Virus record (IMG/VR): IMGVR_UViG_3300029911_000001
Coordinates: 167,109-231,108 of that record
Origin: a virus
Length of the DNA: 64,000 nt
Strand: one strand, 5' to 3'
Shown here: piece after piece, positions 1 through 64,000 of the stretch
Numbering within the stretch: the stretch's first letter is position 1
How the letters are laid out: each line of letters starts with the position of its first letter
The notes under the pieces: generated by a model
Told to the model about the DNA's origin: nothing
The model's database searches: none
What the model saw: only the letters and a program-made list of their open reading frames with translations
Program-made: the position numbers and the translations under genes

Positions 1-1
1 A

Positions 2-184
2 GCCTACCTGCTCCCGGCGAAGGATGCGGTCAACAACGAGCGTATCGCAAACGGCATCGCAGAGGTCTTCCTCGCCAAGCATGTTCGGGCGACTGGATCA
101 TTGGTTCTCGACAGCGCGGTATCTACCGGTAACCCCCGTCAGTTGTCGGTCGGTGCCGGTGTTGGGCTGAAGTTTGTTCTGTAA
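2..184 (+). CDS. C-terminal end of a protein cut by the window edge
   Basis: An open frame enters from the left edge and stops at TAA 182-184, leaving 60 residues. The end alternates small, glycine and hydrophobic residues (SVGAGVGLKFVL), which could be beta-strands of a barrel or virion protein. I do not recognise the family. A strong terminator follows 31 nt later, so this is the last gene of its transcription unit. Confidence 0.6.
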   Translation, partial: AYLLPAKDAVNNERIANGIAEVFLAKHVRATGSLVLDSAVSTGNPRQLSVGAGVGLKFVL

Positions 185-214
185 CTAGAAGACCAGAAAT
201 ACATATCGTGGTTG

Positions 215-247
215 AAACGCTCACCCTTCGGGGTGAGCGTTTTGTTT
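215..247 (+). terminator. Rho-independent terminator
   Basis: A 12-bp perfect stem (215-226 with 231-242) is closed by a TTCG tetraloop and runs into TTTGTTTT. It separates the upstream gene from the HU-like gene. Confidence 0.93.
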
Positions 248-314
248 TGCCATAAATACTGATGAAATCTCACTATCAAACTAATGGTATAAGCAGTCTT
301 TTTGAGGGATTAGA

Positions 315-647
315 ATGGCAAATTCGCGTGTAGGTCGGGAACTATTGGTAGCTCGGGTGCAAAAGACCCTTAACTTATCAACCAAGAAAGAAGCGGAGGA
401 GTTACTTAAGAAGATCATCGTCTGCATTGAAGAGACCTTGATTGACAACCTCGACAACGATAAGTTCTCCATGAAACTAAATAGCTTCGGCAAGTTTAGC
501 ATTCATCATAAACCCGGCATTCTGAGAAATATCCCCTTTACGGGGGAGACAAAGATGACCGAGGACAAACGTAAGGTACGATTTGTGGCACTGGGGAACC
601 TTCGTAGATTAGAGAGGAAAGAGGGTGCCCGGAGTACCTCAGCATAG
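315..647 (+). CDS. HU/IHF-family DNA-binding protein
   Basis: 110 residues, close to the usual 90-100 of HU/IHF. The family pattern is visible: an N-terminal helical part, then SFGKFSIHHK, then the DNA-arm region with RNIPFTGE (HU normally has RNPxTGE), then KVRFVALGNLR. It probably bends or packages phage DNA. It starts a new unit after the terminator at 215-247. Confidence 0.82.
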   Translation: MANSRVGRELLVARVQKTLNLSTKKEAEELLKKIIVCIEETLIDNLDNDKFSMKLNSFGKFSIHHKPGILRNIPFTGETKMTEDKRKVRFVALGNLRRLERKEGARSTSA

Positions 648-679
648 GTTGGGCTATACAAAGAAATGTTTTAAGTATG

Positions 680-715
680 CGGTTCAAACTGTGCTTTACG
701 ACAGTATTAAAACCG
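680..715 (+). promoter_or_regulatory. Promoter with an overlapping hairpin, upstream of the possible SSB gene
   Basis: A -35 box TTCAAA (683-688) and a -10 box TATTAA (705-710) are 16 nt apart, the spacing used by other promoters in this window. The same bases form an imperfect hairpin: CGGTT 680-684 with AACCG 711-715, and ACTGT 688-692 with ACAGT 701-705. This could be an operator. The start codon is about 65 nt further on. Confidence 0.55.
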
Positions 716-780
716 TAGAGCAGTAAAGACACTCGCAAATAATAAACTAATCCACTCGAAACGAAAGGTATCACAGTCAT

Positions 781-1608
781 ATGGCAAAGTTTGATGATGA
801 ACTGGATGTACTTCCTACGTCGAAGCCCACTTCGACCGCCTCCACCGCAGCAGCAACCACCGCCGTCGAAGTTGAAGACGATGGTGAGATTGCAACTCCT
901 ACACCGGCAGCAAAGGCTCAGCACGTTGTGACTGAAACCGATGATGTCGTACAGAGCGTCAAGTTCGGCGACTCGAAGATTATGGCGAAGGGCGACGGGC
1001 TCAATCGCATTCGTGCAGAGAAGGGCAAGGTTGTTCGCTTCGCTCTCCTCAACTTCATCGACCCGTATTCGGCGAAGTCTCACTTCGTTGACACCAAGGA
1101 TAAGAAGGGTACGTTCCTCTGCCTCCCGGCGAAGAAGGATGAGATTCCCTACTGCTGCACCAAGATGGAAGAAGAGGGTATGCTCCACGTTGTCGCCCTC
1201 GCTGTCTTGTACACCAACGCAGACCAGAAGACTGGCAAGTACACCATCGCCGGTCAGCCGATTGAATGGGAAGTCGGTTACGTTGACCTCTCCCGTTCGA
1301 ACTACCGCTCCGTGTCCAATCTCGCACCCGAGGATTCTTCGGTGTTCGACATTGACCTTGTGATGAGCAAGAAGGACAACGGCATCGGCTACGAGTTCGT
1401 GCTCTGCGCGACCAAGGCGAAGTGGAAGCTGAACCCCGCTCTCGCTGAGGAAGTGGAAGAAGCGGCCAAGAAGTACGTCAATGACGGCGGCAAGAAGCTG
1501 AAGAACAAGCTCGGTCGTAGCATCACTCTGAACGAGTGGAAGCTGATGCTTGCTGGTCAGGCCAAGTCCGGCGCGGAAGCCTCTTTGGATGACATCGAGG
1601 ACCTGTAG
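781..1608 (+). CDS. Possible single-stranded DNA-binding protein
   Basis: 275 residues. Residues 1-60 are a Thr/Ala-rich, low-complexity region. A beta-rich core follows (KVVRFALLNF; WEVGYVDLSRSNY). The chain ends in a Lys-rich helix and an acidic tail, ASLDDIEDL. An acidic C-terminus is typical of phage and bacterial SSBs, and recombination genes lie nearby, but no family signature is certain. It has its own promoter and ends just before a strong terminator, so high separate expression is likely. A structural protein is the main alternative. Confidence 0.45.
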   Translation: MAKFDDELDVLPTSKPTSTASTAAATTAVEVEDDGEIATPTPAAKAQHVVTETDDVVQSVKFGDSKIMAKGDGLNRIRAEKGKVVRFALLNFIDPYSAKSHFVDTKDKKGTFLCLPAKKDEIPYCCTKMEEEGMLHVVALAVLYTNADQKTGKYTIAGQPIEWEVGYVDLSRSNYRSVSNLAPEDSSVFDIDLVMSKKDNGIGYEFVLCATKAKWKLNPALAEEVEEAAKKYVNDGGKKLKNKLGRSITLNEWKLMLAGQAKSGAEASLDDIEDL

Positions 1609-1636
1609 TCCCTAAACCTTTTCAACTAACACAGAG

Positions 1637-1660
1637 GGGGAGCCGTTTGGCTCCCCTTTT
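1637..1660 (+). terminator. Rho-independent terminator
   Basis: GGGGAGCC and GGCTCCCC form an 8-bp perfect stem around a GTTT loop, followed by TTTT. It ends the single-gene unit at 781-1608. Confidence 0.9.
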
Positions 1661-1687
1661 GCTATACTCTGTAACTGGAGGCTTCAA

Positions 1688-2215
1688 ATGGAATGGCCTA
1701 AGAATCTACCAGAGTGGGACAAGGCGAACCCCGAGTACGCTCCCAAGCAATACTCCCCATCATCCCGGCCTATGGCGTACCCCGGTGTAGCCATCGGGGT
1801 TATCGTACTCAGTGAAGAGGGATTGGTGCTGCTCGGCAAGCGTAAGGGTGAGCTTGGAACAGGCATGTACTCTCTACCCGGTGGCAAGGTAGACTACGGC
1901 GAGACGCCCATTGCAGCCGCCCTTCGTGAAGTCAGGGAAGAGACCCATCTTGAATTGAAGGACGTACGCTTCACGGGCTTTGTCACCAATGACTACTTCC
2001 CGGAGCAGGGTAAACAATACCTCTGCATGTACTACATGGCGACCGTTGTTGATGAGGGCGACTTGGAGGTTCTGGAGCCCACCAAGGTTGAGTCGTGGGA
2101 CTGGTACTACCCTGATGGACTGCCCCGTCCGATGTGGGCAAACACGGGCAACTTGATTGCGACACTGTGTCGCGGGGACAGGTTTGAAAACCCCGATATT
2201 GGTGAAACTATTTAG
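1688..2215 (+). CDS. Nudix hydrolase
   Basis: 175 residues with an intact Nudix box, GGKVDYGETPIAAALREVRE followed by EETHLEL, so the metal-binding REVREE is present. Such enzymes hydrolyse nucleoside diphosphates linked to another group, for example ADP-ribose, dNTPs or NAD(H). The substrate cannot be read from sequence. A TGGAGG ribosome site lies 5-10 nt before the ATG. Confidence 0.9.
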   Translation: MEWPKNLPEWDKANPEYAPKQYSPSSRPMAYPGVAIGVIVLSEEGLVLLGKRKGELGTGMYSLPGGKVDYGETPIAAALREVREETHLELKDVRFTGFVTNDYFPEQGKQYLCMYYMATVVDEGDLEVLEPTKVESWDWYYPDGLPRPMWANTGNLIATLCRGDRFENPDIGETI

Positions 2216-2288
2216 TAGAGTAGAACGACAACCGACATTGAATAACTATGAGCCCCCTATGTAATAGGGGGTTTAAAGGAGGACGACC

Positions 2289-3038
2289 TTGATAATTTGT
2301 GGGCTGGATTTTGAGACTACTGGGATTCAACCCACTGCCTCCGTTACAGAGGTGGGGCTCGTACTATGGGATACTTCAATATTGGCCCCTGTGAGGATGG
2401 CAGGGTACCTTGTTGACCCCGGTGAAGGGGCTGTATGGGAGCCAGAAACTCAAGAAATTAACAAAATCAACCCCAGCCTTTGTGCGGAGTATGGGACTGA
2501 AAGTCTACGTGCGCTTAAACAGACACTCCTTTGGATTCAACAGGCTGATGTAGTTTGTGCTCACAATGGACGCAACTTTGACAGACTGGTGCTTAAACGG
2601 TGGGCGGAGAAGTATGGACTTGATTGGTTTCCAGACAAGCTGTGGATAGATACCACACAGGATTTGGAAGTCACAGCCCATAGCAGTAAGCGGCTCAACT
2701 ACATGGCAGCGGATAATGGACTTTTGAACCCATTTCCTCACCGCGCCTTATTCGACGTGATGACCATGCTCAAAATTCTTGGGTTCTATCCTCTGGATAA
2801 AGTTATCGAGGCCGCGAGGACTCCCAACATCGCGGTGAAGATTGTCCACGTCCCCTTTGAGAAGAAGGACTGGCCTAAGGCCCACGGGTTTCATGCTTAC
2901 TACGACAAGAAGAAGGACAAGTTCCAGTTTTGGGTGAAGGTGTTCAAGGAGAATAAGTTCGAGGAAGAGTTTGAAGAGGTAAAGGAAGCAGGTTTCGTGC
3001 TGGAGAAGCTACCGGCGATACCTGAAGGCGTCTACTAG
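2289..3038 (+). CDS. DEDD-family 3'-5' exonuclease (DnaQ/RNase T-like)
   Basis: 249 residues, TTG start after a strong AAAGGAGG. The Exo motifs are visible: Exo I GLDFETTG (D7, E9), Exo II AHNGRNFDRL near residue 93, and Exo III with HRALFDVMTM near 152, which fits the DEDDh class. Family members trim 3' ends of DNA or RNA, for proofreading or repair. The C-terminal 80 residues are Lys-rich and of unknown role. Confidence 0.85.
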   Translation: MIICGLDFETTGIQPTASVTEVGLVLWDTSILAPVRMAGYLVDPGEGAVWEPETQEINKINPSLCAEYGTESLRALKQTLLWIQQADVVCAHNGRNFDRLVLKRWAEKYGLDWFPDKLWIDTTQDLEVTAHSSKRLNYMAADNGLLNPFPHRALFDVMTMLKILGFYPLDKVIEAARTPNIAVKIVHVPFEKKDWPKAHGFHAYYDKKKDKFQFWVKVFKENKFEEEFEEVKEAGFVLEKLPAIPEGVY

Positions 3039-3293
3039 ATGACCCTCTTGTTCTTACTCTACTTTGCCCTCTCCTACCCTAACTCCCCACCTACAATTGC
3101 GGTGGACTCCATCGGCATTGATGGCATGACTGCCAAGGTTTCAATTCTAGGTGGTTGCTACGACATGCCCGAAGACCGCAAGGTGTTTATGGGGGATAAC
3201 GGACTGGCCGCTGTGGGAAGTGACTGCTCCGAGGCTTTCACTCTATGGGAGAGTTTACCTGTTCCCAAGCTGTCTCCAATGTACAAAATCTGA
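3039..3293 (+). CDS. Small protein with a hydrophobic N-terminus
   Basis: 84 residues; the ATG directly abuts the previous stop. The first 13 residues (MTLLFLLYFALSY) look like a signal or membrane segment, followed by a polar domain with two Cys. Not recognised. No clear ribosome site, so it may depend on translational coupling. Confidence 0.45.
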   Translation: MTLLFLLYFALSYPNSPPTIAVDSIGIDGMTAKVSILGGCYDMPEDRKVFMGDNGLAAVGSDCSEAFTLWESLPVPKLSPMYKI

Positions 3294-3307
3294 GTATTAC
3301 ACTGTAG

Positions 3308-4195
3308 ATGGCAAAGAACAAAAAAGCAGTAGTTCTCAAAGTACCCGCCCCACTTCCAGAAGTGAAGCAGTGGCTTATCCTTGGCCTCGACCCTTCTATG
3401 AGTCGAACCGGATACGCTCTCATGCGGGTTCGCCGCAAGTTAGAAGATGACGACCCCGGCACCCGAGCTACTTGGCTGTCAGCCGGTTCTGTGAAGCCTG
3501 AAGTAGCCTCCGAGCCCATCTGGCTCCGGGGTAAGATGATGGCCCTCCACCTACGCAACATAGTGGAAGATGCCTCCGCTCAAATCCTGAGCACCGACCC
3601 CACAGCTTGGAACCTGACCCTACGCCCGGAGGCGTTCTGGACAGATGAGAAGAAGGAACCGTCCTTGGGCCTCATCATCAGCATGGAATACCCGACGCCG
3701 ATGAACGACTTCCTCGTGGCGTTGAACCGGATTATCCATCTAGTTTTCTTCGAAACCGATTTGTGGCAGAGGTTTGCCACAGTTCGGGTACTAACTACCA
3801 ATGCGGCTACGCTCAGGTCGTTGATGGGTCTTACTAAAACAGGAGCGAAAAACAAGGGCGAGAACATTGCACGCGCCTACGATTTCATTGACAAAACTGC
3901 ATACCCCAAACTAGATACCGATGCTTGCGATGCTGTGTTGTTAGGTATGATGGCTCGGCACACGGCTTCTATCTTAATGGGGCACGTTGATGAAGTCCCA
4001 GATAAGCATCTTTTGTCCTTATGCAACGCTGCTCAGGAAGTGAAGGGTAAAGGAACCCGTTCCAGAATCATCACTAAGGGGTTACTACATCGTAAGGAGT
4101 ATTTTTACGATTATGTAAAAAACAACTACGTACTCTTAGTTAGAGACGCCAGTAAGGCGTCACAAAGGTGTACGAAGCATGAGTATCAGTTGTAA
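3308..4195 (+). CDS. RuvC-like Holliday junction resolvase
   Basis: 295 residues. RNase H-fold resolvase motifs: LGLDPSMSRTGYAL (catalytic Asp near residue 28), an acidic strand SMEYPTP near 125, and DTDACDAVLLG near 203. It would resolve recombination or replication junctions before packaging and sits in a recombination cluster with UvsX and SbcCD. From about 3720 onward its DNA is more A+T-rich than the first half, next to an HNH gene that overlaps its 3' end by 17 nt. Confidence 0.8.
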   Translation: MAKNKKAVVLKVPAPLPEVKQWLILGLDPSMSRTGYALMRVRRKLEDDDPGTRATWLSAGSVKPEVASEPIWLRGKMMALHLRNIVEDASAQILSTDPTAWNLTLRPEAFWTDEKKEPSLGLIISMEYPTPMNDFLVALNRIIHLVFFETDLWQRFATVRVLTTNAATLRSLMGLTKTGAKNKGENIARAYDFIDKTAYPKLDTDACDAVLLGMMARHTASILMGHVDEVPDKHLLSLCNAAQEVKGKGTRSRIITKGLLHRKEYFYDYVKNNYVLLVRDASKASQRCTKHEYQL

Positions 4196-4772
4196 CCCGC
4201 GTTCGGATTTAGTGTCCCTTGTTGGTAAACGTTATGGGTATCTGGTAGTTGAATCCTATGCTGGAAGTAAGCGGTGGTATTGTGTCTGCGATTGCGGCAA
4301 TAAGAAAACGGTAAGCTCCGGGAACCTTAGACTCAGTGAACGGTTGAATCGAAAATCGTCCTGCGGATGTTTGTGGGGGTATAAGAACCCAGCTAATCGA
4401 AACCGTAGAGTCGTATCTAATGACGAAGCTGCTATTCATTCTATTTGGCTAGAACATCGTCGTAGAGCCCATAAGATAAATGAGGCGTCGGCTCCTTGGA
4501 ATATACCTGAACCTCTATTTACCTCACTTATCACATCCCCTTGTAGGTACTGTGGCGAGATAGGCAGTAACACGCACATTCACACATATAGAAAGGTTGG
4601 AGACACAGGGGAGTTTAGGTATAACGGCCTAGATCGCAGTAACCCCCAAAAAGGGTACACATTGGATAATGTCATCCCGTGTTGTTGGCAGTGCAATAAG
4701 ACTAAAGGCAAGTTGTCTCATGATGATTTCATCAGATACATATGTCGAGTAACTCAACATCTTGGTATTTAG
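4179..4772 (+). CDS. HNH homing endonuclease
   Basis: 197 residues. An N-terminal zinc-binding region (CVCDCGNKK and CGC) precedes an HNH core: CRYCGE, then FRYNGLDRSN, DNVIPCCWQCNKTKG. It closely resembles the protein at 37866-38411 in both halves, so the two are paralogous free-standing mobile nucleases. Each sits at the 3' end of a core gene. A 6-bp hairpin (GACGCC/GGCGTC, 4145-4161) lies upstream of its start. Confidence 0.88.
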   Translation: MSISCNPRSDLVSLVGKRYGYLVVESYAGSKRWYCVCDCGNKKTVSSGNLRLSERLNRKSSCGCLWGYKNPANRNRRVVSNDEAAIHSIWLEHRRRAHKINEASAPWNIPEPLFTSLITSPCRYCGEIGSNTHIHTYRKVGDTGEFRYNGLDRSNPQKGYTLDNVIPCCWQCNKTKGKLSHDDFIRYICRVTQHLGI

Positions 4773-4839
4773 TGTGTAGTACCCCTACACTCCATGACAA
4801 TAGGTCGAAGAGAGTGAAACAGGGTTGGAGGAAAACGCT

Positions 4840-6108
4840 ATGGCTCCCAAGAAGACGGCCACCAAGGCCGCTGCTTCATCCGTACCGTCAGGTCACCCAC
4901 GCAACTGGACACCTGAACAACGCCGGAATGCTTTCAATGCTTCGCGCAAAGAACAGACCGCCAACTACCAAATCCTTGAGTCGGATTTCAAAGAGACTCT
5001 CATCCCCTACAACCACATCGTCCTTGACCATGTTCTCGGTCTCAAGGGTATCGCTCGTCACGGTTCCGTTACTCAGTTCCACGGTGATGAAGGTGCGGGT
5101 AAGACCTCAACCGCTCTGTGCTCTGCTGGTGCCTATCAGAAGAACACAGGTGAGCCGGTAGCCGTGTTCGATTACGAAGGTTCCTCAAGCCCCGCGTTCT
5201 GCGAGTCTTGCGGCATCGACCCCAAGCTCCTCTTCTTCATGCAGCCAGCGTCCATTCAGGATGCCATCATTGAGCACGTTCGCTTGATGGATGAAGTCGG
5301 CGTGCGTCTCTTCGTCAACGACTCGATTCCGTTCATGGACTCGAAGATTGAAAAGAAGCTCATCTACAACAAGAAGGCGTTCAAGGGCAACTACGGCTCC
5401 CATGCCAAGACCATCAGCACCTTCTACAAGATGCTCCGCCCCTACACGCAGGAATTCGATGCATCTCTCATCATGATTAACCAGACCCGCGACCGTATTG
5501 ACGACAGCACGGAAGCAAGCTGGGCTAACAAGTACAGCTACACCAACCGCATCTACACGCTGCCGGGTGGACGTATGGCACGCTTCGCTCCGTCCGTCAT
5601 GGTGGAGTTGACGCTGGAGAAGGCTCTCGCTCCCAAGGCCATCGCTGACATGGAGACGGATGAAATCTTCATCCTCGACGTGTGTGAACCGGGACAGAAG
5701 CTCGACCCGACGATGAACCTTGTGCGTGCTCGTACGCTCAAGAACAAGCCCACGGGTGCTGGCTTCCGCAAGGCAGACATCTACATCCGTCCGGGACATG
5801 GCTGGGATGACACGGTTAGCGTGCTGGCTCTTGCTCGTACGTTGAAGTTCATCACCAACTCTGGTGCCAAGTGGTCTATTGGTGCTCCGGGTGAGGCATT
5901 CGCTACCTACGCCAACAAGGCGGAGGCCATCGAGAACCTCGTCATCAAGCGTGATATGGAAGTTATCGATAAGCTCCGCTCTCTGGTCGTCTCTTCTCTG
6001 GCCGGTAACGAGTCGCTGTTCGCCGCTGAGGTCAGCAAGGAAGAAGTTGATTTCCTTGACGAGTCCAAGGCAGCAACCACCAGCGTTGACTTCGAAGACG
6101 AGGACTAA
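4840..6108 (+). CDS. uvsX: UvsX/RecA-like recombinase
   Basis: 422 residues from ATG 4840, chosen because GGAGG lies 8 nt upstream. Walker A HGDEGAGKTS (about 81-90), Walker B-like VRLFVNDSIPF, and an L2-like part around SLIMINQTRD. It would form filaments on ssDNA and drive strand exchange and recombination-dependent replication. The C-terminal 80 residues are acidic. It is followed by the SbcC N-terminal half. Confidence 0.88.
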   Translation: MAPKKTATKAAASSVPSGHPRNWTPEQRRNAFNASRKEQTANYQILESDFKETLIPYNHIVLDHVLGLKGIARHGSVTQFHGDEGAGKTSTALCSAGAYQKNTGEPVAVFDYEGSSSPAFCESCGIDPKLLFFMQPASIQDAIIEHVRLMDEVGVRLFVNDSIPFMDSKIEKKLIYNKKAFKGNYGSHAKTISTFYKMLRPYTQEFDASLIMINQTRDRIDDSTEASWANKYSYTNRIYTLPGGRMARFAPSVMVELTLEKALAPKAIADMETDEIFILDVCEPGQKLDPTMNLVRARTLKNKPTGAGFRKADIYIRPGHGWDDTVSVLALARTLKFITNSGAKWSIGAPGEAFATYANKAEAIENLVIKRDMEVIDKLRSLVVSSLAGNESLFAAEVSKEEVDFLDESKAATTSVDFEDED

Positions 6109-6135
6109 CTGAGCTAAAAACATCCAAGGGGTTGT

Positions 6136-7458
6136 ATGCGTCTTAGTTGTAAAAACTTTCAATGTTGGTCAGATGTTTCCTTAGACATTGAGGGGTTGGC
6201 CGTACTGGTCGGCCCCTCAAACCATGGCAAGTCCTCACTGTTCCGTTCTCTCAAGGGGGTGTTGCGAAATGACATCCCTGATGAGTATGTGCGTAATGGA
6301 CAGGAGGAGCCGCTCAAGGTCGAACTGGAACTCGATGGTCTCAACATCAAGGCCACTCGCAAACGCAAGGGCTCGACCAAATATGTTCTAACTCCCCTCC
6401 CACACAAGTTCCACATTGGAGACGACACTAAGGTTCTCTACGACAGCGAAGCTGAAGCCACCGCTGCGGCTGAACTGCTCACACCCAAAGGGAAGGTCAA
6501 CCTATACCAGAATAAGTACAGTAGTCTCGGAGGTAAAGTCCCTGACGAGGTAGCCAAGCTGGGCTTTGGCGAAGTGAAGATTGGAGAGTACCTTATTGAC
6601 CCTATCTTCTCCGGCCAGAACAAAGCACAGTTCCTCATCGACCCCGACCGGTGGAAGCCTAGCGAGATAAATGCGGTTCTTGGGGCCTTCAGTAGCACTG
6701 AGAAGTTGGACACCGGAAAGAAGGAAGCCAACCTCCGCATCACTCAGAGGAAGAGTGAGGCAAGTACACTCGCAACTGAGATTCGTTCCGCAGAGGAACG
6801 CAGCGCGAAGCTGTTGGGGATTACCGGTGAGGTTACGCTCATTGCAGAGGTCGTGAACCAGCTAGAGATGGCTATACGTCGGGACGAGGGGTTGGTAGGT
6901 CAGTTAGGTGCCACTCTCAGGCATCAAGCCCGTCTGGAGCCCCTACAGGGCTTCCTAGATGCCTTGTCGTTACCAAACCTAACCGAGATTGAGGCTATGA
7001 CTCAGTTGGTGGTTAATCTGGGGAACGCCGGGGACGCCTTGTCTACCTCCCGGTTCATCACTCGACTGGTAAATAGTTTGGATAGCATCTCCGACATATG
7101 GGCAGAGATTGGACTAAATCTCAAGCAGAGCAACGGGCTGGCTGAGATTACTGTGGAGAAGAAGTACAGTCCTGAAGCCCTCGACGTGGCGGTGCTGGGA
7201 GTTCTCAACAAAGTTGAGGAACAATTCAATGAAGTGAAATCCCTCGCCAGCAGTATTCAATACATGAAGGTCGCTATAGTTGCAGCCAAATCCTACGAGA
7301 ACCTTACTGTGGGGTTACCTGAGTATGAAGCGCACATAGGGATAGCCGATAGCGAGGTTGAAACCATCCGACAGGAACTCGCTGAAGAAGCAGCAGCCGA
7401 AGCAGCCAAAGGCTTGTGCCCAAAGTGTGGGCACGGATTGGAACACGTATGTCAGTAG
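6136..7458 (+). CDS. SbcC/Rad50-like ATPase, N-terminal half with zinc hook
   Basis: 440 residues. N-terminal ATPase lobe with Walker A GPSNHGKSSL near residue 26, a Q-loop-like SGQNKAQFLIDPD near 160, then about 220 residues of mostly helical, coiled-coil-like sequence. It stops just after CPKCGH (Cys 428 and 431), which looks like the CxxC hook at the apex of Rad50. The ABC signature, Walker B and H-loop are missing here but present in the gene at 44565-45221. With SbcD (10474-11466) it would form a DNA-end processing nuclease. Confidence 0.82.
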   Translation: MRLSCKNFQCWSDVSLDIEGLAVLVGPSNHGKSSLFRSLKGVLRNDIPDEYVRNGQEEPLKVELELDGLNIKATRKRKGSTKYVLTPLPHKFHIGDDTKVLYDSEAEATAAAELLTPKGKVNLYQNKYSSLGGKVPDEVAKLGFGEVKIGEYLIDPIFSGQNKAQFLIDPDRWKPSEINAVLGAFSSTEKLDTGKKEANLRITQRKSEASTLATEIRSAEERSAKLLGITGEVTLIAEVVNQLEMAIRRDEGLVGQLGATLRHQARLEPLQGFLDALSLPNLTEIEAMTQLVVNLGNAGDALSTSRFITRLVNSLDSISDIWAEIGLNLKQSNGLAEITVEKKYSPEALDVAVLGVLNKVEEQFNEVKSLASSIQYMKVAIVAAKSYENLTVGLPEYEAHIGIADSEVETIRQELAEEAAAEAAKGLCPKCGHGLEHVCQ

Positions 7459-7643
7459 AACTTTTCGTTCAAACTCGTGATGGGGACTATAACTTCCACC
7501 TTGAGTTGGAAGACAAGATGGCTGCGTACAAGGTCATCGAGTTGATTAGGGAAACTCAAGGCTATTGGTACGGTGGAATGGTGGAATTCAAGGCCAGCCC
7601 TCAACTTATCGTGCCCGGTGGAAGTCCACACCCGAATGTGTAA
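7449..7643 (+). CDS. Small unknown protein overlapping the SbcC N-half stop
   Basis: 64 residues from ATG 7449, which overlaps the previous stop by 10 nt and suggests coupling. Acidic and aromatic, MSVELFVQTRDGDYNF at the start. No recognised domain. Confidence 0.6.
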   Translation: MSVELFVQTRDGDYNFHLELEDKMAAYKVIELIRETQGYWYGGMVEFKASPQLIVPGGSPHPNV

Positions 7644-7686
7644 TTTTTATTCCCTATCACAGAATTAACCGCATGGAGATTCGGTA

Positions 7687-7986
7687 ATGGCAGAACTAAC
7701 CACACAGGAACGGCTCAAGCAAGCACAGGCAAAGGTGCGGTCACTAACCTCAGCCCGAGAGAAGATTATCGGGGACGCTCGTGTTGAAGAGCAGAAGTTG
7801 AAGCAAGCCTACGCCGCCCTCAAGGAACTCGGCATCGATAATCCTGAGGATATGAGTATCAAAGAGCTAAGAGCCTTAGAGGAAGCATCAAGGGCAAAGC
7901 TTGAAGAGTTGCTCGTTGCCATCGAAGAACAGTTGGTAGCGGGTGAAGATTTGATGAAGAAATACAACGCCGTACAGGAGAACTAA
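7687..7986 (+). CDS. Small helical coiled-coil protein, unknown
   Basis: 99 residues, almost entirely charged helix with Ala/Leu/Glu/Lys heptad character; GGAG lies before the ATG. No family recognised. Confidence 0.65.
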   Translation: MAELTTQERLKQAQAKVRSLTSAREKIIGDARVEEQKLKQAYAALKELGIDNPEDMSIKELRALEEASRAKLEELLVAIEEQLVAGEDLMKKYNAVQEN

Positions 7987-7990
7987 CCCT

Positions 7991-8578
7991 ATGGAATTCG
8001 CGCAGATTACTTACACCAAGACTGTCGAAGGTAACTTCGAAGTCTCGCTCATCAACAAGAACACCGTCATCGCCAAAATCCCATTCCCGACCGAGACCCT
8101 CGCCAAGGAATACGTTGACTTGAAGACCAAGCTCAAGGCCAGCACGGACGCCCTCATCGCTGAAGTCACTGCCAACCTCAAGAAGGCTGAAGCAGCCAAG
8201 GTTGAAGCAGCCAAGGTTGAAGCAGCCAAGGTTGACCCGGCTGTGGAAGAGGCTGCTTTTAAGGCTAAGGCCGACGTTGCCGCCGCTAGGGCCAAGGCTG
8301 AAGCTGTCGCCAAGGTTGAAGCAGAGGCCAAGAAGGTCGCAACCGCTGTTGAGGACGAAGCCAAGGTAATCGGCGGCGATGTCAAGGCCGACTTCAAGGC
8401 AGAGGAAGACAAGGTTGAGTCCTTCGTCGCCAACATCAAGGCCAAGGTTGAGAAGCAGCCGACCATCGACACGTCCGCCAAGGTGGCTAAGGAAGGCACC
8501 CCGTGGCAGGAGACTGCCAAGGCTCAGGTTGGTAAGGATACCAACATCGACACGTCCGCCAAGGTTGTGGTCGAGTAA
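7991..8578 (+). CDS. Ala/Lys-rich repetitive coiled-coil protein
   Basis: 195 residues. After a 60-residue head the chain is Ala-Lys-Val-Glu-rich. The unit AKVEA occurs three times in a row, from DNA unit gaagcagccaaggtt near 8189-8233. The motif IDTSAKV is present twice near the C-terminus. Probably a long helical protein; function unknown. Repeat slippage could vary its length. Confidence 0.65.
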   Translation: MEFAQITYTKTVEGNFEVSLINKNTVIAKIPFPTETLAKEYVDLKTKLKASTDALIAEVTANLKKAEAAKVEAAKVEAAKVDPAVEEAAFKAKADVAAARAKAEAVAKVEAEAKKVATAVEDEAKVIGGDVKADFKAEEDKVESFVANIKAKVEKQPTIDTSAKVAKEGTPWQETAKAQVGKDTNIDTSAKVVVE

Positions 8579-8580
8579 GC

Positions 8581-8778
8581 ATGGACGACCAACTCTATCA
8601 ACACTACAAGGGGGGAAAGTACCGTCTCATCGGTGTGGCGACACATACTGAGAACGGTGAGCCCCTTGTAGTGTATGAGTCAATTGAGCACAAATCACTA
8701 TGGGCTCGACCCGCTGCCATCTTCGAAGAATCTGTTGAAGTCGATGGTGTCAGAGTTCCAAGGTTCAGACGCATATGA
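8581..8778 (+). CDS. DUF1653-family protein
   Basis: 65 residues matching the short DUF1653 pattern: YQHYKGGKYRLIGVATH, then EPLVVYES, then WARPAAIF and VDGVRVPRF. The family is widespread in bacteria and phages and has no established function. Its stop overlaps the next ATG. Confidence 0.82.
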   Translation: MDDQLYQHYKGGKYRLIGVATHTENGEPLVVYESIEHKSLWARPAAIFEESVEVDGVRVPRFRRI

Positions 8779-9152
8779 CAATCAAGCTGAGAAAGAAGCC
8801 GGGGACGGAGCTGGGGAAGTTCTGGGCCTCGCTCGAACGTGCCTCTCGTGATGTTCGCAAATGGCCCGTCCGCACTTGTGAAGAGTGTGGTGGTCGTAAG
8901 GTGCAGACCTACGAAGTGGACAACGGCGGAGGCTGGGACAGGATGTATGAAGAGCAGACCTGTCGCTCGTGCAGCGGTAAGGGCACGTACGGCGGAGGCC
9001 AGCCCGGTCTCAGCCTATGGTTCCAGTCTGAAGAAGCTTGCGAAGAATTCAAAGCCAAGGTTTCCCGGATGAAGGGTATTACTTGGATAGCGGACAGCGA
9101 GAATAGCCGTACTCTCGAACAAGAGTCCGACAAGGTGTGGAAGGATGCGTAG
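8775..9152 (+). CDS. Zinc-ribbon protein with DnaJ-like cysteine repeats
   Basis: 125 residues. Two Cys pairs, CEECGG and CRSCSGKGTYGGG, resemble the CxxCxGxG repeats of DnaJ and probably bind one zinc. The C-terminal half is a mixed domain of unknown role. Confidence 0.65.
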   Translation: MTIKLRKKPGTELGKFWASLERASRDVRKWPVRTCEECGGRKVQTYEVDNGGGWDRMYEEQTCRSCSGKGTYGGGQPGLSLWFQSEEACEEFKAKVSRMKGITWIADSENSRTLEQESDKVWKDA

Positions 9153-9440
9153 ATGAAATGTCCCGCATGTGTTGAAGAAGGAAAGACCAGTAAGCTCCCG
9201 TCGCCCAGCTATTTCAGCAGCACCAGCATGGGCTTCGATGACTACTGGGATGAGGAGGGTAAGCGGCATCACCATGACCCTAACTCCTCATGGACGAACA
9301 TGACCTGCACTCAGGGTCACACCCTCTTCTATCACTTGGAGAGCCACTGCCCCAACTGCGATTTCAACAGCCACAACAAGACACGACTCAGCCTGTACAC
9401 ACCAGACAAGAAGACCCTCATCGCCACTTACAATGAGTAA
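9153..9440 (+). CDS. Small zinc-binding protein
   Basis: 95 residues with MKCPACVEEG at the N-terminus and CPNCDFN near the C-terminus, so a zinc ribbon of paired CxxC is likely. It directly abuts the previous stop. Function unknown. Confidence 0.62.
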   Translation: MKCPACVEEGKTSKLPSPSYFSSTSMGFDDYWDEEGKRHHHDPNSSWTNMTCTQGHTLFYHLESHCPNCDFNSHNKTRLSLYTPDKKTLIATYNE

Positions 9441-9465
9441 GGCGATGAATGGGTGAGGGTAGCAA

Positions 9466-9852
9466 ATGCAGAGAGGTAGGCTCGTTTACGTCGCCAGTCC
9501 TTACTCCCATCCCGATAAGATGGTGGAGGAAATGCGTAACATCGGTGTCGCTGTTGCCACCGGTTATTTGATGAACAAGTATTTGGACAAGTCCTTCTAC
9601 TCCCCCATCTGCCACACCCACCCGATTGCAACCGTCTGCAAGCTCCCCGGTCACTGGGAGTTCTGGAAGCAGTTCGATGAGACGATGCTCTCTCGCTGCA
9701 ATGAGTGCTGGGTTCTCATGCTCGATGGCTGGCAGCAGTCCAAGGGTGTCACTGCGGAGATTGGTATCGCCGTAGAACTCGGCTTGCCGGTGAAGTATGT
9801 CAAGCCGCTGGGTGATGGTGATTACGTGGTCACGGACATACTTGCGGGGTGA
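9466..9852 (+). CDS. DUF1937-like / nucleoside 2-deoxyribosyltransferase-like protein
   Basis: 128 residues. VYVASPYSHPD at the start, RCNECWVLMLDGWQQSKGV in the middle and EIGIAVELGLPVKYV at the end fit the Rossmann-like fold of DUF1937 and nucleoside 2-deoxyribosyltransferase relatives. A role in nucleotide or base metabolism is inferred. A second member of this broader fold is at 12730-13173. Confidence 0.68.
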   Translation: MQRGRLVYVASPYSHPDKMVEEMRNIGVAVATGYLMNKYLDKSFYSPICHTHPIATVCKLPGHWEFWKQFDETMLSRCNECWVLMLDGWQQSKGVTAEIGIAVELGLPVKYVKPLGDGDYVVTDILAG

Positions 9853-9855
9853 GCG

Positions 9856-10086
9856 ATGCGTCATCATGGTCACATGCGGGTTCCAACTTCCACCCAACTC
9901 GAACTGATTGAAGCAGCCCTCAAGGTTGACCTTGAGTTGGCCGCTCATCTGAAGAAGTGTACCGAATGTTCTGAGGATGTAGAAATTGGCACGTGCCCGG
10001 TGGCCGACGAGATGTACTCGCGGGTTAGAACCGCTGCCATCAATCTGAAACGGATTGGATGGCAATCAGGAGTCGAACTGTTATGA
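9856..10086 (+). CDS. Small unknown protein
   Basis: 76 residues with three Cys (KKCTECSED and GTCPVAD). Mostly helical. The stop overlaps the next start. Confidence 0.55.
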   Translation: MRHHGHMRVPTSTQLELIEAALKVDLELAAHLKKCTECSEDVEIGTCPVADEMYSRVRTAAINLKRIGWQSGVELL

Positions 10087-10502
10087 GCTACACCGGAGAA
10101 TTCACGGACAACTGCCCTTACTGCGACTCAGTGTGTGATGCTGATTTCTGTGATGTAGGCGTGGGCATGGTACAGTGTGGCCCATTCCACTGTATGCAGT
10201 GCGGAGCCAGCCAGATAGGCCCCTACGATGATACGTTTGACCCGTACCGTACGTTCTGGGCAGAACCTCAGAAGCCGAAAGACCGGGTGCTCACCAAGCG
10301 AGAGAGTGAGACTCACTGGTATGAGCCAAACACCCCTCCCGGTTCCTCTGCCAACGTCATCGGTGGTCATATTGTGAGCCATCAGGTGATGAAGAAGATT
10401 TACGATTTGAAGTTCACCAACAATCCTCAGTATGAGGATAAAGAGTACGTGAACGAATGGTGGAAAAACATACGTGAAGATAGTCAAGCTACAACACGAT
10501 AG
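10083..10502 (+). CDS. Cys-rich zinc-ribbon protein
   Basis: 139 residues from ATG 10083, chosen because AGGAG lies upstream and the ATG overlaps the previous TGA. NCPYCDSVCDADFCD and CMQCGAS suggest a zinc-binding head. The C-terminal half is unrecognised. Its end overlaps the SbcD start by 29 nt. Confidence 0.62.
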   Translation: MSYTGEFTDNCPYCDSVCDADFCDVGVGMVQCGPFHCMQCGASQIGPYDDTFDPYRTFWAEPQKPKDRVLTKRESETHWYEPNTPPGSSANVIGGHIVSHQVMKKIYDLKFTNNPQYEDKEYVNEWWKNIREDSQATTR

Positions 10503-11466
10503 AGTAAATTTCGTCTACAGCACTGACTGGCATCTCTCCACGAAGCCGCCCGGTCGTAGGCAGGACGATTACCAGTCCTCCATCCTCGCCAAGATAGCAT
10601 TCATCCGCGACCTTACCTTGAAGCTCAAGGGTGTGGCTCTTTGCGGGGGTGACATATTCCACGTCAAGAACCCTAAGTCCCCCGCCAATGGGTTCAGCCT
10701 TCTTTTCCCTCTGTTGCATTTGTTGAGAGAGTTTCCGGTTTACACTGCCATTGGAAATCACGACCTTTCATTCGACAGAATGGATACGATTCCCACCCAA
10801 CCCATCGGTTTGCTATTTGCAGCTAAAGCTTGCCACAATCTGAACGATGAGCCTGTCCTATTCGTCAACGAGGCAGAGACAGTCAACGTGCTGGTGGAGA
10901 CGTTCCCCTATGAGCATGGTGCCGAGACTCTTCAGCGGCTCCTCGCCACAGGGCCTCGGCCAGATGGCGTTCAGCATCGCATCGCGATTGTCCACTCGTA
11001 TGGTGAGCCGGGGAATGGTGGTGGTATGTTTGGTGAAGCGATTGGCTACAACCAGATTGAGCACCTAGACTATGACTTCATGCTGTGGGGACACGACCAC
11101 TCTCGTCACGAGACGGTTGAAGTCGGAGGAATAACACACGTTAACCTTGGCTCACTCGCTCGTGCTGCATATGATTACGATGAAGTGACGCGACCTGTCG
11201 TGGCGACCATTCTGTCTTTCGCTGAAGACGGTATTAGATATAAGGAAAAGGAAATCCCGGTCAGCCCTCTGAACATTGCGTTCAAGACGGCGGACAAGGA
11301 AGTCGTTGACGTGGTGAAGTCGGACGAACTGAAAGAGTTCTTCATCGCCATGGACGAGCAGGTTGGGGACATCGAGTCAACCGACCCACGAGAAGTCATC
11401 AACGCTCTCTGCCCAGCCGATGAACCGAAGCTGCGTTCCTTGATTACTGAACTATGTGAACTATAA
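10474..11466 (+). CDS. sbcD: SbcD/Mre11-like nuclease (T4 gp47 type)
   Basis: 330 residues, GTG start. Metallophosphoesterase motifs in order: STDWHLS, LCGGDIFH, AIGNHDLS, IVHSYG, LWGHDHSRH. These coordinate the two metal ions. Partner of the split SbcC/Rad50 at 6136-7458 and 44565-45221; together they process DNA ends. Confidence 0.88.
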   Translation: MKIVKLQHDRVNFVYSTDWHLSTKPPGRRQDDYQSSILAKIAFIRDLTLKLKGVALCGGDIFHVKNPKSPANGFSLLFPLLHLLREFPVYTAIGNHDLSFDRMDTIPTQPIGLLFAAKACHNLNDEPVLFVNEAETVNVLVETFPYEHGAETLQRLLATGPRPDGVQHRIAIVHSYGEPGNGGGMFGEAIGYNQIEHLDYDFMLWGHDHSRHETVEVGGITHVNLGSLARAAYDYDEVTRPVVATILSFAEDGIRYKEKEIPVSPLNIAFKTADKEVVDVVKSDELKEFFIAMDEQVGDIESTDPREVINALCPADEPKLRSLITELCEL

Positions 11467-11481
11467 TAGAGGTCTTTATTC

Positions 11482-12213
11482 ATGATAGTTTACATGGTTT
11501 ACAACAGAGTCAACGGGAAGCAGTATGTAGGAAAGACCGTAAAATATGTAGCACGTAGGTGGTCGGAGCATCTAGCTGCGGCTAAACGGGGGAGTAAATA
11601 CTACCTTCATGCAGCAATACGTAAGTACGGTGTAGGGGCTTTTTTGGTTGTACCCTTATCCCATGGGGCATCCTCTGAAGAAGAGTTAGCCGAACAAGAG
11701 AGGTACTTTATCCAAAGGTATCATACTAACGATACAACCCTTGGCTATAATCTCACAGATGGGGGTGAGGGTACCACTGGATTTAGGCATTCAGCAGAAA
11801 CCAAAGATAAATTGCGTAAGTCCAAACTAGGCGTCCCCTCGTGGAACAAAGGTGTATCTCCTAGTGACGCCACTCGAAAGAAGATAGGGGCTGCACATAA
11901 AGGCAACAAATACTGTGTGGGCAGAACGCTGTCAGATGCGACTAAACAAAAAATTTCCATGAAGGCTAGGGGGAGACCCACATCAGACACGTTACGTCAA
12001 GTTCGGTCTCAAAATGCTCAGGGGTCAAATAATCCAATGTATGGTCGGAGCCAGAAAGAAACTACCCGTAATTTTATTAGTCAGAAACGTTTAGAACGAG
12101 AAAAGACAGACCACACGTCATCTCGCAATATTATTAGGGTCAATCATGTTCGATGGCATACTAATCGGGGTATTGTAAGTAACGACTGTAGCTATTGCGA
12201 AGGCGCGGCATGA
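11482..12213 (+). CDS. GIY-YIG homing endonuclease with NUMOD3 repeats
   Basis: 243 residues. Catalytic domain MIVYMVYNRVNGKQYVGKT, with Arg in RRWSEHL and Glu in LAEQERYFI. It is followed by NUMOD3-type DNA-binding repeats (FRHSAETKDKLRKS; NPMYGRSQKE). More A+T-rich than its neighbours. Its stop overlaps the start of the SET gene. Confidence 0.88.
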   Translation: MIVYMVYNRVNGKQYVGKTVKYVARRWSEHLAAAKRGSKYYLHAAIRKYGVGAFLVVPLSHGASSEEELAEQERYFIQRYHTNDTTLGYNLTDGGEGTTGFRHSAETKDKLRKSKLGVPSWNKGVSPSDATRKKIGAAHKGNKYCVGRTLSDATKQKISMKARGRPTSDTLRQVRSQNAQGSNNPMYGRSQKETTRNFISQKRLEREKTDHTSSRNIIRVNHVRWHTNRGIVSNDCSYCEGAA

Positions 12214-12585
12214 TTCTAGTCAAGACACAACTTGGGCCAAGCACAGTCCATGGGCTGGGGTTGTTCGCTGCTGAATTCATTCCCAAGGGCACGGTCATAT
12301 GGGAGTTCCGAGAAGGAGTAGACCACCGCATCCCCAAGGAATTGGTGGACGAATTGCCGGAACCGGCACGTTCGACCGTTCGCCACTATTCGGCTTTATG
12401 GGGTGGGGGGTTACGTCGTATCGGCGGATGACGCAAGGTACTTCAACCATTCGGATACGCCTAACCTGATGACCCTTGCGGAGCCGGATGTAGACATAGC
12501 GGTTCGTGACATCCACCCCGGAGAAGAGTTGTTCGAAAACTATTTTGAATTCGATGAAGACGCAGCAGAAAAATTAGGAGTGTAA
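12210..12585 (+). pseudogene. SET-domain protein split by a frameshift
   Basis: Two frames together make one SET domain. Part one (ATG 12210) has STVHGLGLFAAEFIPKG. Part two (frame +1, to 12585) has DARYFNHSDTPNLM and RDIHPGEELFENY, the cofactor and substrate motifs of lysine methyltransferases. The shift falls in a run of six G at 12405-12410. With five G the frame would be continuous. It may be a real mutation, a +1 frameshift or a sequencing error. If intact it would be about 124 residues. Confidence 0.72.
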
Positions 12586-12587
12586 CG

Positions 12588-12746
12588 ATGATTGTTAGCT
12601 GTGATAAATGTGGCGACGTGTTCAACGACGAGTTTGTATCGACAGTGTGCCCTCACAAGGGGATTGGGTACTGTAGGCGATGCGATTGCATCATCTGCGT
12701 ATGCTACGTAGAGAAAGAGGAAGTGACTAATGATTCTCGCACATAA
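12588..12746 (+). CDS. Small Cys-rich zinc-binding protein
   Basis: 52 residues with SCDKCGD, VCPHKG and CRRCDCIICVC, enough ligands for one or two zinc ions. TAGGAG lies upstream. It overlaps the next gene by 17 nt. Confidence 0.6.
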   Translation: MIVSCDKCGDVFNDEFVSTVCPHKGIGYCRRCDCIICVCYVEKEEVTNDSRT

Positions 12747-13173
12747 CGTAAAAATCATATACTTGGCAGGTCCTATCAACAGTTGCACCGATGAAGAGTG
12801 TAAGGACTGGCGTGCAGCGGCCAAGAAGTATTTCAACCACAACAGTGAAGAGATTGGCCCCATTCGCGTCCTCGACCCTATGCGTCGTGACTATCGTGGG
12901 CAGGAGATGAGCCCCCACATCCGCCACCTGATTGTGAAGGGCGACAAGACCGACTACCGTTCCGCCGACATCCTATTGGTCTACTCACCCAAGCCCAGCT
13001 ACGGCACGGCCATGGAGATGTTCGACGCCTACGAGAATCTGGACAAGTGGGTGGTCGTGGTCAACGCCGACGAATTCCCCTCCCCTTGGCTTGCTGAGCA
13101 CTGCGATTACCGCGTACCTACGTTCGAGCTTGCGTTTGAGACCATCAAGGGAATCATCAAGGAAATGCAGTGA
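12730..13173 (+). CDS. Nucleoside 2-deoxyribosyltransferase-like protein
   Basis: 147 residues. IIYLAGPINSC (base-binding loop), DPMRRDYRG, SADILLVYSPKPSYGTAMEM (catalytic Glu region). This order is typical of NDT-fold enzymes acting on nucleosides or nucleotides. Confidence 0.75.
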   Translation: MILAHNVKIIYLAGPINSCTDEECKDWRAAAKKYFNHNSEEIGPIRVLDPMRRDYRGQEMSPHIRHLIVKGDKTDYRSADILLVYSPKPSYGTAMEMFDAYENLDKWVVVVNADEFPSPWLAEHCDYRVPTFELAFETIKGIIKEMQ

Positions 13174-13391
13174 GCGAACTAGAATACCTCGCGCTCACCC
13201 CGGTTTACGAGCTAGTTACGGTTGAAGGGGTCACCTACTATACCACACCGAATGGCAAGAACGATTTCAGTGAGGAGAAGAACGCCCTCATTCGCCTTCA
13301 TACGCCCCCCAAGGCTGTGGTTGTGAAGCCGAAGGCTCTCCCGGCTCCGGTGGCTGAACCTAATAATAAGAGGAAGAAATCCGCCTCGTAA
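13170..13391 (+). CDS. Small unknown protein
   Basis: 73 residues, GTG start overlapping the previous TGA. The C-terminus is Lys/Pro-rich (VVVKPKALPAPVAEP and NNKRKKSAS). No family recognised. Confidence 0.55.
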   Translation: MSELEYLALTPVYELVTVEGVTYYTTPNGKNDFSEEKNALIRLHTPPKAVVVKPKALPAPVAEPNNKRKKSAS

Positions 13392-13477
13392 GAGCAAAAC
13401 AGATCAGTGCGACGCCGCACATAGGGGTATAACCAGAGGTGTGCAAAGTGCATGTACGCAAATGAAGGGAGAATCAC

Positions 13478-13657
13478 ATGCCCCAGCCTATCCACGTCGT
13501 CCCTGCCCCTCGTGCTTCCAACGTCATCTATTTTGTTCATACTTCCGGCTTCGCAGCATGGAAGAACCAGCGCAAGGCGGCTATGGACGCCGAAGCTGAC
13601 AAGGCTCTGATTGAAGAGACCGCCGATGCTCCGCCCCCATTTGAGTTGCCATACTAA
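13478..13657 (+). CDS. Small unknown protein
   Basis: 59 residues, MPQPIHVVPAPRASNVIYF at the start and a Pro-rich acidic end. AAGGGAG lies 7 nt before the ATG, which supports translation. Confidence 0.6.
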   Translation: MPQPIHVVPAPRASNVIYFVHTSGFAAWKNQRKAAMDAEADKALIEETADAPPPFELPY

Positions 13658-13689
13658 AGGGTTGACTCTGGAGTTTCCATACATGTAAC

Positions 13690-14352
13690 ATGTTGAGTAT
13701 GGAAATTTTAAAGGGCTACCCTAACATCTTCTTCACATCAGATTTGCACTTTGACCACCAGTTCATGGTGAAGGGTAAGGTCGATGAGAATGGTGTGCTC
13801 CTCCCCGGAGCCACCATTCCCCGACCTATGTTCTCTACTGTGGATGAGATGAATGAAACCATCATTGCTCGGAACAACGAGCGGGTAAGACCCGGTGACC
13901 TTGTGTACGACCTTGGTGACTTCGCGGTTAAGACCACTGAAGAGAGAGCGATGGCTTATCGCAAGCGGCTTATTGGTCAGCGGTATCAGTTTGAGGGTAA
14001 TCACGACCAGATTGCAACTAAGCTTGCCAAGAAGGGGGCGTTCATCTGGTACAGGCAGCTTGAAGAACTCAGCCTCGGGAGCCCTTACTTTGAAGGGGAT
14101 AAGCGTCAGCTTATTGTTCTTTGCCACTACGCCATGAAAGTGTGGCACAATAGTTTCAGAGGGGCATTCATGCTCTATGGACATTCACATGGAATGCTCC
14201 CTGAAGACCACACTCTTTCTTTTGATGTTGGAGTGGATGTTTGGGATTTCTACCCGGTTAGTATCGAAGAAGTCAAGGCAAAGATGGTACGGAAATTGCC
14301 AGCGTGGTTGGAGTACCAAGAGACCCTTAAGGGTTTGGGGAGGGTGGAATAG
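13690..14352 (+). CDS. Calcineurin-like metallophosphoesterase
   Basis: 220 residues. FFTSDLHFDH, VYDLGDFA, FEGNHDQ, VLCHYAMKVW and LYGHSHGM are the ordered metal-binding motifs. It belongs to the small phage phosphoesterase group that may act on nucleotides or phosphoproteins. The start could also be ATG 13699. Confidence 0.85.
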   Translation: MLSMEILKGYPNIFFTSDLHFDHQFMVKGKVDENGVLLPGATIPRPMFSTVDEMNETIIARNNERVRPGDLVYDLGDFAVKTTEERAMAYRKRLIGQRYQFEGNHDQIATKLAKKGAFIWYRQLEELSLGSPYFEGDKRQLIVLCHYAMKVWHNSFRGAFMLYGHSHGMLPEDHTLSFDVGVDVWDFYPVSIEEVKAKMVRKLPAWLEYQETLKGLGRVE

Positions 14353-14806
14353 GCTTTCCCGCCCGAACCCACCGTTGAAGTTTGGGACGGGTCATGTTTA
14401 GGGCTTGTGCTGCGAGAGAAAGGGAGCCGTATTCCACCCCGTTAATGGTGATAGGGGTGGCACGTGGGTGTTCGTTTCCCGCTTTGAATGAGGTAGTAGT
14501 GGGCTTCCCATAAAAGTGATGGCTGTCTCCCTTGGCGTAGGGTCGCTTGGCTATTTTCTTCTTTGCTTTATCCGTGTGAGTTTTACCATAGAAAGGATTT
14601 CCGCTTCCTAAGATGCGGGGTCTAGGTCCGCATAGATTAGCCCGATGTTCAGCCGTCTTGGGCTTCCCTTTTAGCGCATCACTTATGTGTTTATTCCACT
14701 CCAGCGTTCTACTGGTTGATGTGTTCCCACCGTCCCCACCACAGGTAATGTTGTATCCAAGGGTTTGAGTTTGCTGTTTGGCGATAAGTTCCTTATTTGG
14801 GCATTG
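14327..14806 (-). pseudogene. Remnant of a GIY-YIG homing endonuclease lacking its catalytic domain
   Basis: On the minus strand an uninterrupted frame runs from 14806 to stop 14327-14329 with no ATG at its head. It reads LGYNITCGGDGGNTSTS, NUMOD3-like units (GSGNPFYGKTHTDKAK; FYGKPTTTSF) and a NUMOD1-like end (ITINGVEYGSLSLAAQALNM, then TRPKLQRWVRAG). The GIY-YIG catalytic half is absent, so this is a decayed insertion. It explains an otherwise gene-free 470 nt and overlaps the phosphoesterase 3' end. Confidence 0.8.
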
Positions 14807-14826
14807 TCATGGAATGGGAGAGAGTA

Positions 14827-15030
14827 ATGGCTATCATGGCTGACGAAAAAGAGGAAGCACGTATCGCCAAGCTGGAAGCTTTCTACAAAGCTGTAATCGA
14901 CTTAACCCTTAACCATGACACCCTTAATTCACCGATATGGGGTGGAGAGGAAGAGCACGCTGTAGTATTCCCAAGTAAGCTGGGTGCTGCACTCGAAAAG
15001 GTTGACCCGGAGTGGTATCGTAACACCTAA
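14827..15030 (+). CDS. Small unknown protein
   Basis: 67 residues from ATG 14827, with GGGAGAG just upstream. MADEKEEARIAKLEAFYKAV is a charged helix; the rest is unrecognised. ATG 14809 is an alternative start. Confidence 0.55.
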   Translation: MAIMADEKEEARIAKLEAFYKAVIDLTLNHDTLNSPIWGGEEEHAVVFPSKLGAALEKVDPEWYRNT

Positions 15031-15060
15031 AATCGCTGGTATTAGTGTCTGGAGGATTTG

Positions 15061-15519
15061 ATGTCCCTAGACCAACCTAAACCAGATAACTATTCTATCG
15101 CTGTTCAATCCAATGTTGCCACGCAGATTCAACCCCTTCCCATATCAGGTGATATAGATGTTGCCCATGCTGTCACTGCTAACCTGCGTCAGATGGGGTT
15201 TAACTCTATCTGCGAGGACATCGAAGCTCGTGTGGCCTTAGGTGAGCAGAAGTATGGAAGCCGCCTGAAAGCGTTCAATGGCCGTGATGTCCTTACCGAT
15301 TTAGGACAAGAGGTTCTGGACGCAATTAACTATGCCAAACAAGCTGAGATTGAAGGGCGAGATGATGGCTCCCTTTTTCAGTTGGTAGTGGCGGTCGCTG
15401 TTTTGGTTGAGGGTAAGTGGAAATTCAAACTGGATGGGTATCAAGAAAATGAACTATGGGACTCTTTATTGAGGTCTATAGATGAGATTATCCAAAGAAA
15501 AGCAAGCCGCAGTCGTTGA
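15061..15519 (+). CDS. Possible MazG-like nucleotide pyrophosphohydrolase-related protein
   Basis: 152 residues, TGGAGG 7 nt before the ATG. The core EDIEARVALGEQKYGSRLKA and DLGQEVLDAINYAKQAEIEG is helical with acidic residues, similar in style to all-alpha NTP pyrophosphatases found in phages. Assignment is tentative. The 3' end overlaps the LAGLIDADG remnant. Confidence 0.4.
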   Translation: MSLDQPKPDNYSIAVQSNVATQIQPLPISGDIDVAHAVTANLRQMGFNSICEDIEARVALGEQKYGSRLKAFNGRDVLTDLGQEVLDAINYAKQAEIEGRDDGSLFQLVVAVAVLVEGKWKFKLDGYQENELWDSLLRSIDEIIQRKASRSR

Positions 15520-16292
15520 AGCCTACAGCCAAGGGGCTTCATGTAAGCAGGTAGGTCGGGACTTTAGCATAAGTCCTCAGACAGTATCCAATTTGCTTAA
15601 GCGAACCGGCTTATCAGCTAGAGCCGACTTTCGGCTACCAATTCATAATGAAACCGCTTTTAGTTGCATCACCCCCACCTCTGCGTATTGGGCGGGATTT
15701 CTTCTTGCAGATGGGTGTATCCACTTCCATTTGGGACGTTACCCAAAGGTGATTCTCGAACTCGGACTTCCATTTGGGACGTTACCCAAAGGTGATTCTC
15801 GAACTCGGGATTGAGGACAGGGAACACGTTGAAAAATTTAGAGAATTTCTTCAAGCAGAGGCGGGGGTAAAGGTTAGTCATAAAGGGGCTGCGGCGAGAT
15901 TTGAAGTTACCAGTCAACGGTTGGTGTCTGACCTGCTATCGTTAGGAATAACTGAACGTAAGAGTCTGACAGCGACTGTCAGCCCCTCACTAGAAAATAA
16001 TCGGGATTTCTGGCGGGGGGTGATAGACGGTGATGGGTGGCTGGGATACAACTCGGGGAATGGACGACCCCACATTGGTTTGATTGGGACTAGAGCCACA
16101 ATAGAGTCTTTTCAAGACTTTTGTGGTATAGAGGGTACTGTGGGTACCCAATATAAGATGTCCACAGCAGTCTACTATTCACGCAAAGCAGCTAAAGTAG
16201 CTAGGGTACTTTACGCTGAAACCAAATTGTATTTGGATAGAAAGAAAATTTTGGCAGACAGTATTATGGAATATAGGAAGGAACAACTATGA
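15482..16292 (+). pseudogene. LAGLIDADG homing endonuclease broken by a 43-bp tandem duplication
   Basis: An N-terminal helix-turn-helix (GASCKQVGRDFSISPQTVSN) precedes two LAGLIDADG-type motifs: YWAGFLLADGC and FWRGVIDGDGW. Between them 15723-15765 is repeated exactly as 15766-15808. As 43 is not a multiple of 3, the frame shifts and the protein ends early at 15812-15814. Removing one copy restores a single frame of about 255 residues. Confidence 0.88.
15723..15808. repeat. Exact 43-bp tandem duplication
   Basis: Two perfect copies, 15723-15765 and 15766-15808, inside the LAGLIDADG gene. The lack of any divergence implies a recent event or an assembly artefact. Confidence 0.95.
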
Positions 16293-16747
16293 CTATGAAA
16301 ATAGCTGGAAGCTCCACGGTGAACGACCCCTTGTTCGAACCTTGCAACAAGGTTACCTTCGTGCCCAACGCAGACGGCCCGACGCGGGATGAGTTTATCA
16401 AGCAGCGGTATGGAGTAGACCCGGACGATGTTATCGCCGTCCCCTTCTCTGAGCTTGAAGGAACTGTACTCACTCAAGTAGACTCCAACTTCACTTATCA
16501 AGGCTCCCCCGTGTCCATGGACGTTACTGGCGACGTGCAGACTCTTCGCGTTGAGCCGGAGCCTGTCACCAAACTGGGTGAGCAGTTGGCAACCGAGTTG
16601 GACTCCTTCGACTCTCCTACAGCCGCTGACATTTCCACCCCTAGCTCTACCTACATTGTAGGTGCCTACGAGAGTGGAGAACCGGCCAAGATGGTCATCG
16701 ACTCCGAAGAGAAGATGGAGCAGCTTGAGAAGAAGGCCACTGCATGA
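16289..16747 (+). CDS. Unknown acidic protein
   Basis: 152 residues, acidic, with a Pro/Ser/Thr-rich linker around 100-125. Its ATG overlaps the preceding stop and its TGA overlaps the next ATG. No motif recognised. Confidence 0.6.
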   Translation: MTMKIAGSSTVNDPLFEPCNKVTFVPNADGPTRDEFIKQRYGVDPDDVIAVPFSELEGTVLTQVDSNFTYQGSPVSMDVTGDVQTLRVEPEPVTKLGEQLATELDSFDSPTAADISTPSSTYIVGAYESGEPAKMVIDSEEKMEQLEKKATA

Positions 16748-16977
16748 TTGAACATGGCATCCCCATTCCAGAATCGACTGAAGCGGAACTCCACATCCGC
16801 ATCCCTGACCTTCTGCAAATGAAGGTCGGGGACTCTACTCTCATTGACGAGAACGAGATAGGTAGAGTTGGTCATATTGAACTGGCCGTATGGGGTATGA
16901 AGCGTAACCAGCAGCACAAGCTGGTTCACATGGACAAGGTACTTGACGGTAAGGCACGTATCTGGAGAACGCGGTAA
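16744..16977 (+). CDS. Small unknown protein
   Basis: 77 residues of mixed alpha/beta character (IRIPDLLQMKVGDSTLID). Overlaps the previous stop; the PhoH gene follows after 3 nt. Confidence 0.58.
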   Translation: MIEHGIPIPESTEAELHIRIPDLLQMKVGDSTLIDENEIGRVGHIELAVWGMKRNQQHKLVHMDKVLDGKARIWRTR

Positions 16978-16980
16978 CTC

Positions 16981-17772
16981 ATGGGCAATAACTACAGCAA
17001 GAAAATCAAAGCTGCTAAGACTACCAAGACACGTGCAACGAAAGAGTCGGCGACGATTCCATGGAAGAGAGAGATGGAGCCCGAGGCTCCTTATCATCCG
17101 AGTGCAAAGCTGGCGACTCTAAAGGTCATTCCACGCTCAGTGAACCAGAAGGCATACCTCGATGCCATCGACAAGCATGATATGGTGTTTGGTATTGGAC
17201 CTGCGGGGACAGGAAAGACGTTCCTCGCCGTCGCCAAGGCGGTGCAGTGGCTGGCGAAGAAGAACAACCGCCTCGTGCTCATCCGCCCTGCGGTTGAAGC
17301 GGGTGAGAGTCTCGGCTTCCTCCCCGGCTCCATGCAGGAGAAGGTTGACCCGTATCTCCGCCCCATCTACGATGCTCTTTATGCTCTGATGCCTTCCCCA
17401 CTGGTGAACAAGTATCTAGAAGATGGCGTCATTGAAGTGGCTGCGGTGGCGTTTCTGCGAGGTCGTACATTGAACAACTGCTTCGTGATTGTAGATGAAG
17501 CTCAGAACACCACTCGTGAGCAGATGAAGATGATTTTAACTCGTATGGGTGAGGGCTCCAAGTTTGTCATCAATGGTGACGACACGCAGATTGACATCAG
17601 GCCCAAGTTCGACAGCGGCATCATTCATGCCGAGAAGGTACTCGAACGGGTACTCAAGATTCACTTCCAGTATTTCGAGGACGAAGACATTGTTCGTCAC
17701 CCGCTGGTGAAGGAGATTGTTGAAGCCTACCGGGAGGAAGAGTACGCGGAGGAAGAGAATGACCCCGCGTGA
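16981..17772 (+). CDS. phoH: PhoH-like ATPase
   Basis: 263 residues. Walker [18 protein letters not shown] (about 71-87), [13 protein letters not shown] typical of PhoH, Walker [14 protein letters not shown], and GDDTQID. PhoH proteins are common in large phages and link to RNA metabolism or phosphate stress; the exact role is unsettled. The acidic tail overlaps the next gene by 14 nt. Confidence 0.93.
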
Positions 17773-18187
17773 AGAGTACGAAGCAGTATTGAAAGAGTAC
17801 GACCTTCGACAGGCACGGGAAGAGGCTGAGGTCGAAGCTGAATACTACCGGATGGTCAAGCCGATGCTGGAGCAGTACGTCGGTGCTAAGGTATGTGACG
17901 CCACTATCTCTGCCATCACGTCCGATTGCATGAACCTTGCTCGTCACTTGTCGATGAGGTTCAGGGATGAGTACGAAATCCTTCTCGGCTACAACGAGGA
18001 AGACCGGTCTATCAATATCGGCTACAGGATCAAGCCTCGCATCTTCGAACCTAATCTTATCCGGGAGCCTTCTGGATTCACTCGGCTGCTTCCTAAGTAT
18101 GACGACATCACACTCCCGTCATCTTACGACGACCTATATCTAAAGTCACCGGAGCATGAGGAAGAGGAAGAGAGCGAAGAGGAATGA
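17759..18187 (+). CDS. Unknown acidic protein after PhoH
   Basis: 142 residues from ATG 17759 (GGAGG 7 nt upstream, inside phoH). Charged helix at the N-terminus, a central domain, and a very acidic C-terminus ([11 protein letters not shown]). No family recognised. Confidence 0.6.
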
Positions 18188-18675
18188 CGATGGGGACGGG
18201 TAGACCTAAAAAAGAGAGCACAGAACTCACCTTCTCCTTAGAGAAGGAACAGGAGTTGATGCGTGCTCGGATGGCTGAAAAGTTTCCTTCTCCAAATACC
18301 GTCTCGTTGAGTGCTCAGTTGAACCATCTTGACGAGGTTCCTAGTAGAATCCCGACACCTGAGCCACTTAAAACTAAGGCGGTGCTCTACGCAAGAGTGT
18401 CTACTAAAACACAGAGTCTGGAGAACCAATTACTGGCTCTACGTAAATATGCTGCCCACAAAGGGTTATTGGTGGTAGGAGAATACTCAGACTCTATCCA
18501 CGGCTCTAATTCCATACGAGAGGGGCTAAACACCCTACTATTAGCTGGTAAATGTGGGGAGTTCGGTAAGGTTTTAGTTACAGCCTACGACCGAGTGGCA
18601 CGGGATACTAAACTGTTCCTTCACATCGTAGACATCCTCGGGGGGTGGGGAGTGAAACACCATGGAGTCAAATGA
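18184..18675 (+). CDS. Short serine recombinase (catalytic domain only)
   Basis: 163 residues. Residues 62-155 are a resolvase catalytic domain: AVLYARVSTKTQSLENQLLA (nucleophile Ser 73), then VTAYDRVARDT with the Arg residues. A 60-residue charged extension precedes it and no C-terminal DNA-binding domain follows. It is neither a normal resolvase nor a clear IS607-type protein. A+T-richer than its neighbours, so probably acquired. Confidence 0.78.
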   Translation: MTMGTGRPKKESTELTFSLEKEQELMRARMAEKFPSPNTVSLSAQLNHLDEVPSRIPTPEPLKTKAVLYARVSTKTQSLENQLLALRKYAAHKGLLVVGEYSDSIHGSNSIREGLNTLLLAGKCGEFGKVLVTAYDRVARDTKLFLHIVDILGGWGVKHHGVK

Positions 18676-19609
18676 AATGAATGTAACATATCAAAGGGTA
18701 GCAGACACCTTTTCAGGTGAAATCCACCGGCTCTTCTTATCTGAAGACAGTATGAAGGCGGAGTTCTCCAAACAGTTTTCTCATGTAGAGTTTGACAGAA
18801 CCATGCACGGTTCTACCCTTCTCTATAAACTCTTTCGTGACTGCTGGTATGCGACCGGCCCTGAGGTCAAGTGTGAGCCTACAGGCTACGACCGGTTGTT
18901 CGTCTGTCGCAAGCTCTACCATCTTCTCGATTACAATCTGTTCACTCAGGTTCTCCTCAACCTTCAGTCGTACGCTGGCATGTCTTACTACACTGAGGGT
19001 GCCATGAAGGAGATGGACGCTCTCAAGGAGTCGTGGCCGAAGGATGCGAAGCTGAACCCCTTCGAGCCCAAAGTCAAGATGGTGAAGAACGCTACGACCG
19101 ATGAGGAGAAGCGTTACAACAACCTGCTGAGCACGCTCAAGGGTCTGAAGATTATCTCGCAGTTCACTCCGCAGGTAAGCTTCCGCATCAGCCCCATGGG
19201 TTCGACGCCAGCGTTCGCCGACTCTCGCAACATCTCCATGATTGGAATCGGTGGCGACAAGTATCTCAAGACCTTGCCCAACCTCAGCCCCTTCTACATC
19301 CACTGGGCACCGGGCACGACGCCGGAGATGGCTAGGTTCAGCCTCACTGGGTTTACAGTGGAGGGTATCGCATACCCATTCATTTCGAAATCGGGGGGTG
19401 AGATTCTGCAAGAGGTTCTGTTCGCCCGGAAGATTATGGCGGAGGTCTTCGCTCATCATGACATCACTGCTGAAATGTGTGTGATGGTACCCCGCATGAA
19501 CTCCGTATTGATTGTTACGGACAAGGAAGGTATTCACTTGAAGGCTGCGTTCGACAAGCTGAAGGTACAGTACCCGATGCTTGAACTCGCAGAGGGAGGT
19601 CGTGTATGA
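18662..19609 (+). CDS. Unknown 315-residue protein
   Basis: Mixed alpha/beta protein with no motif I recognise. The first 14 nt overlap the serine recombinase gene. G+C-rich codon use like the core genes suggests a well-expressed phage protein. Confidence 0.7.
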   Translation: MESNEMNVTYQRVADTFSGEIHRLFLSEDSMKAEFSKQFSHVEFDRTMHGSTLLYKLFRDCWYATGPEVKCEPTGYDRLFVCRKLYHLLDYNLFTQVLLNLQSYAGMSYYTEGAMKEMDALKESWPKDAKLNPFEPKVKMVKNATTDEEKRYNNLLSTLKGLKIISQFTPQVSFRISPMGSTPAFADSRNISMIGIGGDKYLKTLPNLSPFYIHWAPGTTPEMARFSLTGFTVEGIAYPFISKSGGEILQEVLFARKIMAEVFAHHDITAEMCVMVPRMNSVLIVTDKEGIHLKAAFDKLKVQYPMLELAEGGRV

Positions 19610-19695
19610 TAAAGAAACTGAAGTTCTGCATCGGTTATGCGTGGGCTGCTTGCCGTATGACTTGGGACATGTTGAAGACCCTCGGCAAAGGCTAA
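19606..19695 (+). CDS. 29-residue basic peptide
   Basis: MIKKLKFCIGYAWAACRMT and a short tail. The ATG overlaps the previous TGA and a strong GAGGGAGG lies 6 nt upstream. Amphipathic and positively charged; role unknown. Confidence 0.5.
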   Translation: MIKKLKFCIGYAWAACRMTWDMLKTLGKG

Positions 19696-19717
19696 CGAAA
19701 GAAATTCAAAATAAGTG

Positions 19718-19745
19718 TTTACTTTCTCGAACTTCGTAGTATTAT
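19718..19745 (+). promoter_or_regulatory. Promoter of the tRNA island
   Basis: -35 TTTACT (19718-19723), 16-nt spacer, -10 TATTAT (19740-19745). It drives a leader with the 29-residue ORF at 19816 and then the first tRNAs. Confidence 0.75.
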
Positions 19746-19815
19746 GTATAAGAAGTCGCTGCCGGAGCCATCTCTGCACACGCACATGGCCGGGGCAAGA
19801 CAAAAGGAATTGAAA

Positions 19816-19905
19816 ATGAACCGTCTCTCACACAACACGACCCTCGGACTAAGCTTGTATTACCTGCTTAGCAGCGGCCTCGTGCTGTCCGACAGACCCT
19901 CCTAA
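19816..19905 (+). CDS. 29-residue leader peptide or small membrane protein
   Basis: MNRLSHNTTLGLSLYYLLSS and a short polar end. AAGGA lies 8 nt before the ATG. The Leu/Tyr-rich middle may be a membrane helix. It precedes tRNA-Tyr and tRNA-Leu genes and is itself rich in Leu and Tyr codons, but I see no proof of attenuation. Confidence 0.45.
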   Translation: MNRLSHNTTLGLSLYYLLSSGLVLSDRPS

Positions 19906-19930
19906 CAAGAGCAAGGTTCAAGGATACACG

Positions 19931-19960
19931 AAGCCGCCCGAAAGGGTGGCTTTTAGTTTT
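19931..19960 (+). terminator. Rho-independent terminator before tRNA-Tyr
   Basis: AAGCCGCCC pairs with GGGTGGCTT (one G-T) around GAAA, followed by TTAGTTTT. It ends one nucleotide before the tRNA-Tyr gene, so the tRNAs are either read through or separately expressed. Confidence 0.8.
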
Positions 19961-20047
19961 GGGCAGATGCGTGAGTGGCTAAAACGGGCTGGCTGTAACC
20001 CAGCTTCCCTAGTGGATTCGGAGGTTCAAATCCTCCTCTGCCCACCA
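19961..20047 (+). tRNA. tRNA-Tyr(GTA)
   Basis: Class II tRNA. Acceptor GGGCAGA/TCTGCCC, anticodon stem GCTGG/CCAGC with loop CTGTAAC, long variable arm, T arm GGAGG TTCAAAT CCTCC, encoded CCA. Confidence 0.95.
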
Positions 20048-20058
20048 AAATTGAATAC

Positions 20059-20146
20059 GCAAGTAAGGCGACTATCGGTTGGTCGCACCGGGCTGTAAAC
20101 TCGTTGCCCTAAAAAGCCGCTGGGGGTTCGACTCCCTCTACTTGCA
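20059..20146 (+). tRNA. Second tRNA-Tyr(GTA), no encoded CCA
   Basis: Acceptor GCAAGTA/TACTTGC, anticodon loop CTGTAAA with a weaker stem (CCGGG/CTCGT), long variable arm, T loop TTCGACT. The 3' end reads ACTT rather than ACCA, so CCA would have to be added. Confidence 0.85.
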
Positions 20147-20155
20147 CTTTCGTGA

Positions 20156-20198
20156 CTACCGACCTCTTTAAGTAGAGGTATCTCTTGGAGGTCGGTAG
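20156..20198 (+). promoter_or_regulatory. Hairpin that hides the ribosome site of the GIY-YIG gene
   Basis: CTACCGACCTC (20156-20166) and GAGGTCGGTAG (20188-20198) are perfectly complementary over 11 bp. The 3' arm includes the GGAGG used by ATG 20203. An inner CCTCT/AGAGG stem adds stability. Translation would need the hairpin to be absent or melted. Confidence 0.7.
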
Positions 20199-20202
20199 GT
20201 TC

Positions 20203-20817
20203 ATGACATTTTTCACAGTGTATCGAACACAGAATCTGGTGAACGGGAGGTACTACTTCGGCGTCCATAAGACCAAAGACCCCTACGATGGGTACCTTGG
20301 GTCGGGTAAGATTTTGAAACGCGCAATAATAAAGTACGGTGAGCCAGCGTTCATCAAGAATCTCTGCTTCATCTTTGACAATCCAGAGGAGGCTTTCGCT
20401 AAGGAGTTTGAACTAATTGAAACGTACCGGCAAGATTCGCTTTGCTACAACCTGAGACAAGGTGGAAGTGGGGGGTTTGATTGGATAAACCGGGAAGGCA
20501 AAGCAGATTATTCAAGGGCAGCGAAAATGTCTCACGGAAGTAAAAGTAAAAGAGACCCCAACCACTATATGAAGATGGTTGAAGGTAGAAGGAAAAAGGG
20601 GTACGGAGTTGCCCCCCAGTTCATAGGCATCTGGTCAGGACGTAAGCATACATCTGAAACCAAAGCCAAGATGGCGTTGGCAGCAAGCTTGAGAGTTGGT
20701 GAAAAGAACTCGCAACATGGGACTTGTTGGGTAACAGACGGTGTTACAAATATGAAGGTGAAGCAATCAGACCTGTCCACGTACCTTGTGGGTAGTTGGA
20801 AACGAGGAAGAGTATAA
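20203..20817 (+). CDS. GIY-YIG-like homing endonuclease
   Basis: 204 residues from ATG 20203. FFTVYRTQNLVNGRYYFGVH is a diverged GIY-YIG motif. YLGSGKILKRAIIKYGEPAF and a Glu in FAKEFELIETY follow, then a NUMOD3-like GRKHTSETKAKM. It sits directly after two tRNA-Tyr genes. Confidence 0.82.
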   Translation: MTFFTVYRTQNLVNGRYYFGVHKTKDPYDGYLGSGKILKRAIIKYGEPAFIKNLCFIFDNPEEAFAKEFELIETYRQDSLCYNLRQGGSGGFDWINREGKADYSRAAKMSHGSKSKRDPNHYMKMVEGRRKKGYGVAPQFIGIWSGRKHTSETKAKMALAASLRVGEKNSQHGTCWVTDGVTNMKVKQSDLSTYLVGSWKRGRV

Positions 20818-21035
20818 TGCAAGTCGTTCAAACGCTGTTGGTACAAGGGAACGCGCAACAGGTAGCTTGGCTCAACGTAGACCCGCGAGTGAAGAAGGGC
20901 TCCGTTGTTACGCTCAAGGACGAACCTGAGAGCGGTCAGTGGGAAGTAGCCGAGCAGTACATGAAGCAGGAAGCTTCGGACATCCAGCGTGGATGGGGCA
21001 ACGACCTTCCCAAGTCGCAGCGGACTGAGCGGTAA
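20817..21035 (+). CDS. Small unknown protein
   Basis: 72 residues; the ATG overlaps the TAA of the GIY-YIG gene. Starts MQVVQTLLVQGNAQQVAWL and includes WEVAEQYMKQEASDIQRGW. It looks like a host gene fragment or small phage protein between tRNAs. Confidence 0.6.
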   Translation: MQVVQTLLVQGNAQQVAWLNVDPRVKKGSVVTLKDEPESGQWEVAEQYMKQEASDIQRGWGNDLPKSQRTER

Positions 21036-21071
21036 TTAGCTTTTCCTGCTGTACGGTTTTTAGCTTTTTAC

Positions 21072-21156
21072 GCCCGGATGGCGAAATTGGTAGACGCGGC
21101 AGACTTAGAATCTGTTGTCGCAAGACGTGGGGGTTCGAGTCCCCCTCCGGGCACCA
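21072..21156 (+). tRNA. tRNA-Leu(TAG)
   Basis: Acceptor GCCCGGA/TCCGGGC, anticodon loop CTTAGAA, class II variable arm, T loop TTCGAGT, encoded CCA. Confidence 0.96.
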
Positions 21157-21279
21157 AGTTTGAACTTACTATCGTGAGACGATTGCACGCAGAACCCCGT
21201 GTGATTGAGTGAAAGCTGTGGCAGGCGAATTGACGCTAAGGCGATAAGTAACTCAGTCGTTCAAAGTTTTACAAAGTAT
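21157..21279 (+). ncRNA. Structured spacer RNA between two tRNA-Leu genes
   Basis: Ends can pair: TTTGAAC (about 21159-21165) with GTTCAAA (about 21259-21265), and next to these TTACTATCG with CGATAAGTAA (one bulge). An inner 8-bp hairpin ATTGCACG/CGTGTGAT is also present. No tRNA arms and no ORF. It may be a processing structure or a small RNA. Confidence 0.35.
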
Positions 21280-21369
21280 GCGCGAGTGGTGGAATTGGAA
21301 GACACAGCAGACTCAGAATCTGCCGTCCCGAAAGGGCAACTACGAGTTCGACTCTCGTTTCGCGCACCA
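21280..21369 (+). tRNA. tRNA-Leu(CAG)
   Basis: Acceptor GCGCGAG/TTCGCGC, anticodon stem GCAGA/TCTGC with loop CTCAGAA, variable stem GTCCC/GGGC, T loop TTCGACT, encoded CCA. Confidence 0.95.
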
Positions 21370-21382
21370 AAAGTTTAGCAAG

Positions 21383-21464
21383 GCCGATGTGGTGGAATGG
21401 CATACACAGGACACTCAAAGCGTCCCGCGAAAGCATACGAGTTCGACTCTCGTCATCGGCACCA
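21383..21464 (+). tRNA. tRNA-Leu(CAA), weak anticodon stem
   Basis: Acceptor GCCGATG/CATCGGC, Leu-type D arm, loop CTCAAAG (anticodon CAA), T arm ACGAG TTCGACT CTCGT, CCA encoded. The base pair next to the loop is A-C, so the gene may be decaying. A second, better Leu(CAA) is at 22817. Confidence 0.8.
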
Positions 21465-21705
21465 AAGTTTAGTATTGCTCCTATGCTGGAACTGGCATAC
21501 AGCTCTATTGTACATTGCGGGGCGGTGTGATTCGACCCCCATACGTGAGCCTTTTATCTCTCACGTCACATTTTCCCGAGAACGCAGTATGGCTTGGTAA
21601 GCTAGTTCCTAGTTGGCTCAAACAACCGGTACTAGCAAGAGACCTGTTCACATTGAAATAAATTGGCATCCGCATACACTGGCATTCGTGTTTTTGAACT
21701 TTCAT

Positions 21706-21720
21706 ACCCTAATTGAGGGT
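21706..21720 (+). promoter_or_regulatory. Small hairpin around the ribosome site of the HNH gene
   Basis: ACCCT AATTG AGGGT. The 3' arm contains the GAGGG used by ATG 21724, so the site is masked in the RNA. Confidence 0.45.
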
Positions 21721-21723
21721 GTG

Positions 21724-22266
21724 ATGAGACAATATCGAAACAAGTACAGTAAGGAAAGTCTGGAGCCCATCGTTAGGGACAGCCTATCGGTAGCTGGGGT
21801 GATTGATAAACTCGGATTGAAACAGGCTGGGGGTAATCATAGGCACTTAAAGTTACTTTTCAAAAGGTTCGAAATTGATACTTCCCACTTTACAGGAAGT
21901 ATATGGAACCGGGGGCTCACCGCAGAGACAGACAAACGAGTAAACCGAGGGATTAGACAAAAGTACACAGACGATGAGGCTTTCTGTGAAAATTCACTTC
22001 TTGGGAGTTCTCAACTTAAGCGGAGATTACTTAGGATTGGATGGAAGTATTGTTGTTCTCGTTGTGGGATTTCAGACTGGTTAAGTGAAAAGATTGCACT
22101 ACATCTTGACCATATAAATGGTATCAATGATGACAATCGGCTTTGTAACCTTAGATTTCTTTGCCCAAATTGCCATCAACTAACAGGGACATGGGGTTCG
22201 AGAAACGCGGTCGTGGTGAAACGGCATACACACTACCTTGAGGTGGTAGCGGGGGCAACCCCATGA
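21724..22266 (+). CDS. HNH homing endonuclease ending inside tRNA-Leu(GAG)
   Basis: 180 residues from ATG 21724. HTH-like start (SLSVAGVIDKLGLKQAGGNH), then an HNH core: CSRCGISDWLSEKIALHLDH, INGINDDNRLCNLRFLCPNC. The last about 20 codons are encoded by the 5' part of the tRNA gene at 22207-22292, so the reading frame runs into the tRNA. Confidence 0.88.
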   Translation: MRQYRNKYSKESLEPIVRDSLSVAGVIDKLGLKQAGGNHRHLKLLFKRFEIDTSHFTGSIWNRGLTAETDKRVNRGIRQKYTDDEAFCENSLLGSSQLKRRLLRIGWKYCCSRCGISDWLSEKIALHLDHINGINDDNRLCNLRFLCPNCHQLTGTWGSRNAVVVKRHTHYLEVVAGATP

Positions 22267-22292
22267 GAGTTCAACTCTCTCCGACCGCACCA
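22207..22292 (+). tRNA. tRNA-Leu(GAG)
   Basis: Acceptor GCGGTCG/CGACCGC, anticodon stem CTACC/GGTAG with loop TTGAGGT, variable arm GGGGGCAACCCC, T loop TTCAACT, encoded CCA. Its first 60 nt overlap the HNH coding sequence. Confidence 0.94.
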
Positions 22293-22311
22293 AAGTTAAG
22301 TATTATACAGG

Positions 22312-22638
22312 ATGAAGCTCCATTGGAGTCAAGTCCTAGTTCGAAATAGATGCAAGGCACGTGAACCAGCGGCTCGACTTCGAACAGCTATGTTGGAAGC
22401 GGGGATACCACACAAGTGTGAACGCTGTGGGTGTCCTCCTGAATGGCGAGGCAAGCTGCTCGTACTTCAGATTGACCACATAGACGGCGACACTCTCAAT
22501 AACGAGCCTGACAATGTTCGCTTCATCTGTCCGAACTGTCACTCGCAGACACTAAACTTCGGAGCCAAGAACCGCAACCGGCTCACTGAAGCAGGGTTCG
22601 ATGATTTGTATGCTTGGGGAGGTGAGGACTATGAGTAA
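22312..22638 (+). CDS. Small HNH endonuclease
   Basis: 108 residues. CERCGCPPEW, LQIDHIDGDTLNNEPDNVRF, ICPNCHSQT is a complete HNH core with two CxxC zinc ligands. A TATTATAC box lies just before the ATG. Confidence 0.9.
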   Translation: MKLHWSQVLVRNRCKAREPAARLRTAMLEAGIPHKCERCGCPPEWRGKLLVLQIDHIDGDTLNNEPDNVRFICPNCHSQTLNFGAKNRNRLTEAGFDDLYAWGGEDYE

Positions 22639-22801
22639 AAGCATCGTGTGCATTCTCGGCATTAGCACCTATGGTGGATTCGAAGCAAAGGACGCTACGC
22701 TGGATAAGCAAGCGGCTCATGAATGGCTGCAAACGGAAACAGCACCGGACACCATGGCTGTCTTCAAGCGGGTTGATTGGAATCTGGTACGGTCAAGCTA
22801 G
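22631..22801 (+). CDS. Small unknown protein
   Basis: 56 residues from ATG 22631, with GGTGAGG upstream and an 8-nt overlap with the HNH gene. MSKSIVCILGISTYGGFEA at the start; no family recognised. Confidence 0.55.
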   Translation: MSKSIVCILGISTYGGFEAKDATLDKQAAHEWLQTETAPDTMAVFKRVDWNLVRSS

Positions 22802-22816
22802 GGCAGACAAAGTAAT

Positions 22817-22903
22817 GCCGGGATGGTGGAATTGGCAGACACATCGGCCTCAAAAGCCGCCGTTCGCAAGGACATGAGGGTTCGACCCCCTCTCCCGGCA
22901 CCA
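22817..22903 (+). tRNA. tRNA-Leu(CAA)
   Basis: Acceptor GCCGGGA/TCCCGGC, loop CTCAAAA, class II variable arm, T loop TTCGACC, encoded CCA. Confidence 0.93.
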
Positions 22904-22926
22904 AACAAATATTTGCAATAAATCTG

Positions 22927-22954
22927 TCCGAAACCGTGTTCACTCCGGTATACT
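22927..22954 (+). promoter_or_regulatory. Promoter
   Basis: -10 TATACT (22949-22954) with a weak -35 TCCGAA (22927-22932) and a 16-nt spacer. It precedes the gene at 22973. Confidence 0.6.
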
Positions 22955-22972
22955 GTGGCTGGAGGCTTTTGG

Positions 22973-23164
22973 ATGCCAGCGACAGACCCCACCAAACACA
23001 TCAACGTTACGTTGCCCCATGAGGGCATCGAGTTCCTGACACGGGTACAAGTTTACCTGCGGGACAGGTATGGTCGTGCGGCCAGTAAAGCAGCACGAGC
23101 CAACGTCTCCATCGCTTTGAACTCCATCCGCAAGGAACTTGAAACAAAGGAGCCACAGGCATGA
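22973..23164 (+). CDS. Small unknown protein, possibly DNA-binding
   Basis: 63 residues from ATG 22973 (GGAGG upstream). One beta-strand (KHINVTLP) followed by two helices resembles a ribbon-helix-helix layout, but this is only a shape argument. Confidence 0.55.
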   Translation: MPATDPTKHINVTLPHEGIEFLTRVQVYLRDRYGRAASKAARANVSIALNSIRKELETKEPQA

Positions 23165-23268
23165 GAGTATCCGTCTATCCCATTCTAATCGAAGAAGGCA
23201 AGCCACCCGCGTTCAAAGAAATCAAGCTGCCCAAAGGGTCTCGCATCCTCGGTGGGGTTCAAGCGTAA
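23161..23268 (+). pseudogene. Truncated small phage protein
   Basis: 35 residues, MRVSVYPILIEEGKPPAFKE then IKLPKGSRILGGVQA and a stop. The LPKGSRIL piece resembles the start of a small phage domain that normally continues well past this point. The frame ends exactly where an HNH fragment begins in another frame. Confidence 0.5.
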
Positions 23269-23431
23269 GGAAGGTCTCGGCTACTACTGGTCTCGGAACC
23301 GTTGGTGGCGGTTCGGTGTTGACGACTACCCCCCAGCCTACCGGGTGTTGTGCTCGAACTGCAACATGAGCGCGTATCGAGGCAATGGTGTGTGTATTCA
23401 CCAGCGAGGCAAGAATGAACCTACCAACTGA
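23258..23431 (+). pseudogene. C-terminal fragment of an HNH endonuclease
   Basis: In frame 2 the sequence reads YYWSRNRWWRFGVDDYP and VLCSNCNMSAYRGNGVCIH, the typical zinc-binding tail of phage HNH nucleases. The first half is missing and no start codon is present. It appears joined to the truncated gene at 23161 by a recombination junction near 23258. Confidence 0.6.
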
Positions 23432-23912
23432 AATTCGTAGCTTCTCTGATGACTGGAGCTTCCTGTCTAACTTCTACCCGTGCAAGGTGGTGTTGGATGG
23501 TGTGGAGTATAGTTCGGTGGAGCACGCATATCAGGCGGCGAAGACGCTGAACCTCAAGGAGCGGGAGAAGTTCCTGTACGCTGGCGTCACAGCCGGTCGT
23601 GCGAAGCGGATGGGCGATGCCATCAACAAGTCTGGCAAGCGTCGTGCGGACTGGCTGGAGGTCAACAAGCCTATCATGCTCGACCTGCTCAAGCAGAAAT
23701 TCTATCCGTCGATTTTACGTCGGAAGCTGCTCTGTACGTTCTCTGCGATTCTGATTGAGGGGAACTACTGGCACGACACGTGGTGGGGCGTGTGTGAAGG
23801 CACGTGCAAGGAGCACGGTCCCCATGAACCATATGGGGATAATATCCTAGGTCTGCAACTGATGGAGGTTAGGGCCTACTATGGAACAGGTGAAGGGTGT
23901 CTCAACCGTTAG
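23415..23912 (+). CDS. NADAR-domain protein (YbiA/RibX-like)
   Basis: 165 residues from ATG 23415. FLSNFYPCKVVLDGVEYSSV, then EHAYQAAKTL, then RAKRMGDAI, and W..V...I.LDLLKQKFYP fit the NADAR/DUF1768 family. Family members cleave N-glycosidic bonds of riboflavin intermediates, and some remove ADP-ribose from modified DNA or protein. A counter-defence role is an inference. Confidence 0.85.
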   Translation: MNLPTEIRSFSDDWSFLSNFYPCKVVLDGVEYSSVEHAYQAAKTLNLKEREKFLYAGVTAGRAKRMGDAINKSGKRRADWLEVNKPIMLDLLKQKFYPSILRRKLLCTFSAILIEGNYWHDTWWGVCEGTCKEHGPHEPYGDNILGLQLMEVRAYYGTGEGCLNR

Positions 23913-24127
23913 GCTGCTACGCTCCTCCGCGACCTGCGAGGCACAGCGACTGGAGTTCCAGTTCCAAGGGCATTGATTGCGGCTTCCAGTCGGTCTATCT
24001 CAACCGCCAGTTCGTTTCGCAGCGTCTTGATGCCTCTGTCTTTCATGCCGGATAAAGCCTCGTGAGAAACGCGGAGGCGAACGATTTCAGCCGTAAGGTT
24101 GTCACGCAGGGTATTGATGTCCATCAC
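23909..24127 (-). CDS. Small paralogous protein A (minus strand)
   Basis: 72 residues. MMDINTLRDNLTAEIVRLRV aligns with the start of the protein at 24243-24536 (MNIESLRAEIATDIARLQAA), so they are paralogues. Helical head, then a basic RRSRRSVAA tail. It has its own promoter at 24147-24174 and AAAAGGAG upstream. Confidence 0.68.
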   Translation of the reverse strand: MMDINTLRDNLTAEIVRLRVSHEALSGMKDRGIKTLRNELAVEIDRLEAAINALGTGTPVAVPRRSRRSVAA

Positions 24128-24146
24128 TACTCCTTTTACAATATCC

Positions 24147-24174
24147 AGTATACCTAACCATAGGTCAATGTAAA
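24147..24174 (-). promoter_or_regulatory. Minus-strand promoter for small protein A
   Basis: On the minus strand: -35 TTTACA (24174-24169), 16-nt spacer, -10 TATACT (24152-24147). Confidence 0.8.
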
Positions 24175-24183
24175 GTAAAATTT

Positions 24184-24227
24184 ACCCCCATGAGAAAACG
24201 GGATGGAGCCGGATTCTCATGGGGGTT
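24184..24227 (-). terminator. Terminator hairpin after the minus-strand gene at 24243
   Basis: CCCCCATGAGAA (24185-24196) is perfectly complementary to TTCTCATGGGGG (24214-24225), 12 bp. Reading on the minus strand it is followed by TAAATTTTAC. Confidence 0.78.
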
Positions 24228-24242
24228 GGATCGTTCGTTGGT

Positions 24243-24536
24243 CTACGCCGCTTTAGACTGGGCTGCATTAACTTCCACAGTGGCGACAGCGGCCTTCTGC
24301 TTAGCCCAACGGGCCTTCTGCGAAGCAGAGATGCGTGCCCGAAGCTCGGGAGTCATCTCCCGACGGACACGGTGGATACCCTTCTTCTCACCCTTAGCAA
24401 TCATCGTCCGGGTCGTCTTGCGGTGCTTCACAGGGGCATGGTTGGGGACTTCGCTGGAGTTGGCGAGGGCATCGTAAGCAGCCTGAAGCCTTGCGATGTC
24501 GGTTGCGATTTCTGCACGTAACGATTCGATATTCAT
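24243..24536 (-). CDS. Small paralogous protein B (minus strand)
   Basis: 97 residues from ATG at 24536 (AGGAG 7 nt upstream). Helical head shared with protein A, then a basic region (KHRKTTRTMIAKGEKKG) and MTPELRARISASQKARWAKQ, which looks DNA- or RNA-binding. Confidence 0.68.
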   Translation of the reverse strand: MNIESLRAEIATDIARLQAAYDALANSSEVPNHAPVKHRKTTRTMIAKGEKKGIHRVRREMTPELRARISASQKARWAKQKAAVATVEVNAAQSKAA

Positions 24537-24688
24537 TGAGGTTTCTCCTGTTTTTCTATACGTTCTCCCTTTTGCGTATGGGTCTGTAACCGAGGGCTGT
24601 GGTGTGTTCAACCACACTCCCAGTGACTGTGTAGATACTTGGTGTACCACTAAGGTTGCCCCCTCCCGTTGTTTTTTGAAAAATAGTG

Positions 24689-24716
24689 TTGCATTTTTCG
24701 GACTATCGGGTATTAT
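24689..24716 (+). promoter_or_regulatory. Promoter of the Pro tRNA segment
   Basis: -35 TTGCAT (24689-24694), 16-nt spacer, -10 TATTAT (24711-24716). An ATG follows 6 nt after the -10 box (24723). Confidence 0.8.
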
Positions 24717-24722
24717 GTAGAT

Positions 24723-24788
24723 ATGAAGTTCACGAGTCCAAACCCGTCGTTCCCACCGTGCCCTACCCTGCACGGGCCTGACCTCTAG
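24723..24788 (+). CDS. Possible leaderless 21-residue peptide
   Basis: MKFTSPNPSFPPCPTLHGPD and Leu, Pro-rich. The ATG falls at about the expected +1 of the promoter at 24689, so translation would be leaderless. The peptide has five Pro codons upstream of two Pro tRNA genes, but there is no other support. Confidence 0.3.
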   Translation: MKFTSPNPSFPPCPTLHGPDL

Positions 24789-24927
24789 CGAGTTCAGCGT
24801 CCCGTGCGGCCTCGCCGGGATGTGAATGTGATTTTGATTTGGAGTCTAGCAAGTTCCCCGATAACACGCCCGAACCGTTCTCGCGAAAAGCGTACGGTTC
24901 GGCTCTCCTTCAAAAGACCATCCCGGT
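24770..24927 (+). ncRNA. Highly structured RNA upstream of tRNA-Pro(CGG)
   Basis: Two closed domains. GCACGGG (24770-24776) pairs with CCCGTGC (24801-24807). CCGGGATG (24815-24822) pairs with CATCCCGG (24919-24926) and encloses a 9-bp hairpin CCGAACCGT/ACGGTTCGG. The outer 8-bp stem looks like a tRNA acceptor, but D, anticodon and T arms are not recognisable and there is no CCA. Confidence 0.4.
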
Positions 24928-24941
24928 CACTATTGCTTTCT

Positions 24942-25018
24942 CGGAGAGTGGCCAAGATGGAAAGGCTCTGGTTTCGGGAACCAGAAATTCGTGAGTTCGA
25001 ACCTCACCTCTCCGACCA
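24942..25018 (+). tRNA. tRNA-Pro(CGG)
   Basis: Acceptor CGGAGAG/CTCTCCG (C1 typical of Pro), anticodon stem CTGGT/ACCAG with loop TTCGGGA, T loop TTCGAAC, encoded CCA. Confidence 0.95.
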
Positions 25019-25030
25019 AACTTTTACCCT

Positions 25031-25654
25031 TCAAAGGAGGATCACTCCTTTATCCAACTCATCATGGTGGTTCTTACACAAGGCGATGAGGTTGCAAGGG
25101 TCATTGATTTCACCGACCAACGCAGTTGAAGGGAAAGCTCTGATGGGTTTGATGTGGCAACAGTCCACATGGAAGGTATACCCACATACTTGACACATAC
25201 GGGCTCTAACCTTGAAGAGAACCCCTCTAGCGTGTTCTCGGATTCGTTCTAATGGGCACGCCTTCTTGGTTCTTAGCGGGAGCAATGACATTGGGATGTA
25301 ATTACACTCGGGGCATCGAGTGGTAGAACGGTGTCTGTTTACCTTGAAGAAGAGGGTTCCACAAGAAGTACAGTTACGGGGTTTTGGTTTGTTTCGCGGG
25401 AATGTCGTTCGTGCCATATTGTACTTGGCACCACACGATTGGTTGCAGAACTTTTTTCTCTTGACTTGTTGAAACTTTGAGCGAGTCATCTCTTCAAGAG
25501 GTATCAAGATAGCAGTATCACACTGTAGGCAACGGGTTGGATTTTCATTGTACCCTTCCATTCGTTGCTGGGCTCTTTGTCGGTTCAACACGTTTGCATT
25601 TTTACCGGCAGCTTTGATTTGAGCCAATCTGGTTGAGCTTAGTTTGTTTTTCAT
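25031..25654 (-). CDS. HNH endonuclease with zinc ribbons (minus strand)
   Basis: 207 residues. Three CxxC-containing segments (CLQCDTA; CNQSCGAKYN; CTSCGTLF with CPECN) lead to the HNH core CQVCGYTFHVDCCHIKPIRA and NLIALCKNHHDELD. It lies head-on between tRNA-Pro(CGG) and tRNA-Pro(TGG). Confidence 0.85.
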   Translation of the reverse strand: MKNKLSSTRLAQIKAAGKNANVLNRQRAQQRMEGYNENPTRCLQCDTAILIPLEEMTRSKFQQVKRKKFCNQSCGAKYNMARTTFPRNKPKPRNCTSCGTLFFKVNRHRSTTRCPECNYIPMSLLPLRTKKACPLERIREHARGVLFKVRARMCQVCGYTFHVDCCHIKPIRAFPSTALVGEINDPCNLIALCKNHHDELDKGVILL

Positions 25655-25693
25655 TTTTCAACTCCCTGTTTACTGATTAGGTAGTTGAAAAAT
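25653..25693 (-). promoter_or_regulatory. Inverted repeat over the HNH start, abutting tRNA-Pro(TGG)
   Basis: ATTTTTCAACT (25653-25663) and AGTTGAAAAAT (25683-25693) form an 11-bp perfect stem. On the minus strand the stem overlaps the ATG and part of the ribosome site. Its outer edge is the base before tRNA-Pro(TGG). Confidence 0.6.
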
Positions 25694-25767
25694 CGGGGTG
25701 TAGCTGGAAGGTCAAGCCCGTGTTTTGGGAACACGAGACGAGGTTTCGATTACCTCCACCCCGACCA
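25694..25767 (+). tRNA. tRNA-Pro(TGG)
   Basis: Acceptor CGGGGTG/CACCCCG, anticodon stem CGTGT/ACACG with loop TTTGGGA, encoded CCA. Confidence 0.94.
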
Positions 25768-25789
25768 ATTTTGAACTATATCACCGGAA

Positions 25790-25824
25790 GCAGCGGAGAG
25801 ATTCGAATCCTATCACCCCGACCA
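25790..25824 (+). pseudogene. 3' remnant of a tRNA-Pro-like gene
   Basis: ATTCGAAT, then CACCCCGACCA, copies the T loop and acceptor 3' strand of the preceding tRNA-Pro, but no matching 5' half is present upstream and the T stem is degraded. Confidence 0.6.
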
Positions 25825-26125
25825 AGTTTGAAGTATGCCAGCGACGACCGCTGAGCCTTTATAGCCCCTATCCGAGGGGTGTTGGGCTCATGTCACGCCG
25901 ATACCGTGCTCATCATGAGAGGGATACTCTATGAGTGTTGCGACGAACGGTGCCGACGACGCAAGTCCGGGGCAACTTCGGCCCCGCTAAGGGGCCGGAC
26001 AAGTTTTGAACTTTGGTAGTATTATATTTAGTGGAGCCGGACTGCGGTAGTCCCACAGGACTGTACGACGTGAAGCCCTCCACACATCACACGGTCGTCG
26101 TCCGGGGTGTTAGGGGAGAAGTATC
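25825..26125 (+). other. Structured leader region with a short ORF and a promoter
   Basis: No ordinary gene. Hairpins: CAGCG/CGCTG near 25843, GAGCC/GGCTC enclosing CCCC/GGGG near 25857-25893. A 19-codon ORF (25931-25990, MSVATNGADDASPGQLRPR) ends in the loop of a GGCCCC/GGGGCC hairpin (25980-25996). This competes with CCGGGGC pairing to GCCCC just before. A promoter follows at 25998-26025, then a hairpin-containing leader to the gene at 26126. Confidence 0.4.
25998..26025 (+). promoter_or_regulatory. Promoter for the gene at 26126
   Basis: -10 TATTAT (26020-26025), weak -35 GACAAG (25998-26003), 16-nt spacer. The leader is about 95 nt. Confidence 0.55.
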
Positions 26126-26593
26126 ATGAATTTTAAGGTGACTCATTGGCATCTCGCTAAGGGACGCGGCGATGGCGATAACACCGAAGTCGTAGTCCGT
26201 CTGGAAGAGTCATCGTGGTTCTGGCACTTCGCTGAGTTCATCGGTGAGCACGTATTCTTCACCATCTGCGATTGGTGCCACAAGGTTCCCCTCCCTAAGT
26301 TCGTATGCAACTGGGAACGCAACTGGGGCGGTGACAAGGAAGACGGCGTACATAAGCTGGAAGACTGGTATGGTGCCGACCTTGGTTGTCTCTGGCACGT
26401 CTACGTAGAGTCCCCCGTCCTTCAGTGGGTGTGGAAGCATAAGTTCATTGAACAGGCCACAGAGTTCCGTATGACCCTTGCCGAGGCCCGTGAAAAGTTC
26501 AAAGGCACACAGGCTTACAAGCTGGAGTGGATTGAAGAAGATGTCAAGCGTGACGCTGCATACGCTGCGGAACACCCCGAAGATAACGATTAG
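26126..26593 (+). CDS. Unknown Trp-rich protein
   Basis: 155 residues with about 14 Trp, for example SSWFWHFAEF, NWERNWGGD, LQWVWKHKF, plus CDWCHKV. AGGGGAG precedes the ATG. It has a dedicated promoter between tRNA clusters. No family recognised. Confidence 0.7.
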   Translation: MNFKVTHWHLAKGRGDGDNTEVVVRLEESSWFWHFAEFIGEHVFFTICDWCHKVPLPKFVCNWERNWGGDKEDGVHKLEDWYGADLGCLWHVYVESPVLQWVWKHKFIEQATEFRMTLAEAREKFKGTQAYKLEWIEEDVKRDAAYAAEHPEDND

Positions 26594-26617
26594 TCAGAAA
26601 TAATGCAAAAATAAGTG

Positions 26618-26645
26618 TTGCAAAGTTTTCTGACTTTGGTATTAT
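26618..26645 (+). promoter_or_regulatory. Promoter of tRNA-Met
   Basis: -35 TTGCAA (26618-26623), 16-nt spacer, -10 TATTAT (26640-26645). The expected start site coincides with the 5' end of the tRNA (26650), so little or no 5' processing is needed. Confidence 0.85.
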
Positions 26646-26649
26646 TAGT

Positions 26650-26730
<81 letters not shown>

Positions 26731-26750
26731 AGAAGTAAAGTAAGGGTACA

Positions 26751-26849
26751 ATGGCAACTCAGGTTCTTCGCTTCAAGTGCGGCTTCTGCGATAAGGAAAT
26801 GCGTTCCCAAGGGCAACGCACCAAGCACGCAAAGGTCTGCACCAAATGA
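26751..26849 (+). CDS. 32-residue zinc-finger peptide
   Basis: MATQVLRFKCGFCDKEMRSQ then GQRTKHAKVCTK. C-x2-C plus H-x3-C can bind one zinc. GTAAGG lies upstream. Its stop codon overlaps the tRNA-like element at 26848. Confidence 0.55.
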   Translation: MATQVLRFKCGFCDKEMRSQGQRTKHAKVCTK

Positions 26850-26909
26850 CCGTGGTAAATTGAAACTACTCTTCCGGGAGTAGGGTGGCTCAAATCCGCC
26901 CCATGGTCT
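26848..26909 (+). ncRNA. tRNA-like element lacking a D arm
   Basis: GACCGTG (26848-26854) pairs with CATGGTC (26902-26908). A CTACT/AGTAG hairpin with loop CTTCCGGG and a T arm GGTGG CTCAAAT CCGCC follow, but only 11 nt replace the D arm. No CCA. If functional the anticodon could be TCC (Gly); a decayed tRNA is as likely. Confidence 0.4.
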
Positions 26910-26932
26910 ATAACGCTGCACTAACAGAAGGA

Positions 26933-27057
26933 CGACCCGATAGACTCACTGTTTTATAAGGAGTGTTCATGGGAAACATCGCTATGTCCTCACTCTTGCC
27001 CACTCGGGCAACCTGAGTGAGTCCCTGAGTGAGTCCCTGAGTGAGTCTAAAGGGTCG
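26933..27057. repeat. Inverted repeat enclosing three 12-bp tandem repeats
   Basis: 26933-26950 and 27040-27057 are complementary at 16 of 18 positions. Inside the 3' side, ctgagtgagtcc is repeated at 27013, 27025 and 27037 (last copy one base different). A 15-codon ORF with GGAG upstream (26969-27016) lies in the loop. Confidence 0.6.
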
Positions 27058-27086
27058 CCGGTCTACCCGAATAATGACGGCTAAAA

Positions 27087-27248
27087 ATGAAACCACAAGT
27101 AAAGCTTACACGTCGTGAACGCCGGAAGTTGAACAAGCCGAAGAACAATGGCTGCAAGTATGTTTGCTTGACTTGCAACACACCATTCACCTTGAGCACT
27201 GCAATGGATGAGAAGCACTACTGCTCATCTAAGTGCCAACCGAAGTAA
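27087..27248 (+). CDS. Small zinc-binding protein
   Basis: 53 residues. Basic head (KLTRRERRKLNKPK), then CLTCNTPFTLS and YCSSKCQ, a C-x2-C plus C-x3-C zinc ribbon. Starts ATG 27087. Confidence 0.55.
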   Translation: MKPQVKLTRRERRKLNKPKNNGCKYVCLTCNTPFTLSTAMDEKHYCSSKCQPK

Positions 27249-27369
27249 GTTCCCGTTGAATCGGGCTTGGTACTGAAAACCAGCGAAGCAGGGTTGGTCT
27301 CTATGGGTGCAGTCTAGCGCATAGAGTTGGGAGAGGTCGTCGCGACGGCCAATCCCACCCCAGAGTTTT
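27249..27369 (+). ncRNA. Structured RNA with a three-way-junction-like fold
   Basis: GGGTTGG (27291-27297) pairs with CCAATCC (27349-27355). Inside, CTCTATG pairs with CATAGAG (27299-27326), and GGTCGTCG with CGACGGCC (27335-27350, last two bases shared with the outer stem). It looks tRNA-sized but lacks anticodon and T-loop motifs. Confidence 0.35.
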
Positions 27370-27427
27370 GGCGGGATAGAGGAGTTGGTTCCTTGACGGG
27401 CTCATAACCCGTAGACGGTCGGTTCGG
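27370..27427 (+). pseudogene. 5' part of a tRNA-Met(CAT)-like gene
   Basis: GGCGGGA acceptor strand, D arm with TTGG, anticodon stem ACGGG/CCCGT around CTCATAA, and the 5' T strand GTCGG TTCG are normal. The matching 3' T strand and acceptor never appear; a run of hairpins follows. Confidence 0.55.
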
Positions 27428-27459
27428 AGGACATTCGGGAGGCTACTAGTGGCTCCCAC

Positions 27460-27504
27460 CCGGAGGTCTTGTTGGCGAGAAGCCTCCCCCTCCGGTTTAT
27501 TTTG
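27460..27504 (+). terminator. Possible terminator hairpin
   Basis: CCGGAGG (27460-27466) pairs with CCTCCGG (27489-27495) with an inner TCTTG/CGAGA stem, followed by TTTATTTTG. Confidence 0.6.
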
Positions 27505-27842
27505 AGTGGTGCCGTTGGTCGCCTAGCGTCCGACATCCATGGGACAACATGGTATCGAGTCGCCGATGCGATTCGAGGCAACCTGTAGATGACGAAGAAG
27601 GTTATCCTGTGGTGTAGCCGGTAGGCGTTACAGGCAAGTCCCTTCGTCGGTATCATCCGGCACAATTTTTGTTGGGGTCTCACTACGAAGAGCGGCGGCG
27701 TAAGAGGGTGTGAGGCGAGAACCGAAGCATCGACCGTGCAGCGTACCGGATGAAACAGCCGGACTATAGTGGTGGCTTACAACAGTAATGTTGTCGGTGC
27801 GAGTGCTCATCCAAAGCCATGGAACCCCAAACAAAATAATTA
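27505..27842 (+). other. Gene-free region rich in hairpins
   Basis: No supported ORF or complete tRNA. Long-range pairs: GACGAAG 27591 with CTTCGTC 27642, and TTGGGGT 27672 with ACCCCAA 27824. Short hairpins: CGAGTCGC/GCGATTCG near 27556, ACAACA GTAA TGTTGT at 27779-27794. It may hold decayed tRNAs or unknown small RNAs. I considered a group I intron but could not find its core helices. Confidence 0.4.
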
Positions 27843-27870
27843 TTGCAACTGTCTCAGAGTCGTGTATACT
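27843..27870 (+). promoter_or_regulatory. Strong promoter
   Basis: -35 TTGCAA (27843-27848), 16-nt spacer, -10 TATACT (27865-27870). It drives the structured leader and gene at 28057. Confidence 0.85.
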
Positions 27871-28056
27871 ACGTGTACGTTCTTGGATGTAAACCAAGGG
27901 AGTGGGCTCAGTTTCTTGCATCTGTAAATGCAAGTGGAGGTCGGGGCGGGTTGCCCGGTCAAGTTTCCAGCTTTAGAAGAAAGCTGGTGGTGGAGGGTGT
28001 CACGGGAAACCGTGACGCCCCCGTAGTTCAAATCTATCTTAGGAGAACAACGTCCA
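27871..28056 (+). promoter_or_regulatory. Structured 5' leader with three consecutive hairpins
   Basis: GGGC GGGTT GCCC (27944-27956), CCAGCTTT AGAAG AAAGCTGG (27967-27987), and an 11-bp stem with a GAAA tetraloop (27995-28020). A T-loop-like TTCAAAT follows, then AGGAG and ATG 28057. It could be a regulatory element for the downstream gene. Confidence 0.5.
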
Positions 28057-28254
28057 ATGGCAACAATCCTCGAATTCAACGGCTGTCCCAAATGGCGTGT
28101 AGTGAAAGAAGGGGAAGCAACCTTCCTGCACTGCCCGACGACCCAGACTCGCATCCCTGTCACTCTTGGCGAACTCCCCGAAGGTGCAAGCTTCGAGGAA
28201 GGTGATGAAAACCTCCCGACCGGTACCGAACTCGAAATCGCAGTCACGGTCTAA
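28057..28254 (+). CDS. Small unknown protein under a structured leader
   Basis: 65 residues, MATILEFNGCPKWRVVKEGE then LHCPTTQTRIPVTLGELPEG. Beta-rich and acidic. Strong promoter and AGGAG suggest high expression. Not recognised. Confidence 0.68.
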   Translation: MATILEFNGCPKWRVVKEGEATFLHCPTTQTRIPVTLGELPEGASFEEGDENLPTGTELEIAVTV

Positions 28255-28261
28255 CCGAGAA

Positions 28262-28391
28262 ACGCTTGTAGCTCAGAATTACTCTGCGAGGCGGACGAGG
28301 AAGGTACCGACGACTTCGGCTAGACAGAGGAAGCCTAGAGCACCGGGGTTCTAATCCCGGAGGTCGCAGGAGAGGCCCTGCCAAGCGTACC
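28262..28391 (+). tRNA. tRNA-Arg(TCT)-like gene with a 63-nt D-loop insertion
   Basis: Acceptor ACGCTTG (28262-28268) with CAAGCGT (28382-28388). D stem GCTC/GAGC is separated by 63 nt instead of about 8. Anticodon stem CCGGG/CCCGG encloses eight bases GTTCTAAT. Variable loop AGGTC; T stem GCAGG/CCTGC with loop AGAGGC instead of TTCGAAT. After the discriminator only CC is encoded. The anticodon reads TCT (Arg), or CTA if the loop is read one base later. Confidence 0.5.
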
Positions 28392-28397
28392 TTTTAT

Positions 28398-28509
28398 GAG
28401 GGAATGGATAGACTCTGACTTCTCATCTGACATAAGACCAGTCAGGCAGCGTAACTCAGATGAGGCATCGGCCAGAGGAACGTCCGTGAAATCCCGCACT
28501 CCCTCTCCA
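28398..28509 (+). ncRNA. tRNA-like hairpin domain ending in CCA
   Basis: GAGGGAATG (28398-28406) pairs with CACTCCCTC (28497-28505, one mismatch), and TCCA follows. Inside, CTCATCTGA pairs with TCAGATGAG over 9 bp, and CTGAC/GTCAG competes with it. No T loop or clear anticodon. Confidence 0.35.
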
Positions 28510-28563
28510 ATTTGTTTGCAACTTTTTCCAACTATCTGCGTCTAAGTAAGAGAACACATCCCC

Positions 28564-28614
28564 ATGAACCCCATCTACCCAACTCCCGGCGCACGATTTA
28601 CTGAGACCCTCTAA
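28564..28614 (+). CDS. Possible 16-codon leader peptide
   Basis: MNPIYPTPGARFTETL. Its TAA lies in the loop of the ACCCTC/GAGGGT hairpin (28606-28622) just before tRNA-Phe. The same stop-in-hairpin layout occurs at 25931-25996. Confidence 0.25.
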   Translation: MNPIYPTPGARFTETL

Positions 28615-28637
28615 GCGAGGGTGTTTCGTATTTCTGC

Positions 28638-28713
28638 GGCCTTGTAGCTCAGATGGTAGAGCACTACGCTGAAGACGTAGGTGCCGCGGTCTCGAAAGCC
28701 GCCAAGGCCACCA
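28638..28713 (+). tRNA. tRNA-Phe(GAA)
   Basis: Acceptor GGCCTTG/CAAGGCC, D stem GCTC/GAGC, anticodon stem CTACG/CGTAG with loop CTGAAGA, T loop CTCGAAA, encoded CCA. The 3' two thirds overlap, antisense, the end of the endonuclease gene at 28664. Confidence 0.94.
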
Positions 28714-29542
28714 ACTTTTTAATTCTTTTCTTCACAGCACTCCCCGACACCCCTAATAGTCTCCCCGTTGCTTCAAATCCAGTAGTGTCCACTTGTGCTT
28801 GGAGCAGGGCTAAGCTCGGCCATTCAATCTTGTCTTTATGGTTGAGTTTGGCTGCACAGGACTGGCACCGTTTATACCCGGACGTGATGGTGACTCCACA
28901 ACTGCACTGATTTGTCGGTCGTGCCCCCATTAGCCTAATAAAGTCTTTTCCATACTTAGCTGTCACATAAGTCAGGGTCGGCTCCATCTCTTTCTTTCCC
29001 AGTACAGACAGAACCCCACCAAACTGCGCTATTTTGGCTCGATTGCGGTTGTCCATCCACCCCTTCACTTCGATGTAGGCTCCTGTAGGGAGAATAAAGT
29101 CAGGGTAGAACTTGTGTGTCCTGCCTTCGAACGAGTAAGTCAACCCTAGTGTGTTCCGACTGAACCCCACTCCGTGGTCGAGGTTGTAGATGACCCACGC
29201 AAGCTCCCATGAAGAATCGCACCAGTAGCCTTTGTACCAGCCCTTCTTGCCCCGACCAGACCCAGCCCTTATCCCTCCGGTGTTAGGGTTCCATCGTTTA
29301 GGGCCACCATACTTCGCCTTCCTTTCATCCGGGCTCAGGGTATCAATAAATCTGCGGACAGAAATCGCGACGGCGACTGAGTTCTTTCTCACTCGGTCAT
29401 CTGTGTCCTTTGTCAGGCCACGGTTCCACGCGGCCCCACAGTGGTTGATAGGGGCTCCCTCGTGGCTGTATCGAATGTGATTCCTCAGGCCAAACTTGTG
29501 ACAAGATTTCCCGCACTGAGGGCAGTTGATATGTGTATCCAT
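28664..29542 (-). CDS. PD-(D/E)XK-type homing endonuclease (minus strand)
   Basis: 292 residues. N-terminal zinc finger INCPQCGKSCHKFGLRNHIR, basic linker with GGPKRWNP, then the catalytic core CDSSWELAWV, FYPDFILPTGAYIEVKGW (D and ExK residues), a second zinc ribbon CSCGVTIT and CQSCAAK, and a C-terminal helix-turn-helix (GRLLGVSGSAVKKRIKKL). Its last about 17 codons lie antisense in tRNA-Phe. Confidence 0.8.
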   Translation of the reverse strand: MDTHINCPQCGKSCHKFGLRNHIRYSHEGAPINHCGAAWNRGLTKDTDDRVRKNSVAVAISVRRFIDTLSPDERKAKYGGPKRWNPNTGGIRAGSGRGKKGWYKGYWCDSSWELAWVIYNLDHGVGFSRNTLGLTYSFEGRTHKFYPDFILPTGAYIEVKGWMDNRNRAKIAQFGGVLSVLGKKEMEPTLTYVTAKYGKDFIRLMGARPTNQCSCGVTITSGYKRCQSCAAKLNHKDKIEWPSLALLQAQVDTTGFEATGRLLGVSGSAVKKRIKKLVALAAFETAAPTSSA

Positions 29543-29598
29543 ACCATGGACTGCGTAGTCCGAAAATCAAACCAGTGCAAAGACCAGTATTAACTACC

Positions 29599-30288
29599 AT
29601 GGCAGACGAAGTAACCCCACCTGAACCAGACTTCATCAGACTAAAGTTCGAGAAGGATAGCCTTCACAAGCTATACCAGACCGGCGTGTCTCGTGAGATA
29701 AACCCCAAGCGGTGGGAACGTGTTCGAACTGAGATACGATTCGAAGATGTAGTGTCTGACCTCTCCGGTCATAGCGGCTCCGCCATCCGCTGCCCCTTTC
29801 ATGGCTCTGACTCCACCCCATCGTTCTGGATATATCGCGGCTCTAATGATGGCTGGTGCTTCGGCTGTCCTCCGAAAGAACAATACTACGACCAAGTACG
29901 CTTCGCGGCGAAGTACCTCGACATCAGCCGCCCTCAAGCCCTCCGCTGGCTTGAAAAGAAGTGGGACTTGCCAGCGATGCCTGATGAGCCTGATGAAGAG
30001 GACGAGGCTGAAGAAGTACAGCTTCGCTTCGAGGATTTGCAGGAGCCCTTCATACTCCGTGCCATCAAGCAAGTGCGAGAGTTCAAGGATGTTGAACTGG
30101 CAGAGGATTACATTCACTACTACTTCAAAGCCGTGGGCAATTTGAAGATGTCGGACATGGCTAAGAAGGAAGGTGAGCCGGAAGACGCTGCCGAGTTTGA
30201 AGTGAAGGCTGCTACCACACTAGCTCGGGTGTTAGGCAAAGCGGAAATAGCAAGCATTTTCGCTGTCAAACAATCACGAAGGCAGTAA
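29599..30288 (+). CDS. Primase zinc-binding (CHC2) subunit of a split DnaG-like primase
   Basis: 229 residues from ATG 29599. IRCPFHGSDSTPSFWIYR (about 62-79) and DGWCFGCP (about 84-91) form the CHC2 zinc ribbon of DnaG-type primases. No TOPRIM domain follows; that domain is encoded at 45681-46433. A second acidic domain of unknown role fills the C-terminus. A GTATTA box lies just upstream. ATG 29533 is an alternative start. Confidence 0.82.
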   Translation: MADEVTPPEPDFIRLKFEKDSLHKLYQTGVSREINPKRWERVRTEIRFEDVVSDLSGHSGSAIRCPFHGSDSTPSFWIYRGSNDGWCFGCPPKEQYYDQVRFAAKYLDISRPQALRWLEKKWDLPAMPDEPDEEDEAEEVQLRFEDLQEPFILRAIKQVREFKDVELAEDYIHYYFKAVGNLKMSDMAKKEGEPEDAAEFEVKAATTLARVLGKAEIASIFAVKQSRRQ

Positions 30289-30297
30289 TTACTTACT

Positions 30298-33200
30298 ATG
30301 AAGATTCAGACACAAGATGTTAGTACAAGTGAACTAACACAGAAGAGTACCAAGAAACCAAAGAAGGTAAAAGAACCAAAAGACATACGCTACGTGTTCC
30401 GCAAGATGCTCAAGGGCATCGACCTGCCCTCACTCAAGCAGCCATGGATGATTCAGAAGGCGTTCCGCCTCATCAACACCCCTGAAGACCTACAGGCTTG
30501 GGTTGATACCGTTCTCAACGACACGTCCCGCCACGTTGAACTCAACGGTGTGCTCACTCCTGTTGTCGCCCTCGACACTGAGAACACAGGACTTGATACT
30601 CGCATCCTAGTTGACCGCGTGCTGCGTGACGACGGGTCGTGGGAACTCACATACGAAGTCAAGGTTGAGATTGCAGGTATTTGCCTATCCTCCGATGGTA
30701 TGGATGGCATCTATATCCCCCTCACCCATGAGAAGGAAGACCAAGACCTCCTCATCCCGGCGATCAACCTCGACCGTGCGAAGTGCGCTGAGATTATACA
30801 ATACCTCTTCGACCGTTGCCACCTTGTCTTCTACAACGCGAAGTACGACCGCGAAGTCATGCGGCTCACCATGGGCATCAATTTCCGCCCGTACCCTCAC
30901 TTCGAAGACGTACAGGTTCTCGCCTACATCAACGACCCGAAGGCTGACCTTGGCGACAAGGGTAAGTACACGGGCTCGTCAGGTGGTTTAAAGGCCCTGT
31001 CGAAGAACGTCCTTGGCCTATCACAGATTGAGCTTGACCAGATTGCCAAGGTGAAGTGCGAATACTGCCCGGTCACCGAGAGCCCGTTCTGCCACTGCAC
31101 GCCTGAAGAGAAGAAAGTACTAAGTGCGGCTGGTAAGAAGCACTCTCTCAAGAATCAGTATGTACCATTTCCATGGATACCCACTGACATCGCTCTCTGG
31201 TACGCCGCTGGTGACGCTATCTGCACGTGGCTGCTATGGAAGAAGATGTATGAGCTTGCACGCAGCCGCAAGACCTCGCACACCATCGACCATGAACTGG
31301 TGGAGTCCATCACTTGGACTGAACGTCAGCGTTGGTTTGTTGACACCGACCGTCATGCTCGTACAGTGAGGGGTCACTCCAAGAAGATTGGCGAGATGCG
31401 TCAGCAGCTTCGCAAGATGGCTCTGGAGATGGGCTACGAAGAGACCAAGCAAGCTGATGGGTCGGTGATGGAGGATGAGCAGTTCAACCCCGGCTCGTCG
31501 CCGCAGCTTCAGACTCTCTTCTTCAAAATCAAGGGCTACTCCGTCACCAAGTTCACCGATGCTGGTAACCCGTCGTGCGATGCTGAAGTGTTGGAAGACT
31601 TGTTCAAGGAACATCCAGACGATGACTTCCTGAAGCTGCTCATGCAGTACCGCGACTACATGGCTCTGCACCCCGGCAACCTCCGCTATGACCCCAACGA
31701 TCATACCGCTCGTATTTATCTCAAACAGAACGTCGTTGCTGGTGGACGCCTTGCTGCTGCTGGTGGAGACTTTGAAGTCGATGGTGGCTTCGGTCTGAAC
31801 CCGCAGGGCATCAAGAAGGTTGAGTCCTATCTGATGTGGAAGGTGAACGGAAACGTCCTCGACCCTGACCCTGAAGAAATCAACGACGAAGACATCATCG
31901 CGTACGAAGAGTCCGACCTGCATAAGTCCTGCTTCAACAAGGACAATAAGAAGGCACCGGGTATCATCAAGAACCACATCGGTAAGTACATGGGCTACGC
32001 CATTTGCTTGGTACCCTCATGCACGACCTGTGCGGACAAATATGGCATACTCATCCCGGATACCAAGATGGACGCTAACGAGGTCATCAACCTTCGTGTT
32101 CTGTTCCATGCTCCAAAGGGCTGGACGATGTTCTCGGTTGACTACTCGAACATCGAAATGCGTTGCGCTGCAAACGTATCGGGTGAGCCTGAATTCATCA
32201 ATGAGTTCCTTATCGGCAAGGGCGACTTCCACTCGCTTACTGCAAGCAAGGTCTTCCCTGAATTCACCGACCCCTCTACCTCTAAGGCTGTGCGTAAGAG
32301 CCTCCGTGACCTTGCGAAGATTATCAACTTTGCCCTGCTGTACGGCGGCACTGAGTTCACCATCTTCGAAAACATGAAGAAGAAGAAGCCGGACATCACT
32401 TGGGAAGAAGCCAAGGACATGGTTTCGAAGTATTGGGCTGGAGTTCCTGTGTTCTGGGAGTTCTGCCAGAGGAAGCAGAGCATCGCCAAGAACGAGATGC
32501 TTTGCAAGACGGCCACTGGTCGCATCATCAACTTCTCATCGGCCATGGAGACGCAGCACATCCGCGTCCCGACCGATGATGAGATGTCGAACTACTGGAA
32601 GTACCGCGAACTGATGAAGAAGTCAGAAGCGGCCAAGAAAGAAGGCGATGGGGATAAGTCGGGTACCTACCGTGCAATGGCTGACCGTCTGTGGAAAGAC
32701 CCGGACAGCGGAGTACGCAATGCCATGGACTACAACAAGTTCATGGGCAAGATTCAGCGCGTCTCGGTCAACGTCCCCTTGCAAGGTCTCGCTGGTGACT
32801 TCATGCGTATGGCATTGAACCGTATCCGTAAGTGGGTAGAGTCTGACCCTCTGGTGCAGTCCGTGTTCCATCTGCATTGCTCAGTTCACGACGAAATCGA
32901 CTTCATCGTCAAGAACGAGTACGCCCCGTTCGTCCTGCCTCGCATCACCCGGCTGATGAAGCTGCGTGCCCTGCATGAGAAGATGGGTTGGAAGGTTCCG
33001 ATTGAAGCAGACGCGGAGTACGGTCGTTCGTGGGACGTTGAGCATCACCTTACCGGAGACGAGGATCACAAGGCCGCTGCGTGGACTGAAATCAAGGGGA
33101 TGTCAACGTACATCCCAGACAACTGGGACATCGACACGCTCAAGAACCTCATCCGTGCTGTTGGCACTGGTGAAGAAGCACGTATCGAACGGGCGAAGAC

Positions 33201-34128
33201 CTTCCTCAAGGAGAACCTACACCCTCGTGCGTTCAATGCAGCCGGTACCTTCTTCGAAGCGAAGGATGACAGGTCCCGTAAGAAGGCTCTCATCACTGCG
33301 CTTCAGTTGGATGAGTTCTGGCGTATCGACAGCATCCCCGATAACGAGAACGACAAGCTGGAGACCCTTGCTCAGTTTGAGGGCCGCAATGGCCTCGGCC
33401 CGGATAACCGTGACCCGATGACGCCGGAGTTTGGCTACCTCGGTGCCATCCCTCTGACGGCTAAGGTCAAGCGTCCTACCATCGAGATTCTGGGAGAGCC
33501 TGTGGACGTATCGTTGGTAGACGTTATGGTCTCGCCCAGCACCATCACGGTGTCGGTGCCTGAACCTGAACCTGAGGAGCAGCAGCTTACCCTCGACCTG
33601 AGTACGGAGCCTGAAGAAGAGGAGTCCGTGGTTGAAGATGAGGAGCCTGAGGTTGAATTAGAACCTGAAGAGGTAGCTGAGTTAGAAAGCCAGTTGGAAG
33701 ACCGTGAGCCGGGGCCGGGTGAAGTCATCCCGGAAGGTATCAAGGTTGACATCGAACCGGAGCCGGTGGTCGAGCCCCCCAAGGCTATGGCTGCTGCCGC
33801 TGGTGCTGCGTCTCCTCCTGTTGAGGATAGCGTCTTCGCTGACATCCCTGTCGCTCGTCCGAAGAAGGTTGTCGAAGTTGTTCATGAGCCTGTTGCAGCA
33901 CCGCAGCCGACGCTGGAGATTCCTCAGGACGGCAAGCCTACCTACGAGATGGTTGACTTGGACGAACCGAATATCATCCGTCTTCGCTCGATGATGGGCG
34001 ACGGCCCCAACACCATCCGGGTCATCTACCGGGGGCGTATCAACTACCTCAAGAACAAGGCTCGTAACACTCCTCCCGAAGAGTACGTCGTAGCAGTCCA
34101 CGGAATTTCACAGGTATCGAAGTCATGA
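30298..34128 (+). CDS. Family A DNA polymerase with an acidic C-terminal extension
   Basis: 1276 residues. 3'-5' exonuclease motif VVALDTENTGLD near residue 88; polymerase motif A FSVDYSNIEMR near 612, motif B RDLAKIINFALLYGG near 670, motif C SVHDEIDFIV near 861. Two Cys clusters (CEYCPVTESPFCHC near 254; CLVPSCTTC near 571) are unusual inserts and may bind zinc. After about residue 940 come extra domains, a Pro/Glu-rich acidic linker (about 1087-1160) and a small C-terminal domain. The replicative polymerase. Confidence 0.93.
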   Translation: MKIQTQDVSTSELTQKSTKKPKKVKEPKDIRYVFRKMLKGIDLPSLKQPWMIQKAFRLINTPEDLQAWVDTVLNDTSRHVELNGVLTPVVALDTENTGLDTRILVDRVLRDDGSWELTYEVKVEIAGICLSSDGMDGIYIPLTHEKEDQDLLIPAINLDRAKCAEIIQYLFDRCHLVFYNAKYDREVMRLTMGINFRPYPHFEDVQVLAYINDPKADLGDKGKYTGSSGGLKALSKNVLGLSQIELDQIAKVKCEYCPVTESPFCHCTPEEKKVLSAAGKKHSLKNQYVPFPWIPTDIALWYAAGDAICTWLLWKKMYELARSRKTSHTIDHELVESITWTERQRWFVDTDRHARTVRGHSKKIGEMRQQLRKMALEMGYEETKQADGSVMEDEQFNPGSSPQLQTLFFKIKGYSVTKFTDAGNPSCDAEVLEDLFKEHPDDDFLKLLMQYRDYMALHPGNLRYDPNDHTARIYLKQNVVAGGRLAAAGGDFEVDGGFGLNPQGIKKVESYLMWKVNGNVLDPDPEEINDEDIIAYEESDLHKSCFNKDNKKAPGIIKNHIGKYMGYAICLVPSCTTCADKYGILIPDTKMDANEVINLRVLFHAPKGWTMFSVDYSNIEMRCAANVSGEPEFINEFLIGKGDFHSLTASKVFPEFTDPSTSKAVRKSLRDLAKIINFALLYGGTEFTIFENMKKKKPDITWEEAKDMVSKYWAGVPVFWEFCQRKQSIAKNEMLCKTATGRIINFSSAMETQHIRVPTDDEMSNYWKYRELMKKSEAAKKEGDGDKSGTYRAMADRLWKDPDSGVRNAMDYNKFMGKIQRVSVNVPLQGLAGDFMRMALNRIRKWVESDPLVQSVFHLHCSVHDEIDFIVKNEYAPFVLPRITRLMKLRALHEKMGWKVPIEADAEYGRSWDVEHHLTGDEDHKAAAWTEIKGMSTYIPDNWDIDTLKNLIRAVGTGEEARIERAKTFLKENLHPRAFNAAGTFFEAKDDRSRKKALITALQLDEFWRIDSIPDNENDKLETLAQFEGRNGLGPDNRDPMTPEFGYLGAIPLTAKVKRPTIEILGEPVDVSLVDVMVSPSTITVSVPEPEPEEQQLTLDLSTEPEEEESVVEDEEPEVELEPEEVAELESQLEDREPGPGEVIPEGIKVDIEPEPVVEPPKAMAAAAGAASPPVEDSVFADIPVARPKKVVEVVHEPVAAPQPTLEIPQDGKPTYEMVDLDEPNIIRLRSMMGDGPNTIRVIYRGRINYLKNKARNTPPEEYVVAVHGISQVSKS

Positions 34129-34538
34129 TTAGAGCCTATGAAGTAGGTCTTCGCGGCCAAGACCATTGGACAACAGTCCACGCGGCGACCGCAGGTAAGG
34201 CAAAGTACAGCTTTTGGATGGATGTCAGGGACTGCCTTGAAGTGAAGTACATCGACGTTGTTAGCCGCGTGGCCGACAGCCTCTTTGTACAAACGGATGA
34301 GTTCCAACGTACAGCCAAGTATCGTGGAGTCCCCTTCGCAAGAATCGGGATGAAGGTGATGTTTGTAAGCGATGACAGCGAAGGCATCATCGTTGACAAG
34401 AACAGTTCAGCCAACTTCGAAGTGTATTTCACTTCAGGTCAGCACGCTGGTCTCACCCTCGGAGTCCATCCTAACTGGATGATTCGCTACCTTGATGACG
34501 CTGGAAATGTCATCAAGGAGTTTACGGATAATGAGTGA
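34125..34538 (+). CDS. Unknown protein
   Basis: 137 residues; ATG overlaps the polymerase stop. Mixed alpha/beta, no motif recognised. Probably co-translated with the polymerase. Confidence 0.6.
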   Translation: MIRAYEVGLRGQDHWTTVHAATAGKAKYSFWMDVRDCLEVKYIDVVSRVADSLFVQTDEFQRTAKYRGVPFARIGMKVMFVSDDSEGIIVDKNSSANFEVYFTSGQHAGLTLGVHPNWMIRYLDDAGNVIKEFTDNE

Positions 34539-35262
34539 CACACCGAAGTTTGACTTTGCTATAAACATTCCGGGGGCAGATAGCATTGGGTGCAAGCAAT
34601 GCCAATCCCCTTTTCATGAAGAGAAGGACTGCCCCCAAACGGAAACCAAGGAGTCGAAGTTCCAGTTCAAGTCTCGTAAAGAGATGGGGATGGAACCCGG
34701 CTCCTTGCCGTTTAAGTTCCGTGTAGACATCGACACGTCCAAGGACAGTGAAGTCGAAGTCGTGCGTAAGCGTTCCCTCATGCGGCTCAACTCCCACAAG
34801 GTCTACAACCTGATGGGATTCTCCGTCAAGGCCCATGAGAGCCAGAAGGCTACCATCGCGTGGCTCACCCGTCTGTTTGATGAACTGGACATTGACGACC
34901 CTGCCATGCAGGAAGAGCGTAAGGCTCTCACTCCTATCATCCAGACTCTCCAGACCGCGTTCCGGGAGATAGGTGAGATTCGCCAGAACAAGATACGTCA
35001 GGCTGAGCAGATGGAAGAGTTGGTATCCAAGGCCCGTAGCCGTGCCCGTCTCGTCCGTGAGCGTATCACCAAGAACGATGTCAATCAGCACAAGATGATG
35101 GACAACGACTTCTGGGTTCTGCGACTTCCTGACTCTTCTGTAGACGTACCTATTACGGCGGGGGATGTAGACCCCATGGAACTGCTCAAGGAAGCTGGTA
35201 AGGCCATTCTCGCAGCGGAAAGGTCAAAGCACCCTGAACCAGAACCAACAGATGAAGACTAA
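34531..35262 (+). CDS. Zinc-knuckle coiled-coil protein
   Basis: 243 residues from ATG 34531. CKQCQSPFHEEKDC is an exact C-x2-C-x4-H-x4-C zinc knuckle near residue 21, the retroviral nucleocapsid type, rare in phages. A basic domain and then a long charged helix (about 120-190) follow. Nucleic-acid binding is likely; the role is unknown. The ARH protein at 47139 has a similar knuckle. Confidence 0.65.
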   Translation: MSDTPKFDFAINIPGADSIGCKQCQSPFHEEKDCPQTETKESKFQFKSRKEMGMEPGSLPFKFRVDIDTSKDSEVEVVRKRSLMRLNSHKVYNLMGFSVKAHESQKATIAWLTRLFDELDIDDPAMQEERKALTPIIQTLQTAFREIGEIRQNKIRQAEQMEELVSKARSRARLVRERITKNDVNQHKMMDNDFWVLRLPDSSVDVPITAGDVDPMELLKEAGKAILAAERSKHPEPEPTDED

Positions 35263-35372
35263 GTTTTGCCAATATCTATGCCCTAAATAGAAGTCCTTGT
35301 TGTTTGCAGTCTTGCTGTTTTGTAGTCCCGAAGTGCAACGTAGTGAAAATTTGATGTTCGAGGCATAGTTAT
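35263..35372 (+). promoter_or_regulatory. Intergenic region before the portal gene
   Basis: 110 nt between replication and head genes. T-rich (cttgttgtttgcagtcttgc) with no terminator and no promoter matching the 16-nt-spacer class. A late promoter of another type may be here but cannot be defined. Confidence 0.3.
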
Positions 35373-37865
35373 ATGGCAGAAGATGATAAGAAGGCTTCAT
35401 CGCGTGAGCGTGGCAGCAACACCCAGATAAAGACCACCGTCCGCAAAGTCGCCAGTGACAAAGCGGGTAAAGAGTATGCTTCCGCTGGTCGTTGGAGCCG
35501 CATGAAAAACGGCAGTGACAACGAAATCATTGATGACCACCGGATTCAGGCTATACGTCAGGCCGCTAAAGGTGATGTATCTACTCCCAATGCAGGTTGG
35601 GGAATGTATGAGCGAGTCAAGACAGGTGCCCTATTCTCTGACGGCTCTCTCGGCTATGCCGACATCCAAGATTCTAACAACATAGGTTACTACAGCTACG
35701 AGTTCCCGGTTGATGCCCTTGAGCTACCCTCATCGCGTCCCGAAGAACTCCGCTTTTATCGTCTTGCGTACGACCGTGACCCAATCGTAGGCCGTGCTAT
35801 CGACATGCACACCGAACTCCCGCTCTCCAAGATGGTGTTGGAGAAGCCGAAGTGTTCGAGTCAGGAATATGCTGACTACATCTACGACTACTACACGGGT
35901 CTGGTGAACAACACCAAGTTGTTCCAAGTCCTCATCGACGCTGTGCGTGAATACTGGACGATTGGTGAAGCCTTCCTCTTCGTTGAAGAGTACGGTGACG
36001 CCATTGAACCCTGCCCTGCTGCCAAGAAGCAGTTGAAGAAGCGTGGTCGTGGCGGTCAAGGCTCCGACCCAACCAAGGAATCCCAGAACGGACCTCTTGG
36101 TGGAACCTCTGGTCAGATTCTGGACTTCCTCTCGCCGGAGAAGACCTCATCATGGGCTAAGAAGCGTTCGGCTGACATCGCTGCTTTCAAGAAGGCTGGT
36201 CTAGCTTTCAGCACAAGCGATTCACTCGATGTGGTGAAGCAGGAAATCCTTATCAAGAAGGCCGCTCTCAACACGGGCATCATCAAGCTTGCTAAAGAAC
36301 TCTCCCGCTCCACTGCTGACGACACGTACCCCCTCTCTATCACAGCGGCTCCCGGCGACCCGCCTCCGACCCCGGCTGGGGGTGACGCTCCTCCGGCTGA
36401 TGCTGGTGGTGACCCCAGTGCGGCTCCTGCTGAAGGCGACCCGATGGGTGACGCCGGTCTCGAAGGAGTGGACGGTGCCGGTGGTGAAGACCTCGGCGGC
36501 GGACTTGAAGGTGGAGACCTCGGCGGTGGCGGAATGCCGATGCCGGGTGGTGGAGGAGGCGGTGGTAGCTTTGGTGGTCCCAGTACCCCTGCTGGATCAG
36601 CGGATGGCGTACGTGAAGCCATAGGTATGGGTGCATCCATCTCAGCCCAACGCGAAATCATGGAGATGAAGCACTATCTCCGCTTGCTCGAAAAGAAGAA
36701 GCAGTTGCTCGAAGAACTGCAAGAGATTCGCCAGAAGAAAAAGGAAGAGCTTGAACTATTTGAGCACGTTGTGAACCCTGACTACGAGGGCTTCGACCGC
36801 GTGCAGATTCTCCAGCCCGAACAGGTTGAAATGGCAGCGGATGGTTTGATGGGCGACGAGCCCACCATCTACTACAAACCACCGGAGAAGCAGAAGGAAG
36901 CTTACATGGAAGACTCCGACGTTGCTCCTGAAGTTAAGGACACGCTCCAGTCTGACGGTAAGATTGCCCTCAACCAAGACCCGTTCAAGGGAAGCTACGT
37001 CATTCATTTCGCTCGTAAGAAGAGCGGCTACGAACTTCATGGCCGTTCCATTCTTCAGCGTGTCATTCGTACCGTCATCTATCGTGAGAAGCTGCGTCAG
37101 GTTCAGAGCACGCTTGCTTCACGTAACATGACGCCGAAGACGCTGGTCATCGCCCCAGACATCCCACCGTCCGAAGTCATGGCTCTGCGTGCCCACATTG
37201 ACGAAGCTAAGAGCGACCCGGACTATTCAGTCGTTCTCAACTACGAAGCCCGTTGGGATGAAATTGGTTCCGAAGGTCGTCTCCTCTCGCTCGATGCTGA
37301 GTGGCAGCACACCAACTCGGACTTGTCCATCGGTCTCGGCCTGTCCCCAGAACTCCTCATCGGTGAAGGCATGTACAGCGGTAATAGGGTCCAGATGCAA
37401 CTGATGGAAGTGTCATATACCCAGTTTCGTGACGTTTTGACTGGTATTATTGAAGATCAAATCTTTCGCCCCGTAGCAATGAAGAAGGGCTTCTATGAGA
37501 TGGACAAATATGGGAGACCACGTTGGATTTACCCTAAAGTATCGTTCAGTCGAATGGCTCTTCGAGATGAAGGTGACACTTACGACCAACTCTTCAATCT
37601 GTACTCTAAGGGGTCAGTACCGGTTAGCACCCTACTAGAGTTCCTCAATATTGACGCCGAAGATACTCGTAGAAAATTAGAGGACGATTTATTTACGGTG
37701 AATGATAGCAAGTTCAACGAGATGCTGTCCAACATTTACGGCAGTATCGGAGAAATAATTATGGAGAAATCGGACATAGTTACAAGAATCATTAAGGGGC
37801 TAACGTTGGATGAGGAAGATAACGAAGCCGGAGAAGGTCCGTCGGGCTCCGGCGAGGGTATGTAA
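35373..37865 (+). CDS. Portal protein with a Gly/Pro-rich insertion
   Basis: 830 residues. The N-terminal wing (RFYRLAYDRDPIVGRAIDMH) and the C-terminal clip/stem part (IHFARKKSGYELHGRSILQR; LLIGEGMYSGNRVQMQL) fit large-phage portals. Residues about 320-410 are almost all Gly, Pro, Ala and Asp, an insertion without defined fold. From about 37400 to the stop the DNA becomes A+T-richer, next to the HNH gene. Confidence 0.75.
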   Translation: MAEDDKKASSRERGSNTQIKTTVRKVASDKAGKEYASAGRWSRMKNGSDNEIIDDHRIQAIRQAAKGDVSTPNAGWGMYERVKTGALFSDGSLGYADIQDSNNIGYYSYEFPVDALELPSSRPEELRFYRLAYDRDPIVGRAIDMHTELPLSKMVLEKPKCSSQEYADYIYDYYTGLVNNTKLFQVLIDAVREYWTIGEAFLFVEEYGDAIEPCPAAKKQLKKRGRGGQGSDPTKESQNGPLGGTSGQILDFLSPEKTSSWAKKRSADIAAFKKAGLAFSTSDSLDVVKQEILIKKAALNTGIIKLAKELSRSTADDTYPLSITAAPGDPPPTPAGGDAPPADAGGDPSAAPAEGDPMGDAGLEGVDGAGGEDLGGGLEGGDLGGGGMPMPGGGGGGGSFGGPSTPAGSADGVREAIGMGASISAQREIMEMKHYLRLLEKKKQLLEELQEIRQKKKEELELFEHVVNPDYEGFDRVQILQPEQVEMAADGLMGDEPTIYYKPPEKQKEAYMEDSDVAPEVKDTLQSDGKIALNQDPFKGSYVIHFARKKSGYELHGRSILQRVIRTVIYREKLRQVQSTLASRNMTPKTLVIAPDIPPSEVMALRAHIDEAKSDPDYSVVLNYEARWDEIGSEGRLLSLDAEWQHTNSDLSIGLGLSPELLIGEGMYSGNRVQMQLMEVSYTQFRDVLTGIIEDQIFRPVAMKKGFYEMDKYGRPRWIYPKVSFSRMALRDEGDTYDQLFNLYSKGSVPVSTLLEFLNIDAEDTRRKLEDDLFTVNDSKFNEMLSNIYGSIGEIIMEKSDIVTRIIKGLTLDEEDNEAGEGPSGSGEGM
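37827..37853 (+). promoter_or_regulatory. Hairpin next to the HNH ribosome site
   Basis: GCCGGAG (37827-37833) and CTCCGGC (37847-37853) form a 7-bp stem ending one base before the GAGGG (37854-37858) used by ATG 37866. Confidence 0.4.
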
Positions 37866-38411
37866 ATGTCAAGACGACCTCTACAGTTAGAGGGGAAGCG
37901 GTTCGGAAAACTGCTAGTTATAGCAAGAGCCGAACCGCCTACATCTCATAAGGATGAGCACGTTCATTGGAGTTGCAAGTGTGATTGCGGTAATACTTCT
38001 TTAGTATCTAGTAGCAACCTCAACAAAGGTAAAAATGGGGTTAGAGGTTGCCGTAATTGTTCTTACGCGGTTAAAACCAACCCATGGTTTCAAGTCTACG
38101 GTCTATATCAGCGCAATGCGAAGCAGACAGGAAAGGACTTTTTTCTTTCAGAAGAGTTGTTTGCCAAATTGATTAGTCAGCCCTGTGACTACTGCGGTCA
38201 AGCTCCCTCGCAGAAGCTCTGGCAGGGCACGCATGACACCGGACGCCAAGAGTTCCGCTGGAACGGTCTTGACCGTATCGACTCCTCCAAAGGGTACACC
38301 GAGGACAATGTAGTCCCCTGTTGCAAAACCTGCAATGCAATGAAATCGGACAAAACTCGTGAAGAATTCTTGTCAGCTATTGAAGCCATTTATAGGTGGC
38401 AAGCTAGATGA
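37866..38411 (+). CDS. HNH homing endonuclease
   Basis: 181 residues. CKCDCGNTSLVSSSNLNKG zinc region, CDYCGQ, FRWNGLDRIDSSKGYTEDNV, CCKTCNAMK. Paralogue of the nuclease at 4179. It follows the portal stop at once and overlaps the next gene by 4 nt. Confidence 0.9.
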   Translation: MSRRPLQLEGKRFGKLLVIARAEPPTSHKDEHVHWSCKCDCGNTSLVSSSNLNKGKNGVRGCRNCSYAVKTNPWFQVYGLYQRNAKQTGKDFFLSEELFAKLISQPCDYCGQAPSQKLWQGTHDTGRQEFRWNGLDRIDSSKGYTEDNVVPCCKTCNAMKSDKTREEFLSAIEAIYRWQAR

Positions 38412-38920
38412 AATTCACGGCTAAACTCCTTCAAAAATCAGACGCTCTCTACCATGGTACCAGCATGTCTGGCATCGTAGGCATCCTGCGGGACAATGCG
38501 ATTAATGAGGGTGTTCATTGGGGTAGAAATAATGAACCCCATGGAGTTCGGCTCACCCGCAGCAAACAGGTGGCGATGAGCTTCGCCGTTGAGGGTTTGG
38601 GTGGGGATGAAGGCGCGGTGATTGAGTTTGACCCAGCCAAGCTGGCAAAGGATTTCAAGCTTCAGGACTATGAGGACGTAGACAGTAGGGGAGATAAATG
38701 GCAACAGCCAGAAGAAGAGGTGGTAGTTCTCACCCCGAAGATAACCAACGTCAAAAGGTACATCACCGGCATCTATCTCAAGCCTTTCTCTACCTCTGAG
38801 GCTGTTAATGATTATGCCCAACTGGTGGAAGAGGAAGAACGCATGTCGGCAGGAGATTGGAAACATGGGTACCAACGTCTGCTCAAGAATCCCTTGGTCA
38901 AGAAGGGAGCGCACGCATGA
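38408..38920 (+). CDS. ADP-ribosyltransferase-like protein
   Basis: 170 residues. ALYHGTSMSGIVGILRDN, GVRLTRSKQVAMSFA and VIEFDPAKL resemble the H-Y-E type ART fold (NAD-binding His/Tyr then a Ser strand). The third catalytic residue is not certain; EEEVVVLTP is a candidate. It may be an injected modifier, as it lies between portal and tail-type genes like T4 Alt. RES or RNA 2'-phosphotransferase folds are alternatives. Confidence 0.6.
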   Translation: MKFTAKLLQKSDALYHGTSMSGIVGILRDNAINEGVHWGRNNEPHGVRLTRSKQVAMSFAVEGLGGDEGAVIEFDPAKLAKDFKLQDYEDVDSRGDKWQQPEEEVVVLTPKITNVKRYITGIYLKPFSTSEAVNDYAQLVEEEERMSAGDWKHGYQRLLKNPLVKKGAHA

Positions 38921-41900
38921 TTACCCAATTAGATAACCAAGAATGGCAACGAGAATTAGTGACTGGTAACGCTCAGTTCATCGAAGTGGGCTCGACAATT
39001 TACGTCGTAAGCCAAGTTCGCGCTGACAATACCTTTGCCGTGTTCAAGTCGAACCCGACCCCGCCAACACCGGGTCCGGGTGCTTCTTTCTCTATCACAG
39101 CGATCTATACTTTTCCCGTTATCAATGGGAAAAATAACTCCTCGTTCGACCCCGTAATTGCCTATGACTCTGTAGGTCAGGTGCTGTACATCGTTGGTAC
39201 GCAGGATGATGTTGATGGTAAAGACATCGACGTTATCCTGTTCGCTTACAACACAGCGAATGACACACTAGGACCACCGACAACTATTACCACGGCATCC
39301 TACATTCGGGATTCTTATGATGTGTGTGTCCTATCGGGTTCAGGACACCCCTTCGTGGTCGTGGCGGTCACTAACCCCTCCATCATCTGGCAGACGCCCA
39401 CAGTGTCTGATGTGACTGGCATCAGCATCAGCAGCGACGTGCTCACAGTACAGGCGTTCAACTCATACAGCGTAGGTCAAGGCATTACGTTATCTGCATT
39501 GCAAAATGCTACCTTCCTCAACGGGCAGACCGTCACAGTCACTGGTACGGGTGTCGGTTACTTCACGGCCAGCTTTACCCACGCGGATTACACTCAGGTG
39601 GGTTACGAGAGCGGATTCGCCACATGGCTCCCCGGCCACTCTCTCATCGCGTTTGAATTCACGGACACGCTGAGCCCTCCCGCTGTTGGTTTGGACTCTA
39701 TCACGGTTCTGGACGCATCTCCCTTCAGTACAGGAAACACGTTTGGTGCTGTATCTGTGTATTCTCCCGATGGTCTCAACATCGAAGTGTACTACGAGGC
39801 ACACCCGAAGCAGATTACATTCGCCGACCAGACCTTCAGCATCATTCTGGCAAGCCGCAACCACACGTCCTCCCCCCCGACTCTAATGTGGAGTCTGGGC
39901 AACATCCTGACCTCATTTACAGGTCGCTATGCCGACACTCGTCTCACGGTTATCCCGAGTGGAACCACCCGTACTCTTTTGCAACAGTTCTTCAGTCAGG
40001 AGGTTCACCAGAACGCATTGATAGGTAACCTTCTGCTCGGTTACTACGACGGCACTGTGGCCCTCAGCCCACCGCAGCCTCTGGGTCAGTGGAGCTTCCA
40101 CATCACTCCGGGCTCGAACACAACCTCGTACATCCAAGGAACTCTATCCGTCGCATCAACCACAGGAGCCTTCGTCTCATACCTTGCTGAGCCTGTATAC
40201 AGCCTCCGTGGCGAGTGGTCGCCACAGGTCAAGCGGTACGCCGTGAATGACCGCGTGCGTTATGGCACCACCGACTACATTGTCAACACCGCCCTCACCT
40301 ACAATTATCTGGGTGCGTGGGTAAGTGAGAATACATACCCTGCTGGTGCCGTAGTTCAATCCGCTCTAGCGACCAACCCGGTGAGTTACGCCTTTTACAC
40401 CACGATAGATGGCGTCCCCGTCTCAGTCGTGGCACCTAACCTTAACCCAACAAACTGGACGGCGACACCTACGCCTGACATCGACCCACGCTTCACTCTA
40501 GCCCCAACCTCGTGGCCGTTGAAGACGAGTGCCTTGGACGTTGCTACGTTCAACTTGTCCGACGTACCGGGCTTCTACAACACGTTGAATTTTACATGGT
40601 TGCGGGGCTCTAAGACACCCTTTGACGACCTGTCGCAGTGGGGTGTGATTGGTGAACAGCAGGGCTCGACTACATCAGGGGCAACCTATGTCTCTAACTT
40701 CAACACGCCCCCCATCGTCAAGCTTGTACCCAGCGGCGCGGCTACAGCCTACCGTGCAACCCCTTTGTTTTTCGACGCCAGCGGAACGAATGACGGCGAC
40801 AGCGACACTGTTGAGTACACATGGACGTACAGCCCACATAACTCCTATGTCAGTTTAACTCCAAATCTGATTATGGGTAACACTGCCACGTTCACTGTGA
40901 GCCGTGGCATCGGTGGTGCGGCTGAGACCTTCGTTGTAGGGGTTGTTGCGGTGAACTACAACGGTGTAATTCCAGAGCACCCGCCAATGAATATCACCAA
41001 CATCGCCATCTCAGGCAACGTGTTGACGGTGACCACGAGTGCTCCGGTCAATCTTGCCCATGGTGAGTCTGTATTCTTGTACAACATCGCTTCGGCCACG
41101 TTCCTAAATGATGTTCAAGTTGTAGTGTCAGGTACATCGGGCAATAATTTCTCAGCCCCCTTCACCCACGCGTACTACACCGCAGCCGACACTGGAAAGG
41201 CGATTGCCAATGTCCAATACGGTTTCTGCACGGTTACGGTTCCTTTCAACGCGGTTCCAACGATTGACTTCACCCACGACGGAACCACCCACAACCCCGT
41301 CACGCTCCCGATTTCGGCGGCTAGAAATTCGGTCGTCACGATTCATCCTACCTACGGAGGAATAAGCGATAACGATGACTCAGTTACGTACTCTTGGACT
41401 CAGGTCTCAGGTACACCGATTCTATCGACTCAGATTCTCAGCGGGGTGACATCCAGCTTCTTGCAGTTTGAGACCAATGGTGCTCCTGTGCAAGGGGACA
41501 CGATTGTCTGGTCTCTCACCGTCAGTGATGGTGTGAACACGCCGACCTATGCTACGGTTACAGTCGATGTGGCTCCCTTTGCATTTGTTTTAACCGACAC
41601 GCTACAACTGTCTCGTTCCATGTGGAATGGGAACATATCTCAGCGTAACTCAGCGCAAACATGGTCCGCATTGGACGTGTCAACCATATACACCAATTTC
41701 AATAACATCAAACGGAACTCTGTGTTGGACGGCTCCGACCGCTATATTCTCATCTCTCCGGCTTCAGTTACCATCTACGGGGGGGTGAGTCCAAACATTA
41801 TCCTGTTGCGAAGGTTGTTTACCCCGAATAGCTCTACTATCGTTGATGCGGTACACACTGAGAACGACTACACACTTGTACTGGACAATGCCAGCAAGCT

Positions 41901-42873
41901 GTATCGCTACTCGACTGCTCCGCTCATCAACACGGACAACCCGGATACAACGATTGACTTGACGATGATTTCCAGCATGATCTTCAACAAGGTCTTCACC
42001 ACCTTCAGTTTTGGCAACGTGCGTATTGTAATCCTTACGGGCTCTGAGGGCTGTTTACTGATTCAGCTTCGCAACACCGACTTGCAGTTGCAGGGGGCGC
42101 TTGAGCTTACGGTAGGGGCTGGGTTGCTCTACGGCGTAGATAACGTGCAGTTTGTTCGTATATCCAATGTAGAGTCCCTGAACACAGGTAAACTCCTTCT
42201 TGGTACGATTGCTGTTGTGTCAGCTAGGGTTACCAGTGTTAACGTCACCGGCAATAGTGTGACCCTTGTGGCGAACAATACCTTCTCTCAGGGTACGGTT
42301 GTAACCTTTGCTGACTTGACTGGTGCTACATTCCTCAACGGGGTAACCGCTTCTGTGGTTTCGGCTACTCCGACTCAATTTGTCATCAGCTTCAAACACG
42401 CCGACTACCCCACTACGACTGAAGGGTCTGACGCTATTGCCAGCACGGGGGGTAGTACATATGAGACTCTCATCGACCTGTCCCATGGTCAAATCATTGG
42501 AACGTGGGATGCAACCAAACTTCGCAACCAGTTTGTAACAACAGGTGAAATTCTGTTCGAGCCCAACGACACGTACGCGGGACGCCCTGCTGCTCCTGTC
42601 ATGAACTCAGTTGTAAACGCGGGAGCGGCAAGCCAGCCGGGTTACGTAAATTTGGGGATAAGCTGGGATGCTGACCGACCTGACCTCATCCAGTCGTACC
42701 ACTTGGAGACATCATTCGACCAAGTGAACTGGACTGTCAGCTTGGTTAACAGTGGATTTATCGAGAGCGTCATCATCCCCTCGCCTATCGGTCAGCAGTA
42801 CTACTTCCGGGTCATTGCCTTATCGGTGGATGGTAACTCTCCCTATTCTAATATTGTGAGCATTAACACGTAA
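38917..42873 (+). CDS. Large virion structural protein with repeated beta modules and an FN3-like end
   Basis: 1318 residues from ATG 38917. Beta-rich and Thr/Ser/Val/Asn-rich throughout. A module of about 65 residues occurs three times, each with ATFLN (NATFLNGQTV; SATFLNDVQV; GATFLNGVTA) followed by F-HA-Y. Ig-like stretches (YTWTYSPHNS; YSWTQVSGTP) lie between. The end (GYVNLGISWDADRPDLIQSY to YYFRVIALSVDGNSPYSN) is a fibronectin III domain. Tail, baseplate or fibre decoration is likely. Confidence 0.8.
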   Translation: MITQLDNQEWQRELVTGNAQFIEVGSTIYVVSQVRADNTFAVFKSNPTPPTPGPGASFSITAIYTFPVINGKNNSSFDPVIAYDSVGQVLYIVGTQDDVDGKDIDVILFAYNTANDTLGPPTTITTASYIRDSYDVCVLSGSGHPFVVVAVTNPSIIWQTPTVSDVTGISISSDVLTVQAFNSYSVGQGITLSALQNATFLNGQTVTVTGTGVGYFTASFTHADYTQVGYESGFATWLPGHSLIAFEFTDTLSPPAVGLDSITVLDASPFSTGNTFGAVSVYSPDGLNIEVYYEAHPKQITFADQTFSIILASRNHTSSPPTLMWSLGNILTSFTGRYADTRLTVIPSGTTRTLLQQFFSQEVHQNALIGNLLLGYYDGTVALSPPQPLGQWSFHITPGSNTTSYIQGTLSVASTTGAFVSYLAEPVYSLRGEWSPQVKRYAVNDRVRYGTTDYIVNTALTYNYLGAWVSENTYPAGAVVQSALATNPVSYAFYTTIDGVPVSVVAPNLNPTNWTATPTPDIDPRFTLAPTSWPLKTSALDVATFNLSDVPGFYNTLNFTWLRGSKTPFDDLSQWGVIGEQQGSTTSGATYVSNFNTPPIVKLVPSGAATAYRATPLFFDASGTNDGDSDTVEYTWTYSPHNSYVSLTPNLIMGNTATFTVSRGIGGAAETFVVGVVAVNYNGVIPEHPPMNITNIAISGNVLTVTTSAPVNLAHGESVFLYNIASATFLNDVQVVVSGTSGNNFSAPFTHAYYTAADTGKAIANVQYGFCTVTVPFNAVPTIDFTHDGTTHNPVTLPISAARNSVVTIHPTYGGISDNDDSVTYSWTQVSGTPILSTQILSGVTSSFLQFETNGAPVQGDTIVWSLTVSDGVNTPTYATVTVDVAPFAFVLTDTLQLSRSMWNGNISQRNSAQTWSALDVSTIYTNFNNIKRNSVLDGSDRYILISPASVTIYGGVSPNIILLRRLFTPNSSTIVDAVHTENDYTLVLDNASKLYRYSTAPLINTDNPDTTIDLTMISSMIFNKVFTTFSFGNVRIVILTGSEGCLLIQLRNTDLQLQGALELTVGAGLLYGVDNVQFVRISNVESLNTGKLLLGTIAVVSARVTSVNVTGNSVTLVANNTFSQGTVVTFADLTGATFLNGVTASVVSATPTQFVISFKHADYPTTTEGSDAIASTGGSTYETLIDLSHGQIIGTWDATKLRNQFVTTGEILFEPNDTYAGRPAAPVMNSVVNAGAASQPGYVNLGISWDADRPDLIQSYHLETSFDQVNWTVSLVNSGFIESVIIPSPIGQQYYFRVIALSVDGNSPYSNIVSINT

Positions 42874-42891
42874 ATTTGGGTACTTGATTCT

Positions 42892-43917
42892 ATGTTGATT
42901 GATAAGGGGGACCTGCTCAAGGTTCTCCGCGTGCTATCTGGATTCGATACTCACGCTTGTCCGTTCCTTGGTGTTCAATTCCCACAGGACGACAAGCCGC
43001 AGTTCCATCGCTCCAGTACGTTCGGTTTTCTTCAGACAATCAACTTCGATACTGCTCAACCCCACATCTTCGCATCGCTGATGAATCTGAAAGACCTGCT
43101 CGGTGTGTCCTCTGACGCCATGGACATGGGCGTGGACTTCTTCGGGAAGCTCAAGTTGGAATCCCCAGACGGAGTACGCTTGCAGATTCACACCGTGAGG
43201 AACGACGCTGCCGGGTTCAAGCCTCACTACGTAGGTGACCCCGGTCGATACCGTTACGCTGGCAACACCTTCGATGGCTTCGACATACGGTCATTCAAGG
43301 CTCTGTCAGCTCCCCCCGCGATGGCGGAGGGTAGACTACTCATATGTACAGTTGCGGGGGTCGCCATCTGGACATCGGACACCATCAATGAGATTACCAA
43401 AACCAGAGGCAGCAACACCCTCGCCATACAGCCCCGTGAGGCGTTCCTGCGGTTCGTAGCTGGGGGTGGTGTCAAGGAAGTTCTTGTGAGCCAGCAAGGC
43501 TACTGGCTGGCGGAAAAAGACGGGCTCCTGTGTGCCATGACCATGCATAGTACCCCCACAAACCTGCTGACCGTATACCAGCAGCCCGGTACCGAGTTGA
43601 CCCGCTTCCATGCTCCCCGGCTCCTCGCATCCCTCGCTCACGTGGCCTCCTTGTCAGCGGAAACCGACCGCGTGGAACTCAACCCTCGCGAAGGTATAGT
43701 CTGCCGGGACAAGTACAGTAACCCTCAAGTGTTTCCCCATGGAGCCCAGACCAACTCGTGGCCGAAGGCTGCGGTGTTCGGTCGGACGGCCAAGTTTATT
43801 GTGGATGCTTTGAACCAAACAAATGAGGAAATAGGGGTATTGTATAGTGTGCCCTTACGGAATGCTACCTATCGCATAGTCCGTGGGCCTATCGAAGTTA
43901 ACTTTGGATTGGTGTAA
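42892..43917 (+). CDS. Possible DNA sliding clamp
   Basis: 341 residues, close to the 360-380 of beta clamps. Repeating alpha/beta pattern and starts like MLIDKGDLLKVLRVLSGF fit a clamp, and a DnaX-like loader is encoded at 52608. There is no diagnostic motif, so this is a context-based guess. Confidence 0.35.
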   Translation: MLIDKGDLLKVLRVLSGFDTHACPFLGVQFPQDDKPQFHRSSTFGFLQTINFDTAQPHIFASLMNLKDLLGVSSDAMDMGVDFFGKLKLESPDGVRLQIHTVRNDAAGFKPHYVGDPGRYRYAGNTFDGFDIRSFKALSAPPAMAEGRLLICTVAGVAIWTSDTINEITKTRGSNTLAIQPREAFLRFVAGGGVKEVLVSQQGYWLAEKDGLLCAMTMHSTPTNLLTVYQQPGTELTRFHAPRLLASLAHVASLSAETDRVELNPREGIVCRDKYSNPQVFPHGAQTNSWPKAAVFGRTAKFIVDALNQTNEEIGVLYSVPLRNATYRIVRGPIEVNFGLV

Positions 43918-44300
43918 TGACTGAGTACAGCGAAGAGCGGACGCAGGAGAGTGAAGCTGGGAAAGCGAAGACGCTTGATTCCTACGCTAAGGAGACAGCG
44001 GATGAGAAGGAGCTTCTGTTTCTCCTAGAAAACCTTACCCTCTCTGGTATGCTGAAGTGGAAGCGTATCTGGAACCCATTCAACTCTTACAAGTACAAGA
44101 CGAAGGTCGGCCCGTTCAAGTTTAGAATCTGGTTCCCCCGTTACTGTAAGTATGTTTACGTCAATATCTCGGATGGGATGACGCTTGAAAAGTTGAGTAT
44201 TCAGAGTGATGCACTGCGACTTTATTTTTCTAGGAAGCGTGCGGTAGCTCCTACCTCTGAAGAAGTAATCTCAGCCTTGAGGGAGTTACTCATACCATGA
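43917..44300 (+). CDS. Unknown protein
   Basis: 127 residues, start overlaps the previous stop. Acidic head, then a basic aromatic segment (KWKRIWNPFNSYKYKTKVG). Not recognised. Confidence 0.6.
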   Translation: MTEYSEERTQESEAGKAKTLDSYAKETADEKELLFLLENLTLSGMLKWKRIWNPFNSYKYKTKVGPFKFRIWFPRYCKYVYVNISDGMTLEKLSIQSDALRLYFSRKRAVAPTSEEVISALRELLIP

Positions 44301-44349
44301 GACCCTCTGGACGAACCCATCTCAACCCTAATCGAATTATAGGAGCCCT

Positions 44350-44565
44350 ATGACAGACGCAATTGAAACCACCACCGAGAAGTCCCCGAAGGCAAAGAAG
44401 GTATTCTCCCCCCTAACCCGAACATGGGCACTCGGCTCCTGCAACAGCCGCGACTTGGTTGCTCTTCTCAACAAGCTGTCCGCTGAAGGCAGTGAGATTT
44501 TCAGCGTCAATGCCAACGTCAACGTCGGCGGCATGTTCGAGATTCTCTCCTACACTGATAAGTAA
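44350..44565 (+). CDS. Small unknown protein
   Basis: 71 residues, AGGAG upstream of the ATG. Its stop overlaps the SbcC C-half start, so the two are probably co-translated. Confidence 0.6.
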   Translation: MTDAIETTTEKSPKAKKVFSPLTRTWALGSCNSRDLVALLNKLSAEGSEIFSVNANVNVGGMFEILSYTDK

Positions 44566-45221
44566 TGGAACAGACCCTCTCCAATCGCATTGCGGTCTTC
44601 CGCAATGGGCGGGTTCGCGTCGAACAGCAGCTAGAGAATGAACGGCGTACCATCACTCGCCTCACCACTCGCATTGACCAAATCAAGGAAGAGTCAATCG
44701 AGCTTGCCAAAGCTGTGTCTCTGCTCGACCGTTGCATTGAAGTGGTATCAATTAATGGAATCGGCAAGATTGAATCCATTGTCTCTGCCGGTCTACGCAA
44801 GGTGTTCAAGGACAACACGCTTGGTCTGGTGGTGGAGAAGAAGGAGACGGCTCGTGGCTACTCCTATCGTCTGCTCATCAAACAAGGGGATACCTTGGGA
44901 AACCCCATGGACTCCTTCGGTGGGGGCGTGCAGAATGTGACCGCCTTCCTCCTAAGAGTCATTTTGATTAAAAGGTTCAAGCTATCAAAAGCGATTTTTT
45001 TGGACGAGAGCTTTAGTAATGTATCCTCCGAATTCCTCCCCCAAGTTTCTAACATGCTGAGGACTCTCGTCGATAATAATGGGTTTACTATACTTACGGT
45101 ATCTCATCAACCATTAATCACCGCCTGTGCAGATAAGGTTTACAGGGTTCAAGAAACTCCAAAGGACGGCCCCCTACTTGTAGAAGGTAACGTCGATGAA
45201 GAGGTCCTCGATGCAGGTTAG
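44565..45221 (+). CDS. SbcC/Rad50-like ATPase, C-terminal half
   Basis: 218 residues. A coiled-coil start (1-55), then the C-terminal ATPase lobe: ABC signature DSFGGGVQN near 116, Walker B AIFLDESFSNV near 143, H-loop TVSHQ near 178. No Walker A. It complements the N-terminal half at 6136-7458. The coil is much shorter than the about 220 residues of the N half. From about 44940 onward the DNA is A+T-richer. Confidence 0.82.
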   Translation: MEQTLSNRIAVFRNGRVRVEQQLENERRTITRLTTRIDQIKEESIELAKAVSLLDRCIEVVSINGIGKIESIVSAGLRKVFKDNTLGLVVEKKETARGYSYRLLIKQGDTLGNPMDSFGGGVQNVTAFLLRVILIKRFKLSKAIFLDESFSNVSSEFLPQVSNMLRTLVDNNGFTILTVSHQPLITACADKVYRVQETPKDGPLLVEGNVDEEVLDAG

Positions 45222-45615
45222 TTGGATTATAAAATCACCAGAAGAAATATGGGACAAATGTCGGGAATTAGTTAAACGGCATAGGCGCAGGTTCCTACAA
45301 AGCAACTCGCGCCCGTGTCCTTGGAACTGCACCAAAGCGGTGCTTTCTTCAAAGCACGAGGTCACCGGATGCCGGGGATGTGGTTCTAGGAACCCTGAAT
45401 TCTGCAAAAATACTGGATTATTCAGTCCTCTTTTTACAAAGGAGGAATTGGTTCACCAATTCAAAGAGAAATTAAAAGACCCTCAAGTGTTACTCCAAGA
45501 GTACCGAGATTTGGTAGTTTTTTTTTGGTGCTTAAATATATTTGACATGAAAACCCTAGATGAGGGGAAAATTTCAAATATGGAAAAGGGTCTAAATGGA
45601 AAAGAAAAGAGCTAG
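45211..45615 (+). CDS. Unknown Cys-containing protein
   Basis: 134 residues from ATG 45211. CPWNCTKA and CRGCGSRNPEFC suggest a zinc site. A+T-rich with short Lys runs, unlike upstream genes, so it may have arrived with the 3' patch of the previous gene. Confidence 0.55.
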   Translation: MQVSWIIKSPEEIWDKCRELVKRHRRRFLQSNSRPCPWNCTKAVLSSKHEVTGCRGCGSRNPEFCKNTGLFSPLFTKEELVHQFKEKLKDPQVLLQEYRDLVVFFWCLNIFDMKTLDEGKISNMEKGLNGKEKS

Positions 45616-45680
45616 TAGGTCTATCCCTCATCGGTTCTAAGTCTATGTGCCAATTGTGGAAGTACAGAAAGGCGGCTTAG

Positions 45681-46433
45681 ATGGCAGCTAAGCCGTGGTG
45701 GGAAGTCGATGTGCCGAGAATCATCAAGGAGACTGATGACTTCTACACTCGCGTCGAAGCGGTAGCTCCTTCCAAGAACAAGCTCACCCTCACCAAGAAA
45801 AAAATTATGGAGATTCGCTCATGGGCACCTACACTCCGAATGTACGATGCTCACTTTGAATCCGTACTCAAGCAACTTGGTTTCTTCTACGTACCGAACA
45901 GAGTAGTCCCCGGTCCCGCGTTCGTCTTCCCCATCCGGGACACTGAGGGCAAGTTTAGTTCGGCACAAACTAAGCCGCTAGAGGGCAGTGCATATGGTAC
46001 CGGCTCCAAGTACCGGAACATAGGGGAGAAGCTGTTCTGCCCCCGCTGGCTGGGTAATGACCACGCCACACTCAAGAGAATTATTGAACTTCAAAAGGTC
46101 ATTGTGGTGGAAGGTCCGTTCGACCTTCTGGCCGCTCGGCTGCTCTGTCCCGACGTTCCAATCATGTCCCCGCTCACTAAACTGTTGGGGAAGAACCACA
46201 TCGCATACCTTCGGATGCTAGGGGTCAAAGACCTCGTGCTTATGTACGACAATGAAGTGAGCAGCAGGGAGGGGGAGGATGGTGCTGGAAATATGTCCAT
46301 GGAGCAACAGGCCAAGTTCATCAAGACCATGCACGTCACCTCGATCCTAGCTCCAGCACCCGACCCCAGTGATTGCTTGAAAGTCCCCGATTATGCTGTA
46401 AAATTGAAGGCATACATTATGGCCGAGGTCTAG
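45681..46433 (+). CDS. TOPRIM subunit of a split DnaG-like primase
   Basis: 250 residues. The RNA-polymerase basic domain region (GPAFVFPIRDTEGKFSS; FCPRWLG) precedes TOPRIM: VIVVEGPFDLLAA (Glu near 143) and LVLMYDNE (Asp near 188). No zinc domain; that is encoded at 29599-30288. The two should act together to prime lagging-strand synthesis. Confidence 0.85.
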   Translation: MAAKPWWEVDVPRIIKETDDFYTRVEAVAPSKNKLTLTKKKIMEIRSWAPTLRMYDAHFESVLKQLGFFYVPNRVVPGPAFVFPIRDTEGKFSSAQTKPLEGSAYGTGSKYRNIGEKLFCPRWLGNDHATLKRIIELQKVIVVEGPFDLLAARLLCPDVPIMSPLTKLLGKNHIAYLRMLGVKDLVLMYDNEVSSREGEDGAGNMSMEQQAKFIKTMHVTSILAPAPDPSDCLKVPDYAVKLKAYIMAEV

Positions 46434-46444
46434 TATTAGGTAGC

Positions 46445-46612
46445 ATGGATGCCCTGACCACACTACTCGAATCCGATGGTTGGACAGTAGAGTGTGAGTC
46501 CCCGCTGGAGATTCGCCATGCTGAGACTGAGTCTTTCGCTAGTGGCTGGGCGGCTAAGCTTATCTTTGAACACTATCAAGTAATGGGCGCAAGAATTTGG
46601 AATGAGGATTGA
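46445..46612 (+). CDS. Small unknown protein
   Basis: 55 residues from ATG 46445, MDALTTLLESDGWTVECESP. A GTATTA box overlaps the preceding stop. Confidence 0.55.
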   Translation: MDALTTLLESDGWTVECESPLEIRHAETESFASGWAAKLIFEHYQVMGARIWNED

Positions 46613-46849
46613 ATGACTGCTAGGAAATTTGAATACAGGGAACCAACCGAATCCAACCCGACACATCTGCCCAACGAGTTCACCATCACGGTGAGCGTTG
46701 ACAAGGTTCGGAACCTCGGCGTCAAGGTACTGAAGACCACAGACTTTGCCTCCCCACAGGCGGAAGCCTTCTTGATGCTGTATGGTGGTGCTCTGCAAGA
46801 TAAGTTGAACCTCACCATCAAAGACTTTGTAACAGAAAAGTTGGTGTAA
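46613..46849 (+). CDS. Small unknown protein
   Basis: 78 residues, directly after the previous stop. ITVSVDKVRNLGVKVLKTTD is beta-alpha-like. No family. Confidence 0.55.
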   Translation: MTARKFEYREPTESNPTHLPNEFTITVSVDKVRNLGVKVLKTTDFASPQAEAFLMLYGGALQDKLNLTIKDFVTEKLV

Positions 46850-46851
46850 TC

Positions 46852-47139
46852 ATGGCAAAGACCGAGGCAGCATCGCCCGACCTCATCGCAATAGAACCCT
46901 ATGACGGGGAGACCCAACTTCTGGTTGTTCAGGTCTACCTTGACAATGGGGTAGTCTATGAGTACGATGTCAAGGGTGCCCACAAGGCTCGTGAGCACGC
47001 ATGTGCTATCATTGTAGGCGGCTATCGCCACAACGATGGTGCTGGAGAGTTCGAACACTACCCGCCTCATCGTGTGGCAAAGGTAAAAGTTGTTGGAGTC
47101 ATCCCCACCAAGTACCCAGACCGGGTGTCAGGAACATAA
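46852..47139 (+). CDS. Small unknown protein
   Basis: 95 residues, TAATC spacing from the previous gene, and its TAA overlaps the next ATG. VYLDNGVVYEYDVKGAHKA is beta-rich. Not recognised. Confidence 0.58.
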   Translation: MAKTEAASPDLIAIEPYDGETQLLVVQVYLDNGVVYEYDVKGAHKAREHACAIIVGGYRHNDGAGEFEHYPPHRVAKVKVVGVIPTKYPDRVSGT

Positions 47140-48371
47140 TGCCAAACGCTGACTGCTGCGACATCTGCGGCGAGACATATCACAGAAGCGAGAACTGTGG
47201 TCGCATTGTTCCTCGCGACCGAGTGTTCGGTTCTGTATTCGGCCAAGCTATCGGCGATGCCATCGGACATCCTATCGAGTTCATCGAAGCTGGCACCGAT
47301 GCCAAGCAAGTTTCCGGCCTACTCGATGACAACAGGTTCACCGACGACACCCAGATGTTCTGTGCCATCGGCGAAGCTATGTTGGACTCCCCGCCTCACA
47401 AGGGTGAAGAGGAGTTCATGGTTGCCCTCGGAAAGCGGTTCGTTGACTGGCGTCACAACCCCCTTGGCGGCTCACACCGGGCTCCGGGCGGTAACTGCAT
47501 GGAAGCTGTCCGTAAGCTGGGCACCGGCATGTCATGGCGTGAGACAGGCGGTAAGGATTTCAAGGGCAACGGCACTGCTATGCGTTCGGGTGTTGTTGGA
47601 TGCGTGTACTGGAGAACCCCGGAGCTTGCCTTCCGCATCGGCTGTCTGACCAGCGTCTGCACTCACAACAACCTTGAAGCTATTCTTGCTGCTGGTACAG
47701 TGGCCTACCTCGTGGCTGCTCAAATCGGAGGGACCAGCTTTGCGGAGGCCGTGGCAAACGCTCTCCTACTGTGTGCTGACTTCGACAACCCGATGCGGGT
47801 TCCCAGTTATCCACAGGATGTCAAGATTGGGTCGGGTTACCACAACCAGAACCCATGGTACACTGTGGCACGTTTTGGAGCCGCCTATGCACTGGGCACT
47901 GATAACGCACCCATTCACGCCGCTATCGCCGCTCTCGAAGACCCCACCAGCATTGTCAAGGATGGTGCTGCCGTACCTGCCGTCGCAGAAGCTATCTTCT
48001 TCAACGCCCGGTTCGAGAGGTACCGTGACATTGTGATTGAAGCTGCCAATAACAGCGACGACACCGACACCATCGCTGCCATCTCAGGGACTATTGCCGG
48101 GGCACGAGTAGGCTTCAAAAACATCAACAAGCATTGGACAAAGAAGATTGAGTTGGCGGAGTACCTGACTGACCTCGCTACCCGTCTGTGGGAGTTGTCG
48201 GAAGTCTACGGTCGGGAGGTTCCTGTGCTTGTCCCCCACAATGCAGTGAACATGGCGAACACCGAAGATGTTGACACCCTGCTCGACACCGATGACGCTG
48301 AAATTGAAGGTGAAGAATTGCACACCATCCTCAGTAGTGAGGATGAGGAAGAATACGAGGTAGAGTTCTAA
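47139..48371 (+). CDS. ADP-ribosylglycohydrolase (ARH/DraG family) with an N-terminal zinc knuckle
   Basis: 410 residues from ATG 47139. CDICGETYHRSENC is a C-x2-C-x4-H-x4-C knuckle at residues about 7-20. The ARH fold follows: GQAIGDAIGHPIEF, DDNRFTDDTQM (metal site), GNGTAMRSG, and NSDDTDTIAAISGTIAGA. It should remove ADP-ribose from protein or nucleic acid. The knuckle fusion is unusual. A long acidic tail ends the protein. Confidence 0.9.
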   Translation: MPNADCCDICGETYHRSENCGRIVPRDRVFGSVFGQAIGDAIGHPIEFIEAGTDAKQVSGLLDDNRFTDDTQMFCAIGEAMLDSPPHKGEEEFMVALGKRFVDWRHNPLGGSHRAPGGNCMEAVRKLGTGMSWRETGGKDFKGNGTAMRSGVVGCVYWRTPELAFRIGCLTSVCTHNNLEAILAAGTVAYLVAAQIGGTSFAEAVANALLLCADFDNPMRVPSYPQDVKIGSGYHNQNPWYTVARFGAAYALGTDNAPIHAAIAALEDPTSIVKDGAAVPAVAEAIFFNARFERYRDIVIEAANNSDDTDTIAAISGTIAGARVGFKNINKHWTKKIELAEYLTDLATRLWELSEVYGREVPVLVPHNAVNMANTEDVDTLLDTDDAEIEGEELHTILSSEDEEEYEVEF

Positions 48372-48607
48372 TGGATAAAGTGTATGATGGTGAGTTCAAG
48401 TTCCGTAAGGTAGAGCGTGAGACTCCTGAGGGCTGGGAGAACATCGCGTTCAGTGACTTGAAGGTGAGCGACCGCTTCAAGTTGTATGACGATGACACCG
48501 TTGCAGACCCTCTCGAAGATGGTTCGAGGGTGTACGTGGCTACGAGCGCAGCGTATCCTTGTCCGCCCCCTGAAGGAAATTACGGCATCGAGTTCCAAGA
48601 CGCCTAA
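48371..48607 (+). CDS. Small unknown protein
   Basis: 78 residues; its ATG overlaps the previous stop. VERETPEGWENIAFSDLKVS then KLYDDDTVADPLEDG, beta-rich. Not recognised. Confidence 0.58.
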   Translation: MDKVYDGEFKFRKVERETPEGWENIAFSDLKVSDRFKLYDDDTVADPLEDGSRVYVATSAAYPCPPPEGNYGIEFQDA

Positions 48608-48639
48608 ACCCAGTATTACAGTAGAGAGGATTACATAAC

Positions 48640-49953
48640 ATGCTATTTGGACGTGGACAGTGGGCAGTGTTCGGTATCGAAGCGAACACGATTGAGAAGT
48701 TTCAGAAGGCTCTCTCCGACCCCATCACCGTATTCGAAGTGTCGCAACTCGCGGCGTCAATCACCACCAAGTTTCAGGACAGGCCCCAGACGGGCATCAA
48801 TCCCTTCGGCAATCCCCGGCTCGATGAGAAGCTGACGGATACCGAAGTCATTTCCGAAATCAGCGAACTGCTCAAGCAGATGGACGACGACCCGGACTAC
48901 CTCGTGTCGGAAGCCGACATCACGCTGGTCAAGAACAACCTCCAGTTCATCGGCGGGGAGGAAGACTACTCTCTCGGAAACAGCAAGTACGGTTTCTGGA
49001 TGGTATCAAACGAGTACGAAGACCCGACCGACCCCAACTCCAAGAAGGAACAGATTTCCTACTCGGACATCGAGCGTCCCTTCAAGTTCCTGAACAAGGA
49101 TGAGAAGAAGGGTGTCGAAGAGCGTGTCGCCGCAACCTCCATCCTGAACCGCAGCCAGTTCCCTGTCATGGTGGACTTCCAGCATGGTCGCGTCTACGTT
49201 GCATCCTCGAACGTGGATGAGGTCACCGCTGTCGGCGAACTCCTCGTGAAGCTCGGTGCGAAGACCTTCCCGTTGGTTTGGGACTTCGGCTCTTCCAACT
49301 GGCCGACTCAGTTCCTCAACACAGTCTCCAAGGAGACTCACTTCTCGGGCGAGATGAAGGAACGTGCAGAGCAGCTTGCCAAGCTCCCGGCTGACCTGAT
49401 TGAGAAGCTCGAAGACAAGCAGATGGAGAAGATTGTCAACACCTTCTTCGCCCTCGCCAAGCTGGACAGCGAAGTGTGGGTTGGTCTTACGACCCCTGCG
49501 AAGATTCGCATCCATAAGCCGATTGACGCGGTAGGTGTATCAAACCCGTCCGTCGCCTTCTCCCTGCTCAACATGTCGAACGACGCCGAAGTGGCGACCG
49601 CCAGCGTGGTGTTTCAGGAAGTCATCATCAAGCAGACCAAGCTCGGTGAGAAGCTCTACCGCAACGACTTGTTCACCATCGACATCAACGACAACGTGAA
49701 CCTTCAGGAAGCCGGGGCCGCTATGCTCCGGGGCTTCGACCTGCCCCAGTTCAAGCGGGAAGTGAAGACCACCATCAAGGCCAAGGGTCGCATGTCCGTT
49801 CGCGATTTTTGGTCTATGTGGTTACAGGGGGTACATGATTCAGTTTTGGGGTTCATTGACAACGTAACAGATGCCCTTGGACTGGATAAGGATAAGTGTG
49901 GTCTTTTGGTTCCCGACTACACGGTACAGGATGAAGTAGAAGTGGATGAGTAA
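48640..49953 (+). CDS. Unknown 437-residue protein
   Basis: Strong G+C-rich codon use suggests high expression. Domains are not recognised. A stretch VYVASSNVDEVTAVGELLVK and acidic ends are seen. A GTATTA box and GAGAGG precede the ATG. The last 150 nt (from about 49800) switch to A+T-rich codons. Confidence 0.68.
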   Translation: MLFGRGQWAVFGIEANTIEKFQKALSDPITVFEVSQLAASITTKFQDRPQTGINPFGNPRLDEKLTDTEVISEISELLKQMDDDPDYLVSEADITLVKNNLQFIGGEEDYSLGNSKYGFWMVSNEYEDPTDPNSKKEQISYSDIERPFKFLNKDEKKGVEERVAATSILNRSQFPVMVDFQHGRVYVASSNVDEVTAVGELLVKLGAKTFPLVWDFGSSNWPTQFLNTVSKETHFSGEMKERAEQLAKLPADLIEKLEDKQMEKIVNTFFALAKLDSEVWVGLTTPAKIRIHKPIDAVGVSNPSVAFSLLNMSNDAEVATASVVFQEVIIKQTKLGEKLYRNDLFTIDINDNVNLQEAGAAMLRGFDLPQFKREVKTTIKAKGRMSVRDFWSMWLQGVHDSVLGFIDNVTDALGLDKDKCGLLVPDYTVQDEVEVDE

Positions 49954-50008
49954 ATTTTTAAACTACGTCAAGACGGTCGATACCGTTGTAAACAAAACTC
50001 TCCCCTGA
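49946..50008 (+). CDS. Possible 20-residue peptide
   Basis: MSKFLNYVKTVDTVVNKTLP, overlapping the previous stop. Amphipathic. Ribosome site weak; may be chance. Confidence 0.25.
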   Translation: MSKFLNYVKTVDTVVNKTLP

Positions 50009-50098
50009 TTGAGCCCTACTAATATTGGAAGGAAGAGCACCTGTGTAATAACAATTTTATTCAGATGTGCCGTATTATTTCAGAGAGGTGTTGTTGAA

Positions 50099-50518
50099 AT
50101 GAGTTATCCAATTGTAGAAGTGTCTGTTATTGTAATGGAAAACGGACGGGTACTCATCGGTCGTCCCACGGACGGCAAGTGGGAGACACCGACTGTCCCT
50201 CTGAAGTCCCTTGAAGCTGTGAAGGAAGCTGGCGGACGTGCCGCGTTCGAACTGGCCGGTATCACGGTTGAACCTCAGAACGTCCTCTTCTTCGGCGAGG
50301 AATTGAAGCCAGAAGATCACAAGGTCTTCATCTATCTGTTCTCTAAGTACCTCAACGGCGACCTCAAGCCCTCGGGTGAGTGGCAAGAAGCTGAGTGGGT
50401 AGATGTCCGTGAGTTGGCGAAGTATCAGGACGAGATGTCCGAAGCCACCGTGGATGGATTCTACAAGTTCAGCCTCGTACTTCGTCAGTCGGCGGAGCGC
50501 GGAGGAGGAACCGTATGA
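50099..50518 (+). CDS. Nudix-fold protein with a degenerate Nudix box
   Basis: 139 residues from ATG 50099 (AGAGG upstream). Nudix-like strands VSVIVMENGRVLIGRPTDGK and EWQEAEWVDV are present. The catalytic helix reads KEAGGRAAFELAG instead of RExxEE, so the metal-binding Glu residues are mostly lost. Probably a non-catalytic binding protein. Confidence 0.65.
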   Translation: MSYPIVEVSVIVMENGRVLIGRPTDGKWETPTVPLKSLEAVKEAGGRAAFELAGITVEPQNVLFFGEELKPEDHKVFIYLFSKYLNGDLKPSGEWQEAEWVDVRELAKYQDEMSEATVDGFYKFSLVLRQSAERGGGTV

Positions 50519-50628
50519 TTGCATCGCGAGGTAAACTCATGAACTGATTCGCCGCTTTGCTGGACTGATGAGCGAATGCGGAGTTTGCATAAGCAGTTAC
50601 GGCGATGGAGATTCTGAGGTTCAATTCA

Positions 50629-50940
50629 ATGCGACTCAAAATAGTGCCATTCATCTTGCTCTGCGCCGTCGGATGCAAGACTACCAAAATTACGCCAGCT
50701 ATCCCTTCAGCCGCAGCTTCTCCCGCGAAACTCCTTCCTATAGGGTGTGGTTTTATTGGAGACCAGTACTGGTTTGCCCTCAACAGTACGTATCAACAAC
50801 ATGAGTACATCGGTTACTCAAAAGTATCGTGCGATTTCGCCCAAGATAATTGGGAAACACTCTACTTTGAAGGCGAGATTGAGCAGCCTGAAAAGATGCG
50901 TGCCAAGTATTCTGATCCCAAAACAGGACTATTGCCATGA
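50629..50940 (+). CDS. Small lipoprotein
   Basis: 103 residues from ATG 50629. MRLKIVPFILLCAVGC is a signal peptide ending in a lipobox-like AVGC. The mature domain is unknown. First of three exported proteins with similar leaders. Confidence 0.62.
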   Translation: MRLKIVPFILLCAVGCKTTKITPAIPSAAASPAKLLPIGCGFIGDQYWFALNSTYQQHEYIGYSKVSCDFAQDNWETLYFEGEIEQPEKMRAKYSDPKTGLLP

Positions 50941-51266
50941 AATTCTTACCATTAATTCTGCCATTAATTCTGCTGTGTGTCGTTGGTTGCGCTCGTACGC
51001 CGGACTATATAACCAATGATTTTCCCGGTGTTTGGTTTTGGCATCAAAGTAGGCCGACGACAAAGCATGGCATCTGCGCTATAGTTGAGGGGCCAGTGGA
51101 CGGCAAGCTCGATGACCGCGACGGCAGTGTTTGGGGAGTTGAGTTGCCTGATCCCAAGCCCAATAAGGACGGAATGAGTTCAGGTCCGACGCCTGAATAC
51201 CAGTTCAATACAGGCCGCGAGGCCGCAGCATGGGCAGAGAAGAATTGCCCGACAGGAGCCAAATGA
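50937..51266 (+). CDS. Small lipoprotein
   Basis: 109 residues. MKFLPLILPLILLCVVGC is a lipoprotein signal; the DNA for LPLILPLIL contains ccattaattctg twice in tandem. Mature part unknown. ATG overlaps the previous stop. Confidence 0.65.
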   Translation: MKFLPLILPLILLCVVGCARTPDYITNDFPGVWFWHQSRPTTKHGICAIVEGPVDGKLDDRDGSVWGVELPDPKPNKDGMSSGPTPEYQFNTGREAAAWAEKNCPTGAK

Positions 51267-52450
51267 AATTATTACCATTCATCCTGCTGTGCGCCGCGGT
51301 TGGAGCAGCGCAAACAGCCCATCCATCATTATCGTCAGGTCCAGAAGATGTGTGCATCGGCAAGACCGCGTGCAAACTATCGCAAGCAGAAGAAAAACAT
51401 CTGGCTATTGTATCCAACAGATCGTCCTTTGAATTTTGCGCTACACACTTCGATGAAGGAACTGCTTGGTACTATGACAACCTAGAACAGCATCGGTGGA
51501 CTTCTGCTTCATGCACACAATTGCTGTTTCAGCCGACTGAATTACAAGTCAAGCTTTGGGATGAAGGGCGGGTAAAACTTAAATCCCCCGTCAAGCCTGC
51601 GCCCCCAACTGCTTCCTACCCTTCGATTATAAGAAACTGGCGGGGCGCGGCTGTTATCAGCGAAGGGGGCGGTGGCGGAAACTTATCCGACTCCGACTCC
51701 GATGAGGGGGGCGTCTTTGATGGAGGCGCAATGCGGACAAATTGCATTGGAGTGGATGTATGGGGAAACTGCACTGAGCTACGGGGGCAAGTGAAGCAAG
51801 CGGGTCGTCCACTATCCCTTTACCACATCACCGGATATGCTTCGCTTGCAGATGGAGGAGACTGCACTCACCCGCCTATCGCGGTATTTGGCGTGTATCG
51901 GGAAGATGCTCTAGTCAGATCTGGACTCAGTCCCTCACTTAGTGGCGTAACGGTGTGGAATGAAAAGGAGTGGGAAGACCATGAGAAAAACGTAGACCCT
52001 GCATCATTTAAGGCGGATTGCGATATTGTCAGGCTTGAGCAGGGGTCTACGCCAGCACCGTCTTTATGGGACCAGCCTACCTTGCAGGTGAACCCGCTGA
52101 CCCCGCCACCCCCGCTTGAGCAGGAGTCTACACTGTCAACCCCACCAGCATCGCTTACCTCGTCCACTCTCAGCTTCGACGATCCCAAGTCAGGCCGCAT
52201 CGACCGATTGAGTGACGACGAGTACGCCGAGCTTCAGAAACTGCGTGCTGCCGTCGCCGCGAAGGAGAAGGAGATTGCTAAGGCGCATGGGGTAGCTTTG
52301 GAGTCCGTTCTTACCCATAAAGGAGTAAACACTTGCTTAGCAGATGCTCCATTCTACACATGCGACATAGATCGGTATAGCGGACCCGACGCCTATGAAT
52401 ACCGGGGCCAATACTTGCTCGTCAATGTACCGCTGGGGGTAAAGCCGTGA
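51263..52450 (+). CDS. Exported protein with a Sec signal
   Basis: 395 residues from ATG 51263. MKLLPFILLCAAVGAAQTA resembles the two upstream leaders but lacks the lipid Cys, so signal peptidase I is expected. Several Cys (for disulphides), a Gly/Asp-rich linker (about 140-155), Pro/Ser/Thr-rich linker and a helical end. Not recognised. Confidence 0.65.
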   Translation: MKLLPFILLCAAVGAAQTAHPSLSSGPEDVCIGKTACKLSQAEEKHLAIVSNRSSFEFCATHFDEGTAWYYDNLEQHRWTSASCTQLLFQPTELQVKLWDEGRVKLKSPVKPAPPTASYPSIIRNWRGAAVISEGGGGGNLSDSDSDEGGVFDGGAMRTNCIGVDVWGNCTELRGQVKQAGRPLSLYHITGYASLADGGDCTHPPIAVFGVYREDALVRSGLSPSLSGVTVWNEKEWEDHEKNVDPASFKADCDIVRLEQGSTPAPSLWDQPTLQVNPLTPPPPLEQESTLSTPPASLTSSTLSFDDPKSGRIDRLSDDEYAELQKLRAAVAAKEKEIAKAHGVALESVLTHKGVNTCLADAPFYTCDIDRYSGPDAYEYRGQYLLVNVPLGVKP

Positions 52451-52560
52451 GGAAGTGTCCACCGGAGCCATGCATCACTTGTTCTGAATGCGAGGCTGTT
52501 GACTCGCACGAGCCGTGGTGCTCAAAGTACATTCATGCCGCCAAAGGAACCCGCGTTTGA
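52447..52560 (+). CDS. 37-residue Cys-rich peptide
   Basis: MRKCPPEPCITCSECEAVDS followed by HEPWCSKYIH. GTG start overlapping the previous TGA. Five Cys could bind zinc. Confidence 0.45.
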   Translation: MRKCPPEPCITCSECEAVDSHEPWCSKYIHAAKGTRV

Positions 52561-52607
52561 AGTTTGAAGTATTTTTGAGTATCTAAAGGTAAGAGCAGGT
52601 AGGTATT

Positions 52608-53753
52608 TTGAACTTCATCTCTCAGCGACCAAACCATTGGAATGAAATCGTAGGTCAAGAACGAGTTACTAAGCTTCTTGGTTGCATTCTCAAGACTGAG
52701 CGGTTCATGCCACGGGGATACCTGTTTCAAGGTCCCGTCGGCGTAGGTAAAACCACGCTGGCATATCTTACCGCAAGGTCTTTGATGTGTACCGGCGACG
52801 ACCCCATGGGTTGCGGCAAGTGCTCCTCGTGCAAATTCATTGACAGTGCCGAAGACATTGAACGAGGATTGAACCTCTCCTCTGATTTTACGGAAGTGGA
52901 CGCAGCGTCCAACTCTGGGGTGGAGCACGCTCGTAGCCTGATGGACATCATGGACTCACCCCCCTCTGGCATCGCACGCCGTCGGATACTTCTAGTGGAT
53001 GAGGCTCACCAACTATCCAAGGAGGCGTGGGACACTTACTTGAAACCTCTGGAGGCTAAGGACACTACCAGTATTTTTATCTTCCTGTCCAACCAGCCTG
53101 AGAGCATTCCGGGGTCAATCTCCAGTCGTTTGACTCCTATGTTCTTTGAACGAGTCCACGTTGACCAAATATTTGGACTCATCGCCAATCTGGCGAACGC
53201 TAACAACATCCCCTACGAGCATGACGCTCTCCGCTACATCGCCCAACGGTCGAAGGGTATTGTCCGTGATGCTGTGAAGTGGCTCGGCATGGTCGCTTCG
53301 ATGGGCACGCTCACCAAGGAACTGGTGAAGGACGCTCTGCATGACGTGCTGGAAGACTACTGCCTGAAGTGTTACACGTCTCTCATTCTGGGCAACCAAA
53401 TAGAAGCGGTTCGATGGATAGATGAAGCTGGCCGTAACTATAGTACAAGTAAAGTAATCGAAGTGCTGTTCTCCATCTACGCCCGTACCCCATGGGCGGA
53501 GCCGGGAAGTCTGTACTCCCAAATAGCCCACAGGCTTCCCAACGTTGGTGAGGTAGACTCCATCTTCATCAAGTGGTTGAACAACACGAACCTGCCTTCA
53601 GACACCCTGCCGCTGGTGGTTTATGAACTCATCAACACACTGGACGTGCCAACTACGGCTAAGTCACGGGCTAAAGGGGGAACTATAGGTAGCCAGCCCA
53701 TCAAGGGGGGCATCATCCCGGAAGAAGATTTTGATAAGTATGTTAATGGTTAG
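52608..53753 (+). CDS. DnaX-like clamp loader ATPase
   Basis: 381 residues, TTG start. Walker A GPVGVGKTT near 41, zinc ligands MGCGKCSSCKF, Walker B ILLVDEAHQ, sensor I IFLSNQPE, SRC-like SSRL. As in gamma/tau, it would load the sliding clamp. Shorter than tau, without the helicase-binding end. Confidence 0.9.
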   Translation: MNFISQRPNHWNEIVGQERVTKLLGCILKTERFMPRGYLFQGPVGVGKTTLAYLTARSLMCTGDDPMGCGKCSSCKFIDSAEDIERGLNLSSDFTEVDAASNSGVEHARSLMDIMDSPPSGIARRRILLVDEAHQLSKEAWDTYLKPLEAKDTTSIFIFLSNQPESIPGSISSRLTPMFFERVHVDQIFGLIANLANANNIPYEHDALRYIAQRSKGIVRDAVKWLGMVASMGTLTKELVKDALHDVLEDYCLKCYTSLILGNQIEAVRWIDEAGRNYSTSKVIEVLFSIYARTPWAEPGSLYSQIAHRLPNVGEVDSIFIKWLNNTNLPSDTLPLVVYELINTLDVPTTAKSRAKGGTIGSQPIKGGIIPEEDFDKYVNG

Positions 53754-53798
53754 GAAAAAGTCAGTATTATCCATGTGATGGTTTAGGAGATTTTTCAC

Positions 53799-54062
53799 AT
53801 GGAAGTTATGCTCGTAATTTTTAACGGCTGGGTTCTTACCAAGCTGTGGATGTGGTTCGCCGTCCCCTTCTTTCACGCTCGGCCTATGAGCATCGCTTTC
53901 GCGATTGGTTTCTCCATCATCATCCGCTTCTTCACCTACGACTCCACTATCCCCCGCAATAAGTCAAAAGGCTGGCAGGAAATCACCATTGCGTTCCTAA
54001 CTCCCTATATCTCCGGTGGCTTTGCGCTGTTGTTCGGTTACATTGTTTCCCGTTACCTGTAA
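53799..54062 (+). CDS. Small membrane protein
   Basis: 87 residues with two or three membrane segments (VIFNGWVLTKLWMWFAVPFF; FAIGFSIIIRFF; GGFALLFGYIVSRYL). Its size and topology could fit a holin, but no lysis genes are nearby. Confidence 0.65.
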   Translation: MEVMLVIFNGWVLTKLWMWFAVPFFHARPMSIAFAIGFSIIIRFFTYDSTIPRNKSKGWQEITIAFLTPYISGGFALLFGYIVSRYL

Positions 54063-54086
54063 CCTATTGCGTAGAAAGAAGGCAGC

Positions 54087-55301
54087 GTGATACTGGAATA
54101 TGGAAACTGTGCCCTTTTGCAGGGGTTGGATTGGTATCTCGTTGAACTCCGCTCGGAAAAGACGATTGAGCCCACCATGCGTCGTGTTGGTAAGGCTATC
54201 CCTAACATCTTTCGGGTAGACCCGGTAGAAATTTTCATACCTGTGTTCAAGCGCGACCTCGACCTCTTCGAAATGAAGACGGGTTGCTACGTGTTCGTCC
54301 GCAGCACAAACTTCCCTGCCTTGCTTCGTCTGAAGACCATCACAGGGGTGGTATCCCTCGTCACGGAAGGGGACTCGAATCGTCCATCCAAGGTCATCAA
54401 GGTTGAGGACAGTTACGTGCAGACTATTATTGCAGACGCGGAGGAAGAATTTCGCAACCGTGGCATCGGCATTGAAGTGGACTCATTCGTACGTGTGCTT
54501 AACGGTGACACTCGGGACTACTGCGGTACAGTCGAAGCTATCGGCGACGGTAAAGCCATTGTCCGTATCAACCTGAAGACCAAGAGCATTTTGCTAGAAA
54601 CTCCCCTGCGCAATCTCCTCAACCTCTCACAAGTTCCCGCCAATCAGCGAGTGTACTATTTCTGCCCATTGGTGGAGGAGTTGGTGATTGACCAAGGACA
54701 GGCCGGACTTGATTTGATAGAGGGGGACCTGAAGCTAGGGGAGGCAGTCGCTGCGGTAAATCAGGATGATGCCCGTGAACCCAAGCCTCACTCCCGGCAG
54801 AAGACAGTTACGGCGTTGGTCAAGCGGCTCATTCTTATTGAGAACCAGCATGAGCCTATGACCATCTGCAAAAAAATTGTGGAGGCTCTGAAGACGGGGG
54901 ACATCAAGGTTCCCAAAAACTACTTCATTATCTACGGTATCGTAAAGGATCGTTTGATGCGGGATTACTTCCAAATTACTGACCCTACCATTTCCAACTA
55001 TAAGGAAGTCATAAATAAGTACGGGAAGGACTATAAGTTCTCGGCAGAGATGATTTCTAAGTTAGACCCTAGTTTGAAACTCCCAGTATTAAGTAGTGAG
55101 GAACCCGCCCTCCCTCTCAAGAAGGGGCAGATTGCCCCTAAGCGTCGTGGTCGTCCTCGTAAAAGCCCTGAAGTCACCAAAGTCGTCAAAAAGAAGAGAG
55201 TGCTCTCTGACAAGAATAAAAAGAAGATGATTGAGGGGCTTAAGAAATGGCACGCCTCTCGCAATGGTTTGAAGGGCGCTAAGAAGAAAGAGAAGGTTTG
55301 A
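54087..55301 (+). CDS. NusG/Spt5-like transcription factor with AT-hook tail
   Basis: 404 residues. NGN-like domain (WYLVELRSEKTIEPTMRRVG to GVVSL) then a KOW motif SFVRVLNGDTRDYCGTVEA near 130-150. A middle helical domain of about 150 residues follows, then KRRGRPRKSP, an AT-hook, and a Lys-rich tail. Twice the size of NusG. It probably changes elongation or termination by RNA polymerase on phage DNA. Confidence 0.75.
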   Translation: MILEYGNCALLQGLDWYLVELRSEKTIEPTMRRVGKAIPNIFRVDPVEIFIPVFKRDLDLFEMKTGCYVFVRSTNFPALLRLKTITGVVSLVTEGDSNRPSKVIKVEDSYVQTIIADAEEEFRNRGIGIEVDSFVRVLNGDTRDYCGTVEAIGDGKAIVRINLKTKSILLETPLRNLLNLSQVPANQRVYYFCPLVEELVIDQGQAGLDLIEGDLKLGEAVAAVNQDDAREPKPHSRQKTVTALVKRLILIENQHEPMTICKKIVEALKTGDIKVPKNYFIIYGIVKDRLMRDYFQITDPTISNYKEVINKYGKDYKFSAEMISKLDPSLKLPVLSSEEPALPLKKGQIAPKRRGRPRKSPEVTKVVKKKRVLSDKNKKKMIEGLKKWHASRNGLKGAKKKEKV

Positions 55302-55302
55302 T

Positions 55303-56112
55303 ATGTCGGTCAGCGCGATATCCAGTTACGTCAAGACGCATGAACGTCTTCTGATTGTAATCATCATTGTCGCTCTGCTCGGGTGGGGCACCAACAAGGG
55401 GTTGAACATATATGGTGGCTCTGAGCAGAGCAAGGTGACTTCCCTTCAGACTCAGCTTGACGGGACAAAACAGCAGGCCGCAGCGGCACAACAGTCAGCG
55501 ACGGATGCCAAGACGGCGGCTCAGGTTACCGCTGCTCAGGCAAATCAGGATAAGGTGGCATCCGTCGCTGTTATCACCGCACTGTCACAGCAGAACGCTA
55601 GTCTCTCGAACCAGATAATTCAGCGGGGACAGCAAACTCAGAAACAGCAGACCACCGACCTAAACGCCACCATCCCAGAGCTTAGTACCCGGTTCAAGTC
55701 TCTTGTACCTAATGTTATTCCTACGGATGTTGTAGTCGCGGCAGACGGCAAGACAGTCAATATCGGGCAGGATACCGCAGAAAAGTCAATAGCCCAACTT
55801 GAACTTGTACCTTCGCTTCAGGCGGACAACAGTGCCCTCACGACGCAAGTCAAAAACGGTCAGACGGAATTAGATTCGTTGCAGAAGACGCTGGATAGTC
55901 AGAGCAGCCTCACTGACGCTCAGGCAAAGGTCATAGCCGCACAGGATTCGTACGCTACCCTGCTGGCAACGGAACAAAAACAGTCAGACGCTGTATGGCA
56001 GGGTAAGTTGGATGTTGAAAAGACCAACACGAAGAAGGCTTATCTCAAGGGCTTCAAGTGGGGAGCTATCACAGGTTTCATCGGCGGTCTTTTCGCGGGA
56101 CACGCATTATAA
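55303..56112 (+). CDS. Membrane-anchored coiled-coil protein
   Basis: 269 residues. A membrane helix at 16-31 (LLIVIIIVALLGWG), a long Gln/Ala/Ser-rich coiled coil, and a C-terminal Gly-rich hydrophobic segment (WGAITGFIGGLFAGHAL). Both ends can insert in membranes. A spanin-like or tape-like role is possible but unproved. Confidence 0.65.
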   Translation: MSVSAISSYVKTHERLLIVIIIVALLGWGTNKGLNIYGGSEQSKVTSLQTQLDGTKQQAAAAQQSATDAKTAAQVTAAQANQDKVASVAVITALSQQNASLSNQIIQRGQQTQKQQTTDLNATIPELSTRFKSLVPNVIPTDVVVAADGKTVNIGQDTAEKSIAQLELVPSLQADNSALTTQVKNGQTELDSLQKTLDSQSSLTDAQAKVIAAQDSYATLLATEQKQSDAVWQGKLDVEKTNTKKAYLKGFKWGAITGFIGGLFAGHAL

Positions 56113-56122
56113 GGGGAAGTGG

Positions 56123-56413
56123 ATGCTAACAAGTGATAAAGCAGCGGCAGTACATCTCTACTTGGTTTACCTGTTGCAGGAACAACCCTTTGGTCTCGTC
56201 GTCAACTTCGCTGAGGAGACTAAGCCTCTGCTTGATATCAACATCATGAACCTGACAGAGGAGCAAGCGGATACTCTCATCGCCGACTGCGTAGGGCAAT
56301 GGCAACGATTCTTTGATAGCGAGGGGACTGAAGAAGCAGCACCTTACGAGGAAGGGGACTTCGATGACAGTGAAACAGCAGCCCACGAAATCCGCAGGGG
56401 GGATGTGTGCTGA
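56123..56413 (+). CDS. Small unknown acidic protein
   Basis: 96 residues from ATG 56123, AAGGGGAAG upstream. Overlaps the next gene by 50 nt. Not recognised. Confidence 0.55.
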   Translation: MLTSDKAAAVHLYLVYLLQEQPFGLVVNFAEETKPLLDINIMNLTEEQADTLIADCVGQWQRFFDSEGTEEAAPYEEGDFDDSETAAHEIRRGDVC

Positions 56414-56579
56414 GTGCGGAAGGTACAAGGCGTTGTTCCGCATAAAGTGTGGTAAGAAAGTTCGTGCGGACAAATGGCACAATCTCTGCTTTAGGTGTAG
56501 CAGGGCTCATATGAATCAGAGTAGAGGAGAAGGTCACTATGGCTATGAAAGTTATCAAGACAGCAATCCACCGGCTTAG
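56364..56579 (+). CDS. Small zinc-ribbon protein
   Basis: 71 residues from ATG 56364. CAECGRYK and CFRCSRAH form a zinc ribbon; AAGGGG lies upstream. Confidence 0.6.
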   Translation: MTVKQQPTKSAGGMCAECGRYKALFRIKCGKKVRADKWHNLCFRCSRAHMNQSRGEGHYGYESYQDSNPPA

Positions 56580-57147
56580 TGTGGATATGTCTTGCGGTTG
56601 CAAACTGTATGCGGAGTTCAAGGACGCCCAGTGCAAGGAGGCTTTGACCGAGGGAGAGGTGGAAAGAACCTTCGTTGCTTGTGCCACGCACAAGGCTGAC
56701 CCCTCTTTGTCCATGCTTATGTTTCTCATTGGTGAGCGTCTCGATGAAGCGGTTGAAGAGGCCCAAAAAGCTCCAGTCGTTCCAGTTCACCTCCACCCGA
56801 TTCCTCAGGGCATTGAAGTGGGAGACACAGGCGGAGTATTAGCCGCGTCCACTTCCACTGTGCAGAGCGTGATGAAGGTGAATAGACCCGAGGCTGTGGG
56901 TCGTGCTCGGGAGAGGGGCGTAAAGACAATGCAGCGGACTCCTGAGCAGTTGGTTAATTCGGGTGCTGTGGTTCCCGGTCTCAAGACTAAGGTAGCAGTT
57001 AGGGGCGACGGTGGTGTGCAGATGGCAGCGGAGGGAGATGTGCAGATTTATGAGGCGGATGAGGATGAGGCAGTCACCCCCCATATAGATGAACTCATGG
57101 CAATCCTCGACCCTAAGGATGGGTTGGTATTAGATGAAGAGGAGTAG
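56539..57147 (+). CDS. Unknown protein
   Basis: 202 residues, AGGAGAAGG upstream. SCGCKLYAEFKDAQC suggests a metal or disulphide site. Acidic tail. Not recognised. Confidence 0.62.
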   Translation: MAMKVIKTAIHRLSVDMSCGCKLYAEFKDAQCKEALTEGEVERTFVACATHKADPSLSMLMFLIGERLDEAVEEAQKAPVVPVHLHPIPQGIEVGDTGGVLAASTSTVQSVMKVNRPEAVGRARERGVKTMQRTPEQLVNSGAVVPGLKTKVAVRGDGGVQMAAEGDVQIYEADEDEAVTPHIDELMAILDPKDGLVLDEEE

Positions 57148-57378
57148 CTCACCGGGAAACTTGAACTTGCTAGGCTCTACACCTAGTCTGAACGCCAACA
57201 CTGCTCGATACTCATTTGGCATTAGGTTCCCCTTCTCAGTGTTACACTTCCTACAAGCATCCACGATATTCTTGCGAGAGTCGCTCCCACCCTTCGACCG
57301 GGGGATAACATGATCTTTACCCCCGGTACGGCGGCTGAGAGCTTTCCCGCAATAGAAGCAATGACGGTAGTTAATCAG
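57130..57378 (-). CDS. Small HNH endonuclease without an ATG start (minus strand)
   Basis: On the minus strand, directly and in frame after the stop of the gene at 57379, the sequence reads HCFYCGKALSRRTGGKDHVI, PRSKGGSDSRKNIVDACRKC, NTEKGNLMPNEYRAVLAFRL. This is a complete HNH core with two CxxC. The first codons are CTG ATT; GAGGAG lies about 11 nt before CTG. Its 3' end overlaps the plus-strand gene by 18 nt. It could be expressed from CTG/ATT or by readthrough. Confidence 0.75.
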   Translation of the reverse strand: MINYRHCFYCGKALSRRTGGKDHVIPRSKGGSDSRKNIVDACRKCNTEKGNLMPNEYRAVLAFRLGVEPSKFKFPGELLLFI

Positions 57379-57603
57379 TTAGTTTGTCTCCTCGGTGATT
57401 GAGTTGACGTGGGTCATAACTGTGTCGAGGGTGGAGAACAGGCTTTGTAGAGCTTCTACACTACCCTCAATTTCAAAGTCGGCGGGTTCGGGGTCAGAGT
57501 CCGAAGCAGCTTCGCTAATGCGAAGCTTGACCTGATTGTCGCGAGTCTTGTGAAGCAGAATTTCACATTCACCATTAATAATATGAATGACACGTAGTCC
57601 CAT
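57379..57603 (-). CDS. Small unknown protein (minus strand)
   Basis: 74 residues, MGLRVIHIINGECEILLHKT, acidic helical rest. GGGGG lies upstream. It is divergent from the gene at 57755. Confidence 0.6.
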   Translation of the reverse strand: MGLRVIHIINGECEILLHKTRDNQVKLRISEAASDSDPEPADFEIEGSVEALQSLFSTLDTVMTHVNSITEETN

Positions 57604-57754
57604 GGTATTTCCCCCGGTGTGACTGTGTTCTCTTCTTACCCAAGAGACAGGAAGTTGCTTTTTTGGGTTACCTTTGGGCTTTGCTGGAGCCTAAAACACA
57701 AAAATTTCCCAAAATTACTGTTCAAAGTGCCTGTAGTCCCCGTATACTACGTGT
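57604..57754. promoter_or_regulatory. Divergent promoter region
   Basis: 151 nt between divergent genes. The plus-strand promoter is -35 TTCAAA (57721-57726), 16-nt spacer, -10 TATACT (57743-57748); ATG 57755 is 6 nt after the -10 box. The minus-strand promoter is not clear. Confidence 0.75.
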
Positions 57755-58828
57755 ATGGAAGACATAGTTCTCACCCCGGCTCCTGTAGACACCCCCGAAG
57801 AGGCCAAGAAGGAATTGACCCCTGCCGCGATGATTGACCCCCAGATGATTCTGGCGTTCATGTTCGCCGGGGACGTGACCCTGACCTTCCGCAACGTCCA
57901 CAGCATGAACCACTACACCTACCTCATTCGGGAAGGCAAAGAGCAGTGGAAGGGCCGCTTCTTCGTCTACTACCTGTCGGGCTCCGACAACGAGAGCGAC
58001 TACACATATATGGGCTGGGTTGTGCCGGATTGGAAGACGAAGGTTCCCACCTTCCGCACCACTGCCAAGTCCAAGGTCACCATGCAGTCGCAGGTTGTCA
58101 TGGTTTTCTCGCGGGTTCTGGAACTCCTGCTTCAGGGTAAGCTCCCCAAGGGTCTGGAAATCTGGCACGAAGGTCGTTGCGCTCGTTGCCACCGCAAGCT
58201 GACCGACGCCCAGTCTATCGCTGATGGCTTCGGCCCCATCTGCATCAAGCTGTCGGCTGGCTTGATTGCTGGCTTCGCCCCTATTCTTCCGGCTCAGACG
58301 AGCGACAACACGACCGCAGCATACAGCAAGCCCCGCACCCCGGCAGCTATCCTCGCCGCCGTGAACGAAGACCCCAAGATTCAGCAACTCGCCGATGAGA
58401 TGTGGGCGAAGAACCCTGCGAACCCGGTCAACAAGGCCCCGGTAGTTCCGGCTGAACCCCTCCCGGTTGACGCTCAGGCGGCTGTGGAACTCGCCAAGTC
58501 GCAGGGCTGGACGGTAGAAGAGGCGACCATCGCTCTCAGCCGTCGCAAGATTGTGAACCTGAACCTCAAGAAGTCGGACGAGGTGGATGCGGCTCTGGAC
58601 ATTGAAGTGGTCAAGACCACCCACAAGGTCACGGGAGACCTCGACTACCCTTCCAAGCAGGGTCAGGCTACGCTCTTCACGGAGCAGGTCATCGAGGAAC
58701 TCGCTGCACGGGTCAACATGATGAAGAATGACCGTCCTGATGATTACACCATGGATGGTATTATGAATGAAGATGAAGCGTTCGCTTTCTGGTACAAGAA
58801 GTTCCAGAACGACGCAGTGGGGGTTTAA
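57755..58828 (+). CDS. Zinc-motif protein from a leaderless mRNA
   Basis: 357 residues. The motif GRCARCHRKLTDAQSIADGF then GPIC is the DUF6011-type Cys motif (about 142-168). N-terminal domain about 30-135 is beta-rich. A Pro/Ala linker and UBA-like helical part follow (VELAKSQGWTVEEATIALSR). G+C-rich codons and its own promoter suggest strong expression. Confidence 0.72.
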   Translation: MEDIVLTPAPVDTPEEAKKELTPAAMIDPQMILAFMFAGDVTLTFRNVHSMNHYTYLIREGKEQWKGRFFVYYLSGSDNESDYTYMGWVVPDWKTKVPTFRTTAKSKVTMQSQVVMVFSRVLELLLQGKLPKGLEIWHEGRCARCHRKLTDAQSIADGFGPICIKLSAGLIAGFAPILPAQTSDNTTAAYSKPRTPAAILAAVNEDPKIQQLADEMWAKNPANPVNKAPVVPAEPLPVDAQAAVELAKSQGWTVEEATIALSRRKIVNLNLKKSDEVDAALDIEVVKTTHKVTGDLDYPSKQGQATLFTEQVIEELAARVNMMKNDRPDDYTMDGIMNEDEAFAFWYKKFQNDAVGV

Positions 58829-58829
58829 C

Positions 58830-59225
58830 GTGGGCTTCGAGGAAGACGGATACGTGCGTGGCCTGTCCTATGACGAGGATTCGATGCGTGAGATTGAAGC
58901 TGAAATCGAGCAGGAGCGTCTTGATGCCATCTACGGTCACTCGAATGACACCGATCCCGCCCCGGTCGTGGATGATGACTTCTATCCTGACTTTGAGTAT
59001 GATGCAGAGTACGCTGTTCAACTTCGCGGGGTCACGCTGAACGGTGCCCCTGTGTTCGAGGATGACGAGTTAGATAAGGCGTTTGAAGCGAACTTCCACG
59101 GCAAGGTCATCGGCGTGTACGACAGCCTTGAAGAGGCTCAGGCCGCTGAGGACAAGGCGTACGAGGAAGAGGAAGAGGAACTTCGTGGAAAACTGCACGG
59201 AATCTACACCGAAGAAGAAGCGTAG
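58830..59225 (+). CDS. Acidic unknown protein
   Basis: 131 residues, GTG start 1 nt after the previous stop. Very acidic, with a Glu-rich tail. No motif. Confidence 0.6.
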   Translation: MGFEEDGYVRGLSYDEDSMREIEAEIEQERLDAIYGHSNDTDPAPVVDDDFYPDFEYDAEYAVQLRGVTLNGAPVFEDDELDKAFEANFHGKVIGVYDSLEEAQAAEDKAYEEEEEELRGKLHGIYTEEEA

Positions 59226-59595
59226 ACACTGGCATCATAGGCGAAACCTTGAAGATCGCCTATACTCCTTCCATGAGTTCCGTTCCTGTGCGTCCAAGCT
59301 GCGTCACGCTCATGCGCTGACCGCCCTGCAACACGCCTTCAAGTTGGGACAGGTTCGACCGCTGGCGAAGATTGCCATCTACCCTTGCGAGTATTGCGAT
59401 GGGATGCATGTAACCACTAGCCACAACGACAACGACTATTCCAAGCTGGAGAATTCGTTGCATAAGCTGGAGCGTATCATGAGTCACCCCAACTTTGCCC
59501 TGAGGGCTCCAGTCTATATACAGGGCAAGTATACCAAGATGCTGGCGGACATTCAGGTCCGTATGCTGGAGCTAGAAGAACGCCATGCAAGATAG
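59185..59595 (+). CDS. Small zinc-motif protein, start uncertain
   Basis: About 136 residues if started at GTG 59185 (GAGGAAGAGGA upstream, overlapping the previous gene by 41 nt). Core HEFRSCASKLRHAHALTALQ then YPCEYCDGMHVT resembles small phage proteins with a CxxC-wH motif. A TATACT box at 59261 with ATG 59273 lies 6 nt later but in another, short frame. Confidence 0.5.
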   Translation: MENCTESTPKKKRRHWHHRRNLEDRLYSFHEFRSCASKLRHAHALTALQHAFKLGQVRPLAKIAIYPCEYCDGMHVTTSHNDNDYSKLENSLHKLERIMSHPNFALRAPVYIQGKYTKMLADIQVRMLELEERHAR

Positions 59596-59749
59596 CCTTC
59601 AGTCAACCCCGCGTCCCGCTCAGCATCAAGGCTCCCTCACAGACCAGATGATTGAGCTTCGGAAACTGGCCGCTCACTTCGGTTTGTACGACGCCGATGA
59701 CTGGCTCATCAGAAACTTTTTTGAGAAGTCTGCTGCTCGAAAAACCTGA
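59585..59749 (+). CDS. Small unknown protein
   Basis: 54 residues, MQDSLQSTPRPAQHQGSLTD then helical. Overlaps the previous gene by 11 nt. Confidence 0.5.
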   Translation: MQDSLQSTPRPAQHQGSLTDQMIELRKLAAHFGLYDADDWLIRNFFEKSAARKT

Positions 59750-59763
59750 CGGTTTGGTATACT
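59736..59763 (+). promoter_or_regulatory. Promoter with a leaderless start
   Basis: -35 CTCGAA (59736-59741), 16-nt spacer, -10 TATACT (59758-59763). ATG 59770 follows after 6 nt. Confidence 0.7.
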
Positions 59764-59769
59764 GTAGGT

Positions 59770-60057
59770 ATGACCAAGGACGAACTCACTACCGACACGA
59801 ACGTGGCCTTCAAAATCAAGGTGCATGTTGACGGCAAGACCAAGTGGTCACCGCTGCTGTCTTTCACCAAGGTGCATGGCGAGTACCTGTTCTTCAAGCC
59901 GGTCGAGGATACTCTGTCTACTCTCACTCACGAAATCATTCAGGTCTATCTTGGCAGCGAGAGTTGTCTCGCGGATGCGAAGAAGTTCATCCAGTGTAAG
60001 TTCTACGGTGAGTGGGTGAAGGCTCCGCATGTATGTGGAAAAGACTGCCCCTTGTAA
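59770..60057 (+). CDS. Small unknown protein from a leaderless mRNA
   Basis: 95 residues, MTKDELTTDTNVAFKIKVHV then VDGKTKWSPLLSF. Cys-containing tail CGKDCPL. Not recognised. Confidence 0.62.
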   Translation: MTKDELTTDTNVAFKIKVHVDGKTKWSPLLSFTKVHGEYLFFKPVEDTLSTLTHEIIQVYLGSESCLADAKKFIQCKFYGEWVKAPHVCGKDCPL

Positions 60058-60087
60058 GTCTCGCGAACATGCTTTACAATTCGGGAC

Positions 60088-60814
60088 ATGCAATTAGAAT
60101 CCCAACACGTTCGCATCCAGCTTCAAGAGTATCGCTCTAACAAGTTCGTCAAGGGAGAAGCAGAAGACTTCCTTTCGTACAGCCATCTACAACACCCAAC
60201 GTGGCACCCCCCCGGTCAACTTCGATGACCTAATGAAGCGGTATCCCTCGCTGGTGTCCAACACCGTACGTAGGTTCATGAAGTACAGTACGGGGCTGGA
60301 GCGGCTGGATAGGGAGGAGAACGCTCGTTCGGAAAACGAGGCTGACCTTGAAGAGTGGGTGCAGGATGTGTACCTGCATCTGATGTCCCTCTCTTCGGAC
60401 AGCATCTATCGGGCACAAGGATTCTCCGATAAGATTCAGGTGTACGACCCGTCGCTGTGCCCTGCCAATCTTACACCCGCGAAGCATTTCACGATGTACT
60501 TGACTCAAATCATCCGACACTTCATACTTACCAAGCTATACAAGCGACGGAAGGATGCACTGCACTACGAACACGATAAGTGCCCGTGGGATGAGGTTAC
60601 TGTCGTAGTCAATCCCGAACCCAACATGAACCGAAATATCCTCCTTCGAGAGTGTGTGGACTACATATCTGAAGCGACCGCAACCGGCTCTCTCAAGGGA
60701 GAGAACTGGAAGACGCTTGCAACAAAGCTAGGGGTATGTACCAGCGCGGAAAGGGTACGCCCGAGAGTGCTTCACTACTTGAAGGCACACGGAAACGCTC
60801 ACCTTCAGTATTAG
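60088..60814 (+). pseudogene. Sigma-factor-like protein with an apparent frameshift near its start
   Basis: The clear part (ATG 60233 to 60814, 193 residues) has a sigma region 2 style: ADLEEWVQDVYLHLM, KHFTMYLTQIIRHFILTKLY then KRRKDA. A C-terminal helix region 4-like part follows. Upstream in the same frame RTAIYNTQRGTPPVNFDDLM continues the protein. A start at ATG 60088 (MQLESQHVRIQLQEYRSNKF) is in another frame. One shift between about 60165 and 60185 would join them. Alternatively the gene simply starts at 60233. Confidence 0.5.
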
Positions 60815-60841
60815 ATTAGAAGACAAGGCCAAGGAGAGAAA

Positions 60842-61120
60842 ATGAAAGCGGAAACCCAGTCCATCCTATCGCTCATCGCAGACAAGTCTTACGATGAGTA
60901 CAACAACATCCTCCCCATCATCAAGCAGAAGTTGGGGCATGAGCGGGTTCAGGCGTTCGAGGCAACTCTGATTGAAGAGTTGCCGTTGACGACCGCTCGT
61001 CGGGCCTATCGTGCGGCTATCATGGTCGCCATGGGTGAGGAAAAGGTGTACCGCGAAATCAATCACCAGCGTCCAGTGCTTGAGAAGAAGCCGAAGAAGG
61101 TTGTCGCAGCGAAGAAATAG
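60842..61120 (+). CDS. Small basic unknown protein
   Basis: 92 residues, AAGGAGAG upstream. Helical with a Lys-rich end (EKKPKKVVAAKK). Not recognised. Confidence 0.58.
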   Translation: MKAETQSILSLIADKSYDEYNNILPIIKQKLGHERVQAFEATLIEELPLTTARRAYRAAIMVAMGEEKVYREINHQRPVLEKKPKKVVAAKK

Positions 61121-61121
61121 G

Positions 61122-61149
61122 TTTTGGGGTCGGGCATTTATGCTATACT
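61122..61149 (+). promoter_or_regulatory. Promoter
   Basis: -35 TTTTGG (61122-61127), 16-nt spacer, -10 TATACT (61144-61149), before the gene at 61184. Confidence 0.65.
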
Positions 61150-61183
61150 ATGCGGGACATGCGTCTTCCAAACAGGAGTCATT

Positions 61184-61663
61184 ATGGCCGACCCCAAAAC
61201 CAAACTGGAGCAACTGATAGAAGAACACGGCGGGAAGTTGATTCGGCAAGCTAACCATAACGTATTCCTGTTCCCGAATGGTAAGAAGCTCGTCGTAGCA
61301 AAGACCCCCTCATGTCATCGCTCGTACGACAACACAGCAGCCTTGCTGAAGAATCTTCTAGGTGTGCATTCACCAGACCGGGGGGCATCGGGGGAACGTC
61401 GAGAGAAGCGACTGAAGCGACGTATCGAAGGTCGAGCTATTCTACCTGCGGCTCTCCATGAAGTACCCACTGTGGATTGGAAGAACAAGTTGGCTGAGGT
61501 CAAGGAAGTCCTACCGGAGGCTAATCGACCCGTGGCTCAGCAACGTTCGATGTCATCTGCACGAATCATCAAGCATCCGGTGCATGGTCAACCTAAGCCG
61601 GAGAGCACACTACCTCCGGTTGACATCACAGATTTGGCAGCGAAGTTCAAGGGAGATAACTAA
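61184..61663 (+). CDS. Protein with a HicA-like N-terminal fold
   Basis: 159 residues from ATG 61184 (AGGAG upstream). LIEEHGGKLIRQANHNVFLF then PNGKKLVVAKTPSCHRSY resembles the small dsRNA-binding fold of HicA-like proteins (G-x-H then LK near 53-57). The C-terminal part is basic and Pro-rich. Role unknown. Confidence 0.45.
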   Translation: MADPKTKLEQLIEEHGGKLIRQANHNVFLFPNGKKLVVAKTPSCHRSYDNTAALLKNLLGVHSPDRGASGERREKRLKRRIEGRAILPAALHEVPTVDWKNKLAEVKEVLPEANRPVAQQRSMSSARIIKHPVHGQPKPESTLPPVDITDLAAKFKGDN

Positions 61664-61943
61664 TGAAGAACCCACCCATCTCACAAGCTGACCCACACTG
61701 GATGAATACGAACGTAGGCTGGCGGAACAGGGGTACGTTTGTGCTATGTGCTCACAGCCTGAGGTTGAGATGAGAGGCGGTAAGTTGCTTCGGATGGCGG
61801 TTGACCATGACCATATAACTGGTGAAGTTAGAGGGCTTCTATGCAAACGGTGCAACAGGGCACTGGGTATCTTGGAAGACTCCATCGAACTGTTGCAGAG
61901 AGCTATCCAATACCTACAGAAGGCGGCAGCAGCACATGGGTAA
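61663..61943 (+). pseudogene. Endonuclease VII-like resolvase with a frameshift
   Basis: ATG 61663 reads MKNPPISQADP and then leaves the frame. In the -1 frame the sequence continues TLDEYERRLAEQGYVCAMCS, MAVDHDHITGEVRGLLCKRC, NRALGILEDS, a typical endonuclease VII core (T4 gp49). One C missing at 61692-61694 would explain it. If intact, it would cut branched DNA before packaging. Confidence 0.75.
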
Positions 61944-62400
61944 GTCCGTAGGTTTCACTGGTACTAAAAACGGTATGACAGATAGCCAGAAGTTTGAACT
62001 GGTGGAGTACCTGCGATATTTGAAGGCTCAGGGTTACACCGAGTTTAGGCACGGTGACTGCATCGGGGCTGACGCTCAGGCGGCTGGTCTGGCAAAGCAG
62101 ATAGGGTTCATCCTCATCTGTCACCCCGGTCACCCCAAGGATAAGGACAACACGATGTACCGGGCCTTCACCAAGTTCAACGATGAAGTACGGGAGTCCA
62201 AGCCGTTCATCGCTCGTGACCATGACATTGTGGACGAGACTGAGAGAATGATTGCCACACCAGCCGGGGAAGAGCAAGTACGTAGTGGAACGTGGACGAC
62301 CATTCGCTACGCAAAAAAGAAGGGTCGGGAGGTACGCATCATTATGCCTCCGGTAAAGCCCAACCTGTACACATCACTGGACATCACTGGAGGGAAGTAA
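61936..62400 (+). CDS. SLOG-family nucleotide-binding protein
   Basis: 154 residues from ATG 61936. SVGFTGTKNGMTDSQKFELV, FRHGDCIGADAQAAGLAKQI and ICHPGH fit the YspA/CpYpsA SLOG fold, which binds nucleotides such as NAD derivatives. Role unknown in phages. Confidence 0.75.
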   Translation: MGKSVGFTGTKNGMTDSQKFELVEYLRYLKAQGYTEFRHGDCIGADAQAAGLAKQIGFILICHPGHPKDKDNTMYRAFTKFNDEVRESKPFIARDHDIVDETERMIATPAGEEQVRSGTWTTIRYAKKKGREVRIIMPPVKPNLYTSLDITGGK

Positions 62401-62907
62401 ATGTCATTGGAACGTTTTAGGATGGCACCGGGGGAAGTGGCGAAGATGATACTCCTGCCTCCTGCTACCAATACCTACACCGAGAAGTACACTCACTTCC
62501 TCGACAAGGAAAAGAAGATTCCAGTGTCACATCTGGAAGACCTCCCGTGCCCTGTGTGTGATGCCGGTATTCCGTGTATGGAGAAGTACGCCATCCAAGC
62601 TGACTTAGAGTCTCAAGTACGCTTCCCACGTTCCAAGAAAAGGCGTATTAGAAACAAGTGGGCCAAGCAGCCGAAGAACTTCAAGAATATACCCATGCAG
62701 TTCTACGTGTCGAAGGAGCAGAAGGAAGCCATCGACAAGATGTTCGGTAAGACCATTCAGGAGTTACAAGACCGTGAACGTTCTCGTTATAGTACCGACC
62801 CACGACCGGAAAGATTTCTTGGACGAGGCGATGCAGTCGGTGTACGCACAGACTATGAAGCCTCGTACGATAGTGACTGGGAACGTCGCACCTTCCCAAC
62901 CGGGTGA
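62401..62907 (+). CDS. Unknown protein with a zinc-like motif
   Basis: 168 residues. CPVCDAGIPCMEK suggests a metal site. The last 134 nt overlap the glycosyltransferase in another frame, so the true end may be earlier or a shift may exist. Confidence 0.5.
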   Translation: MSLERFRMAPGEVAKMILLPPATNTYTEKYTHFLDKEKKIPVSHLEDLPCPVCDAGIPCMEKYAIQADLESQVRFPRSKKRRIRNKWAKQPKNFKNIPMQFYVSKEQKEAIDKMFGKTIQELQDRERSRYSTDPRPERFLGRGDAVGVRTDYEASYDSDWERRTFPTG

Positions 62908-63349
62908 CTACACCTTTGTTCACTCGGACGAGGGGCTCATCGTGAAGTTGAACACTACCATTGCAGCGAACGACTGCGATGCGTTCATCCTTCTGAGCGA
63001 TGATGACACTCTGCTGCCTGAGTACGTTGAGAAGACCTCCGCCATGATGGAGACGACAGGGGCGGACATCGTGTACACCGAGTTCAACAATGAGCCGGTG
63101 ACTGCCCTCATCCGCAAGTCCATTTGGGAAAAGGTTGGCGGCTTCGCTGAGATGGGTTTCTTCGACTGGGACTTTTACTGGTCGTGCCGTGAAGCTGGGG
63201 CTCTCTCAATACCCATTCGGGAGCACCTGTTCGTGTATCGGCAGCATGAGGCACAGATGGCAAAGCACGGGGAGTGGAAATCTGACGGCTCGTGGGCAAA
63301 GTGGGAAGTAGCTATCTTAGAGAAGCACCCGAAGCGAGGTCAACCGTGA
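62774..63349 (+). CDS. Family 2 glycosyltransferase
   Basis: 191 residues, GTG start. MNVLVIVPTHDRKDFLDEAM, FILLSDDDTLLPEYV (DxD site), IRKSIWEKVGGFAEMGF and WDFYW are GT-A family 2 features. Shorter than cellular members. It might modify phage DNA bases, virion proteins or host surface sugars. Confidence 0.82.
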   Translation: MNVLVIVPTHDRKDFLDEAMQSVYAQTMKPRTIVTGNVAPSQPGDYTFVHSDEGLIVKLNTTIAANDCDAFILLSDDDTLLPEYVEKTSAMMETTGADIVYTEFNNEPVTALIRKSIWEKVGGFAEMGFFDWDFYWSCREAGALSIPIREHLFVYRQHEAQMAKHGEWKSDGSWAKWEVAILEKHPKRGQP

Positions 63350-63612
63350 AGAAGCAGAAGGTCATCGTCGTTAACGTCCCGAAGCGGAAGACGCCCACCA
63401 AGCAGGTTCTGTTGGAAGTCCTGCTCTCGGCTTTGAACTGTGAGAGTCATTTCGAGAAGCCCACTATCATCAACAACGACCCCCTATATTCCATGGACGG
63501 GGCTCAGGTGATTTGCGACCAGTGCGTCAAACGCATTCGTGAGGCACTGGACTTGAAGGATGACGAGGGAGCCCCGTGCTCCTTCCAATACTTCGGCCCC
63601 ATGGGTGAGTAA
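63346..63612 (+). CDS. Small unknown protein
   Basis: 88 residues, GTG start overlapping the previous TGA. ICDQCVKRI suggests a zinc ligand pair. Basic N-terminus KKQKVIVVNVPKRKTPTK. Confidence 0.58.
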   Translation: MKKQKVIVVNVPKRKTPTKQVLLEVLLSALNCESHFEKPTIINNDPLYSMDGAQVICDQCVKRIREALDLKDDEGAPCSFQYFGPMGE

Positions 63613-64000
63613 TGGCAAAGTATCTCCCCAACCCAGCTAACCTCGCCCTGTTCAAAGTTGTAATGGCCCCGAAGCCCGGACTGAAGACTGAGGTTACGAT
63701 ATACGCAGCAGACTTAGCTCAAGCGAAGAGTAAGGTAGAAGCGTTGTGGGAGTTTGCTGTGCTCTCGGCGAAGGCAGTGGCGGTCAAAGAACCTCCCCCT
63801 CCTCCGGTCAAGGCACCCAAGGCCCAGCTTGAACTCACACCGTCCTACACGTATTCCGTACCGAATGACGTTCCTCTTGGGCTCTTCACGTATTGTCACG
63901 CTGCTGTGCCCACCGAAGAGCAAGCTCATGCTATCCTTCTCGCCTTCGAAGAGCATGTGACGCAACCGGTGCTTTTACAGAACTGCACGTCGGGTAAGAA
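63612..64000 (+). CDS. Protein running off the right edge
   Basis: Open from ATG 63612 to the window end, 129 residues so far. MAKYLPNPANLALFKVVMAP, a Pro-rich linker (EPPPPPVKAPKA) and a second domain with YSVPNDVPLGLFTY. Not recognised. Its ATG overlaps the previous stop. Confidence 0.68.
   Translation, partial: MAKYLPNPANLALFKVVMAPKPGLKTEVTIYAADLAQAKSKVEALWEFAVLSAKAVAVKEPPPPPVKAPKAQLELTPSYTYSVPNDVPLGLFTYCHAAVPTEEQAHAILLAFEEHVTQPVLLQNCTSGK

What the first reader, a model, noticed from the sequence alone, without database searches (positions are those of the whole stretch)
28262..28391. tRNA-Arg(TCT)-like gene with a 63-nt D-loop, 8-nt anticodon loop and altered T loop
Acceptor, D, anticodon, variable and T stems are all perfectly or nearly paired. 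The D loop, however, holds 63 nt with two hairpins (CCGA/TCGG and GGCT/AGCC). The anticodon loop has eight bases, and the T loop is AGAGGC instead of TTCGAAT. Stems kept while loops change suggests selection on an unusual RNA rather than random decay. The anticodon is TCT, or CTA (amber) if shifted one base; eight-base loops can cause frameshift suppression.
Basis: partly seen in the sequence, partly recalled or inferred. Interest (0 to 1): 0.75.

Follow-up and report, generated by a model that had tools for sequence, protein, structure and literature searches.

The report
Phage tRNA mimic without an anticodon
A soil jumbo phage carries a small RNA that is folded like a transfer RNA and is kept that way by evolution, but it has lost the decoding loop and gained a conserved extra arm, so it probably imitates a tRNA (perhaps as a decoy) rather than helping to make protein.

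Summary
At 28262-28391 the four tRNA stems are fully paired (7+4+5+5), with a 63-nt D loop, an 8-nt anticodon loop and T loop AGAGGC. ARAGORN and Rfam (to E=5) both miss it. A second phage of the same group (contig 3300041809_000801, G012; 55-74% protein identity on aligned structural genes) has a homolog in unrelated surroundings. It shares the T arm including AGAGGC, 24/28 bases of a D-arm hairpin, and the motifs AATTAC and AAGCC. Seven base pairs changed on both sides and still pair (permutation P 4e-4 to 1e-5). The anticodon loop is not shared: 8 nt in one, 5 nt (or 3) in the other. It is therefore a selected, tRNA-derived RNA that does not decode. It is not a suppressor or frameshift tRNA, and not ordinary decay. 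TAG is an ordinary stop in this phage. Related phages carry further non-decoding tRNA-likes in their tRNA arrays, for example with the anticodon arm capped by a GNRA tetraloop. My preferred function is a tRNA mimic or decoy against tRNA-acting host enzymes, extrapolated from published work and untested. Limits: two independent sequences, no expression data.

The parts
28262..28391 (+). tRNA-derived non-decoding RNA (whole element)
   Evidence: four paired tRNA stems; homolog in L076 c794-928; R1 model scores 160.3 and 161.9 bits for its two members, which the model was built from
28262..28268 (+). acceptor stem, 5' side (pairs with 28382-28388)
   Evidence: 7 Watson-Crick pairs; T-A to G-C compensatory change in the homolog; the outermost pair is broken there
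28271..28274 (+). D stem, 5' side (pairs with 28338-28341)
   Evidence: GCTC/GAGC identical in both
28282..28286 (+). D-arm helix 2, 5' side (CTCTG; pairs with CAGAG 28325-28329)
   Evidence: in the homolog GCCTC/GAGGT: 3 of 5 pairs changed on both sides; register set by hand, also the L076 minimum-energy fold
28292..28319 (+). conserved D-arm hairpin CGGACGAGGnnGGTACCnACGACTyCGG
   Evidence: 24 of 28 bases identical in the homolog; consensus fold
28331..28335 (+). conserved AAGCC on the 3' side of the D arm; GCC could kiss GGC of the T loop
   Evidence: identical in both; the tertiary contact is inference
28343..28360 (+). anticodon arm CCGGG-GTTCTAAT-CCCGG; stem kept, loop not conserved
   Evidence: homolog CCCAT-TGGTA-ATGGG: 3 pairs changed on both sides, loop 8 against 5 nt
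28366..28381 (+). T arm GCAGG-AGAGGC-CCTGC with a non-canonical T loop
   Evidence: identical in the homolog
28382..28391 (+). acceptor stem, 3' side, and ACC end (no encoded final A)
   Evidence: AGCGTACC identical in both
28057..28254 (+). 65-aa ORF directly upstream (stop codon 7 nt before the element); probably co-transcribed
   Evidence: the homolog also directly follows a (different) ORF stop

Best explanation
The element is a conserved, tRNA-derived, non-decoding RNA of a jumbo-phage group whose only cultured relative infects Acidobacteriota. It keeps acceptor, D, anticodon and T stems, so it can fold and be recognised as a tRNA. It has lost the anticodon loop and the TTC T loop, and it has a conserved extension of the D arm. 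Proposed mechanism: it is transcribed behind a small ORF, cut out by host tRNA-processing enzymes, and acts as a tRNA mimic that occupies or misleads a host enzyme acting on tRNAs (for instance an infection-triggered tRNA nuclease), with the D arm giving affinity or specificity. Shown: structure, its conservation, loss of the anticodon. Inferred: expression, processing, target, decoy action. I put 'conserved non-decoding tRNA mimic' at about 0.8 and the decoy function alone at about 0.3.
For: Homolog in a second phage at about 74% identity in unrelated surroundings; 7 compensatory pair changes against 1 broken terminal pair, P=4e-4 for the four tRNA helices and 1e-5 with D-arm helix 2. T loop, D-arm hairpin, AATTAC and AAGCC conserved while the anticodon loop is not. 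The R1 model also matches canonical tRNAs of the group (best: Tunturi_5 tRNA-Arg, 42.8 bits) and anticodon-less tRNA-likes, which supports tRNA ancestry. Other non-decoding tRNA-likes occur in the arrays of the relatives. Precedents: phage tRNAs counter tRNA-depleting defences (PMC10264068, PMC11555353); [quoted passage not shown]
Against: Only two independent sequences, aligned partly by hand. No expression data. Folding energy is not exceptional. The final A of CCA is not encoded. No target or linked defence gene was found. Most relatives searched lack the element.
Confidence: 0.5

Rival explanations
1. tRNA pseudogene: a canonical tRNA whose loops were replaced and that is now decaying.
For: The arrays contain truncated and rearranged tRNA pieces; no encoded CCA; not seen in most relatives.
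Against: All 21 stem pairs intact; a homolog with the same altered T loop and D arm and 7 compensatory changes; 24/28 identical bases in the D-arm hairpin.
Confidence: 0.1
2. Cis-acting 3'-end element: a tRNA-shaped processing or stabilising signal at the end of small phage mRNAs, cut by RNase P, with no function once free.
For: In both phages it starts right after an ORF stop codon (7 nt and 1-2 nt), and the two ORFs are different, so the RNA travels without a particular gene.
Against: A plain processing signal would not need a conserved D-arm domain and T loop; the arrays already have many canonical tRNAs that could do this.
Confidence: 0.2
3. Non-ribosomal amino-acid carrier: charged by a synthetase but kept from the ribosome by altered D and T loops, donating to a transferase, like the S. 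aureus cell-wall tRNA-Gly.
For: Altered D loop as in the non-proteinogenic tRNA-Gly (GG18-19 replaced, PMC4052509); acceptor and T stems kept.
Against: No encoded CCA-A; no transferase linked; no anticodon kept, although many synthetases read it (general knowledge).
Confidence: 0.1
4. Decoding tRNA: Arg(TCT), amber or frameshift suppressor.
For: TCT or CTA can be read in the 8-nt loop; true CTA tRNAs occur in this phage (L011 c7323) and relatives.
Against: Loop not conserved (8 against 5 nt, no shared triplet at the decoding position); T loop not TTC; TAG ends 43 of 178 long ORFs.
Confidence: 0.03
5. tRNA with an intron in the D loop that is spliced out.
For: Relatives have tRNAs with inserts in the anticodon loop (L056 9190-9296); Tunturi_5 encodes RtcB.
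Against: The 'intron' is better conserved than the anticodon loop; T loop also altered; RtcB absent from the other nine records including G000.
Confidence: 0.04

Closest known systems
Canonical tRNA (Rfam RF00005), in particular phage tRNAs
   Same: acceptor, D, anticodon and T stems at tRNA spacing; U8, A14; AGGTC variable loop; lies in a phage tRNA array
   Different: no conserved anticodon, T loop AGAGGC, D arm extended by a conserved domain, CCA not fully encoded, not found by the RF00005 model
Phage tRNAs that evade anticodon nucleases (van den Berg 2023, PMC10264068; Azam 2024, PMC11555353)
   Same: phage-encoded, altered anticodon loop, proposed conflict with tRNA-targeting defence
   Different: those still decode and differ by point changes; here decoding is lost and a new domain added
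YrlA, bacterial Y RNA with a tRNA-like domain (cited in PMC7790460)
   Same: non-decoding tRNA mimic
   Different: no Rfam hit; no Rsr/Ro (TROVE) gene found in either phage record (both may be partial)
Non-proteinogenic tRNA-Gly of Staphylococcus aureus (PMC4052509)
   Same: loop changes that take a tRNA out of translation while stems stay
   Different: those keep a normal anticodon arm and have no D-arm domain

Membership tests
tRNA | four stems (7+4+5+5) at tRNA spacing | tested here: met
tRNA | 7-nt anticodon loop with a conserved anticodon | tested here: not met
   8 nt here, 5 nt in the homolog, anticodon not shared
tRNA | T loop TTCRANY | tested here: not met
   AGAGGC in both
tRNA | match to Rfam tRNA model or ARAGORN | tested here: not met
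   no hit; homolog none
tRNA | encoded or added CCA end and aminoacylation | tested here: inconclusive
   ACC encoded, final A absent in both; charging not testable here
amber or frameshift suppressor tRNA | conserved CUA or expanded anticodon | tested here: not met
   homolog loop TGGTA
amber suppressor tRNA | genes with TAG recoded | tested here: not met
   TAG is the stop of 43 of 178 long ORFs in G000; short open stretch beyond it
tRNA pseudogene | changes fall on stems as often as on loops, no compensation | tested here: not met
   7 compensatory pairs, 1 broken terminal pair; P 4e-4 to 1e-5
YrlA / Y RNA | match to a described RNA family | tested here: not met
   best Rfam match on this stretch is a chance-level HgcE hit, E=4.4; none on the L076 element; whether the library holds a YrlA model was not checked
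YrlA / Y RNA | Rsr/Ro (TROVE) gene in the genome | tested here: inconclusive
   absent from G000 and G012 (possibly partial records); present in relative G003
spliced tRNA (intron in D loop) | canonical tRNA after removal of the insert | tested here: not met
   T loop and anticodon loop remain non-canonical
tRNA-defence decoy | binds or is cut by a tRNA-acting defence enzyme | not testable with these tools
   needs biochemistry

The most novel reading that the evidence does not exclude
These jumbo phages carry several kinds of dedicated non-decoding tRNA mimics (GNRA-capped anticodon arms, mini tRNAs ending in CCA, and this D-arm-extended form) that act as decoys or inhibitors of host tRNA-targeting immunity; the element is the founding member of an RNA family with its own D-arm/T-loop contact.
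Probability: 0.3. Interest if true: 0.88.

Novelty: new variant of a known kind. Interest (0 to 1): 0.66.

Why it matters
Large phage tRNA sets are normally counted with programs that look for decodable tRNAs, and their purpose is debated. A conserved tRNA-shaped RNA that cannot decode shows that part of such an array serves something other than translation, and gives a concrete molecule with which to test the idea that phage tRNAs fight tRNA-destroying immunity. It also warns that ARAGORN and Rfam miss a layer of tRNA-derived RNAs in jumbo phages.

Tried and rejected
Amber recoding: rejected by stop usage. Parent isotype: best match among 416 tRNAs is the odd L020 5370 gene, then Arg(CCG), so no clear parent. 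L020 5370 as ortholog: shares the anticodon stem and is followed by the same GATAGAC RNA motif, but lacks the D-arm domain; left open. Exact-pattern hits L074, L077, L078, L079 have no tRNA-like context: chance. BLAST hits in G036, G046, G047: chance. Named phages: none at E<0.1. Bacterial and archaeal genomes by exact pattern: none. RtcB splicing: only in Tunturi_5. CCA-adding enzyme: PolyA_pol not found in G000. First descriptor scan timed out.

Full report
WHAT IS THERE. The window is the last 64 kb of a 231,108-bp virus record. The closest named phage by DNA polymerase is Tunturi_5, a 309-kb jumbo phage of the acidobacterium Tunturiibacter, at 46.7% amino-acid identity (PMC11924767). Bases 19,961-28,713 are a tRNA array sorted by amino acid (Tyr, Leu, Pro, Met, Phe) and interrupted by several endonuclease-like ORFs. 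The element lies 7 nt behind a 65-aa ORF and upstream of tRNA-Phe.

MORE THAN CHANCE. In a descriptor scan of the tRNA arrays of this phage and four relatives with loose loops, the element scores 58, tied with the best tRNA of the window; unannotated hits stay at 48.5 or less. Adding consensus bonuses and ten phages, it scores 72 against at most 60.5 in shuffled sequence. ARAGORN and Rfam's tRNA model, even at E=5, miss it.

A HOMOLOG. Pattern scans of 2.9 million viral contigs found identical copies in two other records of the same phage (L003/L005; also L073/L075) and one diverged copy in L076 (G012, 88.9 kb). G012 is a true relative of this phage: aligned structural genes are mostly 55-74% identical in protein and it has its own tRNA array and a permuted tmRNA. 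The element sits elsewhere in that genome, between the permuted tmRNA and the CTA-tRNA/Ile/Thr/Gln array, again directly behind an ORF stop codon, but a different ORF. So the RNA is an independent unit and not a by-product of a neighbour.

SELECTION ON STRUCTURE. The two copies are about 74% identical. Identical: GCTCAGAATTAC, 24 of 28 bases of CGGACGAGGnnGGTACCnACGACTyCGG, AAGCC, the whole T arm with AGAGGC, and AGCGTACC. Seven pairs changed on both sides and still pair: one in the acceptor, three in the anticodon stem, three in D-arm helix 2; one terminal acceptor pair is broken. Random placement of the same number of differences gives as many doubles in 80 of 200,000 trials for the four tRNA helices, and in 2 of 200,000 with helix 2. 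The helix-2 register was set by hand but is also the minimum-energy fold of the L076 copy. Folding energy alone is not remarkable.

NOT A DECODING tRNA. The anticodon stem is kept but its loop is GTTCTAAT in one phage and TGGTA in the other. TAG is an ordinary stop (43 of 178 long ORFs). Suppression and frameshifting are therefore not supported. An intron in the D loop is unlikely, because that 'intron' is better conserved than the anticodon loop and the T loop is altered too.

tRNA ANCESTRY AND RELATIVES. A covariance model of the two copies (R1) also matches canonical tRNAs of the group at up to 42.8 bits (Tunturi_5 Arg) and several tRNA-like genes without an anticodon. Those are worth attention: in G001, G002 and G003, near the CTA tRNAs, tRNA-shaped genes have the anticodon arm closed by GCAA or GAAA tetraloops or a comparably tight loop, and most of them lack GG in the D loop. 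Other arrays contain mini tRNA-likes of 35-57 nt ending in CCA, tRNAs with inserts in the anticodon loop and Glu-like tRNAs with the same altered T loop ATCGTCG in two phages. R1 finds no further full member in the 35 records searched with it, and BLAST none in a partly overlapping set of 35, so the family is narrow in what I could search.

HOW IT MOST LIKELY WORKS (inferred). Kept stems suggest recognition by tRNA-processing enzymes; lost decoding and an added conserved arm suggest a mimic. [quoted passage not shown] I therefore favour a decoy or inhibitor of a host enzyme acting on tRNA, at about 0.3 for the function itself, and about 0.8 for 'conserved non-decoding tRNA mimic'. A GGC (T loop) to GCC (AAGCC) kissing contact would replace the usual D-loop/T-loop contact; the bases are conserved in both copies, the contact is untested. 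Main alternatives: a 3'-end processing element, or a non-ribosomal amino-acid carrier.

LIMITS. Two independent sequences, no expression data, function by analogy only.

Noticed in passing
window 28396-28505; L020 5445-5520; L048 8380-8445; L061 c10365 and c7735: Recurrent structured RNA motif GATAGAC-hairpin-GGAAC..GTGAAATCC in the tRNA arrays of several phages of the group; no Rfam match in the window copy.
   Followed up: partly
L045 c11228-11303, L049 c8198-8273 and c8594-8668, L053 2027-2100, L064 9552-9631: tRNA genes with intact stems whose anticodon arm ends in a tight loop (GCAA, GAAA, CTC, GTAG), so no anticodon; several lack GG in the D loop.
   Followed up: partly
L018 1311-1367 and L020 5299-5355; L045 c11143, c10978; L049 c8592, c8144; L053 2102; L011 c5528: Mini tRNA-like hairpin RNAs (35-57 nt) ending in CCA; the L018/L020 pair shows compensatory changes in the acceptor-like helix.
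   Followed up: partly
L053 2309-2408 and L105 about 18645-18737: CTA tRNA with what looks like a second, duplicated anticodon arm, present in two phages.
   Followed up: no
L056 9190-9296; L064 11450-11561; L050 3705-3834; L046 3934-4055: tRNA genes with inserts of about 34-53 nt in the anticodon loop, e.g. a Met tRNA reading CTCA|insert|TAA.
   Followed up: partly
L046 7505-7577 and L050 7457-7530: Glu(TTC)-like tRNAs with T loop ATCGTCG in two different phages, with a compensatory T-stem change.
   Followed up: partly
G000 71465-71732c; Tunturi_5 157899-158195c; G001, G002, G003, G005, G012: Permuted two-piece tmRNA (RF04321) above cut-off in 7 of 11 phages of this group, including the window's genome.
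   Followed up: partly
L026 8560-8660: T arm and 3' acceptor half followed at once by a 5' acceptor half and D arm, resembling a circularly permuted tRNA gene.
   Followed up: no
window 27907-28002: wcaG RNA match just at the Rfam cut-off (42.2 against 42 bits), upstream of the 65-aa ORF and the element; part of it is conserved in L020 7507-7526.
   Followed up: no
window 27366-27470: tRNA-Met-like sequence with a normal CTCATAA anticodon loop but a lengthened, non-canonical T arm.
   Followed up: no
window 26952-26955: About 69 bases present in the otherwise identical L003/L005 copies are missing here, at a GTGAGTCCCTGA tandem repeat.
   Followed up: no
L011 c7323, L045 c10853 and c10980, L049 c7748-8066, L053 2203 and 2414, L066 c4604: One to three CTA (amber) tRNAs per phage in several phages, although TAG is used as a normal stop in G000.
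   Followed up: partly
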